A stretch of 64,000 bases of DNA from Aureimonas sp. AU12. GTDB taxonomy: Bacteria; Pseudomonadota; Alphaproteobacteria; Rhizobiales; Rhizobiaceae. Positions 1 through 64,000 of this stretch are shown in pieces. The notes beneath the pieces were generated by a model. The model was not told where the DNA came from, did no database searches, and worked only from the letters and a program-made list of their open reading frames with translations. The translations under genes and the position numbers were made by a program. The stretch's first letter is position 1. Each line of letters starts with the position of its first letter. Where the stretch lies: NCBI RefSeq assembly GCF_001463705.1, contig NZ_BBWH01000001.1:124001-188000 (forward strand). Direction: 5' to 3'.

Positions 1-128
1 GTTCTTGTCCACTATCGGAGGGATAGTCGCCTCATCGAATGAACGTTTCCGCTGTCCCGGGCTCCTCGGGACGAGCCTGTTCGGCATGCGCCGGACCGGG
101 AAGCGGAGGCTTGCGAAGGGCGCGGGGA

Positions 129-635
129 ATGCCGCACGGGTCGGCCGAGATTGCGAATGCGAGGGCGTTGAAGGCCGAGGATATCGACCTCGACATCCTC
201 GACAGGACGCTCAACTTCTTCGTGCGCACGATCAACATCGCGGTGACACGCGATCTCGATCGGCGGCTCGAAGGGCTCGACGTCGCGCGTGGCACTGGCA
301 AGATCACCACCCTCTTTCTCGTCGGCAATCATCCGGGCATCCGCCCTTCCGTCATCGCCGAGGTGATCCTCAAGGACCGCTCGGCCATGGGCCGTGTCCT
401 CGATGACATGGAAGGCCACGGCCTCATCCGGCGCGAGGTGGCCGGCGACGATTCAAGGGCGCAGGCCCTGTTCCTGACCGTGAAGGGCGAGGCCCTCGCC
501 ATCACAGTGCGCGCCATCCTCAAGGAGTCGCGCGACTTCTTCGCGGGCACCGACGACGAGGAGTACGCGATGCTCGTGGAGCACCTGCGCCGGATCTACT
601 GGCGCATAGTCGCCAACAAGGGAGCAAGCGCTTGA
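129..635 (+). CDS. MarR-family transcriptional regulator
   Basis: Predicted 168-residue DNA-binding regulator. A winged helix-turn-helix lies at about residues 55-120, with a recognition-helix-like stretch LKDRSAMGRVLDDMEGHGLI and a basic wing ending in DSRAQ, followed by a helical dimerisation tail. This is the MarR architecture, and the length fits the family. A longer frame opens at 39, but the ATG at 129 is preceded at good spacing by GAAGGG (115-120), so I prefer it. The gene overlaps the next one (SDR) by TTGA, which places it in the same transcript as the oxidoreductase and transporter genes; it probably controls this operon. The ligand cannot be read from the sequence. The family assignment is firm and the regulatory target is inferred. 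Confidence 0.85.
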   Translation: MPHGSAEIANARALKAEDIDLDILDRTLNFFVRTINIAVTRDLDRRLEGLDVARGTGKITTLFLVGNHPGIRPSVIAEVILKDRSAMGRVLDDMEGHGLIRREVAGDDSRAQALFLTVKGEALAITVRAILKESRDFFAGTDDEEYAMLVEHLRRIYWRIVANKGASA

Positions 636-1345
636 GCGCGACCGACACCCCCGCGCCGCGCCGCGTCGCCCTGATCTCCGGCGCCTCGCGCGGTATCGGC
701 CTCGCCATCGCCGAGCGCCTCGCCGCCGAGGGCTGGCACCTGTCGTTGGGCATGCGCGAACCGGCTCTGCCCACCTTCGCCGACCCGGAGCGCACCCATC
801 TCCAGCGCTACGATGCCGCGGCCGGCGGCGAGGTCGAATGGGTCGCGGCGGCCCTAGAGCGCTTCGGCCGCATCGACGCGATCGTCGCCAATGCCGGATT
901 GATGATCCCCAAGACCGTCATCGAGGCCGAAGACGAGGATCTCGACGCCATGCTGGCGGTCAACGTCAAGGCGCCGCGTCGGCTGGCCAAGGCTGCCTTC
1001 GAGCCGCTGGCCGCCACCGGCCGGGGCCGGGTGATCGTCCTGGCGTCGCTGTCGGGCAAGCGGGTGAAGTCGCCGACATCCGGCCTTTACTCGATGACCA
1101 AGTTCGCCGCCGTGGCGCTGGCCCACGGAATTCGACAATGCGGCTTCGACCGTGGCATCCGCGCCACCGCCGTCTGCCCCGGCTTCGTCGGCACCGACAT
1201 GGCCCGGGCGCTGACCGATCGCGACGAAGCGGCGATGACGAGCGCGGCGGAACTCGCTGGCATCGTCTCGATGCTCATCGGCCTTTCCAACACCGCGAGC
1301 GTCGCCGAGTTCGCCGTCAACTGCCAGCTCGAGGAGAGCTTCTGA
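632..1345 (+). CDS. SDR-family NAD(P)-dependent oxidoreductase
   Basis: A 237-residue classical short-chain dehydrogenase/reductase. Visible features are the Rossmann glycine motif GASRGIG (about residues 17-23), NAG at 87-89, and the catalytic YSMTK (Tyr153, Lys157) with a serine near 139. The start is a TTG at 632 that overlaps the stop of the MarR gene and is preceded by GGGAG (619-623); no in-frame ATG exists nearby. The cofactor-binding end lacks a clear acidic residue for NAD preference, so the cofactor is open. By position it should oxidise or reduce an intermediate made by the neighbouring FAD enzymes. The family is certain; the substrate is unknown. Confidence 0.9.
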   Translation: MSATDTPAPRRVALISGASRGIGLAIAERLAAEGWHLSLGMREPALPTFADPERTHLQRYDAAAGGEVEWVAAALERFGRIDAIVANAGLMIPKTVIEAEDEDLDAMLAVNVKAPRRLAKAAFEPLAATGRGRVIVLASLSGKRVKSPTSGLYSMTKFAAVALAHGIRQCGFDRGIRATAVCPGFVGTDMARALTDRDEAAMTSAAELAGIVSMLIGLSNTASVAEFAVNCQLEESF

Positions 1346-1346
1346 C

Positions 1347-2678
1347 ATGCCCGGTCCCTATGTCGATCCGTTCCACGGCGGTGCCGACCTCCCCGAAAAG
1401 GTGGATGTCGTCGTCATCGGCAGTGGCATCATCGGCGCCTCAACGGCGCTGGAACTGGCCGAGCGCGGCGTCTCCGTGGCGCTGTGCGAGAAGGGCGGCA
1501 TCGGCCACGAGCAGTCCAGCCGCAACTGGGGCTGGGTGCGCATCTCACGCCGCGATCCGCGCGAGGTGCCGCTCATGGCTGAGGCCCTGCGGATCTGGCA
1601 GGGGCTCGACGAGCGCATCGGCCGCCCCACCGGCTACACGCGCGCCGGTATCGTCTTCACCTGCGCCGACGACCAGTCGCTGGCCGAGCACGAGCGCTGG
1701 GGCCGCAACCTCGAGCCCTACCAGATCGAGCATCGCATGCTTTCGGCGCGCGAGCTCGACGAGCTCCTGCCGGGGTCGCGCATGACCGCAAAGGGCGCGC
1801 TCTACACGCCGACCGATGGCCGGGCCGAGCCGCAGAAGGCGGCGCCCGCCATCGCCGAGGCCGCGCGAGAGCATGGCGCCCACGTCCTTACCGAATGTGC
1901 CGTGCGCGGCATCGAGACGACCGGCGGGAGGGTGTCCGGCGTCGTCACCGAACGCGGCTCGATCGCCTGTGGCTCGGTGGTTCTGGCCGGCGGAGCGTGG
2001 TCGAGCCTCTTCTCGAACCGTTTCGGCATCGACCTGCCGCAGCTGAAGGTCCTCAACAGCGTGCTGCGCACCAAGCCGCTCGAGGGCGGCCCCGACCAGG
2101 CGGTCTGGGCGCAGGATTTCGCCATCCGCAAGCGCCGTGACGGCGGCTACACGGTGGCCTCGGGCCACGAGAACGTCGTCGACATCGTGCCCGACTCGTT
2201 CCGCCATGCGCGCGATTTCGTGCCCTCGCTGCGCTCCGAATGGCGTTCGCTACGCTTCCGCCTGGGTGGACGTTTCACCGACGAGATGCGCATGGATCGA
2301 AACTGGGCGCTCGATGAGGCCTCGCCCTTCGAATACAATCGGGTGCTCGACCCGAAGCCCGTCAAGGCTATCACCGACCGAGCCTTCAAGGCGCTGCGCG
2401 AGAACTTCCCGGTCTTCGAGAAGGCCGAGATCGCGCAGGGCTGGGCCGGCTATATCGACGTGACGCCCGACGCCGTGCCGGTGATCTCGCCCGTCGACGC
2501 CATTCCCGGTTTTCACATCGCCACCGGGTTTTCCGGCCACGGCTTCGGCATCGGCCCCGCCGCCGGACGCCTGATGGCCGACATCGTCACCGACCGGCCG
2601 CCGCTCGTCGACCCCCACGACTTTCGCTTCTCGCGCTTTTCCGACGGCTCGAAGATCGAGCTGATCAGCGGTTTCTAG
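1347..2678 (+). CDS. FAD-dependent oxidoreductase (DAO family)
   Basis: A 443-residue D-amino-acid-oxidase/glycine-oxidase-like flavoprotein. The N-terminal dinucleotide-binding loop is GSGIIG (25-30), followed by an acidic residue ending the second strand (ALCEKGG). The C-terminal flavin-contact region is present (HIATGFSGHGFGIGPAAG). The stretch SSRNWGWVR after the flavin loop is typical of a subgroup acting on secondary amines or opine-like compounds; that comparison is from memory. It starts one base after the SDR stop, so it is translationally coupled. It is likely a cytoplasmic oxidase or dehydrogenase for an amine or amino-acid derivative imported by the adjacent ABC system. The substrate is not determinable. 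Confidence 0.88.
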   Translation: MPGPYVDPFHGGADLPEKVDVVVIGSGIIGASTALELAERGVSVALCEKGGIGHEQSSRNWGWVRISRRDPREVPLMAEALRIWQGLDERIGRPTGYTRAGIVFTCADDQSLAEHERWGRNLEPYQIEHRMLSARELDELLPGSRMTAKGALYTPTDGRAEPQKAAPAIAEAAREHGAHVLTECAVRGIETTGGRVSGVVTERGSIACGSVVLAGGAWSSLFSNRFGIDLPQLKVLNSVLRTKPLEGGPDQAVWAQDFAIRKRRDGGYTVASGHENVVDIVPDSFRHARDFVPSLRSEWRSLRFRLGGRFTDEMRMDRNWALDEASPFEYNRVLDPKPVKAITDRAFKALRENFPVFEKAEIAQGWAGYIDVTPDAVPVISPVDAIPGFHIATGFSGHGFGIGPAAGRLMADIVTDRPPLVDPHDFRFSRFSDGSKIELISGF

Positions 2679-2749
2679 CGTCCCTCCAACCCGGCGGTGC
2701 CGGCCCCCGCGTGCAGCACAGTCCCCTTCCTCGACGACAGGAGTACGCC

Positions 2750-4414
2750 ATGAGCAGCAGCGATCGCACACCCTTCCGCCCCAACCGGCGGCAGGCGCTG
2801 ACCCTGATGGGCCTCAGCGCCTCCGGCCTCGTGATCTCCGGCCTGCCGCGGTTCGGATCCGCCAGCGCGCAGACGCCGGCCGCGCCGAAGGGCCAGACCG
2901 TCATTGGGTTCAGCCAGGAGCCGACCGTCTTCAACCCGCATCTCCTCCATATCGAGGTGGACGAGGGCGTCCATTTCGCGGTCTTCGATCCCCTCTTCGG
3001 CGTCGATCCCGCAGGCAAGTTCTATCCCGGCCTCGCCGCCGAGGTGCCGACGGTCGAGAACGGCGGCATTTCCGCCGACGGGCTGCAATGGAAGGTGAAG
3101 CTGCGCGAGGGTGTCACCTGGCACGACGGCAAGCCCTTCACCGCCGAGGACGTCAAGTTCACGATCGAACTGCTCGTCGATCCCGACTTCCGCTCCTGGC
3201 GGCGCGGCGGCCACGATCTGGTGCGCGATCTCACCGTGGTCTCGCCGACCGAGATCACCTGGCGCATGGACAAGCCCTACGCGCCCTACCCGTCCATTCT
3301 GGCGTCCACCTTCATCGTGCCCAAGCACGCCTTCGACGGCGTCGCCGACAAGAACGCCGCGCCCTTCAACAACGCACCGATCGGCACCGGCCCGTTCAAG
3401 TGGGTCAACCGGGTCGCCGGCGACCATATCGAGCTGGCGGCCAACACCGACTATTTCGGCGACGGTCCCTATCTCGAGCGCTTCATCTTCAAGTACATTC
3501 CGGACCTCAACGTCCTTTACACGCAGTTCAAGTCCGGCGACATCGACGTCGTCGGCCTGCAGTGGATCACGCCGGATCACTACGAGGAAGCCAAGGCCCT
3601 CGACGGTAAGGACATTCTCCTTCTGCCCCGCGGCACGGTCGAGTCCGTGACGTTCAACATGGAGAAGCCGCAGTTCAAGGATCTGGCGGTGCGTCAGGCG
3701 CTCTACCACGCGCTCGACAAGCAGACGATCATCGACGCGCTCTACTACGGCCTGCCTAAGCCCACCGAGAGCTACACGCCGGCGCAGTCCTTCTACTTCA
3801 ATCCCGATCTCCCAAAGCACGAATACGATCTCGACAAGGCGAAGGCCCTGCTCGACGAGGCCGGCTGGGTGCCGGGCGCCGATGGCATTCGCGCCAAGGA
3901 CGGGGTGCGCCTCTCCTTCTCGAACTCCACCACCTCCGGGAACCATCTGCGCGAGCAGGTTCAGCAGTTCATGCAGCAGTCCTTCGGCGAAATCGGTGTC
4001 GAGATGACGATCTCGAACCTGCCGCCGGCGGTGATGTGGGGCGAATACTGGATGATGTCGCAGTTCGACACGGTGGTCGTCGGGCTCGACTTCCTCACCG
4101 GCCCCGACCCGGACACGTCCGACTACTTCATGTCGACCTCGATCGGCGCCAAGGGCGGCGCCGGTCAGAACTGCTGGCAATATGCCAGCCCCGAAGTCGA
4201 CAAGCTGCTGACGGACGGCGGCAAGGTCTTCGTGCCGGACGAGCGCAAGGCCGTCTATCTCAAGCTGCAGGAACAGGTCCGCCACGACCTGCCCTTCCTG
4301 CCGATGTTCCAGTACGTCTCGGTCGGCGGCTACAAGACGGGCGCCGCGGGCTACGTCCCGAACGTCAACGTGCGCATCGACACCTGGAACGTGAACACCT
4401 GGGCCTGGGCCTGA
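2750..4414 (+). CDS. ABC transporter substrate-binding protein (SBP_bac_5 type), Tat-exported
   Basis: A 554-residue peptide/nickel-type (family 5) periplasmic binding protein. The N-terminus carries a twin-arginine motif (RRQALTLMG) and a hydrophobic stretch ending in SASAQ, so export by the Tat route is likely. The mature part shows the family signatures WKVKLREGVTWHDGKPFTAE and NNAPIGTGPFKW. A frame opens at 2711, but ATG 2750 has ACAGGAG (2737-2743) just upstream and gives an intact signal peptide. Family members bind oligopeptides, opines, glycosides or amines; the flanking FAD oxidoreductases favour an amine-containing ligand. It is followed by a stable hairpin and then the permeases. 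Confidence 0.88.
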   Translation: MSSSDRTPFRPNRRQALTLMGLSASGLVISGLPRFGSASAQTPAAPKGQTVIGFSQEPTVFNPHLLHIEVDEGVHFAVFDPLFGVDPAGKFYPGLAAEVPTVENGGISADGLQWKVKLREGVTWHDGKPFTAEDVKFTIELLVDPDFRSWRRGGHDLVRDLTVVSPTEITWRMDKPYAPYPSILASTFIVPKHAFDGVADKNAAPFNNAPIGTGPFKWVNRVAGDHIELAANTDYFGDGPYLERFIFKYIPDLNVLYTQFKSGDIDVVGLQWITPDHYEEAKALDGKDILLLPRGTVESVTFNMEKPQFKDLAVRQALYHALDKQTIIDALYYGLPKPTESYTPAQSFYFNPDLPKHEYDLDKAKALLDEAGWVPGADGIRAKDGVRLSFSNSTTSGNHLREQVQQFMQQSFGEIGVEMTISNLPPAVMWGEYWMMSQFDTVVVGLDFLTGPDPDTSDYFMSTSIGAKGGAGQNCWQYASPEVDKLLTDGGKVFVPDERKAVYLKLQEQVRHDLPFLPMFQYVSVGGYKTGAAGYVPNVNVRIDTWNVNTWAWA

Positions 4415-4424
4415 CGCATTCGTC

Positions 4425-4444
4425 GGGGCGGCTCCTGCCGCCCC
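4425..4444 (+). terminator. GC hairpin between binding-protein and permease genes
   Basis: A perfect 7-bp inverted repeat (4425-4431 with 4438-4444, loop CTCCTG) lies 10 bases after the stop of the binding-protein gene. There is no T-tract, so it is more likely a partial attenuator or mRNA-stabilising 3' structure than a full terminator. Such hairpins often keep binding-protein mRNA more abundant than permease mRNA. Confidence 0.5.
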
Positions 4445-4525
4445 GCGTCGCGCGTCCCCGCCTCGACCCACGCCTCGCGCCCGGAGCGCTCCGCTCCCGG
4501 CCCCGTTCGAAGGGATCGGCTTGCC

Positions 4526-5476
4526 ATGGCTCGATATCTCGCCGGCCGCCTCGGCCAGAGCCTCGTGCTCCTCTTTCTCGTGTCGCTCATCGGCTATTGC
4601 GTTCTCCTGCTCGCGCCGGGCGGCCCGATGTCGCAATTCTCGCTGACGCCGGGCATCTCGAAGGCGGAGCTCGACAAGATCGCCGCGCAGATGGGCCTCG
4701 ATCGCCCGATCCTCGTCCAGTACGCGGACTGGCTCTGGCGCCTGGTCCGCGGCGACTGGGGCACCTCGTTCCGCGATGGACGCCCCGTCTTGGCGATCAT
4801 TGGCGGCCATCTGCCCGCGACGCTGCTCCTGATGGGCACCTCGACGGCGATCGCCATCGGGCTCGGCACGTTCATCGGCATTCGCGGCGCGGTGAAGCGC
4901 TACTCGATCTTCGACTATGCCGCGACGGTCGGCGCTATGGTCGCCCTGTCGGTGCCCACCTTCTGGTTCGGCCTCATCGCCATCTACGTCTTCTCGCTGA
5001 AGCTCGGCTGGTTTCCGGCCGGCAACATGTACACGATCGGCGACGCCTCCTTCCTCGACTACGCCTGGCATCTCGTGCTGCCGGCGCTGGTGCTCGCCCT
5101 GGTCGATGTCGCGATCTGGAGCCGCTACATGCGCACCGCGACACTCGACGTCATCAATCAGGACTTCGTGCGCACGGCGCGCGCCAAGGGGCTGACCTCG
5201 CGCCGGGTGCTCCTGAAGCACGTCGTCGGCAACGCCCTCCTGCCGATGATCACGCTCGCCGGCCTGCAGGTGCCCGCCATCCTCGGCGGCGCGCTCGTCA
5301 CCGAAACGGTGTTCACCTGGCCGGGCATGGGCCGCCTGTTCCTCGATAGCCTCGGCTACAACGACTATCCCGTTGTGATGGGCCTCCTGATGTTCTCGGC
5401 GGTGATGGTGCTGATCGGCAATCTGCTGGCCGATCTCCTCACCGCCTTCGTCGACCCCCGCATCCGACTGGCCTGA
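4526..5476 (+). CDS. ABC transporter permease, DppB/OppB type
   Basis: A 316-residue inner-membrane permease with about six membrane spans. The N-terminal segment (MARYLAGRLGQSLVLLFLVS) is typical of DppB proteins. The ATPase-contact (EAA) loop is at about 217-240, containing TARAKGLTSRRVLLKHVVGN. It follows the binding protein after 111 bases and precedes the second permease by 10 bases. Together they form the heterodimeric channel of a peptide/opine/amine importer. No ATPase (DppD/DppF type) gene lies in the visible part of the operon. Confidence 0.92.
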   Translation: MARYLAGRLGQSLVLLFLVSLIGYCVLLLAPGGPMSQFSLTPGISKAELDKIAAQMGLDRPILVQYADWLWRLVRGDWGTSFRDGRPVLAIIGGHLPATLLLMGTSTAIAIGLGTFIGIRGAVKRYSIFDYAATVGAMVALSVPTFWFGLIAIYVFSLKLGWFPAGNMYTIGDASFLDYAWHLVLPALVLALVDVAIWSRYMRTATLDVINQDFVRTARAKGLTSRRVLLKHVVGNALLPMITLAGLQVPAILGGALVTETVFTWPGMGRLFLDSLGYNDYPVVMGLLMFSAVMVLIGNLLADLLTAFVDPRIRLA

Positions 5477-5486
5477 GGAGACGGCG

Positions 5487-6374
5487 ATGACCGCGATCAC
5501 CCCGACCGTGCCGATCCGGCGGAGCGGCACCCTTCGCGACAACCGCACGCTTCGGCGCTTCCTGCGCCATCGGCTCGCGGTGGTGGGGCTCGCCATCATC
5601 GTCGTCCTGACGCTCGCCTGCGTCGTAGGGCCTTGGCTCCTGCCCTTCGACCAGCTGCATATCGACCTTCGCGCGCGCTTCGCACCGCCGCTGACCGGCG
5701 CCCACATCTTCGGCACAGATCCTCTGGGCCGCGACATCGCCGCGCGCCTGTTCATGGCGGGGCGCATCTCGCTCCTCGTCGGCGTCTGCGCGATGATCGT
5801 GTCGATCGCCATCGGCGGCACGATCGGCATCGTGGCGGGCTATCGCGGCGGGCGCCTCGGCACCGTGCTGATGCGCGTCGTCGACGCCTTCCTCGCCTTT
5901 CCCTCGATCTTCCTGCTGCTGGCGCTCGCCTCCTTCATCAAGCCGAGCCCGATCATGATCACGCTGATCATCGCGGTGACGAGCTGGATGGAGATCGCGC
6001 GCATCGTCGAGGCCGAGGTGCGGTCGCTGCGCGAGCGCGATTTCGTCCTCGCAGCGCGGATGCTCGGCCTCTCCAACGGCTGGATCATGTTCCGCGAGAT
6101 CCTGCCGAACGTCGCCGGGCCGATCATCGTCGCGGCGACGCTGACGATCGCCCGCGCCATCCTTCTCGAAGCCTATGTCTCGTTCCTCGGCTACGGCATC
6201 CAGCCGCCGTTGCCATCCTGGGGCAACATGCTGAACGGTGCCCAGCAATATCTGGCCTCCGCGCCATGGCTCGCCATCGTGCCGGGCGTCGCCATCACGC
6301 TCGCCGTCACCGGCTTCAATTTCGTCGGCGACGGCCTGCGCGACGCGCTCGACGCCCGCAGCGACAACGGCTGA
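5487..6374 (+). CDS. ABC transporter permease, DppC/OppC type
   Basis: A 295-residue inner-membrane permease. It has the DppC-type N-terminal cytoplasmic segment and first span (about 30-50), the conserved HIFGTDPLGRDIAARL motif, and the ATPase-contact loop near 188-210 (LAARMLGLSNGWIMFREILP). It partners with the preceding DppB-type permease. A GAGGAGAC Shine-Dalgarno-like stretch just upstream supports the ATG at 5487. The gene ends 13 bases before the second flavoprotein gene, so the transporter and both flavoproteins probably share one mRNA. Confidence 0.92.
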   Translation: MTAITPTVPIRRSGTLRDNRTLRRFLRHRLAVVGLAIIVVLTLACVVGPWLLPFDQLHIDLRARFAPPLTGAHIFGTDPLGRDIAARLFMAGRISLLVGVCAMIVSIAIGGTIGIVAGYRGGRLGTVLMRVVDAFLAFPSIFLLLALASFIKPSPIMITLIIAVTSWMEIARIVEAEVRSLRERDFVLAARMLGLSNGWIMFREILPNVAGPIIVAATLTIARAILLEAYVSFLGYGIQPPLPSWGNMLNGAQQYLASAPWLAIVPGVAITLAVTGFNFVGDGLRDALDARSDNG

Positions 6375-6387
6375 GGGGTCCCCGCCC

Positions 6388-7710
6388 ATGCCCCGTTTTT
6401 CGCCCTTCGACGCCACCCTCTGGTACGCCACCGCCGAGCCCGCACCGCATACCGAACCGCTCGACGGCGACGTGCAAGCCGATGTCTGCATCGTCGGCGC
6501 CGGATATACCGGCCTCACCACGGCGCTTGACCTGGCGCGGGCGGGCGTCCGTGTCACGGTGCTGGAAGCGCAGGAGGCGGGCTTCGGCGGCTCGGGCCGC
6601 AATGCCGGCCATTGCACGCCGACCTTCACCCATTACGATCTTCCGGCGCTGCGCCGCATGCTCGGTGAGCCTTGGGCCGAGCGTCTGATCCAGCGCCAGA
6701 CGCGCGCCAACGACCGCGTCGGCGCGATGATCCGCGACTACCAGATCTCGTGCGAGTGGTTGCAGAACGGCTATGTGATGGGGGCGCTGCACCCCAAGGC
6801 GCTGGACGCCGCGAAAGCCAAGGTCGACCAGTACAATGCGGTGGGCGCGAAGACGCGGCTGCTCGGCCGCGACGAGGTGGAGGCGGTGACCGGCTCGCCG
6901 CGCTTCCTCGGCGGCTGGTTCCATTCCGAGGCAGGCCATCTCAATCCGCTCGGATACGCCCGTGGCCTCGCGCGCGCCGCGATGCAGGAAGGCGTCACGC
7001 TGCACACCGCCTCGGCTGTCACCAGGGCGACGCCGCAGGGTGGGCGCTGGCGGATCGAGACCGCCACCGGCAGCGTCACGGCCGAGAAGGTCATCTTCGC
7101 AAGCGGCGCCTACACGGTCGGAGGCTGGCCGAAGCTCGACCGGACCTTCCGCATCCTGCGCGTCTTCGTGGCGGCGACGCAGCCGCTGTCGGACGAGACC
7201 CGCCGCACCGTGCTGCCGGAGAACACGACGATCCACGACGGGCGCGGCGACATCTACGTCTACAAGTACGACGCCGCCGGGCGCATCGTCGCCTCGATGT
7301 TCCCGATGGGCCGGCGTGGGCGCGACATCGCCTACACGAAGCAGGTCATGAGCGACCGCCTGAAATGGCTGCACCCGCAAATCCGCGAGGAGATCCGCTG
7401 GGACTATTTCTGGTTCGGCGAACTCGACATGCAGGTGAAGACCGTGCCGCGCCTCTATGCGCTGGCGCCGGGCGCAGTGGCGCTCACCGGCCTGTCCGGT
7501 CGGGGCGTTCCCACCGGCTCGATGCTGGGTGGCATTCTCGCCGAATGGGCGCTCGGGGTGCCAGACGCCGACCTGTCGCTCCGCCTCGAACCCTTGCGCG
7601 CCGCGCCCTTCTACATGCGCTTCGGCCCGCAACTCTCGCTGCGGACTCACCGCACCCTCGACAATCTCGCCGCGCGCCGGGCCGGTATGGCGCTTCCGCC
7701 GCACGCCTGA
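6388..7710 (+). CDS. FAD-dependent amine oxidoreductase (PuuB-like)
   Basis: A 440-residue DAO-superfamily flavoprotein resembling gamma-glutamylputrescine oxidase (PuuB) and related amine oxidases. It has the FAD loop GAGYTG near residue 33, the family segment GFGGSGRNAGHCTP, and a C-terminal flavin contact ALTGLSGRGVPTGSMLGG. The reading frame is open further upstream to 6238, but that part overlaps the permease gene; ATG 6388 fits the family N-terminus. As the last gene of the operon it probably oxidises the imported substrate or a derivative, releasing an aldehyde or keto product for the SDR enzyme. The substrate is inferred only. Confidence 0.85.
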   Translation: MPRFSPFDATLWYATAEPAPHTEPLDGDVQADVCIVGAGYTGLTTALDLARAGVRVTVLEAQEAGFGGSGRNAGHCTPTFTHYDLPALRRMLGEPWAERLIQRQTRANDRVGAMIRDYQISCEWLQNGYVMGALHPKALDAAKAKVDQYNAVGAKTRLLGRDEVEAVTGSPRFLGGWFHSEAGHLNPLGYARGLARAAMQEGVTLHTASAVTRATPQGGRWRIETATGSVTAEKVIFASGAYTVGGWPKLDRTFRILRVFVAATQPLSDETRRTVLPENTTIHDGRGDIYVYKYDAAGRIVASMFPMGRRGRDIAYTKQVMSDRLKWLHPQIREEIRWDYFWFGELDMQVKTVPRLYALAPGAVALTGLSGRGVPTGSMLGGILAEWALGVPDADLSLRLEPLRAAPFYMRFGPQLSLRTHRTLDNLAARRAGMALPPHA

Positions 7711-7731
7711 CGCCGCCTCATGGGTGGCGTC
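7709..7731. terminator. Hairpin between convergent flavoprotein and cueR genes
   Basis: The inverted repeat GACGCC/GGCGTC (7709-7714 with 7726-7731) sits in the 27-base gap between two convergent genes and overlaps the last bases of the flavoprotein stop region. There is no T-run. It could terminate or buffer transcription from both sides. Confidence 0.4.
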
Positions 7732-7737
7732 TCGCTG

Positions 7738-8181
7738 TCAGAGCGTATTCAACCGGCTTGGAATCGGCACCTTCATGTCAGCGCTCTGGCCTTTGCTGGA
7801 GGCGAGATCGCGCAGGATGGGGCAGTCCGGCCGGTCGTTGCCATGACAGCAGGATTCGAGATCCTTCAAGGTATCGAGCATGGCTTGAAGCTCCGCGACG
7901 CGCCGCTCCAGATCCTCGACATGCGAGCGGACGATCCGCTTGACCTCGCGGCTCGGTCGGTCCCGATCCTGCCAGAGGGCCAGCAGCGCCGAAATCCCGT
8001 CCATCGTGAAGCCGAGATTGCGCGCCCGCCGGATGAAGCCGAGCGTGTGGATGTCGCTCTGCGTATAGGTCCGATACCCGGCCGGTGAGCGGCCGGCGGA
8101 CGGGATGAGCTTCGTCGCCTCGTAATAGCGGATCATCTTGGCCGAGACGCCCGAGGCCTTCGCGGCTTCGCCGATGTTCAT
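7738..8181 (-). CDS. cueR: Copper-responsive MerR-family regulator CueR
   Basis: A 147-residue MerR-type activator. The N-terminal winged helix (MNIGEAAKASGVSAKMIRYY) is followed by a long dimerisation helix and a metal loop with Cys112 and Cys120 (CHGNDRPDC), the two cysteines at the same numbers as the Cu(I) ligands of E. coli CueR. An additional Cys111 is present. It lies 87 bases downstream of copA on the same strand, so it is probably transcribed as copA-cueR. A CueR-type operator stands in front of copA, giving an autoregulated copper-detoxification circuit. Function is highly likely from the metal loop and context. Confidence 0.93.
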   Translation of the reverse strand: MNIGEAAKASGVSAKMIRYYEATKLIPSAGRSPAGYRTYTQSDIHTLGFIRRARNLGFTMDGISALLALWQDRDRPSREVKRIVRSHVEDLERRVAELQAMLDTLKDLESCCHGNDRPDCPILRDLASSKGQSADMKVPIPSRLNTL

Positions 8182-8268
8182 CTTGCCGTTCTCCTGCGTG
8201 ATATCAGGTGCGTCATCGGTCTTTCAGGCCGCAGTCGGTGACGCGGCCTCTACGCCCGACCTGCCGCT

Positions 8269-10764
<2,496 letters not shown>

Positions 10765-10815
10765 GAGGCGCTCACGACTAACAGGATCTGCAACTTCGAC
10801 GTTGCTCACCCTTCT

Positions 10816-10846
10816 CATATGGGGCTTCCCATGATGGGAGGGTCAA
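10816..10846 (-). promoter_or_regulatory. CueR-type copA promoter with 19-bp spacer and operator dyad
   Basis: Read on the minus strand, a -35 TTGACC (10846-10841) and a -10-like CATATG (10821-10816) are separated by 19 bases, the overlong spacer typical of MerR-family promoters. The spacer contains a perfect dyad TCCCAT-C-ATGGGA (10827-10839). CueR bound here would untwist the spacer when charged with Cu(I). The ATG of the longest copA frame falls within the -10. Confidence 0.8.
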
Positions 10847-11063
10847 GGAGCTTCCAAACGCTTGGTGCACCGTCGGCTTCCACAACGGCTCCCCATGGTT
10901 CCTCGCAGTTCCTTGACGGGACTGCGTGACGAACGCTGCGTAAGACTCAAATTGGTGGACCCGCGACGTTTTGGCACGCGGAGAGGTTCATCCGGTCGCC
11001 GGACTTGCCGAACGGCGGATTGCGCCCGATCCTTGAGAAACGATCATTCGAAGGAGCCCCCGC

Positions 11064-11486
11064 ATGCGCAGCGTTCTCCTCAGCACCGTTTTCGTCATCG
11101 GTCTCGCATCGCTCGCCCCGCTTCAGTCCGCATATGCAGACGATGCATCGGACGCGCGTAGCGCGATCAGCGGCCAGCTCGACGCGTTCAAGGCGGCCGA
11201 CGGCGCGGGTGCCTATGGCTACGCCGCGCCGAACATTCGGCAGATCTTTCCGAACCCGGACATTTTCATGACGATGGTGGAGCGAGGCTATCCGCCGGTC
11301 TACCAGTCGAGCAACGTCACCTTCGGCGCCATGAAGCCGGAAGGTGCGGGGCTGCGGCAGGAGGTGTTCCTGTCGGACAAGGCGGGACAGAGTTGGATCG
11401 CCAGCTACACACTGGAGCGTCAGCCGGACGGCACGTTGAAGATCTCAGGCTGCCAGATCCGCAAGGGCAACGACGTCGGGGCCTGA
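11064..11486 (+). CDS. DUF4864 domain-containing exported protein
   Basis: A 140-residue protein with a clear Sec signal peptide (hydrophobic core LLSTVFVIGLASLAPLQSAYA, cleavage after AYA, about residue 25), so it is periplasmic. The mature part (QLDAFKAADGAGAYGYAAP, then IRQIFPNPDIFMTMVERGYP) matches my recollection of DUF4864, an NTF2/SnoaL-like alpha+beta family. No catalytic residues can be assigned and the function is unknown. The Shine-Dalgarno GAAGGAG (11049-11055) supports the ATG. It converges on tgt with only nine bases between stops. Confidence 0.75.
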   Translation: MRSVLLSTVFVIGLASLAPLQSAYADDASDARSAISGQLDAFKAADGAGAYGYAAPNIRQIFPNPDIFMTMVERGYPPVYQSSNVTFGAMKPEGAGLRQEVFLSDKAGQSWIASYTLERQPDGTLKISGCQIRKGNDVGA

Positions 11487-11495
11487 CGACCGAGG

Positions 11496-12635
11496 TTAAG
11501 CCGCTTTCCTCGCCGCCTCGCCCCTGTCCCATCGGTCGGTGGTCTCAGCTGCGAAGTCGGCGAAGCGGCCGGCCTCGATGGCACGTCGCATGCCGTCCAT
11601 GAGCGACTGATAGTAGGCGAGGTTGTTCCAGGTCAGCAGCATGCCCGCCAAGGCCTCATCGGATCGGACGAGATGGTGGAGATAGGCGCGTGAATAGTCG
11701 CGCGTTGCCGGACAATTCGAGGCCTCGTCCAGCGGCCGCGTGTCTTCGCCATGCCGGGCATTCTTCAGGTTGACCCGGCCATCGGCCGTGAATGCCAGTC
11801 CATGGCGCCCCGCTCGGGTCGGCATAACGCAATCGAACATGTCGATGCCGCGTGCCACCGATTGCAGGATGTCATCGGGCGTACCGACGCCCATCAGGTA
11901 CCGCGGTTTCTCGACCGGAAGGGACGGCAGGGTCTCGTTCAGCGTTTCGAGCATCACCGCTTGTGGCTCGCCCACGGCCAAGCCGCCCACCGCGTAGCCT
12001 TTCAGGTCCATCGCCGTCAGCCGTTCGGCCGAACGAATGCGCAGGTCCGGCTTGTCGCCGCCCTGCACGATGCCGAACATCGCCTTGCCCGGCTGCGTGC
12101 CGAACGCCTTCGCCGAGCGTTCCGCCCAACGCAACGAAAGCTCCATGGCCCGCTCGATCTCGGGATACTCGGCCGGCAGGCGGATGCACTCGTCGAGCTG
12201 CATCTGGATGTCGCTGTCGAGGAGGCCCTGGATCTCGATCGACCGCTCCGGCGTCAGCTCGTGGACCGAGCCGTCGATGTGCGAGCGGAAGGTGACGCCG
12301 GCCTCGCTCATCTTGCGCAGATTGGCGAGCGACATGATCTGGAAGCCGCCGGAATCGGTGAGGATCGGATAGGGCCAGCGCGCGAACTCATGCAGCCCAC
12401 CGAGCCGCCCGACGCGCTCGGCACCCGGTCGCAGCATCAGGTGGTAGGTGTTGCCGAGGATGATGTCGGAGCCGAGATCCCGCACCTGGTCGAGATACAT
12501 CGCCTTGACCGTGCCGGCCGTACCCACCGGCATGAAGGCAGGCGTGCGGACGGTGCCGCGCGGCATTGAAATCTCGCCGCGACGCGCCTTGCCATCCTGC
12601 GCCAGAAGGCGAAACCCGAACTCGGCAGCGGTCAT
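11496..12635 (-). CDS. tgt: tRNA-guanine(34) transglycosylase (queuine tRNA-ribosyltransferase)
   Basis: A 379-residue enzyme that swaps guanine at position 34 of GUN-anticodon tRNAs for preQ1 in queuosine synthesis. The family core is present: the catalytic-Asp motif DSGGFQ, the substrate motif GGLAVGE, and [13 protein letters not shown]. The zinc-site segment is unusual: it reads [19 protein letters not shown], where E. coli has three cysteines in CDCYTC, so only the middle cysteine is kept. The start is ATG 12635, which overlaps the queA stop by four bases (ATGA); the frame upstream of it is within queA. tgt and queA act in consecutive steps and are translationally coupled. Confidence 0.95.
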
Positions 12636-13726
12636 GTCTCGATGTCCATTCGTTCCAGCAGCGACGCGTCGCCGTAGGAATAGAAACGATAGCCCGAAGC
12701 GATCGCATGATCGTAGGCGGCCTTCATCCGCTCCAACCCGCAAAAGGCGGAAACAAGCATGAAGAGTGTCGAACGCGGCAGATGGAAATTCGTCATCAGC
12801 GCGTCGACGGCACGAAAGCGATAGCCAGGGGTGATGAAAATGCTCGTCGGCGCCTGGAACGGCCGCAATGTCCCGTCTTCGTCCGCCGCGCTCTCAAGCA
12901 GCCGCAGCGACGTCGTGCCCACCGCGACGATGCGTCGGCCCTCGCGCTTGGCCGTATTCAGTCGTGCGGCGACGCGCTCGTCGAGGAGACCGATCTCGGC
13001 ATGCATGCGATGGGCCGCGGTGTCATCGGCCTTCACCGGGAGGAAGGTTCCCGCCCCGACATGCAGCGTCAGATACTCGCTCGCGATCCCAGCCGCTTCC
13101 AGCCGCCCGCTCAGTTCCGGCGTAAAATGCAGCCCGGCCGTCGGCGCAGCGACGGCGCCATCGTGACGGGCATAGATCGTCTGATAGTCGGCGCGATCCT
13201 GATCGTCCTCGGGCCGCTTCGACGCGATGTAAGGGGGCAACGGCAAGTGACCGACGAGGGCAATGCCGACATCGAGATCGGCGCCCGACCGATCGAAGCG
13301 CAGGACCACCTCTCCGCCTTCGCCCTTCTCGGCGACGACGGCCGAGAGCGGAGGGTTCTCGTCCGCTTGACCAACGCCGAACTCGATGCGATCGCCCATG
13401 CGAACACGTTTGGCGGGCCGAACGAAGCTACGCCAGGAATCAGGGGTCTCGCGAAGGTGAAGCGTCGCCTCGATGGCTGCGACACCTTCTCCGTCGCGTT
13501 GTCCTTCGCGGCGGCGCAGACCGTCGAGCCGCGCGGGAATGACCTTCGTGTCGTTGAAGACGAGCACGTCGCCTTTTCGAAGAAGCGATGGCAGGTCGTC
13601 GACCCGGCGGTCGGACACGGATCCGTCCGCCGGGAGATGGAGAAGACGCGCCGCTTCCCGCGGAACGGCCGGACGCAAGGCGATCCGGTCTTCGGGAAGC
13701 TCGAAGTCGAAGAGATCGACCTTCAC
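12632..13726 (-). CDS. queA: S-adenosylmethionine:tRNA ribosyltransferase-isomerase
   Basis: A 364-residue QueA. It transfers and rearranges the ribosyl part of SAM onto preQ1-tRNA to give epoxyqueuosine. Diagnostic segments are [20 protein letters not shown] at the N-terminus, [24 protein letters not shown], and the C-terminal [19 protein letters not shown]. The length is normal for the family. It is followed by tgt with a four-base ATGA overlap. The cyclophilin gene upstream ends 13 bases before this start, so the genes may form one transcript. Cytoplasmic tRNA modification. Confidence 0.97.
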
Positions 13727-13739
13727 GCGTCAGCTATCC

Positions 13740-14210
13740 TTAGATGTCAGCGGCGACGCGCAGGGTGGTGATCGCGTCGGGATCGCGAACCGGCTCGCCC
13801 TTCTTGATCTGATCGACGACGTCCATGCCCTCGATCACTTCACCCCAGACGGAGTACTGCTTGTCGAGCCAGGGAGCCCGCTCGAAGCAGATGAAGAACT
13901 GCGAGTTCGCCGAGTTCGGGTTTGCCGTGCGTGCGGCCGAAACCGTGCCGCGCTTGTGCGACTCGGACGAAAACTCGGCCTTTAGGTCCGGCTTGTCTGA
14001 GCCGCCGGTGCCGGTCCCCGTCGGGTCGCCGGTCTGGGCCATGAAGCCATCGATCACGCGGTGGAACACCACGCCATCGTAGAACTTCTCGCGCGCCAGC
14101 TCCTTGACGCGGGCGACGTGGCCGGGGGCCAGGTCAGGGCGAAGCTTGATGACGACACGGCCCTTGGTGGTCTCGAGGACGAGCGTGTCTTCCGGGTTCT
14201 CGAAGGTCAT
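13740..14210 (-). CDS. Cytoplasmic peptidyl-prolyl cis-trans isomerase (cyclophilin)
   Basis: A 156-residue single-domain cyclophilin without signal peptide. The active-site segment FHRVIDGFMAQTGDPTGTG and the SQFFI strand are present. It speeds proline cis-trans isomerisation in the cytoplasm, in the PpiB style. The frame extends to 14231, but ATG 14210 is preceded by a strong AGGAGG (14223-14218), which decides the start. It is the cytosolic member of a tandem pair with the next cyclophilin (14317-14871), to which it is highly similar. Confidence 0.92.
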   Translation of the reverse strand: MTFENPEDTLVLETTKGRVVIKLRPDLAPGHVARVKELAREKFYDGVVFHRVIDGFMAQTGDPTGTGTGGSDKPDLKAEFSSESHKRGTVSAARTANPNSANSQFFICFERAPWLDKQYSVWGEVIEGMDVVDQIKKGEPVRDPDAITTLRVAADI

Positions 14211-14316
14211 GGCCTTCCTCCTGGTCTGCAAACGACGGATGGCCCGGGGCTACCGGGCCATCCTGATGGGTGGTCAATGGCCGATCGCCCCTGTGGTTGC
14301 AAGGGCGGCAGAGCGC

Positions 14317-14871
14317 TTACTTGGCGTCGGACGCCATCTTCACGGCGACCATCTTGTCGGGGTTCTCGACCTGACCGTTGTCGGACTCGCTGCCCTTCTT
14401 GATCTTGTCGACCACGTCCATGCCCTTCGTGACCTGACCGACCACGGTGTACTGGCCGTTCAGGAAGTCGCCATCGGCCAGCATGATGAAGAACTGCGAA
14501 TTGGCGGAATCGGGGCTGGACGAGCGTGCCATGCCGACGGTTCCGCGCTTGAACGGCTCCTTCGAGAACTCAGCCTTGAGGTCGGGACGCTCCGAACCAC
14601 CGGTGCCGGTGCCCGTCGGATCGCCGGTCTGCGCCATGAAGCCGTCGATCACTCGGTGGAACACGACGCCGTTGTAGAAGCCTTCCTTCGCCAGCGCCTC
14701 GATCTGTTCGACATGCTTCGGCGCAAGGTCGGGGCGCAGCGCCACGTCGATCTCGCCCTTGTCGGTGGTGATGACCATCGTGTTGGCAGGGCTCGCGGTC
14801 TGCGCGAACGCCGCCGGAACCGCGGCCGACGCCATCATCGCCGACAGACCCAAGATCGCGAACAGCTTCAT
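14317..14871 (-). CDS. Periplasmic peptidyl-prolyl cis-trans isomerase (cyclophilin)
   Basis: A 184-residue cyclophilin with a Sec signal peptide (MKLFAILGLSAMMASAAVPA, cleavage near AFA-QT, about residue 23). The mature domain shares FHRVIDGFMAQTGDPTGTG with its neighbour at 13740-14210. It should assist protein folding in the periplasm. The frame is open back to 15207, but that stretch overlaps coaD; ATG 14871 gives the signal peptide and has a GGGAGTGACTTGG leader. It lies between coaD and the cytosolic paralogue on the same strand, pointing to a local duplication with relocalisation. Confidence 0.93.
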   Translation of the reverse strand: MKLFAILGLSAMMASAAVPAAFAQTASPANTMVITTDKGEIDVALRPDLAPKHVEQIEALAKEGFYNGVVFHRVIDGFMAQTGDPTGTGTGGSERPDLKAEFSKEPFKRGTVGMARSSSPDSANSQFFIMLADGDFLNGQYTVVGQVTKGMDVVDKIKKGSESDNGQVENPDKMVAVKMASDAK

Positions 14872-14891
14872 CCAAGTCACTCCCGGGCGGC

Positions 14892-15383
14892 TCAGGGCCG
14901 CCCCAATCTGGTTTTCAGGGCTTGCGCGACAACGTCCGGCACGAAGCTCGATACGTCGCCGCCCATCTGCGCGATCTGGCGGACCAATGTGGCGGTAATG
15001 GGCCTCACCGCCGGGGATGCCGGCAGGAACACCGTGGCGATCTCCGGCGCCATCGCGCCGTTCATGCCACTCATCTGCATCTCGTAGTCGAAGTCGGTCG
15101 CGTCGCGTAGGCCACGAACGAGCGCCGACACACCTTGGCGACGCGCCTCGTCGATCACCAGATCCGAGAAGAACGAGACGCGCACGCGTCCTCTCCCCTC
15201 GACGCATCGCAGCACCAGATCGGCGCGCTCCTCAGCCGAAAACAGAGGGGTTTTGCCAGGGTGGATGCCGATGGCGACGACGATCTCGTCGAACAGCCGC
15301 AGGGCGCCCGTCAGGACGTCGAGATGGCCATTTGTCGGCGGGTCGAACGAGCCGGCATAGAGAGCTGTGCGGAGCGTTGTCAT
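14892..15383 (-). CDS. coaD: Pantetheine-phosphate adenylyltransferase
   Basis: A 163-residue enzyme for the penultimate step of coenzyme A synthesis (4'-phosphopantetheine + ATP to dephospho-CoA). The nucleotidyltransferase motif [14 protein letters not shown] is near residue 8, with [16 protein letters not shown] in the middle and the ATP-binding [12 protein letters not shown] near the end. ATG 15383 gives the standard CoaD N-terminus; the nine extra codons to 15410 do not match the family. It stands upstream of the two cyclophilin genes on the same strand. Confidence 0.96.
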
Positions 15384-15582
15384 CGGAGTAACCAAGATTC
15401 GACGAGGCAATCAGGCACGGCGGGGCCGAAGCCTCCCGTTAAAACTTCAGCGATCCTTCGGCCGCAGACTGCAAGTCGGGACGCAACAGAGACAATCAGC
15501 ATCACTGAACATCGTCTCCACCGAGGCCTGGAACGAAATGGCTTAACGTTCCGTTGATGCAGCACAAACCGGAGAGTTTCCC

Positions 15583-15711
15583 ATGCTCGTCTTCGCTCTC
15601 GCCCTCACCATGATGGCATCTCTTGTCACGGCGACTGCCATCGCCATTCACGGCGAAGCCGAGAAGTCGCGAGCCAAGGTTATGGCGCGCTCGAACCGGA
15701 TCATGCGCTGA
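15583..15711 (+). CDS. Small single-span membrane protein, 42 residues
   Basis: An open frame of 42 codons, beginning MLVFALALTMMASLVTATAI and ending in a basic tail (EKSRAKVMARSNRIMR). It predicts one N-terminal membrane helix (about 1-22) and a positively charged cytoplasmic tail. GGAG at 15571-15574 sits eight bases before the ATG. It lies alone between coaD and gyrA, reading opposite to both. No family is recognised. It could be a real micropeptide; the chance of a random frame with both a ribosome site and a clean helix-plus-basic tail is modest. Confidence 0.5.
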   Translation: MLVFALALTMMASLVTATAIAIHGEAEKSRAKVMARSNRIMR

Positions 15712-15816
15712 CCCGACCACAACGAGCGGTCGGAAACTGATTTTCCAGTCCCTAAAGTAACGGGCTGTTGCTAACGCAGCGATACGGGTACAGACCACCG
15801 CGTTCGCCATTCTCCA

Positions 15817-18585
15817 TTACTCACCAGTCGACGGTTCATCCGGTCCGCTCACGTCATCGGCGTCCTCGTCCATCTCGGGTAGAGCGTCGCCTCCTTGATC
15901 GGGAATACGCTCGACTGACACAACCCGTTCTCCGTCCGCCGTGTTGAAAATCGTCACGCCCTTCGTCGCACGTCCGGCAATTCGAATCCCACCGACGGGA
16001 ACGCGAATCATCTGTCCGCGATCCGAGATCAGCAGGATCTGGTCACCCTCTTCCACCGGGAAGCCGGCGACGAGCTGGCCGATATCGGCGGCTCGCGAAA
16101 TGTCGGTCGCGCGAATGCCCTTGCCGCCGCGTCCGCTGGTGCGGAAGTCGTAGGAAGAGGAGCGCTTGCCGAAGCCATACTCGCTCAGCGTCAGCACGAA
16201 CTCTTCACGCGCACCGAGATAGGCGTAACGCTCGAGGTCGAGCGAAACGCTTTCCTGCGTCTCCTCTTCGATGTCCTCCGAGGTTTCTCCCTCGGCAGTG
16301 CGACGCTTGCGGAGATAGTCGGCACGTTCCGCCGGCGTCGCATCGACATGGCGCAGAATCGCCATCGAGATCAGCCGGTCACCCTCGCCAAGCGCCATGC
16401 CGCGGACGCCGATCGAGTTGCGTCCCGCGAAGACGCGGACATCGGTTGTCTGGAAGCGGATGCAAAGGCCGGACGAGGCCACGAGCAAGACGTCGTCGTC
16501 TTCGGAGCAGGTGGCGACGGCGAGAATCTCGTCCTCCGCCTCTTCCAGCTTCATCGCGATCTTGCCGTTTCGGTTCACCTGCGTGAAATCCGACAGCTTG
16601 TTGCGGCGGACCGTACCCTTGGTCGTCGCGAACATGACGTTCAGTTCGGCCGCTGCCGCCTCGTCGTTGGGGAGCGGCAGGATCGACGTGATCCGCTCGC
16701 CCTTCTCCAACGGCAGCAGGTTGACCAGCGCCTTGCCGCGCGACTGCGGCGTTGCCAACGGCAGGCGCCAGACCTTCTCCTTGTAGACGATGCCACGCGA
16801 GGAGAAGAAGAGAACGGGCGTGTGCGTGTTGGCGACGAAGAGGCGAGTGACCGAGTCCTCCTCGCCCTTCAGCGCCATGCCGGAGCGGCCTTTGCCGCCG
16901 CGCCGCTGCGAGCGGTAGGTCGTCAGCGGAACACGCTTGATGTAGCCGCCGTGGCTGACGGTCACGACCATTTCTTCGCGTGGGATCAGGTCCTCGTCGT
17001 CGAGATCCGCGGCGCCTTCGAGAAGCTCGGTCCGGCGCGGCGTCGCGAACTCCTCGCGGACCGCGGCGAGCTCTTCCTTGATGATCTCCCGCACGCGCAC
17101 GCGTGACGAGAGGATCTCCAGATACTCGCGGATTTCCTCGCCGATCTTGTTCAGCTCATCGCCGATCTCGTCGCGGCCGAGGGCCGTCAGGCGCTGGAGA
17201 CGCAGGTCGAGAATGGCGCGCGCCTGAACCTCTGACAGCCGGTAGGTGCCGGCGTCGCTGATCCGATGCCGGGGATCGTCGATGAGGCGGATGAGCGGGG
17301 CGACGTCCTTGGCCTCCCACTCGCGCTCCATCAGCTGCTCGCGCGCCGTCGACGGATCGGGCGCGTGGCGAATGAGCTTGATGATCTCGTCGATATTGGC
17401 AACGGCAATGGCCAGACCGACCAGCACGTGCGCCCGCTCGCGCGCCTTGCGCAGCAGGTATTTCGTGCGACGTTGAACAACCTCCTCGCGGAACGAGACG
17501 AACGCCGACAGCATGTCGAGCAGCGTCATCTGCTCCGGCTTGCCGCCGTTCAGGGCCACCATGTTGGCGCCGAAGGTCGTCTGCAGCGGCGTGAAGCGAT
17601 AGAGCTGGTTCAGCACGACATCGGCCGAGGCGTCACGCTTCAACTCGATGACGACGCGATAGCCCTCGCGATCGCTCTCGTCGCGAATGTCCGAGATGCC
17701 TTCGATCCGCTTTTCGCGGACCAGATCGGCCATCTTCTCGATCATGGTCGCCTTGTTGACCTGATACGGCACTTCCGTGATCGCGATCAGCTCGCGGTCG
17801 CCGCGCATCGGTTCGATCGCGGCGCGGCCGCGCATCAGGATCGAACCGCGTCCCGTCGCATAGGCCGACTGGATTCCCGCCCGGCCGATGACGATCGCGC
17901 CGGTCGGGAAGTCCGGACCGGGAATGATCTCCATCAGCTCTTCGAGCGGCAGAGCGGGGTTGTCGATCAGCGCGACGCATCCGTCGATCAACTCGCCGAG
18001 ATTGTGCGGCGGAATGTTCGTGGCCATGCCGACGGCGATGCCGCCCGAGCCGTTGAGGAGAAGGTTCGGAACGCGCGCCGGGAGCACGACCGGCTCCATC
18101 TCGCGCCCGTCATAGTTCTCCTGGAAGTCGACCGTTTCCTTGTCGATGTCGGCCAGGATGGCGTCCGACACCTTTTCGAGCCGGCATTCGGTGTATCGCA
18201 TGGCCGCAGGCGGATCGCCGTCGATCGAGCCGAAATTGCCCTGCCCGTCGATGAGCGGCGCGCGCAACGAGAAGTCCTGTGCCATGCGCACGAGGGCGTC
18301 GTAGATCGACGCATCGCCGTGGGGGTGGAACTTACCCATCACCTCGCCGACGACGCCGGCGGACTTGCGGAACGATTTGTTCCACACAAGACCCATCTCG
18401 TGCATGGCGAACAGGACGCGCCGGTGAACCGGCTTCAGCCCGTCGCGCACATCGGGCAGCGCACGGCTGACGATGACGCTCATGGCGTAGTCGAGATACG
18501 ACCGCTGCATCTCTTCGATGATCGAGACGGGCTCGATACCGCTCGAACGCTCGGGCGGCGTGGGGTCTTGGGTCATGTCGGACAA
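15817..18585 (-). CDS. gyrA: DNA gyrase subunit A
   Basis: A 922-residue GyrA that forms the A2B2 gyrase and introduces negative supercoils. The catalytic tyrosine is Tyr131 (AAMRYTE), corresponding to E. coli Tyr122. The C-terminal domain has the GyrA-box-like stretch QRRGGKG and repeated beta-pinwheel blades, with an acidic tail. In the quinolone pocket ([10 protein letters not shown]) the residue equivalent to E. coli Ser83 is Ala92, while Asp96 keeps the Asp87 equivalent. The alanine is, from memory, natural in several Rhizobiales. An acidic insert (about 775-792) with [10 protein letters not shown] lies within the C-terminal domain. Confidence 0.97.
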
Positions 18586-18613
18586 TCAGGCAATCCCGGT
18601 CTTCGCTGTTCCC

Positions 18614-18619
18614 GTTATA
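18614..18619 (-). promoter_or_regulatory. Probable -10 element for gyrA
   Basis: Minus-strand TATAAC (18619-18614) lies 29 bases upstream of the gyrA ATG in an AT-richer gap. The -35 candidate (TGCGTT at 17 bases) is poor, so only the -10 is proposed. Confidence 0.35.
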
Positions 18620-18862
18620 GCAAGTCGAAGGCAACGAACGCAAATTTGCCTGACGATAAAACGCATGCAAAATCAACGCACTGGAAGAAATACAACGAAA
18701 GCTTGGAAGGTCGCCGGCTCTTCCACGTGTCGAAATGCCGCCCGATCGACTTTGCAGCGGTCTGTTTCTCTGCGACGGAGCGTGAGAATCGGCTCGCGGC
18801 GAGCCGCATGGGTCGTCGCTCCAGCGAGACGATCGGAGGATGGAGAGGCACCGGAACTCGCG

Positions 18863-19501
18863 ATGATCGAAACTTTGCTCAACGGGTTCGTGACGCTCTT
18901 CGTCATCATCGACCCGCTCGGCCTCGCGCCGCTGTTCCTTGGTTTGACCCCCGGCCTGTCGATGCATGATCGTCGGCAGCTCGCGTTGAAGGCCTGCCTG
19001 ATCGCCTTCGGCATCCTGACGGCGTTCGGTCTGTTCGGGGTGGCAGTTCTGCAGGGCCTCGGCATCTCGCTCGGTGCCTTTCGCGTTGCCGGCGGCCTCT
19101 TCCTGTTCTGGATCGCCTTCGAACTCGTCTTCGAGAAGCGCAAGACGCGCAAGGAGAAGGACGCTCAGACAGCGATGAGCGAGCATGAGGCGTCGGAGAT
19201 CGCCGCCGTTCCTCTGGCGATCCCGTTGATGGCCGGCCCGGGTGCCATCTCCGCCGTGATTCTTTTGTCCGGTGACCTGCCCGGCGTCGCGGGTCAAACG
19301 AGCCTCGTCGCTGTCATCGCAGCCGTCATCGTCGCGACCTATGCGATGCTGTCGATCGCCAACCGGTTCGATCGCCTCATCGGGCAGACCGGACGGGCCG
19401 TCGTGACCCGTCTTCTCGGTGTGCTTCTCGCGGCACTGGCCGTGCAATTCGTGGCGGACGGCATCAGCGCACTCGTCCAGCAATCGGGTCTCGCCCTGTA
19501 G
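18863..19501 (+). CDS. MarC-family integral membrane protein
   Basis: A 212-residue MarC/UPF0056 protein with about six membrane helices. It has the family N-terminus (FVTLFVIIDPLGLAPLFLGL) and a central IPLMAGPGAISAVILL. It sits in the inner membrane, and its biochemical role is unsettled; early links of the family to multiple antibiotic resistance were not borne out. The frame is open to 18518, across gyrA, but ATG 18863 gives the conserved N-terminus. It is divergent from gyrA and precedes the CDF transporter gene by 69 bases. Confidence 0.9.
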   Translation: MIETLLNGFVTLFVIIDPLGLAPLFLGLTPGLSMHDRRQLALKACLIAFGILTAFGLFGVAVLQGLGISLGAFRVAGGLFLFWIAFELVFEKRKTRKEKDAQTAMSEHEASEIAAVPLAIPLMAGPGAISAVILLSGDLPGVAGQTSLVAVIAAVIVATYAMLSIANRFDRLIGQTGRAVVTRLLGVLLAALAVQFVADGISALVQQSGLAL

Positions 19502-19570
19502 CCCTGATGTTCCGCTTTCCCGGTTCCGCCCTACCTCACGAACTCGTGTAGGCACGGCAGGAGACGAGGG

Positions 19571-20551
19571 ATGAGCGAAAGCACCGCGGAAGACGGCAGC
19601 CGCAAGACAGTTGTCGCGGCCATCGGCGCCAACCTGGCGATTGCCGCGACGAAGTTCGCCGCCGCCTTCTTCACGGGCTCCGCCAGCATGCTGGCGGAAG
19701 GCATCCATTCGCTGGTCGACACGACGAACGAGGGCTTCCTGCTCCTCGGCATCCATCGCTCGAAACGTCCGGCCGATGCGATGCATCCGTTCGGCTATGG
19801 CACCGAGCTCTACTTCTGGGCCTTCATCATCGCGATCCTGATCTTTGCGCTGGGGTCCGGCTTCTCTCTCTACGATGGCATCGGCAAGCTGGTCGAAGGG
19901 ACGGGCGAACCCATCGAAAAGCCCGCAGTCGCGCTCGGCGTGCTAGCGCTCTCCTTCATCTTCGAGGGTTACTCTTGGCGCATCGCCTTCGGCGAGTTCC
20001 AGAAACTGCGCGGCGGACGCGGGATCATCCAGGATTTTCGTGACCTGAAGGATCCGTCGATCTTCATCGTCCTTTGCGAGGACAGCGCTGCCTTGGTCGG
20101 CATCCTCATCGCCGCGGCCGGTATCGGACTGGCCCTGATCACCGGCAATCCGCTGTTCGACGCCGCCGGCTCGGTCGTCATCGGCCTTCTGCTGGCCGCA
20201 ACCGCCTGGGTTCTGGCGGTCGAGGTCAAGGGCCTGCTGATCGGCGAAGCGGCCTCACCGGCGATCGTCGAAGCCGTTCGTGAAGGTGTCGGCCGTCGGC
20301 CGGAAATTGCCGGCGTCAACGAGATCCGCACGCTTCACCGCGGACCGAACGACGTCCTCCTGACGATGAGCGTCGATTTCGAAGACGACATCCTGTCTCA
20401 GGATATCGAGGCCGCCGTCAGTGAGATCGAGGAGCGCATTCGCACGCGCTTCCCGATCGTGCGACGCATCTACATCGAGGTCCAGTCGAAGGCGGGCCAC
20501 CGCTCGGCGTCGCGACATCTCGATGTCGCGATGTCCGGCGAGTCCGCCTGA
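19571..20551 (+). CDS. Cation diffusion facilitator (CDF) family metal transporter
   Basis: A 326-residue divalent-metal/proton antiporter of the inner membrane. The second-span metal motif is HSLVD (HxxxD). The fifth-span motif reads EDSAA instead of the usual HxxxD, which places it with the ZnT9-like branch as I remember it. The C-terminal cytoplasmic domain (about 215-310) has the alpha-beta fold of CDF dimerisation domains. Zn, Mn, Fe or Co are possible substrates; the sequence does not decide. It follows marC on the same strand and converges on ssb, with a long hairpin between them. Confidence 0.85.
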   Translation: MSESTAEDGSRKTVVAAIGANLAIAATKFAAAFFTGSASMLAEGIHSLVDTTNEGFLLLGIHRSKRPADAMHPFGYGTELYFWAFIIAILIFALGSGFSLYDGIGKLVEGTGEPIEKPAVALGVLALSFIFEGYSWRIAFGEFQKLRGGRGIIQDFRDLKDPSIFIVLCEDSAALVGILIAAAGIGLALITGNPLFDAAGSVVIGLLLAATAWVLAVEVKGLLIGEAASPAIVEAVREGVGRRPEIAGVNEIRTLHRGPNDVLLTMSVDFEDDILSQDIEAAVSEIEERIRTRFPIVRRIYIEVQSKAGHRSASRHLDVAMSGESA

Positions 20552-20558
20552 CGAGCGA

Positions 20559-20594
20559 CGATCGCCGACCGCGACACATCGCGGCCGGCGATCG
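20559..20594. terminator. Long hairpin between convergent CDF and ssb genes
   Basis: A 16-bp inverted repeat (20559-20574 with 20579-20594, four-base loop CACA) has a single mismatch. It lies 7 bases after the CDF stop and 20 bases beyond the ssb stop. No T-tract follows on either strand, so it may be a bidirectional Rho-independent-like or mRNA-protecting structure. Confidence 0.5.
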
Positions 20595-20614
20595 CTTCGC
20601 AGATTCCATCGTAA

Positions 20615-21178
20615 TCAGAACGGGATTTCGTCGTCCATGTCGTTTGAGGGACGACCGCCGCCACCGCCGCCACCGAAGCCGCCGCCGCTGCCGCCACCAC
20701 CACCGGATCGCGAGCCACCCCCGCCACCGCCGGAGCGTCCGCCGCCGCCGCCGCGGTCGTAACCGCCGCCGCCGCCACTGCCACCGCCGCCTTCGAAGCC
20801 GCCGCCGTTGCCACCGCCCTCGCCGCCGCGTGCGCCGAGCATCTGCAGCTCGCCGCGGAAGCGCTGAAGCACGACCTCGGTCGCATACTTCTTCTGACCC
20901 GACTGGTCGTCCCACGAGCGCGTCTGCAACTGGCCCTCGATGTAAACCGTCGAGCCCTTTTTTAGATACTGCTCGGCCACCTTCACGAGATTCTCGTTGA
21001 AGATGACGACGTTATGCCACTCGGTCTTTTCCTTGCGCTCGCCCGACGCCTTGTCGCGCCAGCTTTCCGACGTCGCGATACGCAGGTTGACGACGGAGTC
21101 GCCCGAGTTGAGGCGGCGGATTTCCGGGTCGGCTCCGAGATTGCCGACGAGGATCACCTTGTTCACGCTGCCTGCCAT
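20615..21178 (-). CDS. ssb: Single-stranded DNA-binding protein
   Basis: A 187-residue SSB that coats single-stranded DNA in replication, recombination and repair. The OB fold (about 1-112) begins [21 protein letters not shown] long low-complexity Gly/Ser/Arg linker (about 115-175) follows. The acidic tip DDEIPF recruits partner proteins. The linker DNA is a strongly G-biased tract and is prone to length variation. It is divergent from uvrA, sharing the 239-base gap that carries a LexA box. Confidence 0.98.
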
Positions 21179-21306
21179 GGTCGTCTCCGTTCGAACTCTT
21201 TTCTCGCGCGGACCCTATGCCGCGCCCCTCGCTTCGTGAAGCGCCAAACCGCGGATGTCCCCAGTCGCAGCCGTCGAAGCGGAGGTCGCGGGGCTTGCAG
21301 CGATCG

Positions 21307-21321
21307 GAACAAACATGGAAC
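21307..21321. promoter_or_regulatory. LexA (SOS) box between ssb and uvrA
   Basis: The direct repeat GAAC-AAACATG-GAAC is the complement of GTTC-N7-GTTC, the LexA site of alphaproteobacteria. It lies 97 bases before uvrA and 129 bases before ssb, so it can control either or both. SOS control of uvrA and ssb in this class is established. Confidence 0.85.
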
Positions 21322-21417
21322 ATGCGGATTGACGACGCAAGTCGTCGCAGCAATCCTTTGATTATCTCGCGTGCCTGCCGATATGGAGGCGCAAGATCAG
21401 ACAGAGCCGGCGGCCCT

Positions 21418-24290
<2,873 letters not shown>

Positions 24291-24294
<4 letters not shown>

Positions 24295-25106
24295 CCAAGC
24301 GCGGTACGATCCGAACGGGCATCGGCGGCTGGAACTACGACGACTGGCGCGGCAGCTTCTACCCCGACAAGCTGCCGAAGACGCGTGAGTTGGAATATGC
24401 CGCCTCCAAGCTGACGGCGATCGAAGTCAACGGCACGTTCTACCGGTCGCAGACGTCGGCGACCTATGCGAAATGGGCCGGCGAGGTTCCCGACGGGTTC
24501 GTGTTCTCGCTGAAGGCGCCACGCTACTGCGTCAACCGCAAGGTGCTGGCCGACGGCGCCGCATCGATCGAGCGTTTCACCCGTTCGGGGATTACCGAAC
24601 TCGGCGACCATCTCGGCCCGATCCTCTGGCAGCTGGCGGCGACGAAGCGGTTCGAGGCCGAAGATTTTGCTGCATTCCTTTCGCATCTGCCGAAGACGGT
24701 CGACGGCATCGCCCTCCGGCATGTCGTGGAGCTTCGCCACGAAAGTTTCCTCGTGCCGGAAGCGGTCGCCCTCTGCCGCAGCGCCGGGGTCGCGATCGTC
24801 TACGCCCACAGCGCCGACTACCCTGAGATCGCGGACGTGACCGCCGATTTCGTCTACGGGCGCCTGCAGAGCGGCGACGCCTCGATCGACACCGGCTATC
24901 CGCCGGAGCAGCTCGACGCGTGGGCTCGTCGTGCAATGGAATGGTCCGAAGGCCGGGACCCGCTGGATCTTCCGCGCGTCGATCCGGACTCCAGCGGCGC
25001 TTCCGTGCCCCGAGACGTCTTCCTCTTCTTCATCCGTGAGGGAAAAGTGCGTGCCCCGCACGCGGCGATGGCGCTGATGGATCGCATCGACAAGTTGCTC
25101 GGCTAG
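24291..25106 (+). CDS. DUF72 domain-containing protein
   Basis: A 271-residue member of the DUF72/YecE family, a TIM-barrel-like fold of unknown activity. Signatures include [20 protein letters not shown] at the N-terminus, [21 protein letters not shown] and the VELRHESF strand. It starts inside the uvrA stop (ATGA overlap), so the two are translationally coupled and it is presumably SOS co-expressed. Its stop lies three bases from the convergent nnr stop. The link to DNA repair is inference from coupling alone. Confidence 0.88.
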
Positions 25107-25109
25107 CCT

Positions 25110-26597
25110 TCAAACCAGCAATTCGGACAGAACCTTCGGAACAAGGCCCGGCAGATCTTCAGCAATGAGGCCGGGCCCGAACAGCTCGCCGGCTCGCCCG
25201 TGGATCCAGACAGCAGCGCACGCCGCCTCGAAGGTCGGGAGACCTTGTGCCAATTGTGCGGCTATGATTCCGGCCAGAACGTCGCCAGAGCCTGCGGTCG
25301 CCAGCCACAGCGACCCGGACGTGTTGATCGCAGCACGACCGTCAGGTGCGGCGATGACAGTATCAGCACCTTTCAGGACGACGACGGCCCCACTACGCGC
25401 GGCCGCACGGCGGGCCCGCTCCGGTTTGGCGAGATCTGTTGAGGCCAGATCGGGAAACAGGCGGGCAAATTCTCCGGCATGCGGCGTCAGCACAAGACGA
25501 GTGTCTCCCTCCCAGCCGGCGTCGGCTGGGAGGGAGAGCAGGTTCGGTTCGTCCTGAAACGATGTGAGCCCATCTGCGTCGAGCACGAGGCGCCGGTCGC
25601 TCGACAGGATCGCGAGGGTGTAGCGACGGGCACGGTCTCCGACGCCGAAACCGGGACCGAGCACGAAGGCATTGAGCCGTCGATCCGACAGCTGATCGGC
25701 CAGCGCCTCTTCATCGCCACAGCTTTTGAGCATGATGGCGGTAAGATGCGCGGCATTGACGAGGACGGCCGAGGGCGGCGACAGGACGGTGACGAGCCCT
25801 GCCCCACCGCGCAAGGCCGCCATGGCAGAGAGCCTGGCCGCGCCGGTCTGCGAGGCGCCGCCGGACAGCACGGCGACATGGCCGCGGTCGAACTTGTGGC
25901 CGGCGGCGGACGGACGAAACAGATGGGCACGCCATAGGTCGGGCTCGCTGGCGTAAAGTGGCGCATGGCCGGCGACCGCCTCCGCGAGCGCCTGCGCCGG
26001 CATGCCGATCTGGCGCACGTGAACCCGGCCGCACAAGGTCCGTCCGGTTGCCAGCAGATGTCCGGGCTTGCGGCGCTCGAAAGTGATGCAGTCGTCCGCC
26101 TGCACGGCCACCCCGAGCACCTCGCCTGATAGGCCTGATACGCCGCTGGGCAGATCGATGGACAGAACGGGCGTCGCGGATCGGTTCAGCCGTTCGATCG
26201 CCTCGCGTGCATCGCCTTCCACCACGCGGCTGAGCCCGGCGCCGAACAGGCCGTCGATCACAAGATCGTAGCACTCTGGATCGAACGAACCGAGCGGACC
26301 ATCAAACGCATCGCCGACGCTTCGGCTGAGCCCGAACGTGTGCGTCGTCAGGCCCCGTTCCCGGAGATGTCCTGCTGCGGCAACTGCGTCGGCGCCGTTG
26401 TCGCCGGGGCCGGCTAGTAGGGCGACCATTCCAGGCCGAGGGACGAGCGCGAGCACCCATTCAGCGACGGCGTTGCCTGCATTGGCGATCAAAGCCGCCG
26501 GCATCATGCCCATCCGCGCCGCAGACAGATCTGCGGATTTCATCTCCTGCGGGTCGAAAAGGCGGGTAACAGCCATCGTCGGGTCGTTGTTGCTCAT
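25110..26597 (-). CDS. nnr: Bifunctional NAD(P)H-hydrate epimerase/dehydratase
   Basis: A 495-residue fusion that repairs damaged NADH and NADPH hydrates. The N-terminal YjeF-type epimerase domain (about 15-210) has IDGLFGAGLSR. The C-terminal ADP-dependent dehydratase (about 220-490) has TPHAGEFARLFP and NTSGSLWLATAGSGDVLAGI. The phosphate-loop motif, usually GPGNNGGDG, reads GPGDNGADA here, a departure in the epimerase half. The start at 26597 is the most upstream ATG; a second ATG eight codons in is possible, and neither has a strong ribosome site. It precedes the divergent glnB gene. Confidence 0.93.
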   Translation of the reverse strand: MSNNDPTMAVTRLFDPQEMKSADLSAARMGMMPAALIANAGNAVAEWVLALVPRPGMVALLAGPGDNGADAVAAAGHLRERGLTTHTFGLSRSVGDAFDGPLGSFDPECYDLVIDGLFGAGLSRVVEGDAREAIERLNRSATPVLSIDLPSGVSGLSGEVLGVAVQADDCITFERRKPGHLLATGRTLCGRVHVRQIGMPAQALAEAVAGHAPLYASEPDLWRAHLFRPSAAGHKFDRGHVAVLSGGASQTGAARLSAMAALRGGAGLVTVLSPPSAVLVNAAHLTAIMLKSCGDEEALADQLSDRRLNAFVLGPGFGVGDRARRYTLAILSSDRRLVLDADGLTSFQDEPNLLSLPADAGWEGDTRLVLTPHAGEFARLFPDLASTDLAKPERARRAAARSGAVVVLKGADTVIAAPDGRAAINTSGSLWLATAGSGDVLAGIIAAQLAQGLPTFEAACAAVWIHGRAGELFGPGLIAEDLPGLVPKVLSELLV

Positions 26598-26723
26598 TCG
26601 ATACTCTTGGTGCCTTAAAATTTCGCAGGTGATGCGCAGGTCTTGATCGTTCGCCCGCGGTTTGCCGGTGGCAAAAAGCCCGGCCTTTCGCTAGATACCG
26701 TTGCACGTGCGCATCTGGTCTGA

Positions 26724-27176
<453 letters not shown>

Positions 27177-27234
27177 GCGCTGTGGCACTCAAGCCCACAC
27201 AAATTTTCGAGTCGTCCCATCAGGAAGGAACGCC

Positions 27235-28644
27235 ATGACCTCGGCTAACGACATTCTGAAGCAGATCAAGGACAACGACATCAAGTTCGTCGACCTGCGC
27301 TTCACCGACCCCAAGGGCAAGCTCCAGCACGTCACGATGGACGTGACGATGGTCGATGAGGACCTGTTCTCGGAAGGCACGATGTTCGACGGGTCGTCGA
27401 TCGGCGGCTGGAAGGCGATCAACGAGTCCGACATGATCCTGATGCCGGATCCCGACACCGCGCACATGGACCCGTTCTTCGCGCAGTCGACGATGGTCAT
27501 CATCTGCGACATCCTCGATCCCGTCTCCGGCGAGGCCTACAACCGCGATCCGCGCGGGACGGCCAAGAAGGCCGAAGCGTACCTGAACCAGTCGGGCGTG
27601 GGCGACACCGCCTATTTCGGCCCCGAAGCCGAGTTCTTCATCTTCGACGACGTGCGCTACAAGGCGGATCCCTACAACACGGGCTTCAAGCTGGACTCGA
27701 CCGAGCTGCCGTCGAACGACGACGCCGAGTACGAGACCGGCAACTTGGGACACCGTCCGCGCGTCAAGGGCGGCTATTTCCCGGTTCCCCCGATCGACAG
27801 CTGTCAGGACATGCGGTCCGAGATGCTGACCGTGATGGCCGAGATGGGCGTCGCCGTCGAGAAGCACCACCACGAGGTGGCGGCCGCGCAGCACGAGCTC
27901 GGCGTCAAGTTCGACACGCTCGTGAAGAACGCCGACAACATGCAGATCTACAAGTACGTGACCCATCAGGTCGCCAATGCCTACGGCAAGACGGCGACCT
28001 TCATGCCAAAGCCGATCTTCGGCGACAACGGCTCGGGCATGCACGTTCACCAGTCGATCTGGAAGGGCGGCAAGCCGACCTTCGCCGGCAACGAATACGC
28101 CGGTCTCTCGGAGAATGCGCTGTTCTACATCGGTGGCATCATCAAGCATGCCAAGGCGCTGAACGCTTTCACCAACCCGTCGACCAACTCGTTCAAGCGC
28201 CTGGTCCCCGGCTACGAAGCGCCCGTGCTGCTCGCCTATTCGGCGCGTAACCGCTCGGCTTCCTGCCGCATTCCGATCGGACAGTCGCCGAAGGCCAAGC
28301 GCGTCGAAGTGCGCTTCCCCGATGCGATGGCGAACCCCTACCTTGCCTTCGCCGCGATGCTGATGGCCGGCCTCGACGGCATCAAGAACAAGATCCATCC
28401 TGGCGCCGCCATGGACAAGGATCTCTACGATCTGCCGCCGGAAGAGCTGAAGCAGATCCCGACGGTCTGCCGGTCGCTGCGCGAAGCGCTCGAAAGCCTC
28501 GACGCTGACCGCGACTTCCTGAAGGCCGGCGGCGTCTTCGACGACGACCAGATCGATGCGTTCATCGAGCTGAAGATGGTCGAGGTGCTGCGCTTCGAGA
28601 TGACGCCGCATCCGGTCGAGTTCGACATGTACTACTCGGCCTGA
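27235..28644 (+). CDS. glnA: Glutamine synthetase, type I
   Basis: A 469-residue dodecameric GSI that makes glutamine from glutamate, ammonia and ATP. Family stretches are the beta-grasp domain ([19 protein letters not shown]), the metal and ATP sites ([26 protein letters not shown]), and the adenylylation loop with Tyr398 in [10 protein letters not shown]. So it should be controlled by GlnE and PII. AGGAAGG (27223-27229) is a good ribosome site. It follows glnB in one operon and ends at a strong hairpin. A second, GSII-type enzyme lies 1.8 kb downstream. Confidence 0.98.
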
Positions 28645-28664
28645 TCGACGAAGCTGACCGATGA

Positions 28665-28690
28665 GCGGGAGGCCCTCATGGGCCTCCCGC
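28665..28690 (+). terminator. Hairpin after glnA
   Basis: A perfect 11-bp inverted repeat with TCAT loop (28665-28675 with 28680-28690) begins 21 bases after the glnA stop. It is followed by GCTTC rather than a long T-run. It most likely ends or attenuates the glnBA transcript before the glutaminase gene. Confidence 0.65.
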
Positions 28691-28786
28691 GCTTCACGCA
28701 TAATTCCCGCGCTGACCGGTTGACGCCGAAGCGCAGGCAAGTGTGCACGCTGAGGTGGCAGTCCGGGCGACGAGGGTCGGCATCTG

Positions 28787-29728
28787 ATGAGCATGGCGAT
28801 CCCAGATCTTCAGGACGTCGTCGCCGAGATTGCCGACGAGATGCGCCAACGCGTCGACCGCGGCGATGTCGCCACCTACATTCCCGAGCTCGCTCGCGTC
28901 GATCCCGGCCATTTCGGCATTGCCGTCATCGATGCCGAAGGCCATGTCGCGACAGGGGGCGACGCGGATACTCCGTTTTCCATCCAGAGCATCTCGAAGG
29001 TCTTCACGCTGACGCTCGCTCTCGGCCTTGCCGGAGATCGGCTCTGGCAGCGGGTCGGGCGCGAGCCCTCGGGCAGCCGCTTCAATTCCATCGTGCAACT
29101 CGAGAGCGAGCGCGGCATACCGCGCAACCCCTTCATCAATGCCGGCGCGATCGCCGTCACCGACTTGATCCTGTCGGGGCATCAGCCGCGCGAAGCACTC
29201 GGCGAGATCCTGCGCTTCCTGCAGTTCCTGGCGGACGACACGACGATCCAGATCGACAAGGCGGTCGCGGCGTCCGAGCAGCGGACCGGCTTTCGCAATG
29301 CCGCTCTCGCCAACTACATGAAGTCTTACGGCGTCCTCGACAATCCCGTCGACTTCACGCTCGGCGTCTACTTTCACCATTGCGCGATCTCGATGTCATG
29401 CCGTCAGCTTGCGACGGCCGGGCGTTTCCTGGCGCATCTCGGTCGCAATCCGTCCACCGGCTTTTCCGTGGTCACGCCGGAACGGGCGCGCCGCATCAAC
29501 GCGGTGATGTTGACCTGCGGTCATTATGACGGCTCAGGCGAATTCGCCTACCGCGTCGGCTTGCCCGGCAAGAGCGGCGTCGGCGGCGGTATTATCGCGA
29601 TTGCGCCGGGAAAGGCTTCGATTGCCGTCTGGTCTCCGGGTCTCGACGAGTCCGGCAACTCGCATTTGGGCCGTATCGCTCTGGAAGCACTCGCGAAACG
29701 GCTCAACCTCTCGATCTTCGGATCGTGA
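28787..29728 (+). CDS. glsA: Glutaminase A
   Basis: A 313-residue serine-dependent glutaminase hydrolysing glutamine to glutamate and ammonia in the cytoplasm. The beta-lactamase-like nucleophile motif is SISK (Ser68, Lys71), with the family segments [15 protein letters not shown] and a C-terminal [19 protein letters not shown]. The length is standard for bacterial GlsA. It lies 142 bases after glnA, separated by a hairpin, so it probably has its own promoter. Placed among PII, GSI and GSII genes, it may adjust the glutamine:glutamate ratio or release ammonia from glutamine. Confidence 0.95.
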
Positions 29729-29756
29729 GGCGGCTCAACACTGTGACCGACCAATG

Positions 29757-29951
29757 CTACGACTTGGGGCGCCCCTGATCCTCGGCGATCGCGGCGGCAT
29801 GATACCAACTGTCGAACGCGGCGGCGCAGACGGATCGGGATCGGTCGTCCTGTCGCGCATCGACCGGGGCATTTGCCGAGCCGATGGGAAACCGGTTCCG
29901 GACGGGGAACGCGATGATCTGGGCGCTGGTCTGCTCGAAGTCAGGTCGCAT
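29757..29951 (-). CDS. Small DUF2735-like protein next to glnII
   Basis: A 64-residue protein with the conserved core SAQIIAFPVRNRF near the N-terminus and a C-terminal DSWYHAAAIAEDQ. This resembles DUF2735 proteins, which I recall being encoded near GSII genes in rhizobia. It has no signal peptide or membrane helix. A strong Shine-Dalgarno (AGGAGG at 29963-29958) supports the ATG. It reads away from glnII across a 494-base AT-rich gap and converges on glsA, 28 bases from its stop. The function is unknown; context suggests a nitrogen-linked role. Confidence 0.72.
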   Translation of the reverse strand: MRPDFEQTSAQIIAFPVRNRFPIGSANAPVDARQDDRSRSVCAAAFDSWYHAAAIAEDQGRPKS

Positions 29952-30336
29952 GGCGGACCTCCTGAGGTGTGACGTCTGTGTCGTGTCCTGTTCAGGTAGT
30001 ATCGTGGCTCCATTTTACCGCCCCTGCCACTTAAAAAATCATGACTGCGTTTTGTTTTCGCAATCTGGTTGCTATCGACGGCATGCTGCAAAGCAAAATA
30101 GGGCAATGTTCTTGTCCTATTCTTCCATAATCGACTGCTGATCGCGCGTTTTACGTTCACAAATCGTCAGCGCAGGATGTGTGCCTATGGATTGGGCAAT
30201 GTCGATTATTATTTAGGCATGTGGCGGTAGCGTTCAGGGTTCGACAGCAAAGACTTGGAAGGGAAGTCGGGATTGCCGACCTGCAATTCGTCAACTTCGG
30301 CGACCTTTGCCGTCTTCGATCGTCACGTGAGTAATG
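29952..30336. other. AT-rich regulatory gap between DUF2735 gene and glnII
   Basis: The 494 bases between the divergent DUF2735 and glnII genes are markedly AT-richer than the surroundings (for example TTAAAAAATC near 30031 and ATTATTATTTAGG near 30210) and hold no supportable gene. It should carry NtrC sites and possibly an IHF site for the sigma54 promoter at 30337-30352. I looked for TGCAC-N-GTGCA dyads and found none clear; the imperfect repeat near 30180-30199 is too weak to call. Confidence 0.5.
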
Positions 30337-30352
30337 TGGCACGCCGTATGCA
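30337..30352 (+). promoter_or_regulatory. Sigma54 promoter of glnII
   Basis: TGGCAC-GCCGT-ATGCA matches the -24/-12 sigma54 consensus TGGCAC-N5-TTGCA in all but one base, with the invariant GG and GC exactly ten bases apart. It lies 93 bases upstream of the glnII ATG. NtrC-activated sigma54 control of glnII is the established arrangement in rhizobia. Confidence 0.8.
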
Positions 30353-30445
30353 TCTGTCCTGGCAGCTGGTGGCGGCCAGCTCGATGCGCCGGCTTGCGTC
30401 GAGATGCCAAGACACCTCGTTCATCAGCCCGACAGAGGACCCACG

Positions 30446-31492
30446 ATGACAAAGTTCAAGCTCGAGTATATCTGGCTCGATGGCTACACCCCGGTTCCGA
30501 ACCTGCGTGGCAAGACGCAGATCAAGGAGTTCGAAGAGTTCCCGACGCTCGACCAACTGCCGCTCTGGGGCTTCGATGGCAGCTCGACGATGCAGGCCGA
30601 AGGCCGGAGCTCGGACTGCGTGCTCAAGCCGGTCGCTCTCTATCCCGATCCGGTCCGCACGAACGGCGTCCTCGTCATGTGCGAAGTGATGATGCCCGAT
30701 GGCGTCACCCCGCACGCCTCGAACAAGCGCGCGACGATCCTCGACGACGAAGGCGCCTGGTTCGGTTTCGAGCAGGAGTATTTCTTTTACAAGGACGGCC
30801 GCCCGCTCGGCTTTCCCGAGTCCGGCTACCCTGCACCGCAGGGCCCGTATTACACCGGTGTCGGCTATTCGAATGTCGGCGCGGTCGCGCGTGAGATCGT
30901 CGAGGAGCATCTGGACATCTGCCTCGCCGCCGGCATCAACCACGAAGGCATCAATGCCGAGGTGGCGAAGGGCCAGTGGGAGTTCCAGGTCTTTGGCAAG
31001 GGCTCCAAGCAGGCCGCCGACGAAGTCTGGATGGCGCGCTACCTGCTGCAGCGCCTGACGGAGAGCTACGGCATCGACATCGAGTACCACTGCAAGCCGC
31101 TCGGCGACACCGACTGGAACGGCTCGGGCATGCATTGCAACTTCTCGACCGCCTACATGCGCGAGACCGGTGGCAAAGCCTATTTCGACGCACTGATGGC
31201 GGCCTTCGAGAGCAATCTCGACGATCACATCGCAGTCTACGGCCCCGACAATCACATGCGCCTGACAGGCAAGCACGAGACCGCGCCGTGGAACAAGTTC
31301 AGCCACGGCGTGGCGGATCGTGGCGCCTCGATCCGCGTGCCGCACAGCTTCGTCAACAACGGCTACAAGGGCTATCTCGAGGATCGCCGCCCGAACTCGC
31401 AGGGTGACCCCTACCAGATCGCGTCGCAGGTGCTGAAGACCATCGCGTCCGTTCAGACGGGCAAGGAAGTCGGCATCTCCGCCGCAGCCTGA
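30446..31492 (+). CDS. glnII: Glutamine synthetase, type II (eukaryotic-like)
   Basis: A 348-residue GSII, the octameric/decameric glutamine synthetase of plants and rhizobia. Family signatures are KLEYIWLDGYTPVPNLRGKT, LWGFDGSSTMQAEG, EQEYFFYKDG, and NGSGMHCNFSTAYMRETGG. It lacks the adenylylation loop of GSI. The frame is open to 30404, but ATG 30446 (MTKFKLEYIWLDG) matches the family and has GACAGAGGAC before it. It is driven by a sigma54 promoter and followed by a terminator, so it is a single-gene unit induced under nitrogen limitation. Confidence 0.97.
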   Translation: MTKFKLEYIWLDGYTPVPNLRGKTQIKEFEEFPTLDQLPLWGFDGSSTMQAEGRSSDCVLKPVALYPDPVRTNGVLVMCEVMMPDGVTPHASNKRATILDDEGAWFGFEQEYFFYKDGRPLGFPESGYPAPQGPYYTGVGYSNVGAVAREIVEEHLDICLAAGINHEGINAEVAKGQWEFQVFGKGSKQAADEVWMARYLLQRLTESYGIDIEYHCKPLGDTDWNGSGMHCNFSTAYMRETGGKAYFDALMAAFESNLDDHIAVYGPDNHMRLTGKHETAPWNKFSHGVADRGASIRVPHSFVNNGYKGYLEDRRPNSQGDPYQIASQVLKTIASVQTGKEVGISAAA

Positions 31493-31532
31493 TCGCAAGT
31501 CGGCTTCGGCCGTCGAAAGTGGTTTCTTCAGA

Positions 31533-31563
31533 GGCTCTCGCCCCACCCGGCGAGGGCCTTTTT
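31533..31563 (+). terminator. Rho-independent terminator of glnII
   Basis: A ten-bp GC-rich stem with one G-T pair (31533-31542 with 31549-31558) is followed by TTTTT. It lies 41 bases after the glnII stop and just before the convergent hydrolase gene. Confidence 0.8.
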
Positions 31564-31565
31564 CG

Positions 31566-32453
31566 TCAGTGTGGGTTCAGCAGCCAGTTGAGCGTATCGC
31601 GCCAGTCGATCATACGGACCGGCGTCCCGTGGTTGCCGTCGTCGAAGACCACGAACCGGATCGGATAGCGGGGATCGCGTCGGCGCACGCCTTCGAAAAA
31701 GGCAAGTTGTGCGTCCATCGCGTAGACCTTATCGCGCGACCCGTGAGCGAGAAGGATCGGCAAGGGCCGCCCTTCCCGCTCGATCCGATCAAGGCGCGCC
31801 ATATCGCTGCTGCCGCCGAGCAGCACCAGTCCGTCCACCGCTCGGGATACGTCGCTACCAGCCAGTGCCGTCCAGCAGAGTTCACCGCCCATCGAGCCGC
31901 AGGCCAGCATGAGCGGCGCCTCCCCGTGCCTGGCTTTCAGGTCGCGAAGCAGCGCAGCGACCTTCGTCGCGTCCGCCGCGCCGAGCGCACCGCCGTCGAC
32001 CGTCGCGTAGAGGCCACCTGCCTGGGTGACGAGGTTTTTCAGCCGGTTGAAGTTACCGCCGAAGGTCCAGTCGTTCATGCCGAGTCGCCTGTCGCCATTG
32101 CGGCCGTGGACGAAGACGACGATGAGCGACGCCCTCGCGTCATCGCCGACGCTCGCCCATCGCAAGGGGCCGTCTGGCGCCGGGAACACAAGATCGCGGC
32201 GGGTCTGATCGGGTGCGAGGTCGACATAGCGCCTCGCGACGCGGCGCTCGGGAATCTCGTCGCGGCGGTCGATGTCGCGAGCCTCCGAGTACGGGACGTC
32301 GAGCACACGCCCGCCGTCACGGGACGCGACCGGTTCGGGATAGGCGAAGAGTTCGTCCTTGAAGGGAGCGATCGTCGGCGAGGCCGCGAACGCGCCGCCA
32401 TTCGCGGTCCCGATCGCGGCGAGGAGGGTCAAGACGACGCGATACCCTGCCAT
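31566..32453 (-). CDS. Exported alpha/beta hydrolase-fold protein
   Basis: A 295-residue protein with a signal peptide (MAGYRVVLTLLAAIGTANGG, cleavage near AFA, about residue 23). The hydrolase fold shows the oxyanion region VFVHGRNGDRR, the nucleophile elbow CGSMGGELC, an acid in AHGSRDKVYAMD, and the catalytic His in DDGNHGTPV. The family is probably serine esterase/dienelactone-hydrolase-like and periplasmic. The frame is open to 33425, across parE, but ATG 32453 gives the signal peptide. It is divergent from parE and converges on glnII. The substrate is unknown. Confidence 0.85.
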   Translation of the reverse strand: MAGYRVVLTLLAAIGTANGGAFAASPTIAPFKDELFAYPEPVASRDGGRVLDVPYSEARDIDRRDEIPERRVARRYVDLAPDQTRRDLVFPAPDGPLRWASVGDDARASLIVVFVHGRNGDRRLGMNDWTFGGNFNRLKNLVTQAGGLYATVDGGALGAADATKVAALLRDLKARHGEAPLMLACGSMGGELCWTALAGSDVSRAVDGLVLLGGSSDMARLDRIEREGRPLPILLAHGSRDKVYAMDAQLAFFEGVRRRDPRYPIRFVVFDDGNHGTPVRMIDWRDTLNWLLNPH

Positions 32454-32563
32454 GATGCCTTCTGCCTGCCCGATCCCGATCCGCGAAAGCGCGCCGTTGC
32501 GCGCGTGCCGCAATGCTTCTCTAATCGTTCGCAACGCACAGTCCAAGCGACCTCTGCCAGTGA

Positions 32564-32578
32564 GAACGCTTGCAGAAC
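32564..32578. promoter_or_regulatory. LexA-type SOS box upstream of parE
   Basis: GAAC-GCTTGCA-GAAC is a perfect GAAC-N7-GAAC direct repeat, identical in form to the one before uvrA. It lies 76 bases upstream of the parE ATG and 110 bases from the divergent hydrolase start. I recall parE being listed in alphaproteobacterial SOS regulons but cannot check it here. Confidence 0.7.
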
Positions 32579-32654
32579 ATCGGCGGAGACGGTACCCAAA
32601 CCCCATGCGCAACGCGGATCGAAACGAGACGGTGGAACGGGGAGCCTTGTCCTC

Positions 32655-34682
32655 ATGAGCGACGATCTTTTCTCCGGATCGGCTGCCAGGGTTCGCTCGC
32701 CCGTCATTCGCGCTCCTGCCCGGGTTTCCAAGCCCGTCGAACCAGTGCCGGCGGCCGACTATACGGCGGCTGACATCGAGGTCCTCGAGGGGTTGGAGCC
32801 GGTCCGTCGTCGCCCCGGCATGTATATCGGCGGCACCGACGAGAAGGCGTTGCACCATCTCTTCGCCGAGGTCATCGACAACTCGATGGACGAGGCGGTC
32901 GCGGGCCACGCCAGCGTCATCGAGGTTTCGCTTGATGCGGACGGGTTCCTGTCGGTCGCCGACAACGGGCGCGGTATCCCCGTCGACGCCCACCCGAAAT
33001 ATCGCGACAAGTCGGCGCTTGAAGTCATCATGACGACGCTGCATGCCGGCGGCAAGTTCGATTCGAAGGTCTACGAGACGTCCGGCGGTTTGCATGGCGT
33101 CGGCGTTTCCGTGGTCAACGCCCTGTCGGACGAACTCGAAGTCGAGATCGCCCGCAATCGCAAGCTCTACCGGCAAACCTACTCGCGCGGCGTCGCGACC
33201 TCGAAGCTCATCGAGGTTGGCGACATCCAGAACCGGCGCGGCACGAAGGTCCGATTCAAGCCCGATCCGCAGATCTTCGGCGCGACTGCCAAGTTCGATC
33301 CGGCGCGGCTTTTCGGCATGGCGCGGTCGAAGGCCTATCTCTTCGGCGGCGTCGAGATCCGATGGTCCTGCGACCCGACGCTGCTGGCCGCGGACAGCAA
33401 GATACAGGCCAAGGCGAGCTTCCATTTCCCCGGCGGCCTGAAGGATTACCTCGCGGCCTCACTCGGCGACGAGCAGCGCGTCACCTCGCAGATCTTTGCG
33501 GGCCGAACCGAAAAGACGTCCGGACACGGCGCGGTCGAATGGGCGGTGTCCTGGACCGCCGGCGACGGTGTGATCCGCTCCTACTGCAACACCATCCCGA
33601 CACCCGAAGGCGGCGCGCATGAGGCCGGACTTCGGGCGGTGCTCCTACGCGGCCTCAAGGCCTTTGCGGAGATTTCCGGCAACAAGAAGGCCTCCTCGAT
33701 CACCGCCGACGACGTGATGATCACCGCGTCGGCCATGCTGTCGGTCTTCATTCGCGAGCCAGAATTTGTCGGCCAGACGAAGGATCGGCTGGCGACGGTC
33801 GAGGCGCAGCGCATCGTCGAGAGCTCGCTCCGCGACTCGTTCGACATCTGGCTGGCCTCCTCGCCGCAGGATGCCGCGCGCCTCATCGAATGGGTGGTCG
33901 ATCGTGCGGACGAGCGGCTGCGCCGGCGCCAGGAAAAGGAAGTCGGCCGCAAGACCGCAACCCGCAAACTCCGCCTTCCCGGCAAGCTGGCGGATTGCTC
34001 GCAGACCGGCGCGGCTGGTGCCGAGCTCTTCATCGTCGAGGGCGACTCGGCTGGCGGCTCGGCCAAGCAGGCGCGCGACCGGGCCCGGCAGGCGATCCTT
34101 CCGCTACGTGGCAAGATCCTCAACGTCGCCTCCGCCGGGCGCGAGAAGCTGGGCGCCAACCAGCAGCTTTCCGATCTGATCCAGGCGCTCGGCTGCGGCA
34201 CGCGCACCAAATATCGTGAGACGGACCTGCGCTATGAGCGCGTGATCATCATGACGGACGCCGACGTCGACGGCGCCCATATTGCCTCGCTGCTGATCAC
34301 CTTTTTCTTTCAGGAGATGCCGGAGCTCGTCCGCGGGGGCCATCTCTTTCTCGCCGTTCCCCCGCTCTACAAGCTGACGCAGGGCGGCAAGACCATCTAT
34401 GCGCGCGACGACCGCGACCGCGAGCGGATCACGGCCAAGGAGTTCAAGGGCAAGGGGAAGGTCGAGGTCAGCCGCTTCAAGGGCCTTGGCGAGATGCTGC
34501 CGTCGCAGTTGAAGGAGACGACGATGGATCCCCGCAAGCGGACGCTTCTCAACGTCGCGATCGATGAATCCGCAGAGGCGGGAACCGCCGGCGCGGTGGA
34601 CGCGCTGATGGGGAACAAGCCGGAAGCTCGCTTCCGTTTCATCCAGGACCGTGCGGCCTTCGCCGGGGATCTCGATCTCTGA
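32655..34682 (+). CDS. parE: DNA topoisomerase IV subunit B
   Basis: A 675-residue ParE, the ATPase half of the chromosome decatenase. The GHKL ATP site shows EVIDNSMDEA, DNGRGIPVD and SGGLHGVGVSVVNAL. The TOPRIM domain has EGDSAGGSAKQARDR and the metal motif DADVDGAHI. It is called ParE rather than GyrB because it lacks the long GyrB C-terminal insertion and has the KMSDD-like N-terminus of alphaproteobacterial ParE. The frame extends to 31569 on this strand, but that part is antisense to the hydrolase; ATG 32655 is right. parC is not in the window. Confidence 0.93.
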   Translation: MSDDLFSGSAARVRSPVIRAPARVSKPVEPVPAADYTAADIEVLEGLEPVRRRPGMYIGGTDEKALHHLFAEVIDNSMDEAVAGHASVIEVSLDADGFLSVADNGRGIPVDAHPKYRDKSALEVIMTTLHAGGKFDSKVYETSGGLHGVGVSVVNALSDELEVEIARNRKLYRQTYSRGVATSKLIEVGDIQNRRGTKVRFKPDPQIFGATAKFDPARLFGMARSKAYLFGGVEIRWSCDPTLLAADSKIQAKASFHFPGGLKDYLAASLGDEQRVTSQIFAGRTEKTSGHGAVEWAVSWTAGDGVIRSYCNTIPTPEGGAHEAGLRAVLLRGLKAFAEISGNKKASSITADDVMITASAMLSVFIREPEFVGQTKDRLATVEAQRIVESSLRDSFDIWLASSPQDAARLIEWVVDRADERLRRRQEKEVGRKTATRKLRLPGKLADCSQTGAAGAELFIVEGDSAGGSAKQARDRARQAILPLRGKILNVASAGREKLGANQQLSDLIQALGCGTRTKYRETDLRYERVIIMTDADVDGAHIASLLITFFFQEMPELVRGGHLFLAVPPLYKLTQGGKTIYARDDRDRERITAKEFKGKGKVEVSRFKGLGEMLPSQLKETTMDPRKRTLLNVAIDESAEAGTAGAVDALMGNKPEARFRFIQDRAAFAGDLDL

Positions 34683-34722
34683 CTTGGACGCTCCACCGAC
34701 GATCCCGCCAGAAAGTATCACA

Positions 34723-35289
34723 ATGCGTCACGTCACCCTGCCCGTCTCTCTCACCGCTGTTCTCCTCTTCGCGTCCTCGGCCCTTGCCCAGACACCGGAA
34801 GTGGCTGCACCGCCCGCCTCCACCGAAAGCGCACCGGCAGCGACAGCGGCAGCGCCGTCCGTCGCTGCCGCGCCGACAGGAAACGAGGCCGAGCGCAATG
34901 CCACGGTCCTCGCTGCCATCGCCAACCTCGCGCCGATGATCGGTGACGTGCAGATCGTCGGCCCGTGGGTCGATAGCGCCCGCCACGGCATCTGGCGCAC
35001 GATCATGACGCAGACCGCCGGCGAGGCGACCGGCAGCCGCTTCTTCGTCCAGCAGATCGAGGAGAAGGACGGCTCGGCTTCGGTCGTGTCCTCGAGCGTC
35101 GAGGTGACGGAGATCGCTGCGATCGAAGGCGCGATCACGGGCTACCGCGCCGATCCGCCGGCGGAAGGCGAGGAAAGCAATCTGACGCTCTTCTTCGACA
35201 TCGTGCCCACGGATGGCGAGATTGCGGAGACCTATGAACTTTTCGTGGCCCCGAACCAGCCCTACCGCTTTGGACCGGCCTCCAACTGA
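34723..35289 (+). CDS. Exported hypothetical protein
   Basis: A 188-residue protein with a Sec signal peptide (RHVTLPVSLTAVLLFASSALA, cleavage about residue 22). An Ala/Pro/Thr-rich linker (to about residue 52) follows, then a compact alpha/beta domain starting near NATVLAAIANLAPMIGDVQI and ending in ELFVAPNQPYRFGP. I do not recognise the family. It is probably a periplasmic protein. It begins 40 bases after parE, but the different function and short leader leave co-transcription open. A frame from 34651 lacks the signal peptide start. Confidence 0.7.
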   Translation: MRHVTLPVSLTAVLLFASSALAQTPEVAAPPASTESAPAATAAAPSVAAAPTGNEAERNATVLAAIANLAPMIGDVQIVGPWVDSARHGIWRTIMTQTAGEATGSRFFVQQIEEKDGSASVVSSSVEVTEIAAIEGAITGYRADPPAEGEESNLTLFFDIVPTDGEIAETYELFVAPNQPYRFGPASN

Positions 35290-35468
35290 AGAGACGGCTT
35301 CGCGCTATCGTCCATGCGCCTTTAACGGCGGCGGTTTGAAACGGTGGCCGGCGGTCACCACCGGGCATCAACAGCTACACGCTGGCGCCTTGCAGAGTAG
35401 ACGCGATGAACGATCAAGTTTGAGAGCCTTTTTATTAAGTTCGTGAACACCCATATCTTGACGATCGG

Positions 35469-35497
35469 TTGACATTCTGAATGGCGAAGCCTATCGC
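35469..35497 (+). promoter_or_regulatory. Sigma70-type promoter for the DEAD-box helicase
   Basis: TTGACA (35469-35474) and TATCGC (35492-35497) are 17 bases apart, 69 bases before the helicase ATG. The -35 is perfect and the -10 only moderate. The gap 35290-35565 is otherwise AT-richer, with no supportable gene. Confidence 0.5.
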
Positions 35498-35565
35498 CGC
35501 GATAGGTTCGCATCGGCTGCCTTTGGCCTTCAACCCGTTCCTTCACCGAGAGACCTCGCGATTTC

Positions 35566-37149
<1,584 letters not shown>

Positions 37150-37170
37150 TCACGGCAGTCGCGCTGAAAC

Positions 37171-37206
37171 AAAAAGGCCCGAGGTCAAATGACCTCGGGC
37201 CTTTTT
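37171..37206. terminator. Bidirectional terminator between helicase and sufA
   Basis: A near-perfect symmetrical element: AAAAA, a 12-bp stem (37176-37187 with 37190-37201) and TTTTT. Either strand reads as a stem followed by a T-run, so it can end both the helicase transcript and the leftward suf transcript. Confidence 0.9.
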
Positions 37207-37321
37207 GATTTGTAGTGCGTCGTCTGGACGTTGCGATTTCCGATCCACAACAGCCAGTCAGAAGCCGTCCAGATCCGGTATTGAAACCCTCGGCTACTAC
37301 AAGACGCCGAGGCGAAAACGA

Positions 37322-37699
37322 TCAGGCATCTGCACCTGCGAGTGCCGCAAGGTCGGCCTTCTTGAGCTCAACGGACTCCCCGCAGCCGCAAGCCGAGGTT
37401 TGGTTCGGATTGTTGAACACGAAACCGGACCGCAGCGTCGTTTCCTCGTAATCCATCTGCGTTCCCAGAAGGAACAGCACCGCTTCCGGTGAAACGAAGA
37501 CCTTGGCGCCCGCGTACTCGACGACGTCCTCTCCGGGGGCCGCGGCGTCAGCCAACGCGATCGTGTATTCCATTCCGGCGCAGCCGCCTTTCTTGACGCC
37601 CACACGGATGCCGCTCGCCGTGTCGCCTCGCGACGAGACGATGGACCGCACGCGCTCCGAAGCTGCCTCTGTCATGCTCATGATGGCAAAACGGCCCAT
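37322..37699 (-). CDS. sufA: Iron-sulfur cluster assembly carrier SufA/IscA-type
   Basis: A 125-residue A-type carrier that takes a nascent Fe-S cluster from SufBCD and passes it to apoproteins. The three conserved cysteines are Cys40 (GGCAGMEY), Cys104 and Cys106 (SACGCGES). The frame opens at 37774, overlapping the SufT gene by four bases. ATG 37699 (MGRFAIMSMTEAA) matches the family better and has GCGAGGA just upstream. It is the last gene of the suf operon and ends before a bidirectional terminator. Confidence 0.93.
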   Translation of the reverse strand: MGRFAIMSMTEAASERVRSIVSSRGDTASGIRVGVKKGGCAGMEYTIALADAAAPGEDVVEYAGAKVFVSPEAVLFLLGTQMDYEETTLRSGFVFNNPNQTSACGCGESVELKKADLAALAGADA

Positions 37700-37770
37700 A
37701 AGGTCCTCGCTTCCGGTCTCTATACTCTCGAAGAGATGGTTCGCCTGCGCGGCCAGCGCAAGCGAAGCCT

Positions 37771-38214
37771 TCAATACCAGCCGACGGCGACCTGGGCCTC
37801 TTCACTCATCCGTTCCGGCGTCCATGGCGGGGTGAAGACGAGTTCGACCTTTACGGCCTGCACGCCCTCGACAGTGCCGACGGCATTTTCGACCCAGCCG
37901 GGCATTTCGCCGGCGACCGGGCAACCTGGTGCGGTCAACGTCATTTCGATATCGACATTCCGATCGTCGTCGATATCGATTTTGTAGATGAGGCCAAGCT
38001 CGTAGATGTCGGCCGGGATTTCCGGGTCGTAGACCGACTTGAGTGCCGCCACGATGTCGTCGGTCAACCGCGTCAGTTCCTCGGCCGGGATCGCCGACGC
38101 GGGCTCATCGCCGCTGGCCATCGCGATGTTCGCGGCTGCGACGCTGTTCGATTCAGCTTCGCCCGGCGTGTCCGAAGCAGCTATCGGGTGGGTCTCGTTG
38201 TCCATCGTCGTCAA
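37771..38214 (-). CDS. sufT: SUF system protein SufT (MIP18/DUF59 family)
   Basis: A 147-residue DUF59-family protein involved in Fe-S cluster maturation. The conserved core is DPEIPADIYELGLIY, with the cysteine motif LTAPGCPVAGEMPG and the C-terminal VFTPPWTPERMSEEA. An N-terminal extension of about 45 residues is low-complexity (Ala/Ser/Glu-rich) and probably disordered. It lies three bases after sufS and before sufA in the leftward operon. Confidence 0.92.
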   Translation of the reverse strand: MTTMDNETHPIAASDTPGEAESNSVAAANIAMASGDEPASAIPAEELTRLTDDIVAALKSVYDPEIPADIYELGLIYKIDIDDDRNVDIEMTLTAPGCPVAGEMPGWVENAVGTVEGVQAVKVELVFTPPWTPERMSEEAQVAVGWY

Positions 38215-38217
38215 TCC

Positions 38218-39471
38218 TCAGGCGAAGAAGCGCCGCGCCTTTTCGAGCGCCTCGGCCAGCCGATCGATCTCGGCCATCGTGTTGTATAACCCAAACGAAG
38301 CCCGGCATGTGGATGTCGCGCCGAACCGTTTGAGAAGAGGCTGGGCGCAATGCGTACCCGCTCGGACGGCGACACCCTCGCGATCGATCACCATAGACAC
38401 GTCGTGCGAATGAATGCCTTCGAGATCGAAGGAAACGATCGCCCCCTTACCCGGCGCTTCTCCATAGATGCGCAACGAGTTGACCGCGCGCAAGCGCTCG
38501 TGTGCGTAATCGCGCAGGCTGTCCTCATGCGCGGCGATCCGATCACGCCCGATCGAGCGCATGTAGTCGAGCGATGCACCGAGGCCGATGGCCTGCACGA
38601 TCGGCGGCGTTCCTGCCTCGAACCGATGTGGCGGCGCGTTGTATGTGACGTAGTCCTCCGCCACCTCGACGATCATCTCGCCGCCGCCGTTGAACGGCTG
38701 CATCCGCTCCAGCATTTCGCGCTTGCCGTAGAGCACACCGATACCGGTCGGCCCGTAAACCTTGTGGCCGGTGAAAACGTAGAAATCGCAATCGAGATCC
38801 CGGACATCCACATCGAGATGCACGGCGCCCTGGCTGCCATCGATCAGCACCGGCACGCCGCGCGCATGCGCCAGTGCGACGACCTCCTTGACCGGAACCA
38901 CGGTACCGAGCACGTTCGACATGTGAGTCACCGCCACCAACTTCGTACGCGGCGACATCGCCCGTTCGAAATCCTCGATCGCGATGGAGCCGTCGTCCGC
39001 GACAGGCACGAAGACCAGCTTGGCACCCTTGCGCTCCCGCAGGAAGTGCCAAGGCACGATGTTGGAATGGTGCTCCATGATCGTCAGGACGATCTCGTCA
39101 CCCTCGCCGATCTCCGGCATTCCATAGCCGTATGAGACGAGGTTAATCGATTCCGTTGCTGATCGGGTGAAGACGATCTCATCGACGCTGCCCGCGTTCA
39201 GGAAGGCGCGAACCTTCTCGCGCGCTGCCTCGAATTCCTCCGTCGCCTTGTTCGATAGGAAGTGAAGGCCGCGGTGAACGTTGGCATAATCCTCGGAATA
39301 TGCCTTGCGAATGGCATCCAACATCGCGAGCGGCTTCTGAGCGGACGCGCCGTTGTCGAGGTAGACCAGCGGCTTGCCGTAAACTTCCTTCGACAGGATC
39401 GGGAAGTCGCGCCGGATCGCCTCGACGTCGTAGATCGCAGGCGACACGGCCGCGAGGCTTGGTGCGGACAT
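38218..39471 (-). CDS. sufS: Cysteine desulfurase SufS
   Basis: A 417-residue group-II cysteine desulfurase that frees sulfur from cysteine for SufBCD. The PLP lysine is Lys237 (FTGHKVYGPTG) and the persulfide cysteine is Cys375 (RAGTHCAQPLL). The short loop around the cysteine marks it as SufS-type rather than IscS-type. It sits between sufD (59 bases upstream) and sufT. No sufE is visible nearby, so a SufE- or SufU-like partner must be elsewhere. Confidence 0.96.
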   Translation of the reverse strand: MSAPSLAAVSPAIYDVEAIRRDFPILSKEVYGKPLVYLDNGASAQKPLAMLDAIRKAYSEDYANVHRGLHFLSNKATEEFEAAREKVRAFLNAGSVDEIVFTRSATESINLVSYGYGMPEIGEGDEIVLTIMEHHSNIVPWHFLRERKGAKLVFVPVADDGSIAIEDFERAMSPRTKLVAVTHMSNVLGTVVPVKEVVALAHARGVPVLIDGSQGAVHLDVDVRDLDCDFYVFTGHKVYGPTGIGVLYGKREMLERMQPFNGGGEMIVEVAEDYVTYNAPPHRFEAGTPPIVQAIGLGASLDYMRSIGRDRIAAHEDSLRDYAHERLRAVNSLRIYGEAPGKGAIVSFDLEGIHSHDVSMVIDREGVAVRAGTHCAQPLLKRFGATSTCRASFGLYNTMAEIDRLAEALEKARRFFA

Positions 39472-39530
39472 GGCTCGTATCCTCGTTCCGTTCGGCTCTC
39501 AGTGGGCGCCCGTCTCCGGGCGCCCCATCA

Positions 39531-40775
39531 TCAGTGCGGCAAGGCCAGCCAAGCGTCGATCCGGGCCTCAAGGGCCTCGATCGCGGGTTGGTATTCGAGT
39601 TCCTCGACGACCTCGCCAACGAACGCCTTCACCAGCAAGGCTCGCGCCGCAGCTTCCGGGATCCCGCGGCTCATCAGGTAGAAAAGATGATCGGCGTTGA
39701 TCTCACCCGCCGTCGCGCCATGCCCGCATTGGACGTCGTCCGCGAAGATCTCCAGCTCCGGCTTTGCTGAGAACTCGCCCTCGTCGGAGAGAAGCAGCGT
39801 ATTGCACGCCAGCCGCGCGTCGGTCTTCTGCGCCCCCTTGGCGACGCGGATCATGCCCTGGAATACGCCGTGCCCGCCGAGCAGCACGTTGCGGAAGATC
39901 TCGGTCGAGGTCGTGTGCGCGACGTTGTGGTAGAGCGTCGTCGTGACATCGACATGCTGGCCGGCCTGCAGCAGGTTGACGCCGCGAATCTGGATATCGG
40001 CACCCTCGCCGACCGTCACCGCATGAACTTCCTGACGGATGATCGCGCCGCCAGCGTTGAGGACAAAGAGGCGAAACTTCGAGTCCGCGCGCAGCGTCAC
40101 GTTCAACTGGCCGAGATGCGTCTCGTCGGCGCCCTTCTCTTGGACGATGATCCACAGGATATCCGACCCATCGCCGATGTCGAGCGTATGGATCGACGAA
40201 GAAAGCGAGGACGAACCGGCCATCGGCTGCCGCTCGACGATCACAGCCTTGGCGCCCGAGCCCACCGAGACGGCCGAAAAGCTTTGGCCACCGCGCGAGT
40301 CAGGCTGGGAGCGAAGTTCGATCGGCTGCGTGACGTCGGCACCATCGGCGATGGCGATCGACGTGCCCTTCGCCCCGAGCGCCGCATTGACGACACGCAA
40401 CGTGTCGAACGGACGATCGAGATGGTTGACCCGCTCGTTCCAGTCCGCCGCATCGGTCGCGAGAGCGATCGAAACACCCGGCGCCAGATCATTGCCAGCG
40501 GGCTCTGATCCGAGATCGACGATGGCACTGTGCGGAAGGAACGGCGTCAGATAGCTTGCGTCCGTCGATGCCGACGCGGACACATCGGCCCTGCGTCCCA
40601 TCAGGGCTCGAAGGTCGGTGTAGTGCCAAGCTTCGACACGTCGGCTGGGAAGACCTTCCGCCCGCAGGAGTTCGAGCGCCGACTGCTGACGTGCGGTGCC
40701 GGATGCCTGCATCTCAGCCCGCTCGATAAGGGCGAGCTCGGCTGCCGTCCGTGTGGGGGCCGTGACCACCGACAT
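39531..40775 (-). CDS. sufD: Fe-S cluster assembly scaffold protein SufD
   Basis: A 414-residue SufD that forms the SufBC2D scaffold complex with SufB and SufC. The C-terminal beta-helix signature is present (SAKPELEIFADDVQCGHGATAGEI), followed by the SRGIPEAAARALLVKAFV helical end. Its start overlaps the sufC stop by one base (TGATG), giving tight translational coupling. The long beta-helix core runs from about residue 120 to 350. Confidence 0.95.
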   Translation of the reverse strand: MSVVTAPTRTAAELALIERAEMQASGTARQQSALELLRAEGLPSRRVEAWHYTDLRALMGRRADVSASASTDASYLTPFLPHSAIVDLGSEPAGNDLAPGVSIALATDAADWNERVNHLDRPFDTLRVVNAALGAKGTSIAIADGADVTQPIELRSQPDSRGGQSFSAVSVGSGAKAVIVERQPMAGSSSLSSSIHTLDIGDGSDILWIIVQEKGADETHLGQLNVTLRADSKFRLFVLNAGGAIIRQEVHAVTVGEGADIQIRGVNLLQAGQHVDVTTTLYHNVAHTTSTEIFRNVLLGGHGVFQGMIRVAKGAQKTDARLACNTLLLSDEGEFSAKPELEIFADDVQCGHGATAGEINADHLFYLMSRGIPEAAARALLVKAFVGEVVEELEYQPAIEALEARIDAWLALPH

Positions 40776-41530
40776 CAGGCCGCCTCGCCGATGATCTGCG
40801 CGTAGCCTTCGTTCTCGAGCTGCAACGCAAGGTCCTTCGTGCCCGAGCGGATGATGCGGCCCTTGTAAAGAACGTGGACCGTATCCGGCACGATGTAGTC
40901 GAGCAGGCGCTGGTAGTGCGTGATCACCAGAAACGAGCGATCCGTCGAACGGAGTGCGTTGACGCCATCGGCCACGATCTTCAGCGCGTCGATGTCGAGG
41001 CCCGAATCCGTCTCGTCGAGAACGCAGAGCTTGGGCTCGAGCAGCGCCATCTGCAGGATCTCGGCACGCTTCTTCTCGCCGCCTGAGAAGCCGACGTTGA
41101 GAGGACGCTTCAGCATCTCCATCTCGATCTTGAGATCGGCGGCGGACGACTTCACACGGCGCAAGAAATCCGGCGTCGTGAGTTCGGCTTCGCCGCGGGC
41201 CTTGCGCTGCGAGTTCAGAGCCGTCTTGAGGAAGGTCATCGTGGCGACGCCGGGGATTTCCAGCGGATACTGGAAGGCCAGGAAGACGCCCGAGGCCGCC
41301 CGCTCGGCGGCGTCCATTTCGAGGATCGACTCGCCGTTGTAGAGGATGTCGCCAGCGGTCACTTCGTAGTCCTGCCGACCGGCTATGATGTAGGACAGCG
41401 TCGACTTGCCAGATCCGTTGGGGCCCATGATCGCAGCGATCTCGCCGTCCTGAACGGTCAGATCGAGCCCGCGCAGGATCTCGGTCTCGGTATCCGCTAC
41501 GCGGGCATGAAGGTTCTTGATTTCGAGCAT
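40775..41530 (-). CDS. sufC: Fe-S cluster assembly ATPase SufC
   Basis: A 251-residue ABC-type ATPase of the SufBC2D complex, cytoplasmic. Walker A is GPNGSGKST (36-44), the signature is FSGGEKKRAEILQMALL, and Walker B is LCVLDETDSGLDIDAL, the SufC variety. ATG 41530 (MLEIKNLHARV) gives the family N-terminus; codons up to 41587 are spurious. It stands 81 bases after sufB and shares a one-base overlap with sufD. Confidence 0.97.
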   Translation of the reverse strand: MLEIKNLHARVADTETEILRGLDLTVQDGEIAAIMGPNGSGKSTLSYIIAGRQDYEVTAGDILYNGESILEMDAAERAASGVFLAFQYPLEIPGVATMTFLKTALNSQRKARGEAELTTPDFLRRVKSSAADLKIEMEMLKRPLNVGFSGGEKKRAEILQMALLEPKLCVLDETDSGLDIDALKIVADGVNALRSTDRSFLVITHYQRLLDYIVPDTVHVLYKGRIIRSGTKDLALQLENEGYAQIIGEAA

Positions 41531-41611
41531 CTTGGTTCTTCTAACGGTTCGACAGGACGCGACGGAGGTCTCGCCCGCCGCATCCAAAAACAGGGTTCGG
41601 ATTGCCGGCGT

Positions 41612-43135
<1,524 letters not shown>

Positions 43136-43190
43136 CGTGTTCTCTCCATCCTCGCCGGATTCAAGGTCCGGTGGTCGGCCTTCCACACCG

Positions 43191-43218
43191 CCTATAGCGG
43201 CAGTTCGTAATCGTTCAA
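43191..43218 (-). promoter_or_regulatory. Candidate internal promoter before sufB
   Basis: Minus-strand TTGAAC (43218-43213) and TATAGG (43196-43191) are 16 bases apart in the 140-base gap between the nifS-like gene and sufB. It would allow sufBCDS-T-A expression apart from the upstream gene. Confidence 0.4.
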
Positions 43219-43275
43219 ATGGGGTTCTGGCCCGAATCTTGAAGGCAACCCACCAGAATCAGTTCGCTTGCGCGT

Positions 43276-44463
43276 TCATGCCGCGTTCTCCCTTGGATTG
43301 TCCGCATCGACGCGCGATGCGAGACGGGCATAGGCCTTCAGGAACGCGTCGATCTCGGCGCGAGTCGTCGTAAGGCCGAAGCTGACGCGAATGGCGCCGG
43401 CCTGTGGATCGATGGGGGCGCCGGCGCGGTGAAGCGCTTCGAGGACATGGCTCGGCCCGACCTTGCCCGACGAGCAGGCCGATCCCGCCGAGACCGCGAT
43501 ACCATCGAGGTCCAGCGCGATCTGGACGGTCTCCGCGGTGAGACGCGGATGATGCACCGAGACCGTTTGCGGCAGGCGATCGGCATCATCTCCAACGATC
43601 TGTACCTCACGGCTCACGAGAGCCAGGGCGGTTTCGCAGTGATCTCGGAGAGCCGTCAGAGCATCGTGACCTCCCCGATCGAGAGATCGCTCACCGGCTT
43701 CGGCCGCCGCCCCGAAGGCAGCGATCAAGGCCAGCGCTTCCGTGCCGGCGCGCTGGCGGGTCTCCTGTGCGCCTCCGGTCAGAAGGGGCGCAGGACGCCT
43801 CTCCGTCGAGCCGAGCACAAAAGCGCCGATTCCCTTCGGCGCCCCGATCTTATGTCCGGAAAGGATCAGCGCATCCGCCCCGATGGCGCGTGTATCGAGG
43901 GGAATGCGGGTTGCCATCTGCACGGCATCGACCACGACGACGCATCCTGCCGCATGAGCCGCGGAAACGATCTCAGACAGCGGCTGCAGAACACCGGTCT
44001 CGCTGTTGGCAGCCGTGAAGGCCAGAATACCGGGCTCGCCCATCGCCAACCAAGCCGTGAGGGCACGCATATCGACGATGCCGTGCCGATCGACAGGCAA
44101 GCGAGTCACTGCCTCCGGATCGAAGCGGCCGCCCTCGCGCAGGCAGGGATGATCGGTGTCGAGCACGGCGAGGCGCGGCAGGCGAACGTGCTGGCCATCG
44201 AGCACCCAGTCCGGCGTCAGGCATGTTACCGCGGCTTCGGTGGCGCCGCTGGTGAAGACGACCTCTTCGGCATCGGCGCCGACCAGACGGGCGATCTTCG
44301 ACCGCGCTTGCGCCATCAAGGCGCGCGCGGAGCGCCCCTCGCGATGTACGGAGGATGGATTGCCGGTCACCTCGAGCGCATCGATCAACGCCGCACGCGC
44401 CTCAGGCAGGAGCGGCGCGGAGGCATTGTGGTCGAGGTAGATGCGCCGGGAGGAAACCGTCAT
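43276..44463 (-). CDS. Group-I cysteine desulfurase (NifS/IscS-like)
   Basis: A 395-residue PLP-dependent cysteine desulfurase distinct from sufS. It begins with RIYLDHNASAPL, typical of NifS/IscS, and has Lys205 (LSGHKIGAPKG) and the mobile-loop cysteine Cys330 in SAGSACSSGKVGPSH, the IscS-type motif. It heads the leftward suf operon, 140 bases upstream of sufB. It may supply sulfur to SufBCD, to tRNA thiolation, or both. Two desulfurases in a suf operon are usual in Rhizobiales, as I remember it. Confidence 0.93.
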   Translation of the reverse strand: MTVSSRRIYLDHNASAPLLPEARAALIDALEVTGNPSSVHREGRSARALMAQARSKIARLVGADAEEVVFTSGATEAAVTCLTPDWVLDGQHVRLPRLAVLDTDHPCLREGGRFDPEAVTRLPVDRHGIVDMRALTAWLAMGEPGILAFTAANSETGVLQPLSEIVSAAHAAGCVVVVDAVQMATRIPLDTRAIGADALILSGHKIGAPKGIGAFVLGSTERRPAPLLTGGAQETRQRAGTEALALIAAFGAAAEAGERSLDRGGHDALTALRDHCETALALVSREVQIVGDDADRLPQTVSVHHPRLTAETVQIALDLDGIAVSAGSACSSGKVGPSHVLEALHRAGAPIDPQAGAIRVSFGLTTTRAEIDAFLKAYARLASRVDADNPRENAA

Positions 44464-44562
44464 CGCGAGACTTCGTCAATCCTTGAGCGGAGGGCAGGAG
44501 CGAAAAATATTGTATTCCGACGACCTGCTGGACTACATAGCGCCCCTGAGGGAAACGCGTAG

Positions 44563-44579
44563 TTTTGAACCGTTCTAAA
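44563..44579. promoter_or_regulatory. Irr-type iron control element (ICE) upstream of suf operon
   Basis: TTTTGAA-CCG-TTCTAAA differs by one base from the Irr/ICE consensus TTTAGAA-N3-TTCTAAA. The dyad continues two bases on each side. It is 99 bases from the desulfurase ATG and 76 bases from the divergent hydrolase ATG. Irr control of suf genes by iron/haem status is known in Rhizobiales. Confidence 0.75.
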
Positions 44580-44655
44580 CTGGAACTTACGAGGCTGCCT
44601 ATCCTCCGTCAAGGCGCCGGGTCTGTCCCGCCGTCGTTCCCCTGAGGTACCAGAA

Positions 44656-45330
44656 ATGCCCGAAGTCATCTTCAACGGCCCGGCCGGACGCCTGGAAGGC
44701 CGCTACCAGGCGTCGAAGGAGAAGAACGCGCCGATCGCGATCGTTCTCCATCCGCACCCCCGTTTCGGCGGGACGATGAACAACCAGATCGTTTATCGCC
44801 TCTTCTACATGTTCGTCGAACGCGGCTTCACGACGCTGCGCTTCAATTTCCGCGGCATCGGTCGCAGCCAGGGCGAGTTCGATCACGGATCGGGCGAGCT
44901 CTCGGATGCCGCGTCGGCGCTCGACTGGATCCAGGGCCTGCACCCCGATTCCAAGCATTGCTGGGTGGCGGGCTATTCGTTCGGCTCGTGGATCGGCATG
45001 CAGCTTCTCATGCGCCGCCCCGAGATCGAGGGCTTCATGTCGATCGCGCCGCAGCCCAACTCCTACGACTTCTCGTTCCTCGCGCCCTGCCCGTCGTCCG
45101 GGCTGATCATCCATGGCGAGAAGGACCGCGTGGCGCCCCCGAAGGACGTTCAAGGTCTCGTCGACAAGTTGAAGACGCAGAAGGGCATTCTCATCACGCA
45201 GAAGACCCTTCTTGGTGCGAACCACTTCTTCACCGACCATTCCGACGAGCTGATGGCGGAGTGCTCCGACTATCTCGACCGGCGCCTCGCCGGCGAACTG
45301 TCGGACGTGCGCCCCAAGCGCCTGAAGTAA
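44656..45330 (+). CDS. Alpha/beta hydrolase (COG2945-like)
   Basis: A 224-residue cytoplasmic alpha/beta hydrolase. The oxyanion stretch is [13 protein letters not shown], the nucleophile elbow is AGYSFGSW (Ser108), the acid lies in [10 protein letters not shown], and the histidine in GANHFF. This layout is typical of a widely conserved bacterial group annotated only as hydrolases. It is divergent from the suf operon across the ICE and is followed by tyrS after 98 bases. The substrate is unknown. Confidence 0.9.
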
Positions 45331-45428
45331 CCGCTCCGCCTCCCGGCGGACACCATCTCCCGATCGCCGCCGACGTGCCGCCCGATCCCGGCGCGCGTCG
45401 GCTTCGCGATTCCGACCGAGGACTCCCG

Positions 45429-46673
45429 ATGACCGGGTTCAAATCCGAGTTCATGCACACGCTGTCCGAGCGTGGCTTCATTCACCAGACGTCGGACGAC
45501 ACCGGCTTGGACAAGCTCTTCGCGAGCGAGAGCGTCTCTGGCTATATCGGCTTCGACGCCACGGCCACGAGCCTGCATGCGGGTTCGCTCATCCAGATCA
45601 TGATGCTGCACTGGATGCAGAAGACCGGCCACAAGCCGATCGCTCTGATGGGCGGCGGCACGTCGATGATCGGTGATCCGTCCTTCAAGGACGAGGCCCG
45701 GCGCATGCTGTCGGTGGACGACATCGCCGTGAATATCGAGGGCATCGGCCGACAGTTCGGCCGCTACCTCGATTTCGGTGCCGGCGCGTCGATGGTCAAC
45801 AATGCCGATTGGCTGCTGGACATCAACTACGTCTCGTTCCTGCGCGACGTCGGCCGCCATTTCTCGGTCAACCGGATGCTCTCGTTCGATTCCGTGAAGC
45901 TGCGGCTGGACCGCGAGCAGTCGCTGTCCTTCCTCGAATTCAACTACATGATCCTGCAAGCCTACGACTTCGTCGAGCTGAACCGGCGCCATGGCGTGCG
46001 GCTGCAGATGGGCGGCTCCGACCAGTGGGGCAACATCATCAACGGCATCGAGCTCGGTCGGCGCATGGACGGAGCGGAGCTCTACGCCCTCACCTCGCCG
46101 CTCCTGACCTCGTCGTCCGGTGCTAAGATGGGCAAGACCGCGAACGGCGCGGTCTGGCTCAACGCCGACATGATGAGTCCCTACGATTTCTGGCAGTATT
46201 GGCGCAACACCGAGGACGCCGATGTCGGCCGCTTCCTCAAGCTCTACACGACCCTGCCGATGAACGAGATAGCGCGGCTGGCCGTGCTCGGCGGCGCCGA
46301 GATCAACGAGGCCAAGAAGCAGCTGGCGACCGAGATCACCGCCATGCTGCACGGGCGCGCCGCCGCCGACGAGGCCGCGGAGACCGCGCGCAAGACCTTC
46401 GAGGAAGGTTCGGTCGCCGCGACGCTGCCGACGATCGAGTTGCCTGCCGCGGAGATCGAGGATGGGATCGGGATCCTCGCGCTCGTGGTCAAGGCGGGTC
46501 TCGCCACGTCGAACGGCGAAGCCCGCCGGCACGTCGCGGGCGGTGCCGTCCGCGTCAATGACGAGGCGGTGTCGGACGAGCGGATGACGGTCGGGACGGA
46601 TGCGTTTCGCGACGGCGCGGTGAAGCTTTCTCTTGGCAAGAAGCGCCACGTGCTGGTGCGCGCCGCCGGCTGA
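45429..46673 (+). CDS. tyrS: Tyrosine--tRNA ligase
   Basis: A 414-residue class-I aminoacyl-tRNA synthetase charging tRNA-Tyr. The HIGH-type motif is LHAGSL (near residue 49). The KMSKS-type loop reads AKMGKT (near 232), the form used by this TyrS subgroup. A C-terminal S4 RNA-binding domain follows (about 340-410, [17 protein letters not shown]). ATG 45429 gives the family N-terminus [18 protein letters not shown] hairpin follows 23 bases after the stop. Confidence 0.97.
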
Positions 46674-46696
46674 TCTCTCCGACACGCGAGGCTTGG

Positions 46697-46730
46697 AAAG
46701 GGGCGGCGCGGGACATCGCGTCGCCCCTTT
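46697..46730 (+). terminator. Probable terminator of tyrS
   Basis: AAAGGGGCG (46697-46705) pairs with CGCCCCTTT (46722-46730), with a further GCG/CGC pairing inside. The T-rich end is short (TTTGCTTC), so termination strength is uncertain. Confidence 0.6.
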
Positions 46731-46869
46731 GCTTCTGCCGTCTGGTCCTCCGGGGAGCCCGGCTTAGGTTCGCTTGCGGATCAGCCAGAGGATGCCTCGT
46801 GCCCGCCATCGAACAGACCGCCGTCTCACATACGCAGCGCCAAACCGAGCCCTTGCGAGTGTCGTGCTG

Positions 46870-47529
46870 ATGGCGACGCTCGTCACCGTCCTGCGCAGCG
46901 GCGGCCGCTACGACGGCATCTGGGTCGAGCGCCTGGTCGAGGGCTTCCGCCGCCATGCCCCCGCCTTCGATCGCTTCGTCTGCCTCACCGATCTCGCGCT
47001 CGATCTTCCGGGTGTCGAATGTATCGCGCTCCGACACGACTGGCCGGCCTGGTGGTCGAAGATGGAAGCTTTTCGTCCGGGCCTCTTCACCGGCACCGTG
47101 CTGCTCTGCGACCTCGACACGGTGATCGCCGGCGATGCCTCCGCCCTCGCCCAACCTGGGCTCGCCGCGATGGAAGATCATTTCCACAAGCACCGTCTGT
47201 CCAGCGCGCTGCTGCGATGGGACGGCGACGAGCTCGCATTCCTCTACGACGCCTTTGCCGCCGAGCCCGAACGCTGGATGACCCCGGGCGCCTGCGGGCA
47301 GGTGCCGAACGCGGTTCACGGCGATCAGGTGGTCATCGACCATCTGCTCCGCAAAGCCGACCGACGGCCCGCCTTCTTCCAGTCGGCCTCGCCCGGGCTC
47401 CTCGAATTCTACGATCCGGCCCGATCGCACTACGATGGCGTCGTGATCTTCATCGGAGACGCCAAGCCGGACCTTGCGGGCGAGCCGATCGCGTCGCTCT
47501 GGGCCGGACGCGTCCGCGGGCCGGCCTAG
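46870..47529 (+). CDS. Glycosyltransferase-like protein (DxD-type)
   Basis: A 219-residue protein with a GT-A-like core: a first strand ATLVTVLRSGG, the segment PAWWSKMEAFRPGLF, and a DxD-type metal motif LLCDLDTVIAGD (near residue 80). A late HGDQVVIDHLL resembles the conserved end of GT8-like enzymes. It probably transfers a sugar to a surface glycan, but donor and acceptor are unknown. The frame opens at 46774, but ATG 46870 begins the first strand. Its stop overlaps the stop of the convergent AsmA-like gene by four bases. Confidence 0.65.
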   Translation: MATLVTVLRSGGRYDGIWVERLVEGFRRHAPAFDRFVCLTDLALDLPGVECIALRHDWPAWWSKMEAFRPGLFTGTVLLCDLDTVIAGDASALAQPGLAAMEDHFHKHRLSSALLRWDGDELAFLYDAFAAEPERWMTPGACGQVPNAVHGDQVVIDHLLRKADRRPAFFQSASPGLLEFYDPARSHYDGVVIFIGDAKPDLAGEPIASLWAGRVRGPA

Positions 47530-50500
47530 CGGGCCGGTTCGTAGGAGAAGATCTGCCGGAAGATGCCGGGCGCGATCGCCGAGATCGGGTTCACTACGAG
47601 GCTCGGCGCGGCGAAGGGACCGCTGAGGTGGTAGGTGATCCCGATTAGGCCGCCCTCGTTGCCGTTGCCGAGGATCTGGCCGAGAATCGGGATGGCGCCG
47701 AACACCCGGTTGATGCCGTAAGCCGGCATGAACGACCCCGCGATATCGATCCGGCTTTTGGGGTCGTACAGCGTTCCCGCGAAGCTCGAGCCGAAGACCG
47801 GACCTCTTACGATCCCGTCGGCGACACGCAGCGTACCGCCGCGATAATTGAGGTTGGCCGAGGCCTGATCGAAGAAGGCGCGCTCCGTCCGCAGGTCCTG
47901 CCCGAGCGCTTGGCTGAGGCTGGCGGACTTCGGATCGGGCGCCGAGCCGACGATGCGCGACAGACGCGGTTCGTCGACGAGCGTGACGTTCGCCATCCGC
48001 AAGCGCCCGCCGTAGCCGGCATCGGCGGAGCCGACGAGTTCGAGCGTTGCCTGCCCGCCTTCCATGTGGTCGTAGAAGCCGGTGAAGGCGAGCAGCGCAC
48101 CGGCGTCATTCGAGGCGATGCGGATGGCGCGACTGTCGCCGCGCGGCGACAGGTCCCCGCTGAGCGTGCCGCCGCCGGCCGTGCCCGCAAGGCTCAGCGC
48201 GGCCATCTGCCCCTTGGCGCTGGCGTAGTTCAGCGAAAAGTCGCGGATGGCGCGACCATTGAAGCCGCCGAGCTGGTCGATATCGGCGGTCACGTCGAAC
48301 GTCCCACCGCCCACCCGCCCGGTCTTGTCCTGCCCGATGGTCGATTTCAGTTCGGCGAGGATCGGGCGGGCATCGAACTTGGCTCCCGACAGGTCGATCC
48401 CGTAGCCGTTGCCATGGCGGGTCACGTCGACATTCACGTCGTCGCCGGGGTTGAAGGCGACGTTGCGCAGGGCCGCACGCCGTAACCCCGTCTTGTCGAT
48501 CGAGACCGATCCATCCGCGCGGAAACCGTCGCCGCGCAGTTCGATATCGTCGAGCATCGTGCCGTCGTCGCCCTGCTTGAGGGCGAAGGACAGCGTCGCG
48601 GGAACGCCCGCGCCCTTCTTCCAGGCGATGACCGGAAGGTCGAGGGTGGTATCGGTCAACTGCAGCTTGGCGCGCAGCCCGTCCTTGCCGTCCGTCACCT
48701 CGGCGGCGATCGGCCCGTCCACGACCTCGGCGAGAGCCGGTACGAGTTCGGCGACCTTCTTCGAGGGCACTTTCAGCGCAATGTCGATCTGACGATCTCC
48801 GATTGGCTTCGCGCCGAAGGGGATGGCGAACATGAGGTCGGCTGGCAGACCGTCCATCGCCCCCTTGAGGTCGCCGCTCGCCTGTCCGGGTATCACCCGA
48901 ACGACGCCGTCGAGCCCGGTGAAGCGGCGACCCTGGATCGGTTGTCCGAGATCGCCATCGGTCAGCCGCGCCTCGACGCCCCAGCCGAGAAGTTGATCCG
49001 CCGGTGCGATGCCTTCGCCGAGCCGCAGCGACGCCGTCACGTCCGCATCAACCGAGCCCGACGCGAGCGCCGGATCGGCGTCGAGGGAGCGCAATGCGCG
49101 GATCGGATCGGCGTTGGCCACGTCGAGAACGCCCGCCAGCCCGCCGCTCGCCTTGAGGGTCAGGTCGATCATCAGATCGCGCCGATGCCCCTCGGCGGGC
49201 TTGCCCAGCACCACGGTCGATGCGCCGATAGCGACGTCGTCATGGGCCTCGACCTTCGCCGAATCGACGAAGACGGTGGTCGTGCTGCCTCGCGTTTCCA
49301 GCCGTCCGTTGGCTTCGCGCAGGCGCGGCACCGTGCCGATGGTGAGCACATCGGCCTGTGCCAATGCGAGGTCCAGCCTGAGTTCACGGTCGGTCGGCGC
49401 GTTGTCCGGCCTGAACGCGGTCCCCAGCCGGTCGCGCGTCACCTCGATGTCGATCGTCCCAGCGGGGATGCGGGCTTCGTCGCCCACATGGGCGAGAACC
49501 CATGCGCGCGCCTTGCCCGAGATCACGAAGGGCCAGAAGGCCTTGATGTCCTCGGCGGCCAGTTCCGAGGCGGCAATGTGGAGCGAGGTCACATCGTCCG
49601 GCGCGCCGGCTCGATAGGCCGCCTGCCCTTCGAGCCGCCCGGACGCCGGCAGGAGTTCGAGACGCGTCAGATCCGCCGTCCGTGCCAGGGGGTTCACCTG
49701 CCCGTCGATCCAGAAGCTGGCGGTCCGTGGCTCGTCTGCCGCCCTACGTCCGACCTTCGAGATTGCGTTGCCGGCGCCGACGCGAAACTGCAGGCGCTCG
49801 GAGTCCACCGCACCGTCAACCACGACGGGCTCGATCGAGCCCTCGGCATCGAAGGCGACGTCCGCGAACCGCATCGGGCTCTTCAGAAGCAGGAGCCGAT
49901 CTTCGCCCTCCCGATATTCGAGACCAAGAGCGATGCTCTCGATGCGCGTGTGGTTGAGGCCCAGTTGCAGCTGGCCTTCGCCGACATGCAGGCCGGCTCG
50001 CAGGACCGGCGTTCCCGTCATCTCCTCCCGGCTCATGCTGGCTTCGAACGAGACATCCGAATCGCTGCCGAACGGACGCTCGTCGAGAACCTGCGTCACC
50101 GGTGCGGGCGGCAGCACGTCTTCGAGCTGGATCTGCCCCGATCGCAGGGAGAAGCCCAGAAGTCGCGAGGTTTCGGAATCGAACTGGGCCGCCCCCGCAA
50201 GCGCGACTGGGACGAGGCCGATATCGAAGCGGGACGAGAGCTGGAGCGAGCCGTCGAAGCTGCGATGCAACTCGGCGCGGTCGAGCTGCAGTTCCGACGA
50301 GGCGCCGAACTGGGCGGGAAGGCCCTCGACGGTGATGTCCGTGAAGGACACCGTGTCGAAATGATAGGCCTGCAGGGCCTGGAGTTGGCGCTCGATCGTG
50401 CGGATGGCGCTGTCGGCGGTGCGCGAGATGCGCGAGCGGACAGGTTCGTCCGCCGCTACGACCGCAGGCGACGGCGTCGGCGCGGTTTCGTTGGCCCGCT

Positions 50501-50921
50501 GCGCCACCACGCGGCGGTAGCGTTCCGAGGCGGTCTCGCTGAAGGCTGCGAGATCGATTCGTGCGCCCTCGATCTCCAGCCGACCGAACTCCAGAGACCC
50601 GCCGACGAGCGGCAGCAGGCGAAGCGCCACCGAAACCCGGTCGACATCGGAGCGCAGATCCGGGCGATCCTTGCGCTGCAGGGTCACGCCGTTCCAGTTC
50701 AGGGCGAGCGTGCCGTCGCGGCGCACCTCGAAGCTCTGCTCGCCGAGCGACGCCTGATAGGCGGGGCCGAGCAGACGCCCGAGGGCGGCCGTCGTTTGGT
50801 CGCGCACGAAGGTTTCGCCTGTTTCCGTCCCGAAGAGAAAGCCGATGGCACCGGCTGCTGCGAGGGAAAGAAAGAGGACGAGACTGACGAGCGCACCGCA
50901 GAAGCGGAACAGTCGCCTCAT
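47526..50921 (-). CDS. Large AsmA/YhdP-like envelope protein
   Basis: A 1131-residue protein anchored by one N-terminal helix (RLFRFCGALVSLVLFLSLAA...). The rest is a long periplasmic beta-rich region of the AsmA/TamB/YhdP group (DUF3971-type), with repeats of amphipathic strands from about residue 50 to 1110 and an ending such as GIFRQIFSYEPAR. Members form hydrophobic grooves that carry phospholipid between the membranes; that role is from the family. Its start faces the bcp region. Confidence 0.8.
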   Translation of the reverse strand: MRRLFRFCGALVSLVLFLSLAAAGAIGFLFGTETGETFVRDQTTAALGRLLGPAYQASLGEQSFEVRRDGTLALNWNGVTLQRKDRPDLRSDVDRVSVALRLLPLVGGSLEFGRLEIEGARIDLAAFSETASERYRRVVAQRANETAPTPSPAVVAADEPVRSRISRTADSAIRTIERQLQALQAYHFDTVSFTDITVEGLPAQFGASSELQLDRAELHRSFDGSLQLSSRFDIGLVPVALAGAAQFDSETSRLLGFSLRSGQIQLEDVLPPAPVTQVLDERPFGSDSDVSFEASMSREEMTGTPVLRAGLHVGEGQLQLGLNHTRIESIALGLEYREGEDRLLLLKSPMRFADVAFDAEGSIEPVVVDGAVDSERLQFRVGAGNAISKVGRRAADEPRTASFWIDGQVNPLARTADLTRLELLPASGRLEGQAAYRAGAPDDVTSLHIAASELAAEDIKAFWPFVISGKARAWVLAHVGDEARIPAGTIDIEVTRDRLGTAFRPDNAPTDRELRLDLALAQADVLTIGTVPRLREANGRLETRGSTTTVFVDSAKVEAHDDVAIGASTVVLGKPAEGHRRDLMIDLTLKASGGLAGVLDVANADPIRALRSLDADPALASGSVDADVTASLRLGEGIAPADQLLGWGVEARLTDGDLGQPIQGRRFTGLDGVVRVIPGQASGDLKGAMDGLPADLMFAIPFGAKPIGDRQIDIALKVPSKKVAELVPALAEVVDGPIAAEVTDGKDGLRAKLQLTDTTLDLPVIAWKKGAGVPATLSFALKQGDDGTMLDDIELRGDGFRADGSVSIDKTGLRRAALRNVAFNPGDDVNVDVTRHGNGYGIDLSGAKFDARPILAELKSTIGQDKTGRVGGGTFDVTADIDQLGGFNGRAIRDFSLNYASAKGQMAALSLAGTAGGGTLSGDLSPRGDSRAIRIASNDAGALLAFTGFYDHMEGGQATLELVGSADAGYGGRLRMANVTLVDEPRLSRIVGSAPDPKSASLSQALGQDLRTERAFFDQASANLNYRGGTLRVADGIVRGPVFGSSFAGTLYDPKSRIDIAGSFMPAYGINRVFGAIPILGQILGNGNEGGLIGITYHLSGPFAAPSLVVNPISAIAPGIFRQIFSYEPAR

Positions 50922-51162
50922 CGGCGAGATCCGCCCGCCGGCCCTCGGCCGGGATGAGAGAGCGCCTGCCGACAGCGGTCGGCTCGAGAGAGTGGCGCCA
51001 TGGGGGTCCCCGTATCGATCGTATAAACTGTCAGAATCATGAACCCGCCGGGCTGCCGCATAGGATATGCCGCGTTATATCAGCGAGCGCGTCCATCGCG
51101 GCAGCCTCGCCGCCACCGGTGGGCCCGTCATGGCGTCGCATTTGGCCGAAAGGAAGGCTTTC

Positions 51163-51642
51163 ATGAGCACACCCGTTGTCGGTGACGATTGTCCCGCGTT
51201 CGACTTGCCCGAGGCCGACGGCAGTCGCGTCACGAAGCCGTCGCTGTCCGGCCATCCCTTCGTCCTCTACTTCTACCCGAAGGACGACACGTCGGGCTGC
51301 ACGCTCGAAGCGATCGAGTTCACCGCGCTGATCGACCAGTTCGACGCCGCCGGCACGCCCGTTCTCGGTGTGTCCCCGGACCCGGTGAAGCAGCACTGCA
51401 AGTTCCGCGACAAGCATGCGCTGAAGGTCAAGCTCCTGTCGGACGAGGAAAAATCCCTCATCCAAGCCTTTGGGGTCTGGGCGCAGAAGAGCATGTACGG
51501 AAAGACCTACATGGGCGTCGAGCGGACCACCGTGCTGGTCGGTGCTGACGGCCGGATCGCGCAGGTCTGGCCTAAGGTCAAGGTGCCCGGCCATGCGCAG
51601 GAGGTGCTGGCGGCTGCGCAGGCGCTCGCGAAGGGCGCCTGA
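51163..51642 (+). CDS. bcp: Peroxiredoxin (Bcp/PrxQ family)
   Basis: A 159-residue thioredoxin-fold peroxidase that reduces hydroperoxides. The peroxidatic cysteine is Cys46 in DDTSGCTLEA. Position 51, where many Bcp proteins carry the resolving cysteine, is Ile, so it is either a one-Cys type or uses Cys79 or an outside thiol. ATG 51163 has AAGGAAGG (51150-51157) just before; earlier ATGs give no family match. The stop overlaps the DUF455 start by one base (TGATG). Confidence 0.93.
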   Translation: MSTPVVGDDCPAFDLPEADGSRVTKPSLSGHPFVLYFYPKDDTSGCTLEAIEFTALIDQFDAAGTPVLGVSPDPVKQHCKFRDKHALKVKLLSDEEKSLIQAFGVWAQKSMYGKTYMGVERTTVLVGADGRIAQVWPKVKVPGHAQEVLAAAQALAKGA

Positions 51643-52463
51643 TGGCGGCTGAGCGACCGACGACGCTGCGCGGGCTGGCGATCGAGGCCCTGACATCGGC
51701 CGATCTCGATGCCAAGCGGCGGCTGACGACCGAGGCGGGCGAACGTTGGTTCGCGCGCCAGCTCGGCCTCTCTGCGCCCGGTGATCCCGCGCTTCCGTCG
51801 CGGCCGGGACGACCGGAGAAGCCCGATCTCGTCTCGCCCCGGCACGTGCCGCGTCGCTCGGTCCATTCGCTGGAGGGGCGGATCGCGATGATCCACGCCC
51901 TCGCCCATATCGAGCTGAACGCCATCGACCTCGCGCTCGACATCGTGGCGCGCTTCTGCGGCCAGCCGGTTCCCCGGTCGTTCTTCGACGGCTGGATGAC
52001 GGTCGCGATGGAGGAGGCCAAGCATTTCGGCCTCCTATCCGGCCGGCTCCGCGATCTCGGCTCGCATTACGGCGCGATGCCGGCCCATGACGGGCTATGG
52101 CAGGCGGTGGAGGCCACCGCGCACGATCTCACCGCGCGACTCGCCATCGTGCCGCTGATCCTCGAAGCGCGTGGCCTCGACGTGACGCCCTCGCTCCTGC
52201 AGAAGCTAGAGGAGGCTCGCGATCCCGAGACCGGCGCCATCCTCGAGATCATCTATAACGACGAGAAGAAGCACGTCGCCATCGGCGCCAAGTGGTTCCG
52301 ATTCCTCTGCGCGCGCCAGCGGATCGACCCGGCGCGGCGGTTTCAGGAACTCGTGCGCGAGTGCTTCCGCGGCGACGTGAAGCCGCCGTTCAACGACCGG
52401 GCGCGGGCCGAAGCTGGGCTGACGCCGACCTTCTACCGGTCTCTCTCGCCGCTTTCGTCCTGA
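51642..52463 (+). CDS. DUF455 ferritin-like protein
   Basis: A 273-residue protein of the DUF455 ferritin-like family. Helix pairs carry potential di-iron ligands: ALAHIELNAIDLALD, AMEEAKHFGLLSGR and IIYNDEKKHVAIGAKWF, each with Glu and His in ExxH-like positions. A di-iron oxidase or radical-scavenging role is plausible; the family is not well characterised. It is translationally coupled to bcp (TGATG overlap), suggesting a peroxide/iron-related task. Confidence 0.85.
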   Translation: MAAERPTTLRGLAIEALTSADLDAKRRLTTEAGERWFARQLGLSAPGDPALPSRPGRPEKPDLVSPRHVPRRSVHSLEGRIAMIHALAHIELNAIDLALDIVARFCGQPVPRSFFDGWMTVAMEEAKHFGLLSGRLRDLGSHYGAMPAHDGLWQAVEATAHDLTARLAIVPLILEARGLDVTPSLLQKLEEARDPETGAILEIIYNDEKKHVAIGAKWFRFLCARQRIDPARRFQELVRECFRGDVKPPFNDRARAEAGLTPTFYRSLSPLSS

Positions 52464-52519
52464 CGATCGAACCTTCATCCACCGGAGTTTCAACCCGGCG
52501 TTAACCTTAACGATGTTGA

Positions 52520-53809
52520 ATGCCCGAGACGCAGCCGTCCGCGCCGCAAGTTTGGGTCTGTTCGACGATGAGTTTGGTCACGCAACGCGACGTGTTCGGC
52601 AAGCGGTCCGCTCCCCATACGATCGTCATCGCGCGCGGCGACAAGGTTCGGCACTGGACTGTTCGCCCCTGGCTCCTAGCCACCGGGACGGCGCTGGCCG
52701 GACTGCTCGTCGTCGCCGGGATCGGCGCGACCGGCGTGTTCTTCCTGGGCGGCCATGTCGTCGAGGCCCTGCAGACCCGCGAGGCTCGCGCCACCGCCGC
52801 CTACGAGCAGCGCATCGCGGACCTGCGCAACCAACTCGACAAGATCACCACGCGCCAGCACGTCGTGCGGGAAACCGTCGGCGCCGAGGTCGAGAAGCTG
52901 ATCGACCAGCAGGTCGAACTCGCGGACCGTTTCGAACAGCTGGAGCCGCTGCTGGCCAAGGCCCGAGCGCAGGGCCTGTTGCCATCGTCGGCCCTGCCCT
53001 CGCCAGAGATCGCAGCGCCCTCTTCCGACGGCCCTCTGCCAGCCTGGAAGAGCACGGATCTGCGCCGCTCGTTCGACGACGTCCGCGCCCTACCCGGCGA
53101 ACGGGTGGAACTCGCCGAACTCGCAGGCCACGTGCTGCCGACGATCCGGCGCTCCGCCGAACTGGCCGATGCCGAACAGTCGGCGCAGGTCGCCGCCCTC
53201 GCGAAGCGGGCGGAGACGAAGGCCGATCGTGTGGCGACGCTTCTCTCGTCCATCGGCGTCGATCTGCGCGGCGAGGCGACCGATGGCGTCGGCGGACCGT
53301 TCGTGCCCGTCTCCGCCGGCGATGGCTTCGCCGACAGCCTGGCGCAGCTCGACGCGTCGCTGAGCCTTCTGGAAAAGCTGAAGACGCGATCCGACCGGCT
53401 GCCGTTGGCAGAGCCGATGCCCGGCGGCACGCAGTCTTCGGTCTTCGGCGTGCGGCTCGACCCGTTCTTCGGGCGCGAGGCGATGCACACCGGCGTCGAT
53501 TTCGCCATCCGCTCGGGAACACCGGTCCATCCGACCGCACCGGGTCGCGTCACCTCGGCGGGCGAGGCCGGCGGTTACGGACTGATGGTCGAGGTCGACC
53601 ACGGTGCCGGCGTCAGCACGCGCTACGGGCATCTGTCGCGGGTCGACGTCGCGGTGGGTGATGCCGTTGAGACTGGCAACACGATCGGCGCGGTCGGCTC
53701 CACCGGACGCAGCACCGGCCCGCATCTCCATTACGAGGTTCGGTTGGCCGATCAGGCCGTCGATCCCGAGCGCTACATCCGCGCTGGTCGCAAGCTCGCC
53801 GCCCTCTGA
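52520..53809 (+). CDS. M23-family peptidoglycan endopeptidase (LytM-type)
   Basis: A 429-residue protein with a cytoplasmic start (FGKRSAPHTIVIARGDKVRH), one membrane span (about 53-77), a coiled-coil-forming region (about 85-150), and a C-terminal LytM domain (about 305-425). The zinc ligands are in HTGVDFA and the HxH in GPHLHYEVR, so the peptidase looks active. It should cleave peptidoglycan cross-links or activate amidases during division. The ATG at 52568 is an alternative start; neither has a clear ribosome site. It is followed by a shared terminator. Confidence 0.88.
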   Translation: MPETQPSAPQVWVCSTMSLVTQRDVFGKRSAPHTIVIARGDKVRHWTVRPWLLATGTALAGLLVVAGIGATGVFFLGGHVVEALQTREARATAAYEQRIADLRNQLDKITTRQHVVRETVGAEVEKLIDQQVELADRFEQLEPLLAKARAQGLLPSSALPSPEIAAPSSDGPLPAWKSTDLRRSFDDVRALPGERVELAELAGHVLPTIRRSAELADAEQSAQVAALAKRAETKADRVATLLSSIGVDLRGEATDGVGGPFVPVSAGDGFADSLAQLDASLSLLEKLKTRSDRLPLAEPMPGGTQSSVFGVRLDPFFGREAMHTGVDFAIRSGTPVHPTAPGRVTSAGEAGGYGLMVEVDHGAGVSTRYGHLSRVDVAVGDAVETGNTIGAVGSTGRSTGPHLHYEVRLADQAVDPERYIRAGRKLAAL

Positions 53810-53820
53810 GACCACCGATG

Positions 53821-53857
53821 AAAAACCCCGGTCGCGCTCTCGCGCCCCGGGGTTCTT
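53821..53857. terminator. Bidirectional terminator between M23 peptidase and prfB genes
   Basis: AACCCCGG (53824-53831) pairs with CCGGGGTT (53847-53854) around a GC-rich loop. On the minus strand it is followed by TTTTT, a good prfB terminator; on the plus strand it is followed by CTTGTC. Confidence 0.75.
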
Positions 53858-53879
53858 GTCTGTCGGTGACGCGACGGCG

Positions 53880-55008
53880 TCAGTCGATGTCGGCAACCTC
53901 CGCGTCTCCGCCGAAAACGCGCTGGGCCAGCGCGCCCTCGATGAACTCGTCGATGCCGCCGTCGAGGATCTGCTGCGGCGAGGTGCTCTCGATGCCGGTG
54001 CGCAGGTCTTTCACCAGCTGATAGGGCTGCAGCACGTAGGAGCGGATCTGGTGGCCCCAGCCGATGTCGGTCTTCGACGAGGCGGCGGCGTTGGCCTTCT
54101 CCTCCTGCTTGCGCAGTTCCTCCTCGTAGAGCCGGGCGCGCAGCATGTTCCAGGCGGTCGCTCGGTTCTTGTGCTGCGAGCGCTCGCCCTGACACTGCAC
54201 GACGATGCCGGTTGCCAGATGCGTGATGCGCACGGCCGAGTCCGTCGTGTTGACGTGCTGTCCGCCCGCGCCCGACGCCCGGTAGGTGTCGATGCGGACA
54301 TCGCCCTCGTTGACGTCGATCTCGATCGAGTCGTCGACGACCGGATAGACCCAGACGGACGCGAACGAGGTGTGCCGACGCGCCTGGCTGTCGTAGGGCG
54401 AGATGCGCACCAGACGATGCACGCCCGACTCGACCTTCATCTTGCCGTAGGCGTTGTGGCCTTTCAGCAGGATCGTCGCGGACTTGATGCCAGCCTCTTC
54501 GCCCGAATGCTGTTCGAGCAGCTCGACCTTCATCTTCGCGCGCTCGCCCCAGCGCATGTACATGCGCAGAAGCATCGAAGCCCAGTCCTGGCTCTCGGTA
54601 CCGCCAGCGCCCGAATGCACTTCGAGATAGGTGTCGTTGCCATCCACCTCGCCAGATAGGAGGGTCTCGATCTGACGCTCCGCCACCTGCTTCTTCATCG
54701 CGCGGATCGCCGTCTCGGCCTCCTCGACGATGCCGGGGTCACCCTCCTCCTCGCCCATGGCGACGAGTTCGATGTTGTCCTCAAGGCTTCGCTCGAGCGC
54801 CTGGATGCCGCTGATCGCGGAATCGAGGCGCTGGCGTTCCTTCATCAGCCGCTGGGCTTCCTGAGGGTCGTTCCAAATGGAGGGATCTTCAGCGGCCGCG
54901 TTCAGGCGATCCAGTTCGCGCAGGGACTGATCCCAGTCAAAGATGCCTCCTCAGCAGGCTTACGGCCTGCTTGATGTCGTCGACGATCGATTCGATTTCG
55001 GCACGCAT
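53880..55008 (-). CDS. prfB: Peptide chain release factor 2, made by programmed +1 frameshift
   Basis: RF2 frees polypeptides at UGA and UAA codons. Frame 1 starts at ATG 55008 and runs 23 codons (ending LLRRHL) to an in-frame TGA at 54939-54937. Frame 2 continues from GAC at 54938, giving 375 residues in total, the normal RF2 length. It has the GGQ motif in SGAGGQHVNTTD and a SPY (instead of SPF) in VRISPYDSQ at the stop-codon-reading site, followed by RRHTSFASVWVYP. The frame starting at the ATG at 54845 alone would miss the N-terminal domain. It follows PBP1A on the same strand. Confidence 0.95.
54936..54951 (-). other. RF2 +1 frameshift signal
   Basis: On the minus strand, AGGAGG (54951-54946), three bases, then CTTTGAC (54942-54936). 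This is the classical RF2 recoding site: an internal Shine-Dalgarno three bases from CTT, a UGA stop and a following C. Low RF2 leaves UGA unread and the ribosome slips +1. Confidence 0.95.
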
Positions 55009-55086
55009 GCCGCGACCTCGCTTCTCATGAGAGGGTTGGGGAAGTGGCGCGGACCATAGGGAGGCCCGCCACCTCTGTAAAGCGAA

Positions 55087-55108
55087 CGGGCGGCCCGAAG
55101 ACCGCCCG
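55087..55108 (-). terminator. Hairpin between PBP1A and prfB
   Basis: CGGGCGG (55087-55093) pairs with CCGCCCG (55102-55108) in the 130-base gap after PBP1A. No T-run. It may partly separate the PBP1A and prfB transcripts. Confidence 0.45.
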
Positions 55109-55138
55109 CCGCCACCATGAAATCATGCCCGGTCGGGC

Positions 55139-57583
55139 TCAGAACAAGCCGCCGGCCCCCGAGACGATGGCCTGTTCGGCCTGCGGAGAGATCGCCTGCG
55201 CAGTCGGCGCACCGCCGAACCCGTCATCGCCGATCACCTCGTAGCTGTCGGACGGTCCGGTGCCGGGCTTGAAGGCCTCGATCACCGCATCCGAGCCTTC
55301 CGAGCTCGTCGCCATGCCGGTCTTCCGGTTCACCGCGATCTGCGTCATTCCGTCGGGAATGCGGAAGTCCACCGCCGGCTTGCCGGCCAGCGCCTGCTTC
55401 ATGAAGTCGACGAAGACCGGTGCCGCGAAGCCGCCGCCGCTGGCGCCGTGGCCCATGGGCGTCGGGTTGTCGTAGCCGAGATAGATGCCGGTCACGAGGT
55501 CGGGCGTGTAGCCCACGAACCAGCTGTCCTTTTCGTCGTTCGTGGTGCCGGTCTTGCCGGCGACGGGAACACCGAGCTCCTTGACGACGGTTGCCGTGCC
55601 GCGCTGCACGACGCCCTCCATCATCGACGTGATCTGGTAGGCCGTCATCGGATCGAGCACCTGCTGGCGGTCGTCGACCAGTTCCGGTTCGGCCTGGTCC
55701 GCCCAAGCCGTGTCGTTGCAGGCGTCGCACTTGCGGTTGTCGTGCTTGTAGACGGTGCGACCGTAGCGGTCCTGGATCCGGTCGATCAGCGAGGGCTCGA
55801 TCGAGCGGCCGCCATTGGCCATCACCGAGTAGGCCGAGACCATGCGCATGACCGTGGTTTCGCCCGATCCGAGCGCCATCGGCAGGTAGGGCAGCATCTT
55901 GTTGTAGATCCCGAAGCGCTCGGCATAGCCGGCCACGAGATCCATGCCCATGTCGCGGGCCAGACGCACCGTCATCAGGTTGCGGCTCTTCTCGATGCCG
56001 AGGCGCAGCGTCGACGGACCGGCGGACTCGCCGCCGTAGTTCTTCGGTTCCCAATATCCGCCGTTGCCGTCGGGGATCGAGATCGGCGCATCCATGATGA
56101 CCGACGCCGGGGTGTAGCCGTTGTCGAGCGCGGCGGCGTAGACGATCGGCTTGAACGAGGAACCCGGCTGGCGATAGGCCTGCGTCGCGCGGTTGAACTC
56201 GGACTGTGCGTAGGAAAAGCCGCCGGCCAGCGCCATGACGCGCCCCGTATGCGGATCCATCGCGACGAGCGCGCCTTGAACCTTCGGAGGCTGGCGAAGA
56301 CGATAGCCGTCGCCGTCGTCCTTCTTCTCGACATAGACGATGTCGCCGCGCGACAGGACCTGATCGGCGGTGCGAACCGAACCGCTTCGACCCTCGCGGT
56401 TCTGACGCAGCGCCCAGCGCATGTCGGCCAGCGCAATCGTGGCCATGTCGCGCTCGGGGCCGAACTTGCCGGACGCCTCGCGACCCGGCTGCAGGCCGAC
56501 GCTGACCGAATCGTCGGTCGACGCGAGAACGATCGCCAGCCGCCATTCCGGCACGTCCGACAGCGCTTCGACCTTGGCGAGCGGCTCGCCCCAGTCGCCG
56601 CCGATCTCGGCAGTGGAGATGGGGCCGCGATAGCCGCGGGCCTGATCGAACTGCAGGAGCGCGCGCTGAAGCGACTTGCGCGCCTCGACCTGCATCACCG
56701 GATCGAGCGTCGTGCGGATCGAAAGTCCACCCTCGTAGAGCGCGGTGGTGCCGTAGCGGCCGATGATCTCGCGGCGGACCTCTTCGGTGAAGTATTCGGC
56801 GGAGCTCACATAGGCGCCGCTTGGCCGGATGTTGATGCCCAGCGGCGTGGCCTTGGCCTCATCGGCCGCCTCCTGCGTGATCGCGCCGTTCTCGGCCATC
56901 CGGTCGATCACCCAGTTGCGGCGACCGATCGCCTCGTCGGGGTTGCGGAACGGATTGTAGTTTTCGGGCGCTTTCGGCAGGGCCGCGAGATACGCGACTT
57001 CCTGGATCTCCAGTTCGCTCACCGACTTGTTGAAATAGGACAGCGAGGCCGCCGCGACGCCGTAGGAGCCCATGCCGAGGTAGATCTCGTTAAGGTAGAG
57101 TTCGAGGATGCGATCCTTCGAATAGGCCTGCTCGATGCGCAGCGAGAGGATCGCCTCCTTCACCTTGCGCTCCATCGAACGCTCGTTCGTCAGAAGAAAG
57201 TTCTTCGCCACCTGCTGGGTGATCGTCGAGCCGCCCTGCATAGGACCGCCCTTGACGTAGACGAGGGCCGCGCGCGCGATGCCCTCGAGATCGACGCCGT
57301 GGTGCTCGTAGAAATTCTTGTCCTCGGCCGAAAGGAAGGCGTCCTTCAGGCGCTGGGGAATGGCCTGGATCGGCAGATAGAGGCGCCGCTGCTTGGCATA
57401 TTCGGCCATGAGGCCACCGTCCGACGCATGGATGCGTGTCATCACCGGCGGTTCGTACTTGGCGAGGACCTGATAGTCCGGAAGGTCCTGGCTCATGCTG
57501 TTGACGTAGAAGGCGACGCCTCCCGCGACGAGCAGCGCGAACACCGTCCCGATTCCGAAGAAGTATCCCAGCAGTCTGATCAT
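55139..57583 (-). CDS. mrcA: Penicillin-binding protein 1A (bifunctional)
   Basis: An 814-residue class-A PBP. An N-terminal membrane anchor (about 5-28) is followed by a GT51 glycosyltransferase domain (SAEDKNFYEHHGVD, near residue 90, and GGSTITQQVAKN) and a transpeptidase domain. The transpeptidase motifs are SSFK (near 475), SRN (near 533) and KTGTT (near 674). It polymerises and cross-links peptidoglycan in the periplasm. It lies downstream of the amidase gene on the same strand, then prfB follows, a gene order I recall as common in Rhizobiales. Confidence 0.96.
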   Translation of the reverse strand: MIRLLGYFFGIGTVFALLVAGGVAFYVNSMSQDLPDYQVLAKYEPPVMTRIHASDGGLMAEYAKQRRLYLPIQAIPQRLKDAFLSAEDKNFYEHHGVDLEGIARAALVYVKGGPMQGGSTITQQVAKNFLLTNERSMERKVKEAILSLRIEQAYSKDRILELYLNEIYLGMGSYGVAAASLSYFNKSVSELEIQEVAYLAALPKAPENYNPFRNPDEAIGRRNWVIDRMAENGAITQEAADEAKATPLGINIRPSGAYVSSAEYFTEEVRREIIGRYGTTALYEGGLSIRTTLDPVMQVEARKSLQRALLQFDQARGYRGPISTAEIGGDWGEPLAKVEALSDVPEWRLAIVLASTDDSVSVGLQPGREASGKFGPERDMATIALADMRWALRQNREGRSGSVRTADQVLSRGDIVYVEKKDDGDGYRLRQPPKVQGALVAMDPHTGRVMALAGGFSYAQSEFNRATQAYRQPGSSFKPIVYAAALDNGYTPASVIMDAPISIPDGNGGYWEPKNYGGESAGPSTLRLGIEKSRNLMTVRLARDMGMDLVAGYAERFGIYNKMLPYLPMALGSGETTVMRMVSAYSVMANGGRSIEPSLIDRIQDRYGRTVYKHDNRKCDACNDTAWADQAEPELVDDRQQVLDPMTAYQITSMMEGVVQRGTATVVKELGVPVAGKTGTTNDEKDSWFVGYTPDLVTGIYLGYDNPTPMGHGASGGGFAAPVFVDFMKQALAGKPAVDFRIPDGMTQIAVNRKTGMATSSEGSDAVIEAFKPGTGPSDSYEVIGDDGFGGAPTAQAISPQAEQAIVSGAGGLF

Positions 57584-57790
57584 CGTGTCCCCGTCGCCCG
57601 CACACCGGCAACCCTGTCGCCGCGCCGCAGATGCGCCCCGCTGATGGAGCCCAGAAGCGCCGGCGCGACCGCTCTCGTCGCCGCAACCGGTTCGCTTTGC
57701 GAATGATCCATAAATGAGGCGGACGCATGTTGCGAGGCGGTTTGGCGCTGCGGCTGTGGCGGTTTCGCAACGTCGGCCCGCAACCGACGC

Positions 57791-58996
57791 TCAGCGCGGC
57801 AGCGTCGCCGGCTGGCCCGTTCGGTGGCGTGCGAATTCGACGATCGAGGCCGCCAGCACCTTGGCGACCTTGCGCTGCCAGTCGCCCGAGGTCAGCAGCT
57901 TTTCCTCTTCGGCGTTCGAGAGATAGCCGATCTCGACGAGGATGGAGGGCACGTCGGGTGCACGCAGCACGCGAAATCCGGCGGAGCGCTTGGGGTTGTT
58001 AATCAGCTGGATACCACCGTCCTTCAGGTGAGCCACGAGACTGACCGCGAAATGCTCCGAGAAACTCTCGGTCTCGCGGCGCACGAGATCGACGAGGATG
58101 TCGTGGATCTCCGGCGCGTCCTGATCCCATTCCGATCCGGCAAAGCGGTCGGACGCATTCTCGCTCTCGGCAATCTCGCGCGACAGGCTGTCCGACGCCT
58201 TTTCGGACAGAGTGTAGACCGTCGCGCCGCGCAGATCCTTGAAACGGATCGAATCGGCATGGAGCGAGACGAACAGATTGGCGCCCGCACGCCGTGCGAT
58301 GGCGGAGCGCTCGTTCAGCGGAATGAAGGTATCGTCGTCGCGGGTGAGGACGACATCGACGCCGGGCGCCGATTTGAGCGCCTCCCGCAAGGCGAGACCG
58401 AACGCGAGATTGACGCTCTTCTCGTCCGTGCCTCCGTCGCCGGTCGCGCCGCGATCGACCCCGCCATGGCCGGGATCGACAACGACGGTGAAGCGCTTGC
58501 CCGGCTTGGCCGACGGCTGCGCGGCCGGCTCGGCAACCTTCGATGCGAGTGCGACCGGGGCGCTGAAATCGGCGTCGCGGCCGGGCACGAGCGTCAGCAC
58601 GACCTTCGAGCCCGTCTCGTCGCGGGCGACCTCGAGATCGGGACGCATCGCGTCCGTCAGGGTCAGGATGATGCGGTAGCGATTGTCGGCGACGAGGCCG
58701 TGCCGCATGTCCCTGACCACCTCGCTGCCCGAGATCGCGGCGAGCTTCACGGCCGAGACCGTGTCGTCGAGATCGAGCGCGACCCGGTAGGGCTTGCGCA
58801 GGAGCACGAGCTGCGGAGCCGCCGTTCCCGCGAGATCGAGCTCCAGCCGGAACGCCTTCTTTTCCTCCGTATGCCGAATCGCCGTGACGATGGTCGGATC
58901 GGCGGCGGATGCGTGTCCCCATGCGAGGCCGGACGCGACGGCGAAGAGAATCAGGAGCGCGCGTAGAGCGGTCGAAAAGCGGAGGACGTCGGTCAT
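57791..58996 (-). CDS. N-acetylmuramoyl-L-alanine amidase (AmiC-type)
   Basis: A 401-residue periplasmic amidase. It has a signal peptide (ALRALLILFAVASGLAW, cleavage near ASA, about residue 32), an AMIN domain (about 35-150) for septal targeting, and a zinc-dependent Amidase_3 domain (about 170-395). The domain carries VVDPGHGGVDRGATG and a later SLHADS and EIGYLSNAEEE. It cuts the lactyl-amide bond during cell separation. The frame opens at 59305, but ATG 58996 gives the signal peptide. PBP1A follows. Confidence 0.95.
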   Translation of the reverse strand: MTDVLRFSTALRALLILFAVASGLAWGHASAADPTIVTAIRHTEEKKAFRLELDLAGTAAPQLVLLRKPYRVALDLDDTVSAVKLAAISGSEVVRDMRHGLVADNRYRIILTLTDAMRPDLEVARDETGSKVVLTLVPGRDADFSAPVALASKVAEPAAQPSAKPGKRFTVVVDPGHGGVDRGATGDGGTDEKSVNLAFGLALREALKSAPGVDVVLTRDDDTFIPLNERSAIARRAGANLFVSLHADSIRFKDLRGATVYTLSEKASDSLSREIAESENASDRFAGSEWDQDAPEIHDILVDLVRRETESFSEHFAVSLVAHLKDGGIQLINNPKRSAGFRVLRAPDVPSILVEIGYLSNAEEEKLLTSGDWQRKVAKVLAASIVEFARHRTGQPATLPR

Positions 58997-59575
58997 GAGG
59001 CAGGTCGGCTGGCTGAAAGCGGATGCGGGACACAGGGCGGCGATGCGCGGGCGGCGATTACGTCCATAACAGATCCGCGGATTGCCTCGAATGAAGGCGT
59101 CCACTTGTTTAGCGGCCTCGCACGGCATAAAAGCGGAAGTGAGGCTTTCGCGTCGATCGCGGTTCGGCTTCGCAGCCCGCCGGCGGACACCATGATGCGT
59201 GTCGCCGAACACAGGGCGCGAGGCGGCTCCACGTTCAAGCCCGGTGCGGCGGCTTCCGACAAATTCCCATTCGACCGAGCCATCGTCTCGGCGGAACCGC
59301 TGCATGCTTCGACCGCGGGTCTCTCCGCCGGTCTGCGTGCAAATTCATCGGTCGTCAGAAACGGCCACCAGTTGTTGCAGGTCGCTCGCGCGTGTCATCG
59401 GCATATTCCCTCCCATCGGCTCCACGGACAGGTTCATCGAACCTCATGCCGTTGCTGTCGGGGACGGTCGCCCACCGACGCGAGACGTCCTTTGCGGACC
59501 AGCCTTTCCCGACATTTCGACCGGCGCCGCGCGCCGGAGCGTTGGCAAGTGCTGTGGTCCGGGAGTTGAGAATCC
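58997..59575. other. 579-base gap between amidase and rne; probable rne leader
   Basis: The long gap between divergent genes holds no supportable gene. Frames here have poor composition and no ribosome sites. Long 5' leaders that mediate RNase E autoregulation are known for rne in other proteobacteria, so most of this is probably promoter plus leader of rne. I see no unambiguous -35/-10 pair. Confidence 0.5.
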
Positions 59576-62491
59576 ATGGCCAACAAGATGCTGATCGATG
59601 CGTCGCACCCGGAAGAAACCCGGGTCGTCGTCGTCAAGGGTAGCCGGATCGAGGAGTTCGACTTCGAGTCCGAGCACAAGAAGCAGATCAAGGGAAACAT
59701 CTATCTGGCGAAGGTGACGCGGGTCGAACCCTCGCTCCAGGCCGCCTTTGTTGAATATGGCGGCAACCGCCACGGCTTCCTCGCCTTCAGCGAGATCCAT
59801 CCCGACTACTACCAGATCCCCGTCGCCGACCGTCAGGCGCTGATCGAGGACGAACTCGCCCGCGTCCGCGAGGATGAGGACGCCGAGGACCGCAAGGCCG
59901 CCAAGCCCGCCCGCCCGGCCCGCACGCGCCGCGACCGCAACGGCGAGGCGAAGCCTGCCGACGCCGAGGACGGCGACAGCATCTCGGAAGAGGTCTCGGC
60001 CGAAGACGCCGAACACGAGCAAGAGCACGACGAGGACGGCGACCACGAGGTCGAGAGCGATCACGAGGTCTTCGACGTCGGCTCCGCGCAGCCGGGACGC
60101 TACGAGGACCCCGCCGTCGAGGATGGTATCGCCGAGGGTCAGGACTCCGCATCCGGTGAAGAGGCCTCGACCGAGACCAACGGCGAATCGTCGGGTCGGC
60201 ACGGTGGCCGTCGCCGCTCGCGCCGCCGCGAACGCGTCAGCTCCGCGGACGTGGGCGACGAGGAGGCCGATCAGGTCGACGAGATCGGCAGCGAAGACGC
60301 GATGGAAGAGGTGCCGGTGCGCAACCGGCAGCCGCGCAAGCAGTACAAGATCCAGGAAGTCATCAAGCGTCGCCAGATCCTGCTCGTGCAGGTCGTGAAG
60401 GAAGAGCGCGGCAACAAGGGCGCTGCGCTCACCACCTACCTTTCGCTCGCGGGCCGCTACTCCGTGCTGATGCCGAACACCGCCCGCGGCGGCGGCATTT
60501 CGCGCAAGATCACCAACGCCGCCGATCGCAAGCGCCTGAAAGAGGTCGCGCGCGACCTCGAAGTGCCGCGCGGCATGGGCATCATCCTGCGCACGGCCGG
60601 CGCGATGCGCACGAAGGCCGAGGTCAAGCGCGACTACGAATACCTGATGCGGATGTGGGAAACGGTTCGTTCCCTCACGCTTCAGTCGACGGCGCCGGCC
60701 CTCGTCTACGAGGAAGGCAGCCTGATCAAGCGATCGATCCGCGATCTCTACAACAAGGACATCGATCAGGTTCTCGTGGCCGGCGAAAACGGCTACCGCG
60801 AGGCCAAGGACTTCATGCGCATGCTGATGCCCAGCCAGTCGAAGGTGGTGCAGCCGTATCGCGATCCGGTTCCGATCTTCGCGCGCCAGGGCATCGAGGC
60901 GCAGCTCGACAAGATGCTGCAGCCGAGCGTTACGCTGAAGTCCGGCGGCTACATCATCATCAACCAGACCGAAGCGCTGGTGGCGATCGACGTGAACTCG
61001 GGTCGATCGACCCGCGAGCATTCCGTCGAGGACACCGCCTACCAGACCAATCTGGAAGCCGCCGAGGAAGTGGCGCGCCAGCTGCGCCTTCGCGATCTCG
61101 CGGGCCTCATCGTCATCGACTTCATCGACATGGACGAGAAGCGGAACAACCGCAACGTCGAGAAGCGCCTGAAGGATTGCCTGAAGGACGACCGCGCCCG
61201 TATCCAGATCGGCCGCATCTCACATTTCGGCCTGATGGAAATGAGCCGCCAGCGCATCCGCGCCAGCGTCCTCGAATCGACGATGCAGGTGTGCCCGGTC
61301 TGCTCGGGCAACGGCTACATCCGCTCGGCCTCCTCGCTCGCGCTGCATCTCCTGCGCACCATCGAGGAGCACCTGCAGAAGCACGGCACCCATGACCTCA
61401 TCGTCAAGGTGCCGACCGCGACCGCGCTCTACGTGCTCAACGAGAAGCGCAGCACGATCGACGAACTCGAGCGCCATCACGGCCTTCGCATCGTTCTGGA
61501 AGCCGTGGACGGCCACGGCCATCAGCATATCGCCATCGAGCATGGCGCCGAAGCGGTGGCGCGGCCGCGTCCCGAGCCGGTGCAACCGGCCAACATCGAG
61601 ATCGAAGACGAGGACGACTTCGAAGTCGAGGACGAGATCGACGAGACCGAGGTCGAGGAGACGACAGAAGCCCCTGTGGTCGTCGAAGCCGAGGCCGAAG
61701 AACCTGCATCGCCGAGCGAGGAAGAGCGCCGCGACGGCGGCCGCCGTCGTCGCCGTCGGCGGCGGGGCGGACGTCGTGACGAGGCCGGCGAAACTCGCGC
61801 GGATGGTGCCGAGGGCGAGGACGCGGAAGGTGGCGACGAGCCCGAGGCCAGCGAGCCGGCAGAGGCGGATGCGATTTCGTCCGAGAGCGATGGCGACGAG
61901 GCCGAGAGCGAGGCCAGCCGCGAGCGCAAGCGTCGTCGGCGGGGTCGTCGTGGTGGTCGCCGCACTCGCGAGGATGGCGCGCACGACGTGGCGGTGATGG
62001 ACGTCGCCGGTGGTGCCGGATCCGGTGAAGACCTGCCCGACGTGATCGACGACGCGGTTGCCGAAGACCGGTACGACGAGGACGAGGCACCGGTCGAGAT
62101 CGGCGATGTCGCGGACCGTGCGTCCGACCCCGAGACGACCGACGCGGTCGATGCGCTCGAGGGCGTCGATCTCGACGGCGGCCGGCTCGAGGATCTCGAA
62201 GCCGATCGCAATGCCGATGCGCCGGACGAAAACGAGGTCATGTCGGCCAGTGCGGAAGCCGGAGCTCTCGTCGACGGCAACCCGCCGCTCGACGAGGTCT
62301 TCCCCGACGAAGACGACGCGACCAGCGTTTCCAACGATGTGATCGACAGCGAGATCGCTGCCGTGAACGATCAGCCTGATTCGGCCACGCGCGGTCCGCG
62401 GATCAGCGCCAACGGCGGCGAAGCCAGCGATGCGGGGGACGAGAACAAGCCCAAGCGGACGGGTTGGTGGGCGCGTCGCAGCTTCTTCTAA
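59576..62491 (+). CDS. rne: Ribonuclease E
   Basis: A 971-residue endoribonuclease that starts mRNA decay and processes rRNA and tRNA. The N-terminal S1 domain (from about residue 36) is split by an insertion of about 160 residues (about 95-255), rich in acidic and then arginine residues. The DNase I-like core carries the catalytic aspartate in VAIDVNSGRSTREH (about 470), and the zinc-link is CPVCSGNG (about 572). The C-terminal third (about 690-971) is disordered, with an Arg-rich RNA-binding block near 720 and long acidic tracts; it probably scaffolds a degradosome. Confidence 0.96.
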   Translation: MANKMLIDASHPEETRVVVVKGSRIEEFDFESEHKKQIKGNIYLAKVTRVEPSLQAAFVEYGGNRHGFLAFSEIHPDYYQIPVADRQALIEDELARVREDEDAEDRKAAKPARPARTRRDRNGEAKPADAEDGDSISEEVSAEDAEHEQEHDEDGDHEVESDHEVFDVGSAQPGRYEDPAVEDGIAEGQDSASGEEASTETNGESSGRHGGRRRSRRRERVSSADVGDEEADQVDEIGSEDAMEEVPVRNRQPRKQYKIQEVIKRRQILLVQVVKEERGNKGAALTTYLSLAGRYSVLMPNTARGGGISRKITNAADRKRLKEVARDLEVPRGMGIILRTAGAMRTKAEVKRDYEYLMRMWETVRSLTLQSTAPALVYEEGSLIKRSIRDLYNKDIDQVLVAGENGYREAKDFMRMLMPSQSKVVQPYRDPVPIFARQGIEAQLDKMLQPSVTLKSGGYIIINQTEALVAIDVNSGRSTREHSVEDTAYQTNLEAAEEVARQLRLRDLAGLIVIDFIDMDEKRNNRNVEKRLKDCLKDDRARIQIGRISHFGLMEMSRQRIRASVLESTMQVCPVCSGNGYIRSASSLALHLLRTIEEHLQKHGTHDLIVKVPTATALYVLNEKRSTIDELERHHGLRIVLEAVDGHGHQHIAIEHGAEAVARPRPEPVQPANIEIEDEDDFEVEDEIDETEVEETTEAPVVVEAEAEEPASPSEEERRDGGRRRRRRRRGGRRDEAGETRADGAEGEDAEGGDEPEASEPAEADAISSESDGDEAESEASRERKRRRRGRRGGRRTREDGAHDVAVMDVAGGAGSGEDLPDVIDDAVAEDRYDEDEAPVEIGDVADRASDPETTDAVDALEGVDLDGGRLEDLEADRNADAPDENEVMSASAEAGALVDGNPPLDEVFPDEDDATSVSNDVIDSEIAAVNDQPDSATRGPRISANGGEASDAGDENKPKRTGWWARRSFF

Positions 62492-62511
62492 GCGTCGACG
62501 TTTCATCATCG

Positions 62512-62544
62512 AAAAAAAGGGGCGGCTTTCGAGCCGCCCCTTTT
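62512..62544. terminator. Bidirectional terminator between rne and aminotransferase
   Basis: A nine-bp GC stem (GGGGCGGCT with AGCCGCCCC) closed by a TTCG tetraloop and flanked by A7 and T4 runs. It works in both directions: on the minus strand the stem is followed by TTTTTTT. Confidence 0.88.
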
Positions 62545-62568
62545 CATTTCAACAGTCCACCGCCGTTG

Positions 62569-63735
62569 TCAGCCGAAGAATGCCGCGAGCCGGTCGAGCG
62601 CTTCGCGAATGGCGTCGGGGTGGCCGGCATAGGACAGGCGCATCGTGCGCTCGCCCCGTTCGGGATCGAAGTCGATCCCCGGCGTCATGGCGACGTGGCA
62701 CTGCGCGAGGATCGTGCGCGCGAGTTCACTGGCATCGCCATATCCTTCCGGAATGCCGGCATAGGCGTAGAAGGCGCCGTCGATCGGCGCGACGTCTGCA
62801 AAGCCGAGCTTCGGCAGGGCGTCGGTGACCATGGCGCGGTTCCGGACATAGTCGGCCTTCACCGCCTCAAGTTCGTCGCCGGCGTCGAAGACGGCTGCGG
62901 CCGCGACTTGGCTGAGTTCGGGCGCAGAGATGTAGAGGCTCTGCCCGATACGCTCGGCGGCACGCACGAGGCTCGGCGGCAGCACGAGCCACCCGACCCG
63001 CCAGCCGGTCATGCAATAGTATTTGGAGAAGGAGTTGACGACGATCGGGCGCGAGGAAAACTCCAGCGCCGACGCCGCCGGCTCGCCATAGACGAGACCG
63101 TGGTAGATCTCGTCGGAGATGAAGGTGATCGTCTCGCGGTCCGCGAACTCCACGAGGCGGCGTAGTTCCTCGCGCGGCGTCACCGTGCCCGTCGGGTTCG
63201 CGGGGCTCGCGACGAGGACGCCTTGGATGGGCGCCTCGCGGTGGCACGCGGCCAGCCGGTCCGCCGTCAGGATATAGCCATCGCTGCTGTCGACGGGGAT
63301 CTCGACGGGGATGATGCCGAGCGCCTTCAGAATGTTGCGGTAGGCGGGATATCCGGGCGTCGCGATCGCCACCCGGTCGCCGACGTCGAAGGCGGCGAGG
63401 AAGGCTAGGTTGAAGCCGGCGGACGATCCCGTCGTCACCATGATGCGGTCGATGCCGACGTGACACGCATACGTGTCCGCGTAGTGATGGGCGATACGGC
63501 TGCGCAGATCGACCCGTCCCAGCGCATCGGTGTAGCCGACATGGCCGACGTCGAGGAAGCGGCGCGTGGCGTCGGCGGCGGGCTTCGGCACCGGCGCGGA
63601 CGGCTGGCCGACGGCCAGCGAGATGACGGGCTGACCAGCCGCGATCATCCGGTTCGCCTCGGCCAGCACGTCCATCGCGCGGAACGGATCGATCGCGGAG
63701 CGCCGGGATGCTTTGATCGGCCGGATATCGTACAT
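62569..63735 (-). CDS. Class-I/II pyridoxal-phosphate aminotransferase
   Basis: A 388-residue fold-type-I aminotransferase resembling aspartate/aromatic aminotransferases. Features are SPANPTGTVTP, DEIYHGLVYG, and the PLP lysine in VNSFSKYYCMTGWRVGW (near residue 236), with the C-terminal carboxylate-binding arginine in RTMRLSYAG. The exact amino donor is not clear from the sequence. It converges on rne and is divergent from an M48 peptidase start; the gene order rne/aminotransferase/M48 seems familiar from other Rhizobiales. Confidence 0.88.
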   Translation of the reverse strand: MYDIRPIKASRRSAIDPFRAMDVLAEANRMIAAGQPVISLAVGQPSAPVPKPAADATRRFLDVGHVGYTDALGRVDLRSRIAHHYADTYACHVGIDRIMVTTGSSAGFNLAFLAAFDVGDRVAIATPGYPAYRNILKALGIIPVEIPVDSSDGYILTADRLAACHREAPIQGVLVASPANPTGTVTPREELRRLVEFADRETITFISDEIYHGLVYGEPAASALEFSSRPIVVNSFSKYYCMTGWRVGWLVLPPSLVRAAERIGQSLYISAPELSQVAAAAVFDAGDELEAVKADYVRNRAMVTDALPKLGFADVAPIDGAFYAYAGIPEGYGDASELARTILAQCHVAMTPGIDFDPERGERTMRLSYAGHPDAIREALDRLAAFFG

Positions 63736-63851
63736 GACTGTCTCACAATTGCCGGATTGGGCGTCGGAGTGGATCGGGGCGCCGTCGAGCGGCGAAGCGA
63801 TCCGTTCGGGCGGTTCTTACGGTCGGGCATGAGGCGATGGGAAGGGCGGCG

Positions 63852-64000
63852 ATGAAAGTTCGGAGCAGGCACTGGGCGGCGCGGGCGCTGACGGTCTTCC
63901 TGGCCTCCGCGATCGCGGCCCCCGTCCTCGTCACGCCCGCTGCTGCGCAACGGGCGCCGCAGAGCCGTCTGCCCGTGGTGCGCGACGCCGAGATCGAAGC
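63852..64000 (+). CDS. M48-type metalloprotease, N-terminal fragment (cut by window end)
   Basis: The first 49 residues of a longer frame that leaves the window. It has a signal peptide (about residues 1-34, hydrophobic core ALTVFLASAIAAPVLV, cleavage near AAA-QR) followed by RLPVVRDAEIEA. The last stretch resembles the start of the mature BepA/M48-type metalloprotease of alphaproteobacteria, an assignment from memory. GAAGGG (63841-63846) supports ATG 63852; ATG 63837 in the same frame is possible. The identity needs the missing sequence. Confidence 0.55.
   Translation, partial: MKVRSRHWAARALTVFLASAIAAPVLVTPAAAQRAPQSRLPVVRDAEIE

Follow-up and report, generated by a model that had tools for sequence, protein, structure and literature searches.

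A DUF2735 gene divergent from glnII in Aureimonas sp. AU12: a putative gstI ortholog and likely nitrogen-responsive brake on glutamine synthetase II

The DUF2735 gene and its surroundings

The window, i.e. the entire 64,000 nt stretch of Aureimonas sp. AU12 DNA that was analysed, carries a small gene, gstI (nt 29757–29951, minus strand), which specifies a DUF2735 protein of 64 aa and was delimited from the ORF list, its match to PF10931 and alignment with relatives. It starts with ATG, and a Shine-Dalgarno sequence, AGGAGG (nt 29958–29963, minus strand; read from the sequence), lies six bases 5' of this codon, in agreement with the strong ribosome site noted in the preliminary description. The family assignment made there also stands, DUF2735 being the sole family returned by Pfam, with a score of 35.6 bits (E = 1.4e-8; cut-off 25) and a match that spans residues 9–59 and the complete 52-position profile. 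The protein had no match in NCBIfam at E ≤ 0.01 and no relative among solved structures (best E 0.96), and a tblastn search of plasmid records gave just weak matches (12 records, best E 0.8).

Placement between a glutaminase gene and glnII, divergent to the latter, is as originally described. The glutaminase gene (nt 28787–29728, plus strand; Pfam E = 3e-116) is convergent to gstI across a gap of 28 nt, while glnII (nt 30446–31492, plus strand), the proposed target gene, is divergent. The product of glnII, glutamine synthetase II (GSII), scores 389 bits against NF041605, which is below the curated cut-off of that model (500). A Shine-Dalgarno-like AGAGGA (nt 30434–30439, plus strand; read from the sequence) precedes glnII, and its GAGAG core is kept across the glnII leaders compared. 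The context also includes glnA (GSI; nt 27235–28644, plus strand; Pfam/NCBIfam) and glnB (PII; nt 26838–27176, plus strand; ORF list and Pfam/NCBIfam), the latter with an apparent TTG start. No Rfam match reached its gathering score in nt 28600–31000, the best being M23, inside the glutaminase gene (20.7 of 41.2 bits, E 0.78). Glutaminase, gstI–glnII and glnA–glnB are neighbours not only in the window (nt 26838–31492) but again in several genera, in differing arrangements (L204, L178, L164 and others), which suggests a shuffled nitrogen cluster.

According to the papers that cite the original work, gstI was described in 2000 as a gene restraining GSII production. The passages of PMC8829014 and PMC3596328 that concern GstI describe it as inhibiting the translation of GSII, citing Spinosa 2000 and Napolitani 2004 (the former is also referenced in PMC7240162), and put gstI beside glnII in Sinorhizobium meliloti 1021. 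On pSymB of this strain, a 61-aa protein divergent from glnII matches PF10931 with 72.4 bits (the record is unannotated there, and the ATG start was picked in the current study), and in Rhizobium leguminosarum Vaf-46 the same place beside glnII is taken by a PF10931 protein of 63 aa. Since a PF10931 protein occupies the place of gstI in both strains, DUF2735 can be equated with GstI, and a Pfam family of 'unknown function' is tied to a gene whose role has been described. In the literature searched, the two names are not joined in text, 'DUF2735' giving no match, and the S. meliloti copies listed in plasmid records are labelled 'DUF2735 domain-containing protein' or are nameless. Thus gstI is an already known, ordinary gene, and a regulator was rightly spotted from sequence, while the novelty of the candidate does not hold, as GstI is already in print in this role (PMC8829014, PMC3596328, in the passages on GstI).

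Alignment of the window protein gives 29 of 67 identical columns with R. leguminosarum, 16 of 64 with S. meliloti and 19 of 67 with Aureimonas sp. SK2. On these figures its sequence is divergent from its relatives, which counts against the assignment to gstI. Among copies at the corresponding position of other genomes, the residues A, F, Y, H and also A are retained in 83–84 of 84 aligned proteins, which argues for a real gene rather than a chance ORF, and by family and place the window gene is classed as an ortholog of gstI.

Distribution of gstI and pattern of its product

The linkage of gstI to glnII is near total. In the union of the genome samples, all 94 genomes with DUF2735 also had GlnII and 92 had the two genes divergently adjacent, the two exceptions (G174 and G857) belonging to one genus. 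Within the order sample (199 genomes), DUF2735 was found in 36 genomes and GlnII in 37; each of the 36 had GlnII as well, with DUF2735 divergently adjacent to glnII in 35 of them. The family sample (151 genomes) had DUF2735 in 53, every one with GlnII and divergently adjacent, and GlnII in 68, two of which had it only as a 48% identical form. When the phylum sample (299 genomes) was surveyed for DUF2735, 24 genomes were found, all of the window's order; eight of these, picked out by eye, were new, and all eight had GlnII, adjacent in seven. At least 80 named loci were found by GlnII alone, and 78 of 80 had GstI, the contig ending first in the other two. The frequency with which DUF2735 neighbours glnII, proposed earlier as a check, therefore bears out the idea of a small protein devoted to GSII, as does the name gstI given to the S. 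meliloti counterpart in the papers cited above, and a wide occurrence of DUF2735 away from glutamine synthetase genes was not seen in the genomes searched. The class sample (289 genomes) had DUF2735 in two, the window's own genome and G588, beside glnII in both. G588 (L160) is of another order, carries gstI–glnII as a pair and is listed with 4% contamination; its pair is either transferred or misbinned.

A GstI profile built in the current study was run on 100 glnII upstream regions, and found the protein in 87 and none in 13, with scores well split (at least 40 bits versus about 5 or less). Two of the positives (G317 and G319) had been missed by the Pfam search. Among the 13 negatives, one (G324) reaches a contig edge and two (G174 and G117) have a detached copy elsewhere in the genome, that of G117 scoring 26.5 bits (E = 3e-5). 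For the other 10, all with a close GlnII, no GstI was found genome-wide at E 0.01 (with scoring limited in several to 150 candidates out of as many as 202), which implies that the brake is dispensable. On a tree of 84 of the 100 GlnII sequences, with G117 and G174 scored as absent despite their detached copies, no fewer than 7 changes, of which starred branches force 4, are required to explain where a local gstI is absent, and this suggests several separate losses or moves of the gene. Detached copies occur in three genomes of one genus (L286 from nt 1529, L287 from nt 1858 and L288 from nt 2435) and offer a natural test of action in trans. Five genomes (G217, G316, G386, G393 and G579) have a second GlnII form of about 50% identity, and DUF2735 was not found in them.

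Alignment of 84 of 87 GstI copies (three were left out because their start site could not be set) points to two near-invariant end motifs flanking a middle that varies in length and sequence. In the N-terminal motif, A-x-I-x-x-F-P, the A, F and P are kept in 83, 84 and 81 copies, and in the C-terminal motif, W-Y-H-x-x-A, the W, Y, H and A are kept in 73, 84, 84 and 83. The window protein carries both (residues 10–16 and 49–54). For structure prediction, the window sequence was aligned with 53 of the 73 named-locus copies that remained after 5 of 78 with unsettable starts were set aside. AlphaFold2, given these 54 sequences, returned a mean pLDDT of 66.8, a pTM of 0.23 and one helix (residues 49–59) with no other element, so that the middle is probably disordered.

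The intergenic region

A sigma54-type promoter, TGGCACGCCGTATGCA (nt 30337–30352, plus strand), begins 109 nt ahead of the glnII ATG and scored 15.7 of 16.7, so that the original view of glnII as an NtrC/sigma54-type gene holds as a sequence feature. Scores are raw scan values (maximum 16.7) against a sigma54 consensus; on this scale, 95 of 100 glnII upstream regions have a site of at least 14.5 within 300 nt of the start. Two NtrC-like dyads, TGC-N11-GCA, lie in the same intergenic region of the window, the one (nt 30046–30062) some 100 nt ahead of the start of gstI and the other (nt 30182–30198) about 150 nt upstream of the glnII sigma54 site, where 0.08 would be predicted from the window's own base rate. 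We take TGC-N11-GCA to be the NtrC consensus. No gstI promoter was found in the window against an E. coli-type consensus.

The spaced dyad is enriched in such regions. A palindromic dyad screen of 78 of 84 intergenic regions (six were left out, their sigma54 site being weak or close) returned TGCA-N9-TGCA and TGCC-N9-GGCA, which share the core TGC-N11-GCA. This core occurs 93 times in the 78 regions, compared with 13.7 (sd 3.6) in dinucleotide shuffles, and at least once in 59 of them. The same half-sites at spacings of 9, 10, 12 and 13 gave 8, 20, 10 and 11 sites, respectively, versus 12.8–13.9 in shuffles. Measured from the gstI ATG, 61 of the 93 dyads are centred at 50–125 nt. A dyad was found within the 300 nt preceding the sigma54 site in 9 of 12 glnII genes lacking a local gstI and in 53 of 78 with gstI. 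The three detached genes (G174, G117 and G857) each have one dyad, 115, 122 and 116 nt from the start, and have no sigma54-like site in the 400 nt upstream. A dyad in all three was seen in 5 of 1000 shuffles, although these genes represent one or two independent cases, all being from a single genus, with two of them in synteny. The pattern suggests an operator belonging to gstI itself, not just one of glnII that it borders, which agrees with the opposite regulation of the two genes as reported in the passages on S. meliloti.

Proposed working of the brake and comparison with known systems

Among the enzymes through which rhizobia retain or release ammonium is GSII, whose control therefore bears on symbiosis. 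The most complete explanation of the locus, and one held to be quite probable, is that gstI acts as a nitrogen-responsive brake on GSII translation, with the intergenic region serving as a two-way switch. When nitrogen is plentiful, GstI would cut the amount of GSII made from glnII mRNA. Under nitrogen limitation, phosphorylated NtrC would bind the spaced dyads and, once bound, switch on glnII via sigma54 and turn gstI down; in nitrogen excess, gstI would be expressed and leftover glnII message silenced. The target on which the end motifs of GstI dock would be a protein (GlnII as it is being made, or a factor associated with the ribosome) rather than a particular sequence of the leader RNA. 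Inhibition of translation is taken from how the citing papers describe the earlier work, while NtrC as the dyad binder, repression of gstI by NtrC and docking of the end motifs on a protein are what we infer.

In S. meliloti, as given in the passages of PMC8829014 and PMC3596328 on these genes, gstI and glnII are regulated oppositely, gstI going down in nitrogen limitation. In the account of PMC8829014, this low-nitrogen repression occurs only at sufficient phosphate, and for the gstI fold changes PMC3596328 gives P values of 0.07 and 0.1. A glnD mutant in the latter study had no detectable GSII, yet glnII was still induced and gstI still down, which indicates that gstI is not the sole post-transcriptional control.

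If GstI bound a hairpin or some defined sequence of the glnII leader, this would fit a translational inhibitor, and a shared leader element would then be expected in genomes with gstI. Leaders were taken from 93 of the 100 regions (seven were dropped because of an N or because their sigma54 site was weak or lay too near), with 5' ends assumed from the sigma54 site, and divided into 81 with gstI (including G324, where the contig ends before gstI would be visible) and 12 without. Those with gstI are somewhat longer (median 78 versus 70.5 nt; Mann-Whitney p = 0.007, ignoring relatedness), which speaks for an RNA target, but in both sets conservation hardly extends past the ribosome site and start, and the expected element was not found. 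Folding energies are close to those of shuffles (mean z 0.03 with gstI, 0.19 without), so that leader RNA structure as the target found no support. The beginning of glnII showed no synonymous constraint either: in the gstI-bearing set (150 of 154 alignable coding sequences out of 155, counting L197 and L243, whose status is not known, and some genomes twice), synonymous sites of the first 20 codons vary more, not less, than those of the rest. Recognition of a specific RNA is accordingly unlikely. The two end motifs around a probably disordered middle, together with the lack of a conserved RNA element, make a protein partner (nascent GlnII or a ribosome-linked factor) likelier, and this is favoured with modest confidence. 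The question of how GstI silences glnII is thus narrowed to two kinds of target, protein or RNA, between which a test can decide.

The missing leader element would also suit a GstI that binds folded GlnII and inhibits its activity, like the cyanobacterial inactivating factors, as would its small size, its pairing with GlnII and the predicted chain, modelled at low confidence, with its two conserved motifs and single C-terminal helix. This was the mechanism first envisaged for the window gene, and it is now distinctly unlikely, as the passages on GstI in PMC8829014 and PMC3596328 place its effect at the level of GSII synthesis instead. GlnII residues show no clear split by gstI and do not help the choice (12 positions track the gene; in control clades chosen by hand the counts are 8, 9 and 2). 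Action through PII or another partner, with adjacency to glnII simply inherited as cluster structure, would accommodate the presence of glnA and glnB near glnII in several genera and the fact that gstI can exist unlinked. It is nevertheless highly improbable, since DUF2735 without GlnII occurred in none of the 94 genomes compared and G588, from another order, keeps the gstI–glnII pair together. Within the translational brake, a more specific form can be put forward tentatively, and is doubtful as it stands: a disordered, two-motif GstI might recognise GlnII during its synthesis through AxIxxFP and WYHxxA and block production co-translationally, leaving no RNA signature. If so, GstI would join recognition of the enzyme, in the style of IF7, with a translational outcome.

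The closest known system is GstI of R. leguminosarum and S. meliloti, which likewise belongs to PF10931, has 61–64 aa, is divergent to glnII and has the same end motifs as in the window. The window sequence has drifted from these (29/67 and 16/64 identical columns, respectively), and for the window gene the effect on GSII is a predicted one. In archaea, sP26 acts on GlnK; by their descriptions, it and GstI are both small proteins in nitrogen control, with different partners. Cyanobacterial IF7 and IF17 resemble GstI in being small proteins dedicated to one glutamine synthetase and perhaps disordered when alone, but they inhibit the enzyme itself, whereas GstI is described in PMC8829014 and PMC3596328 as an inhibitor of GSII synthesis.
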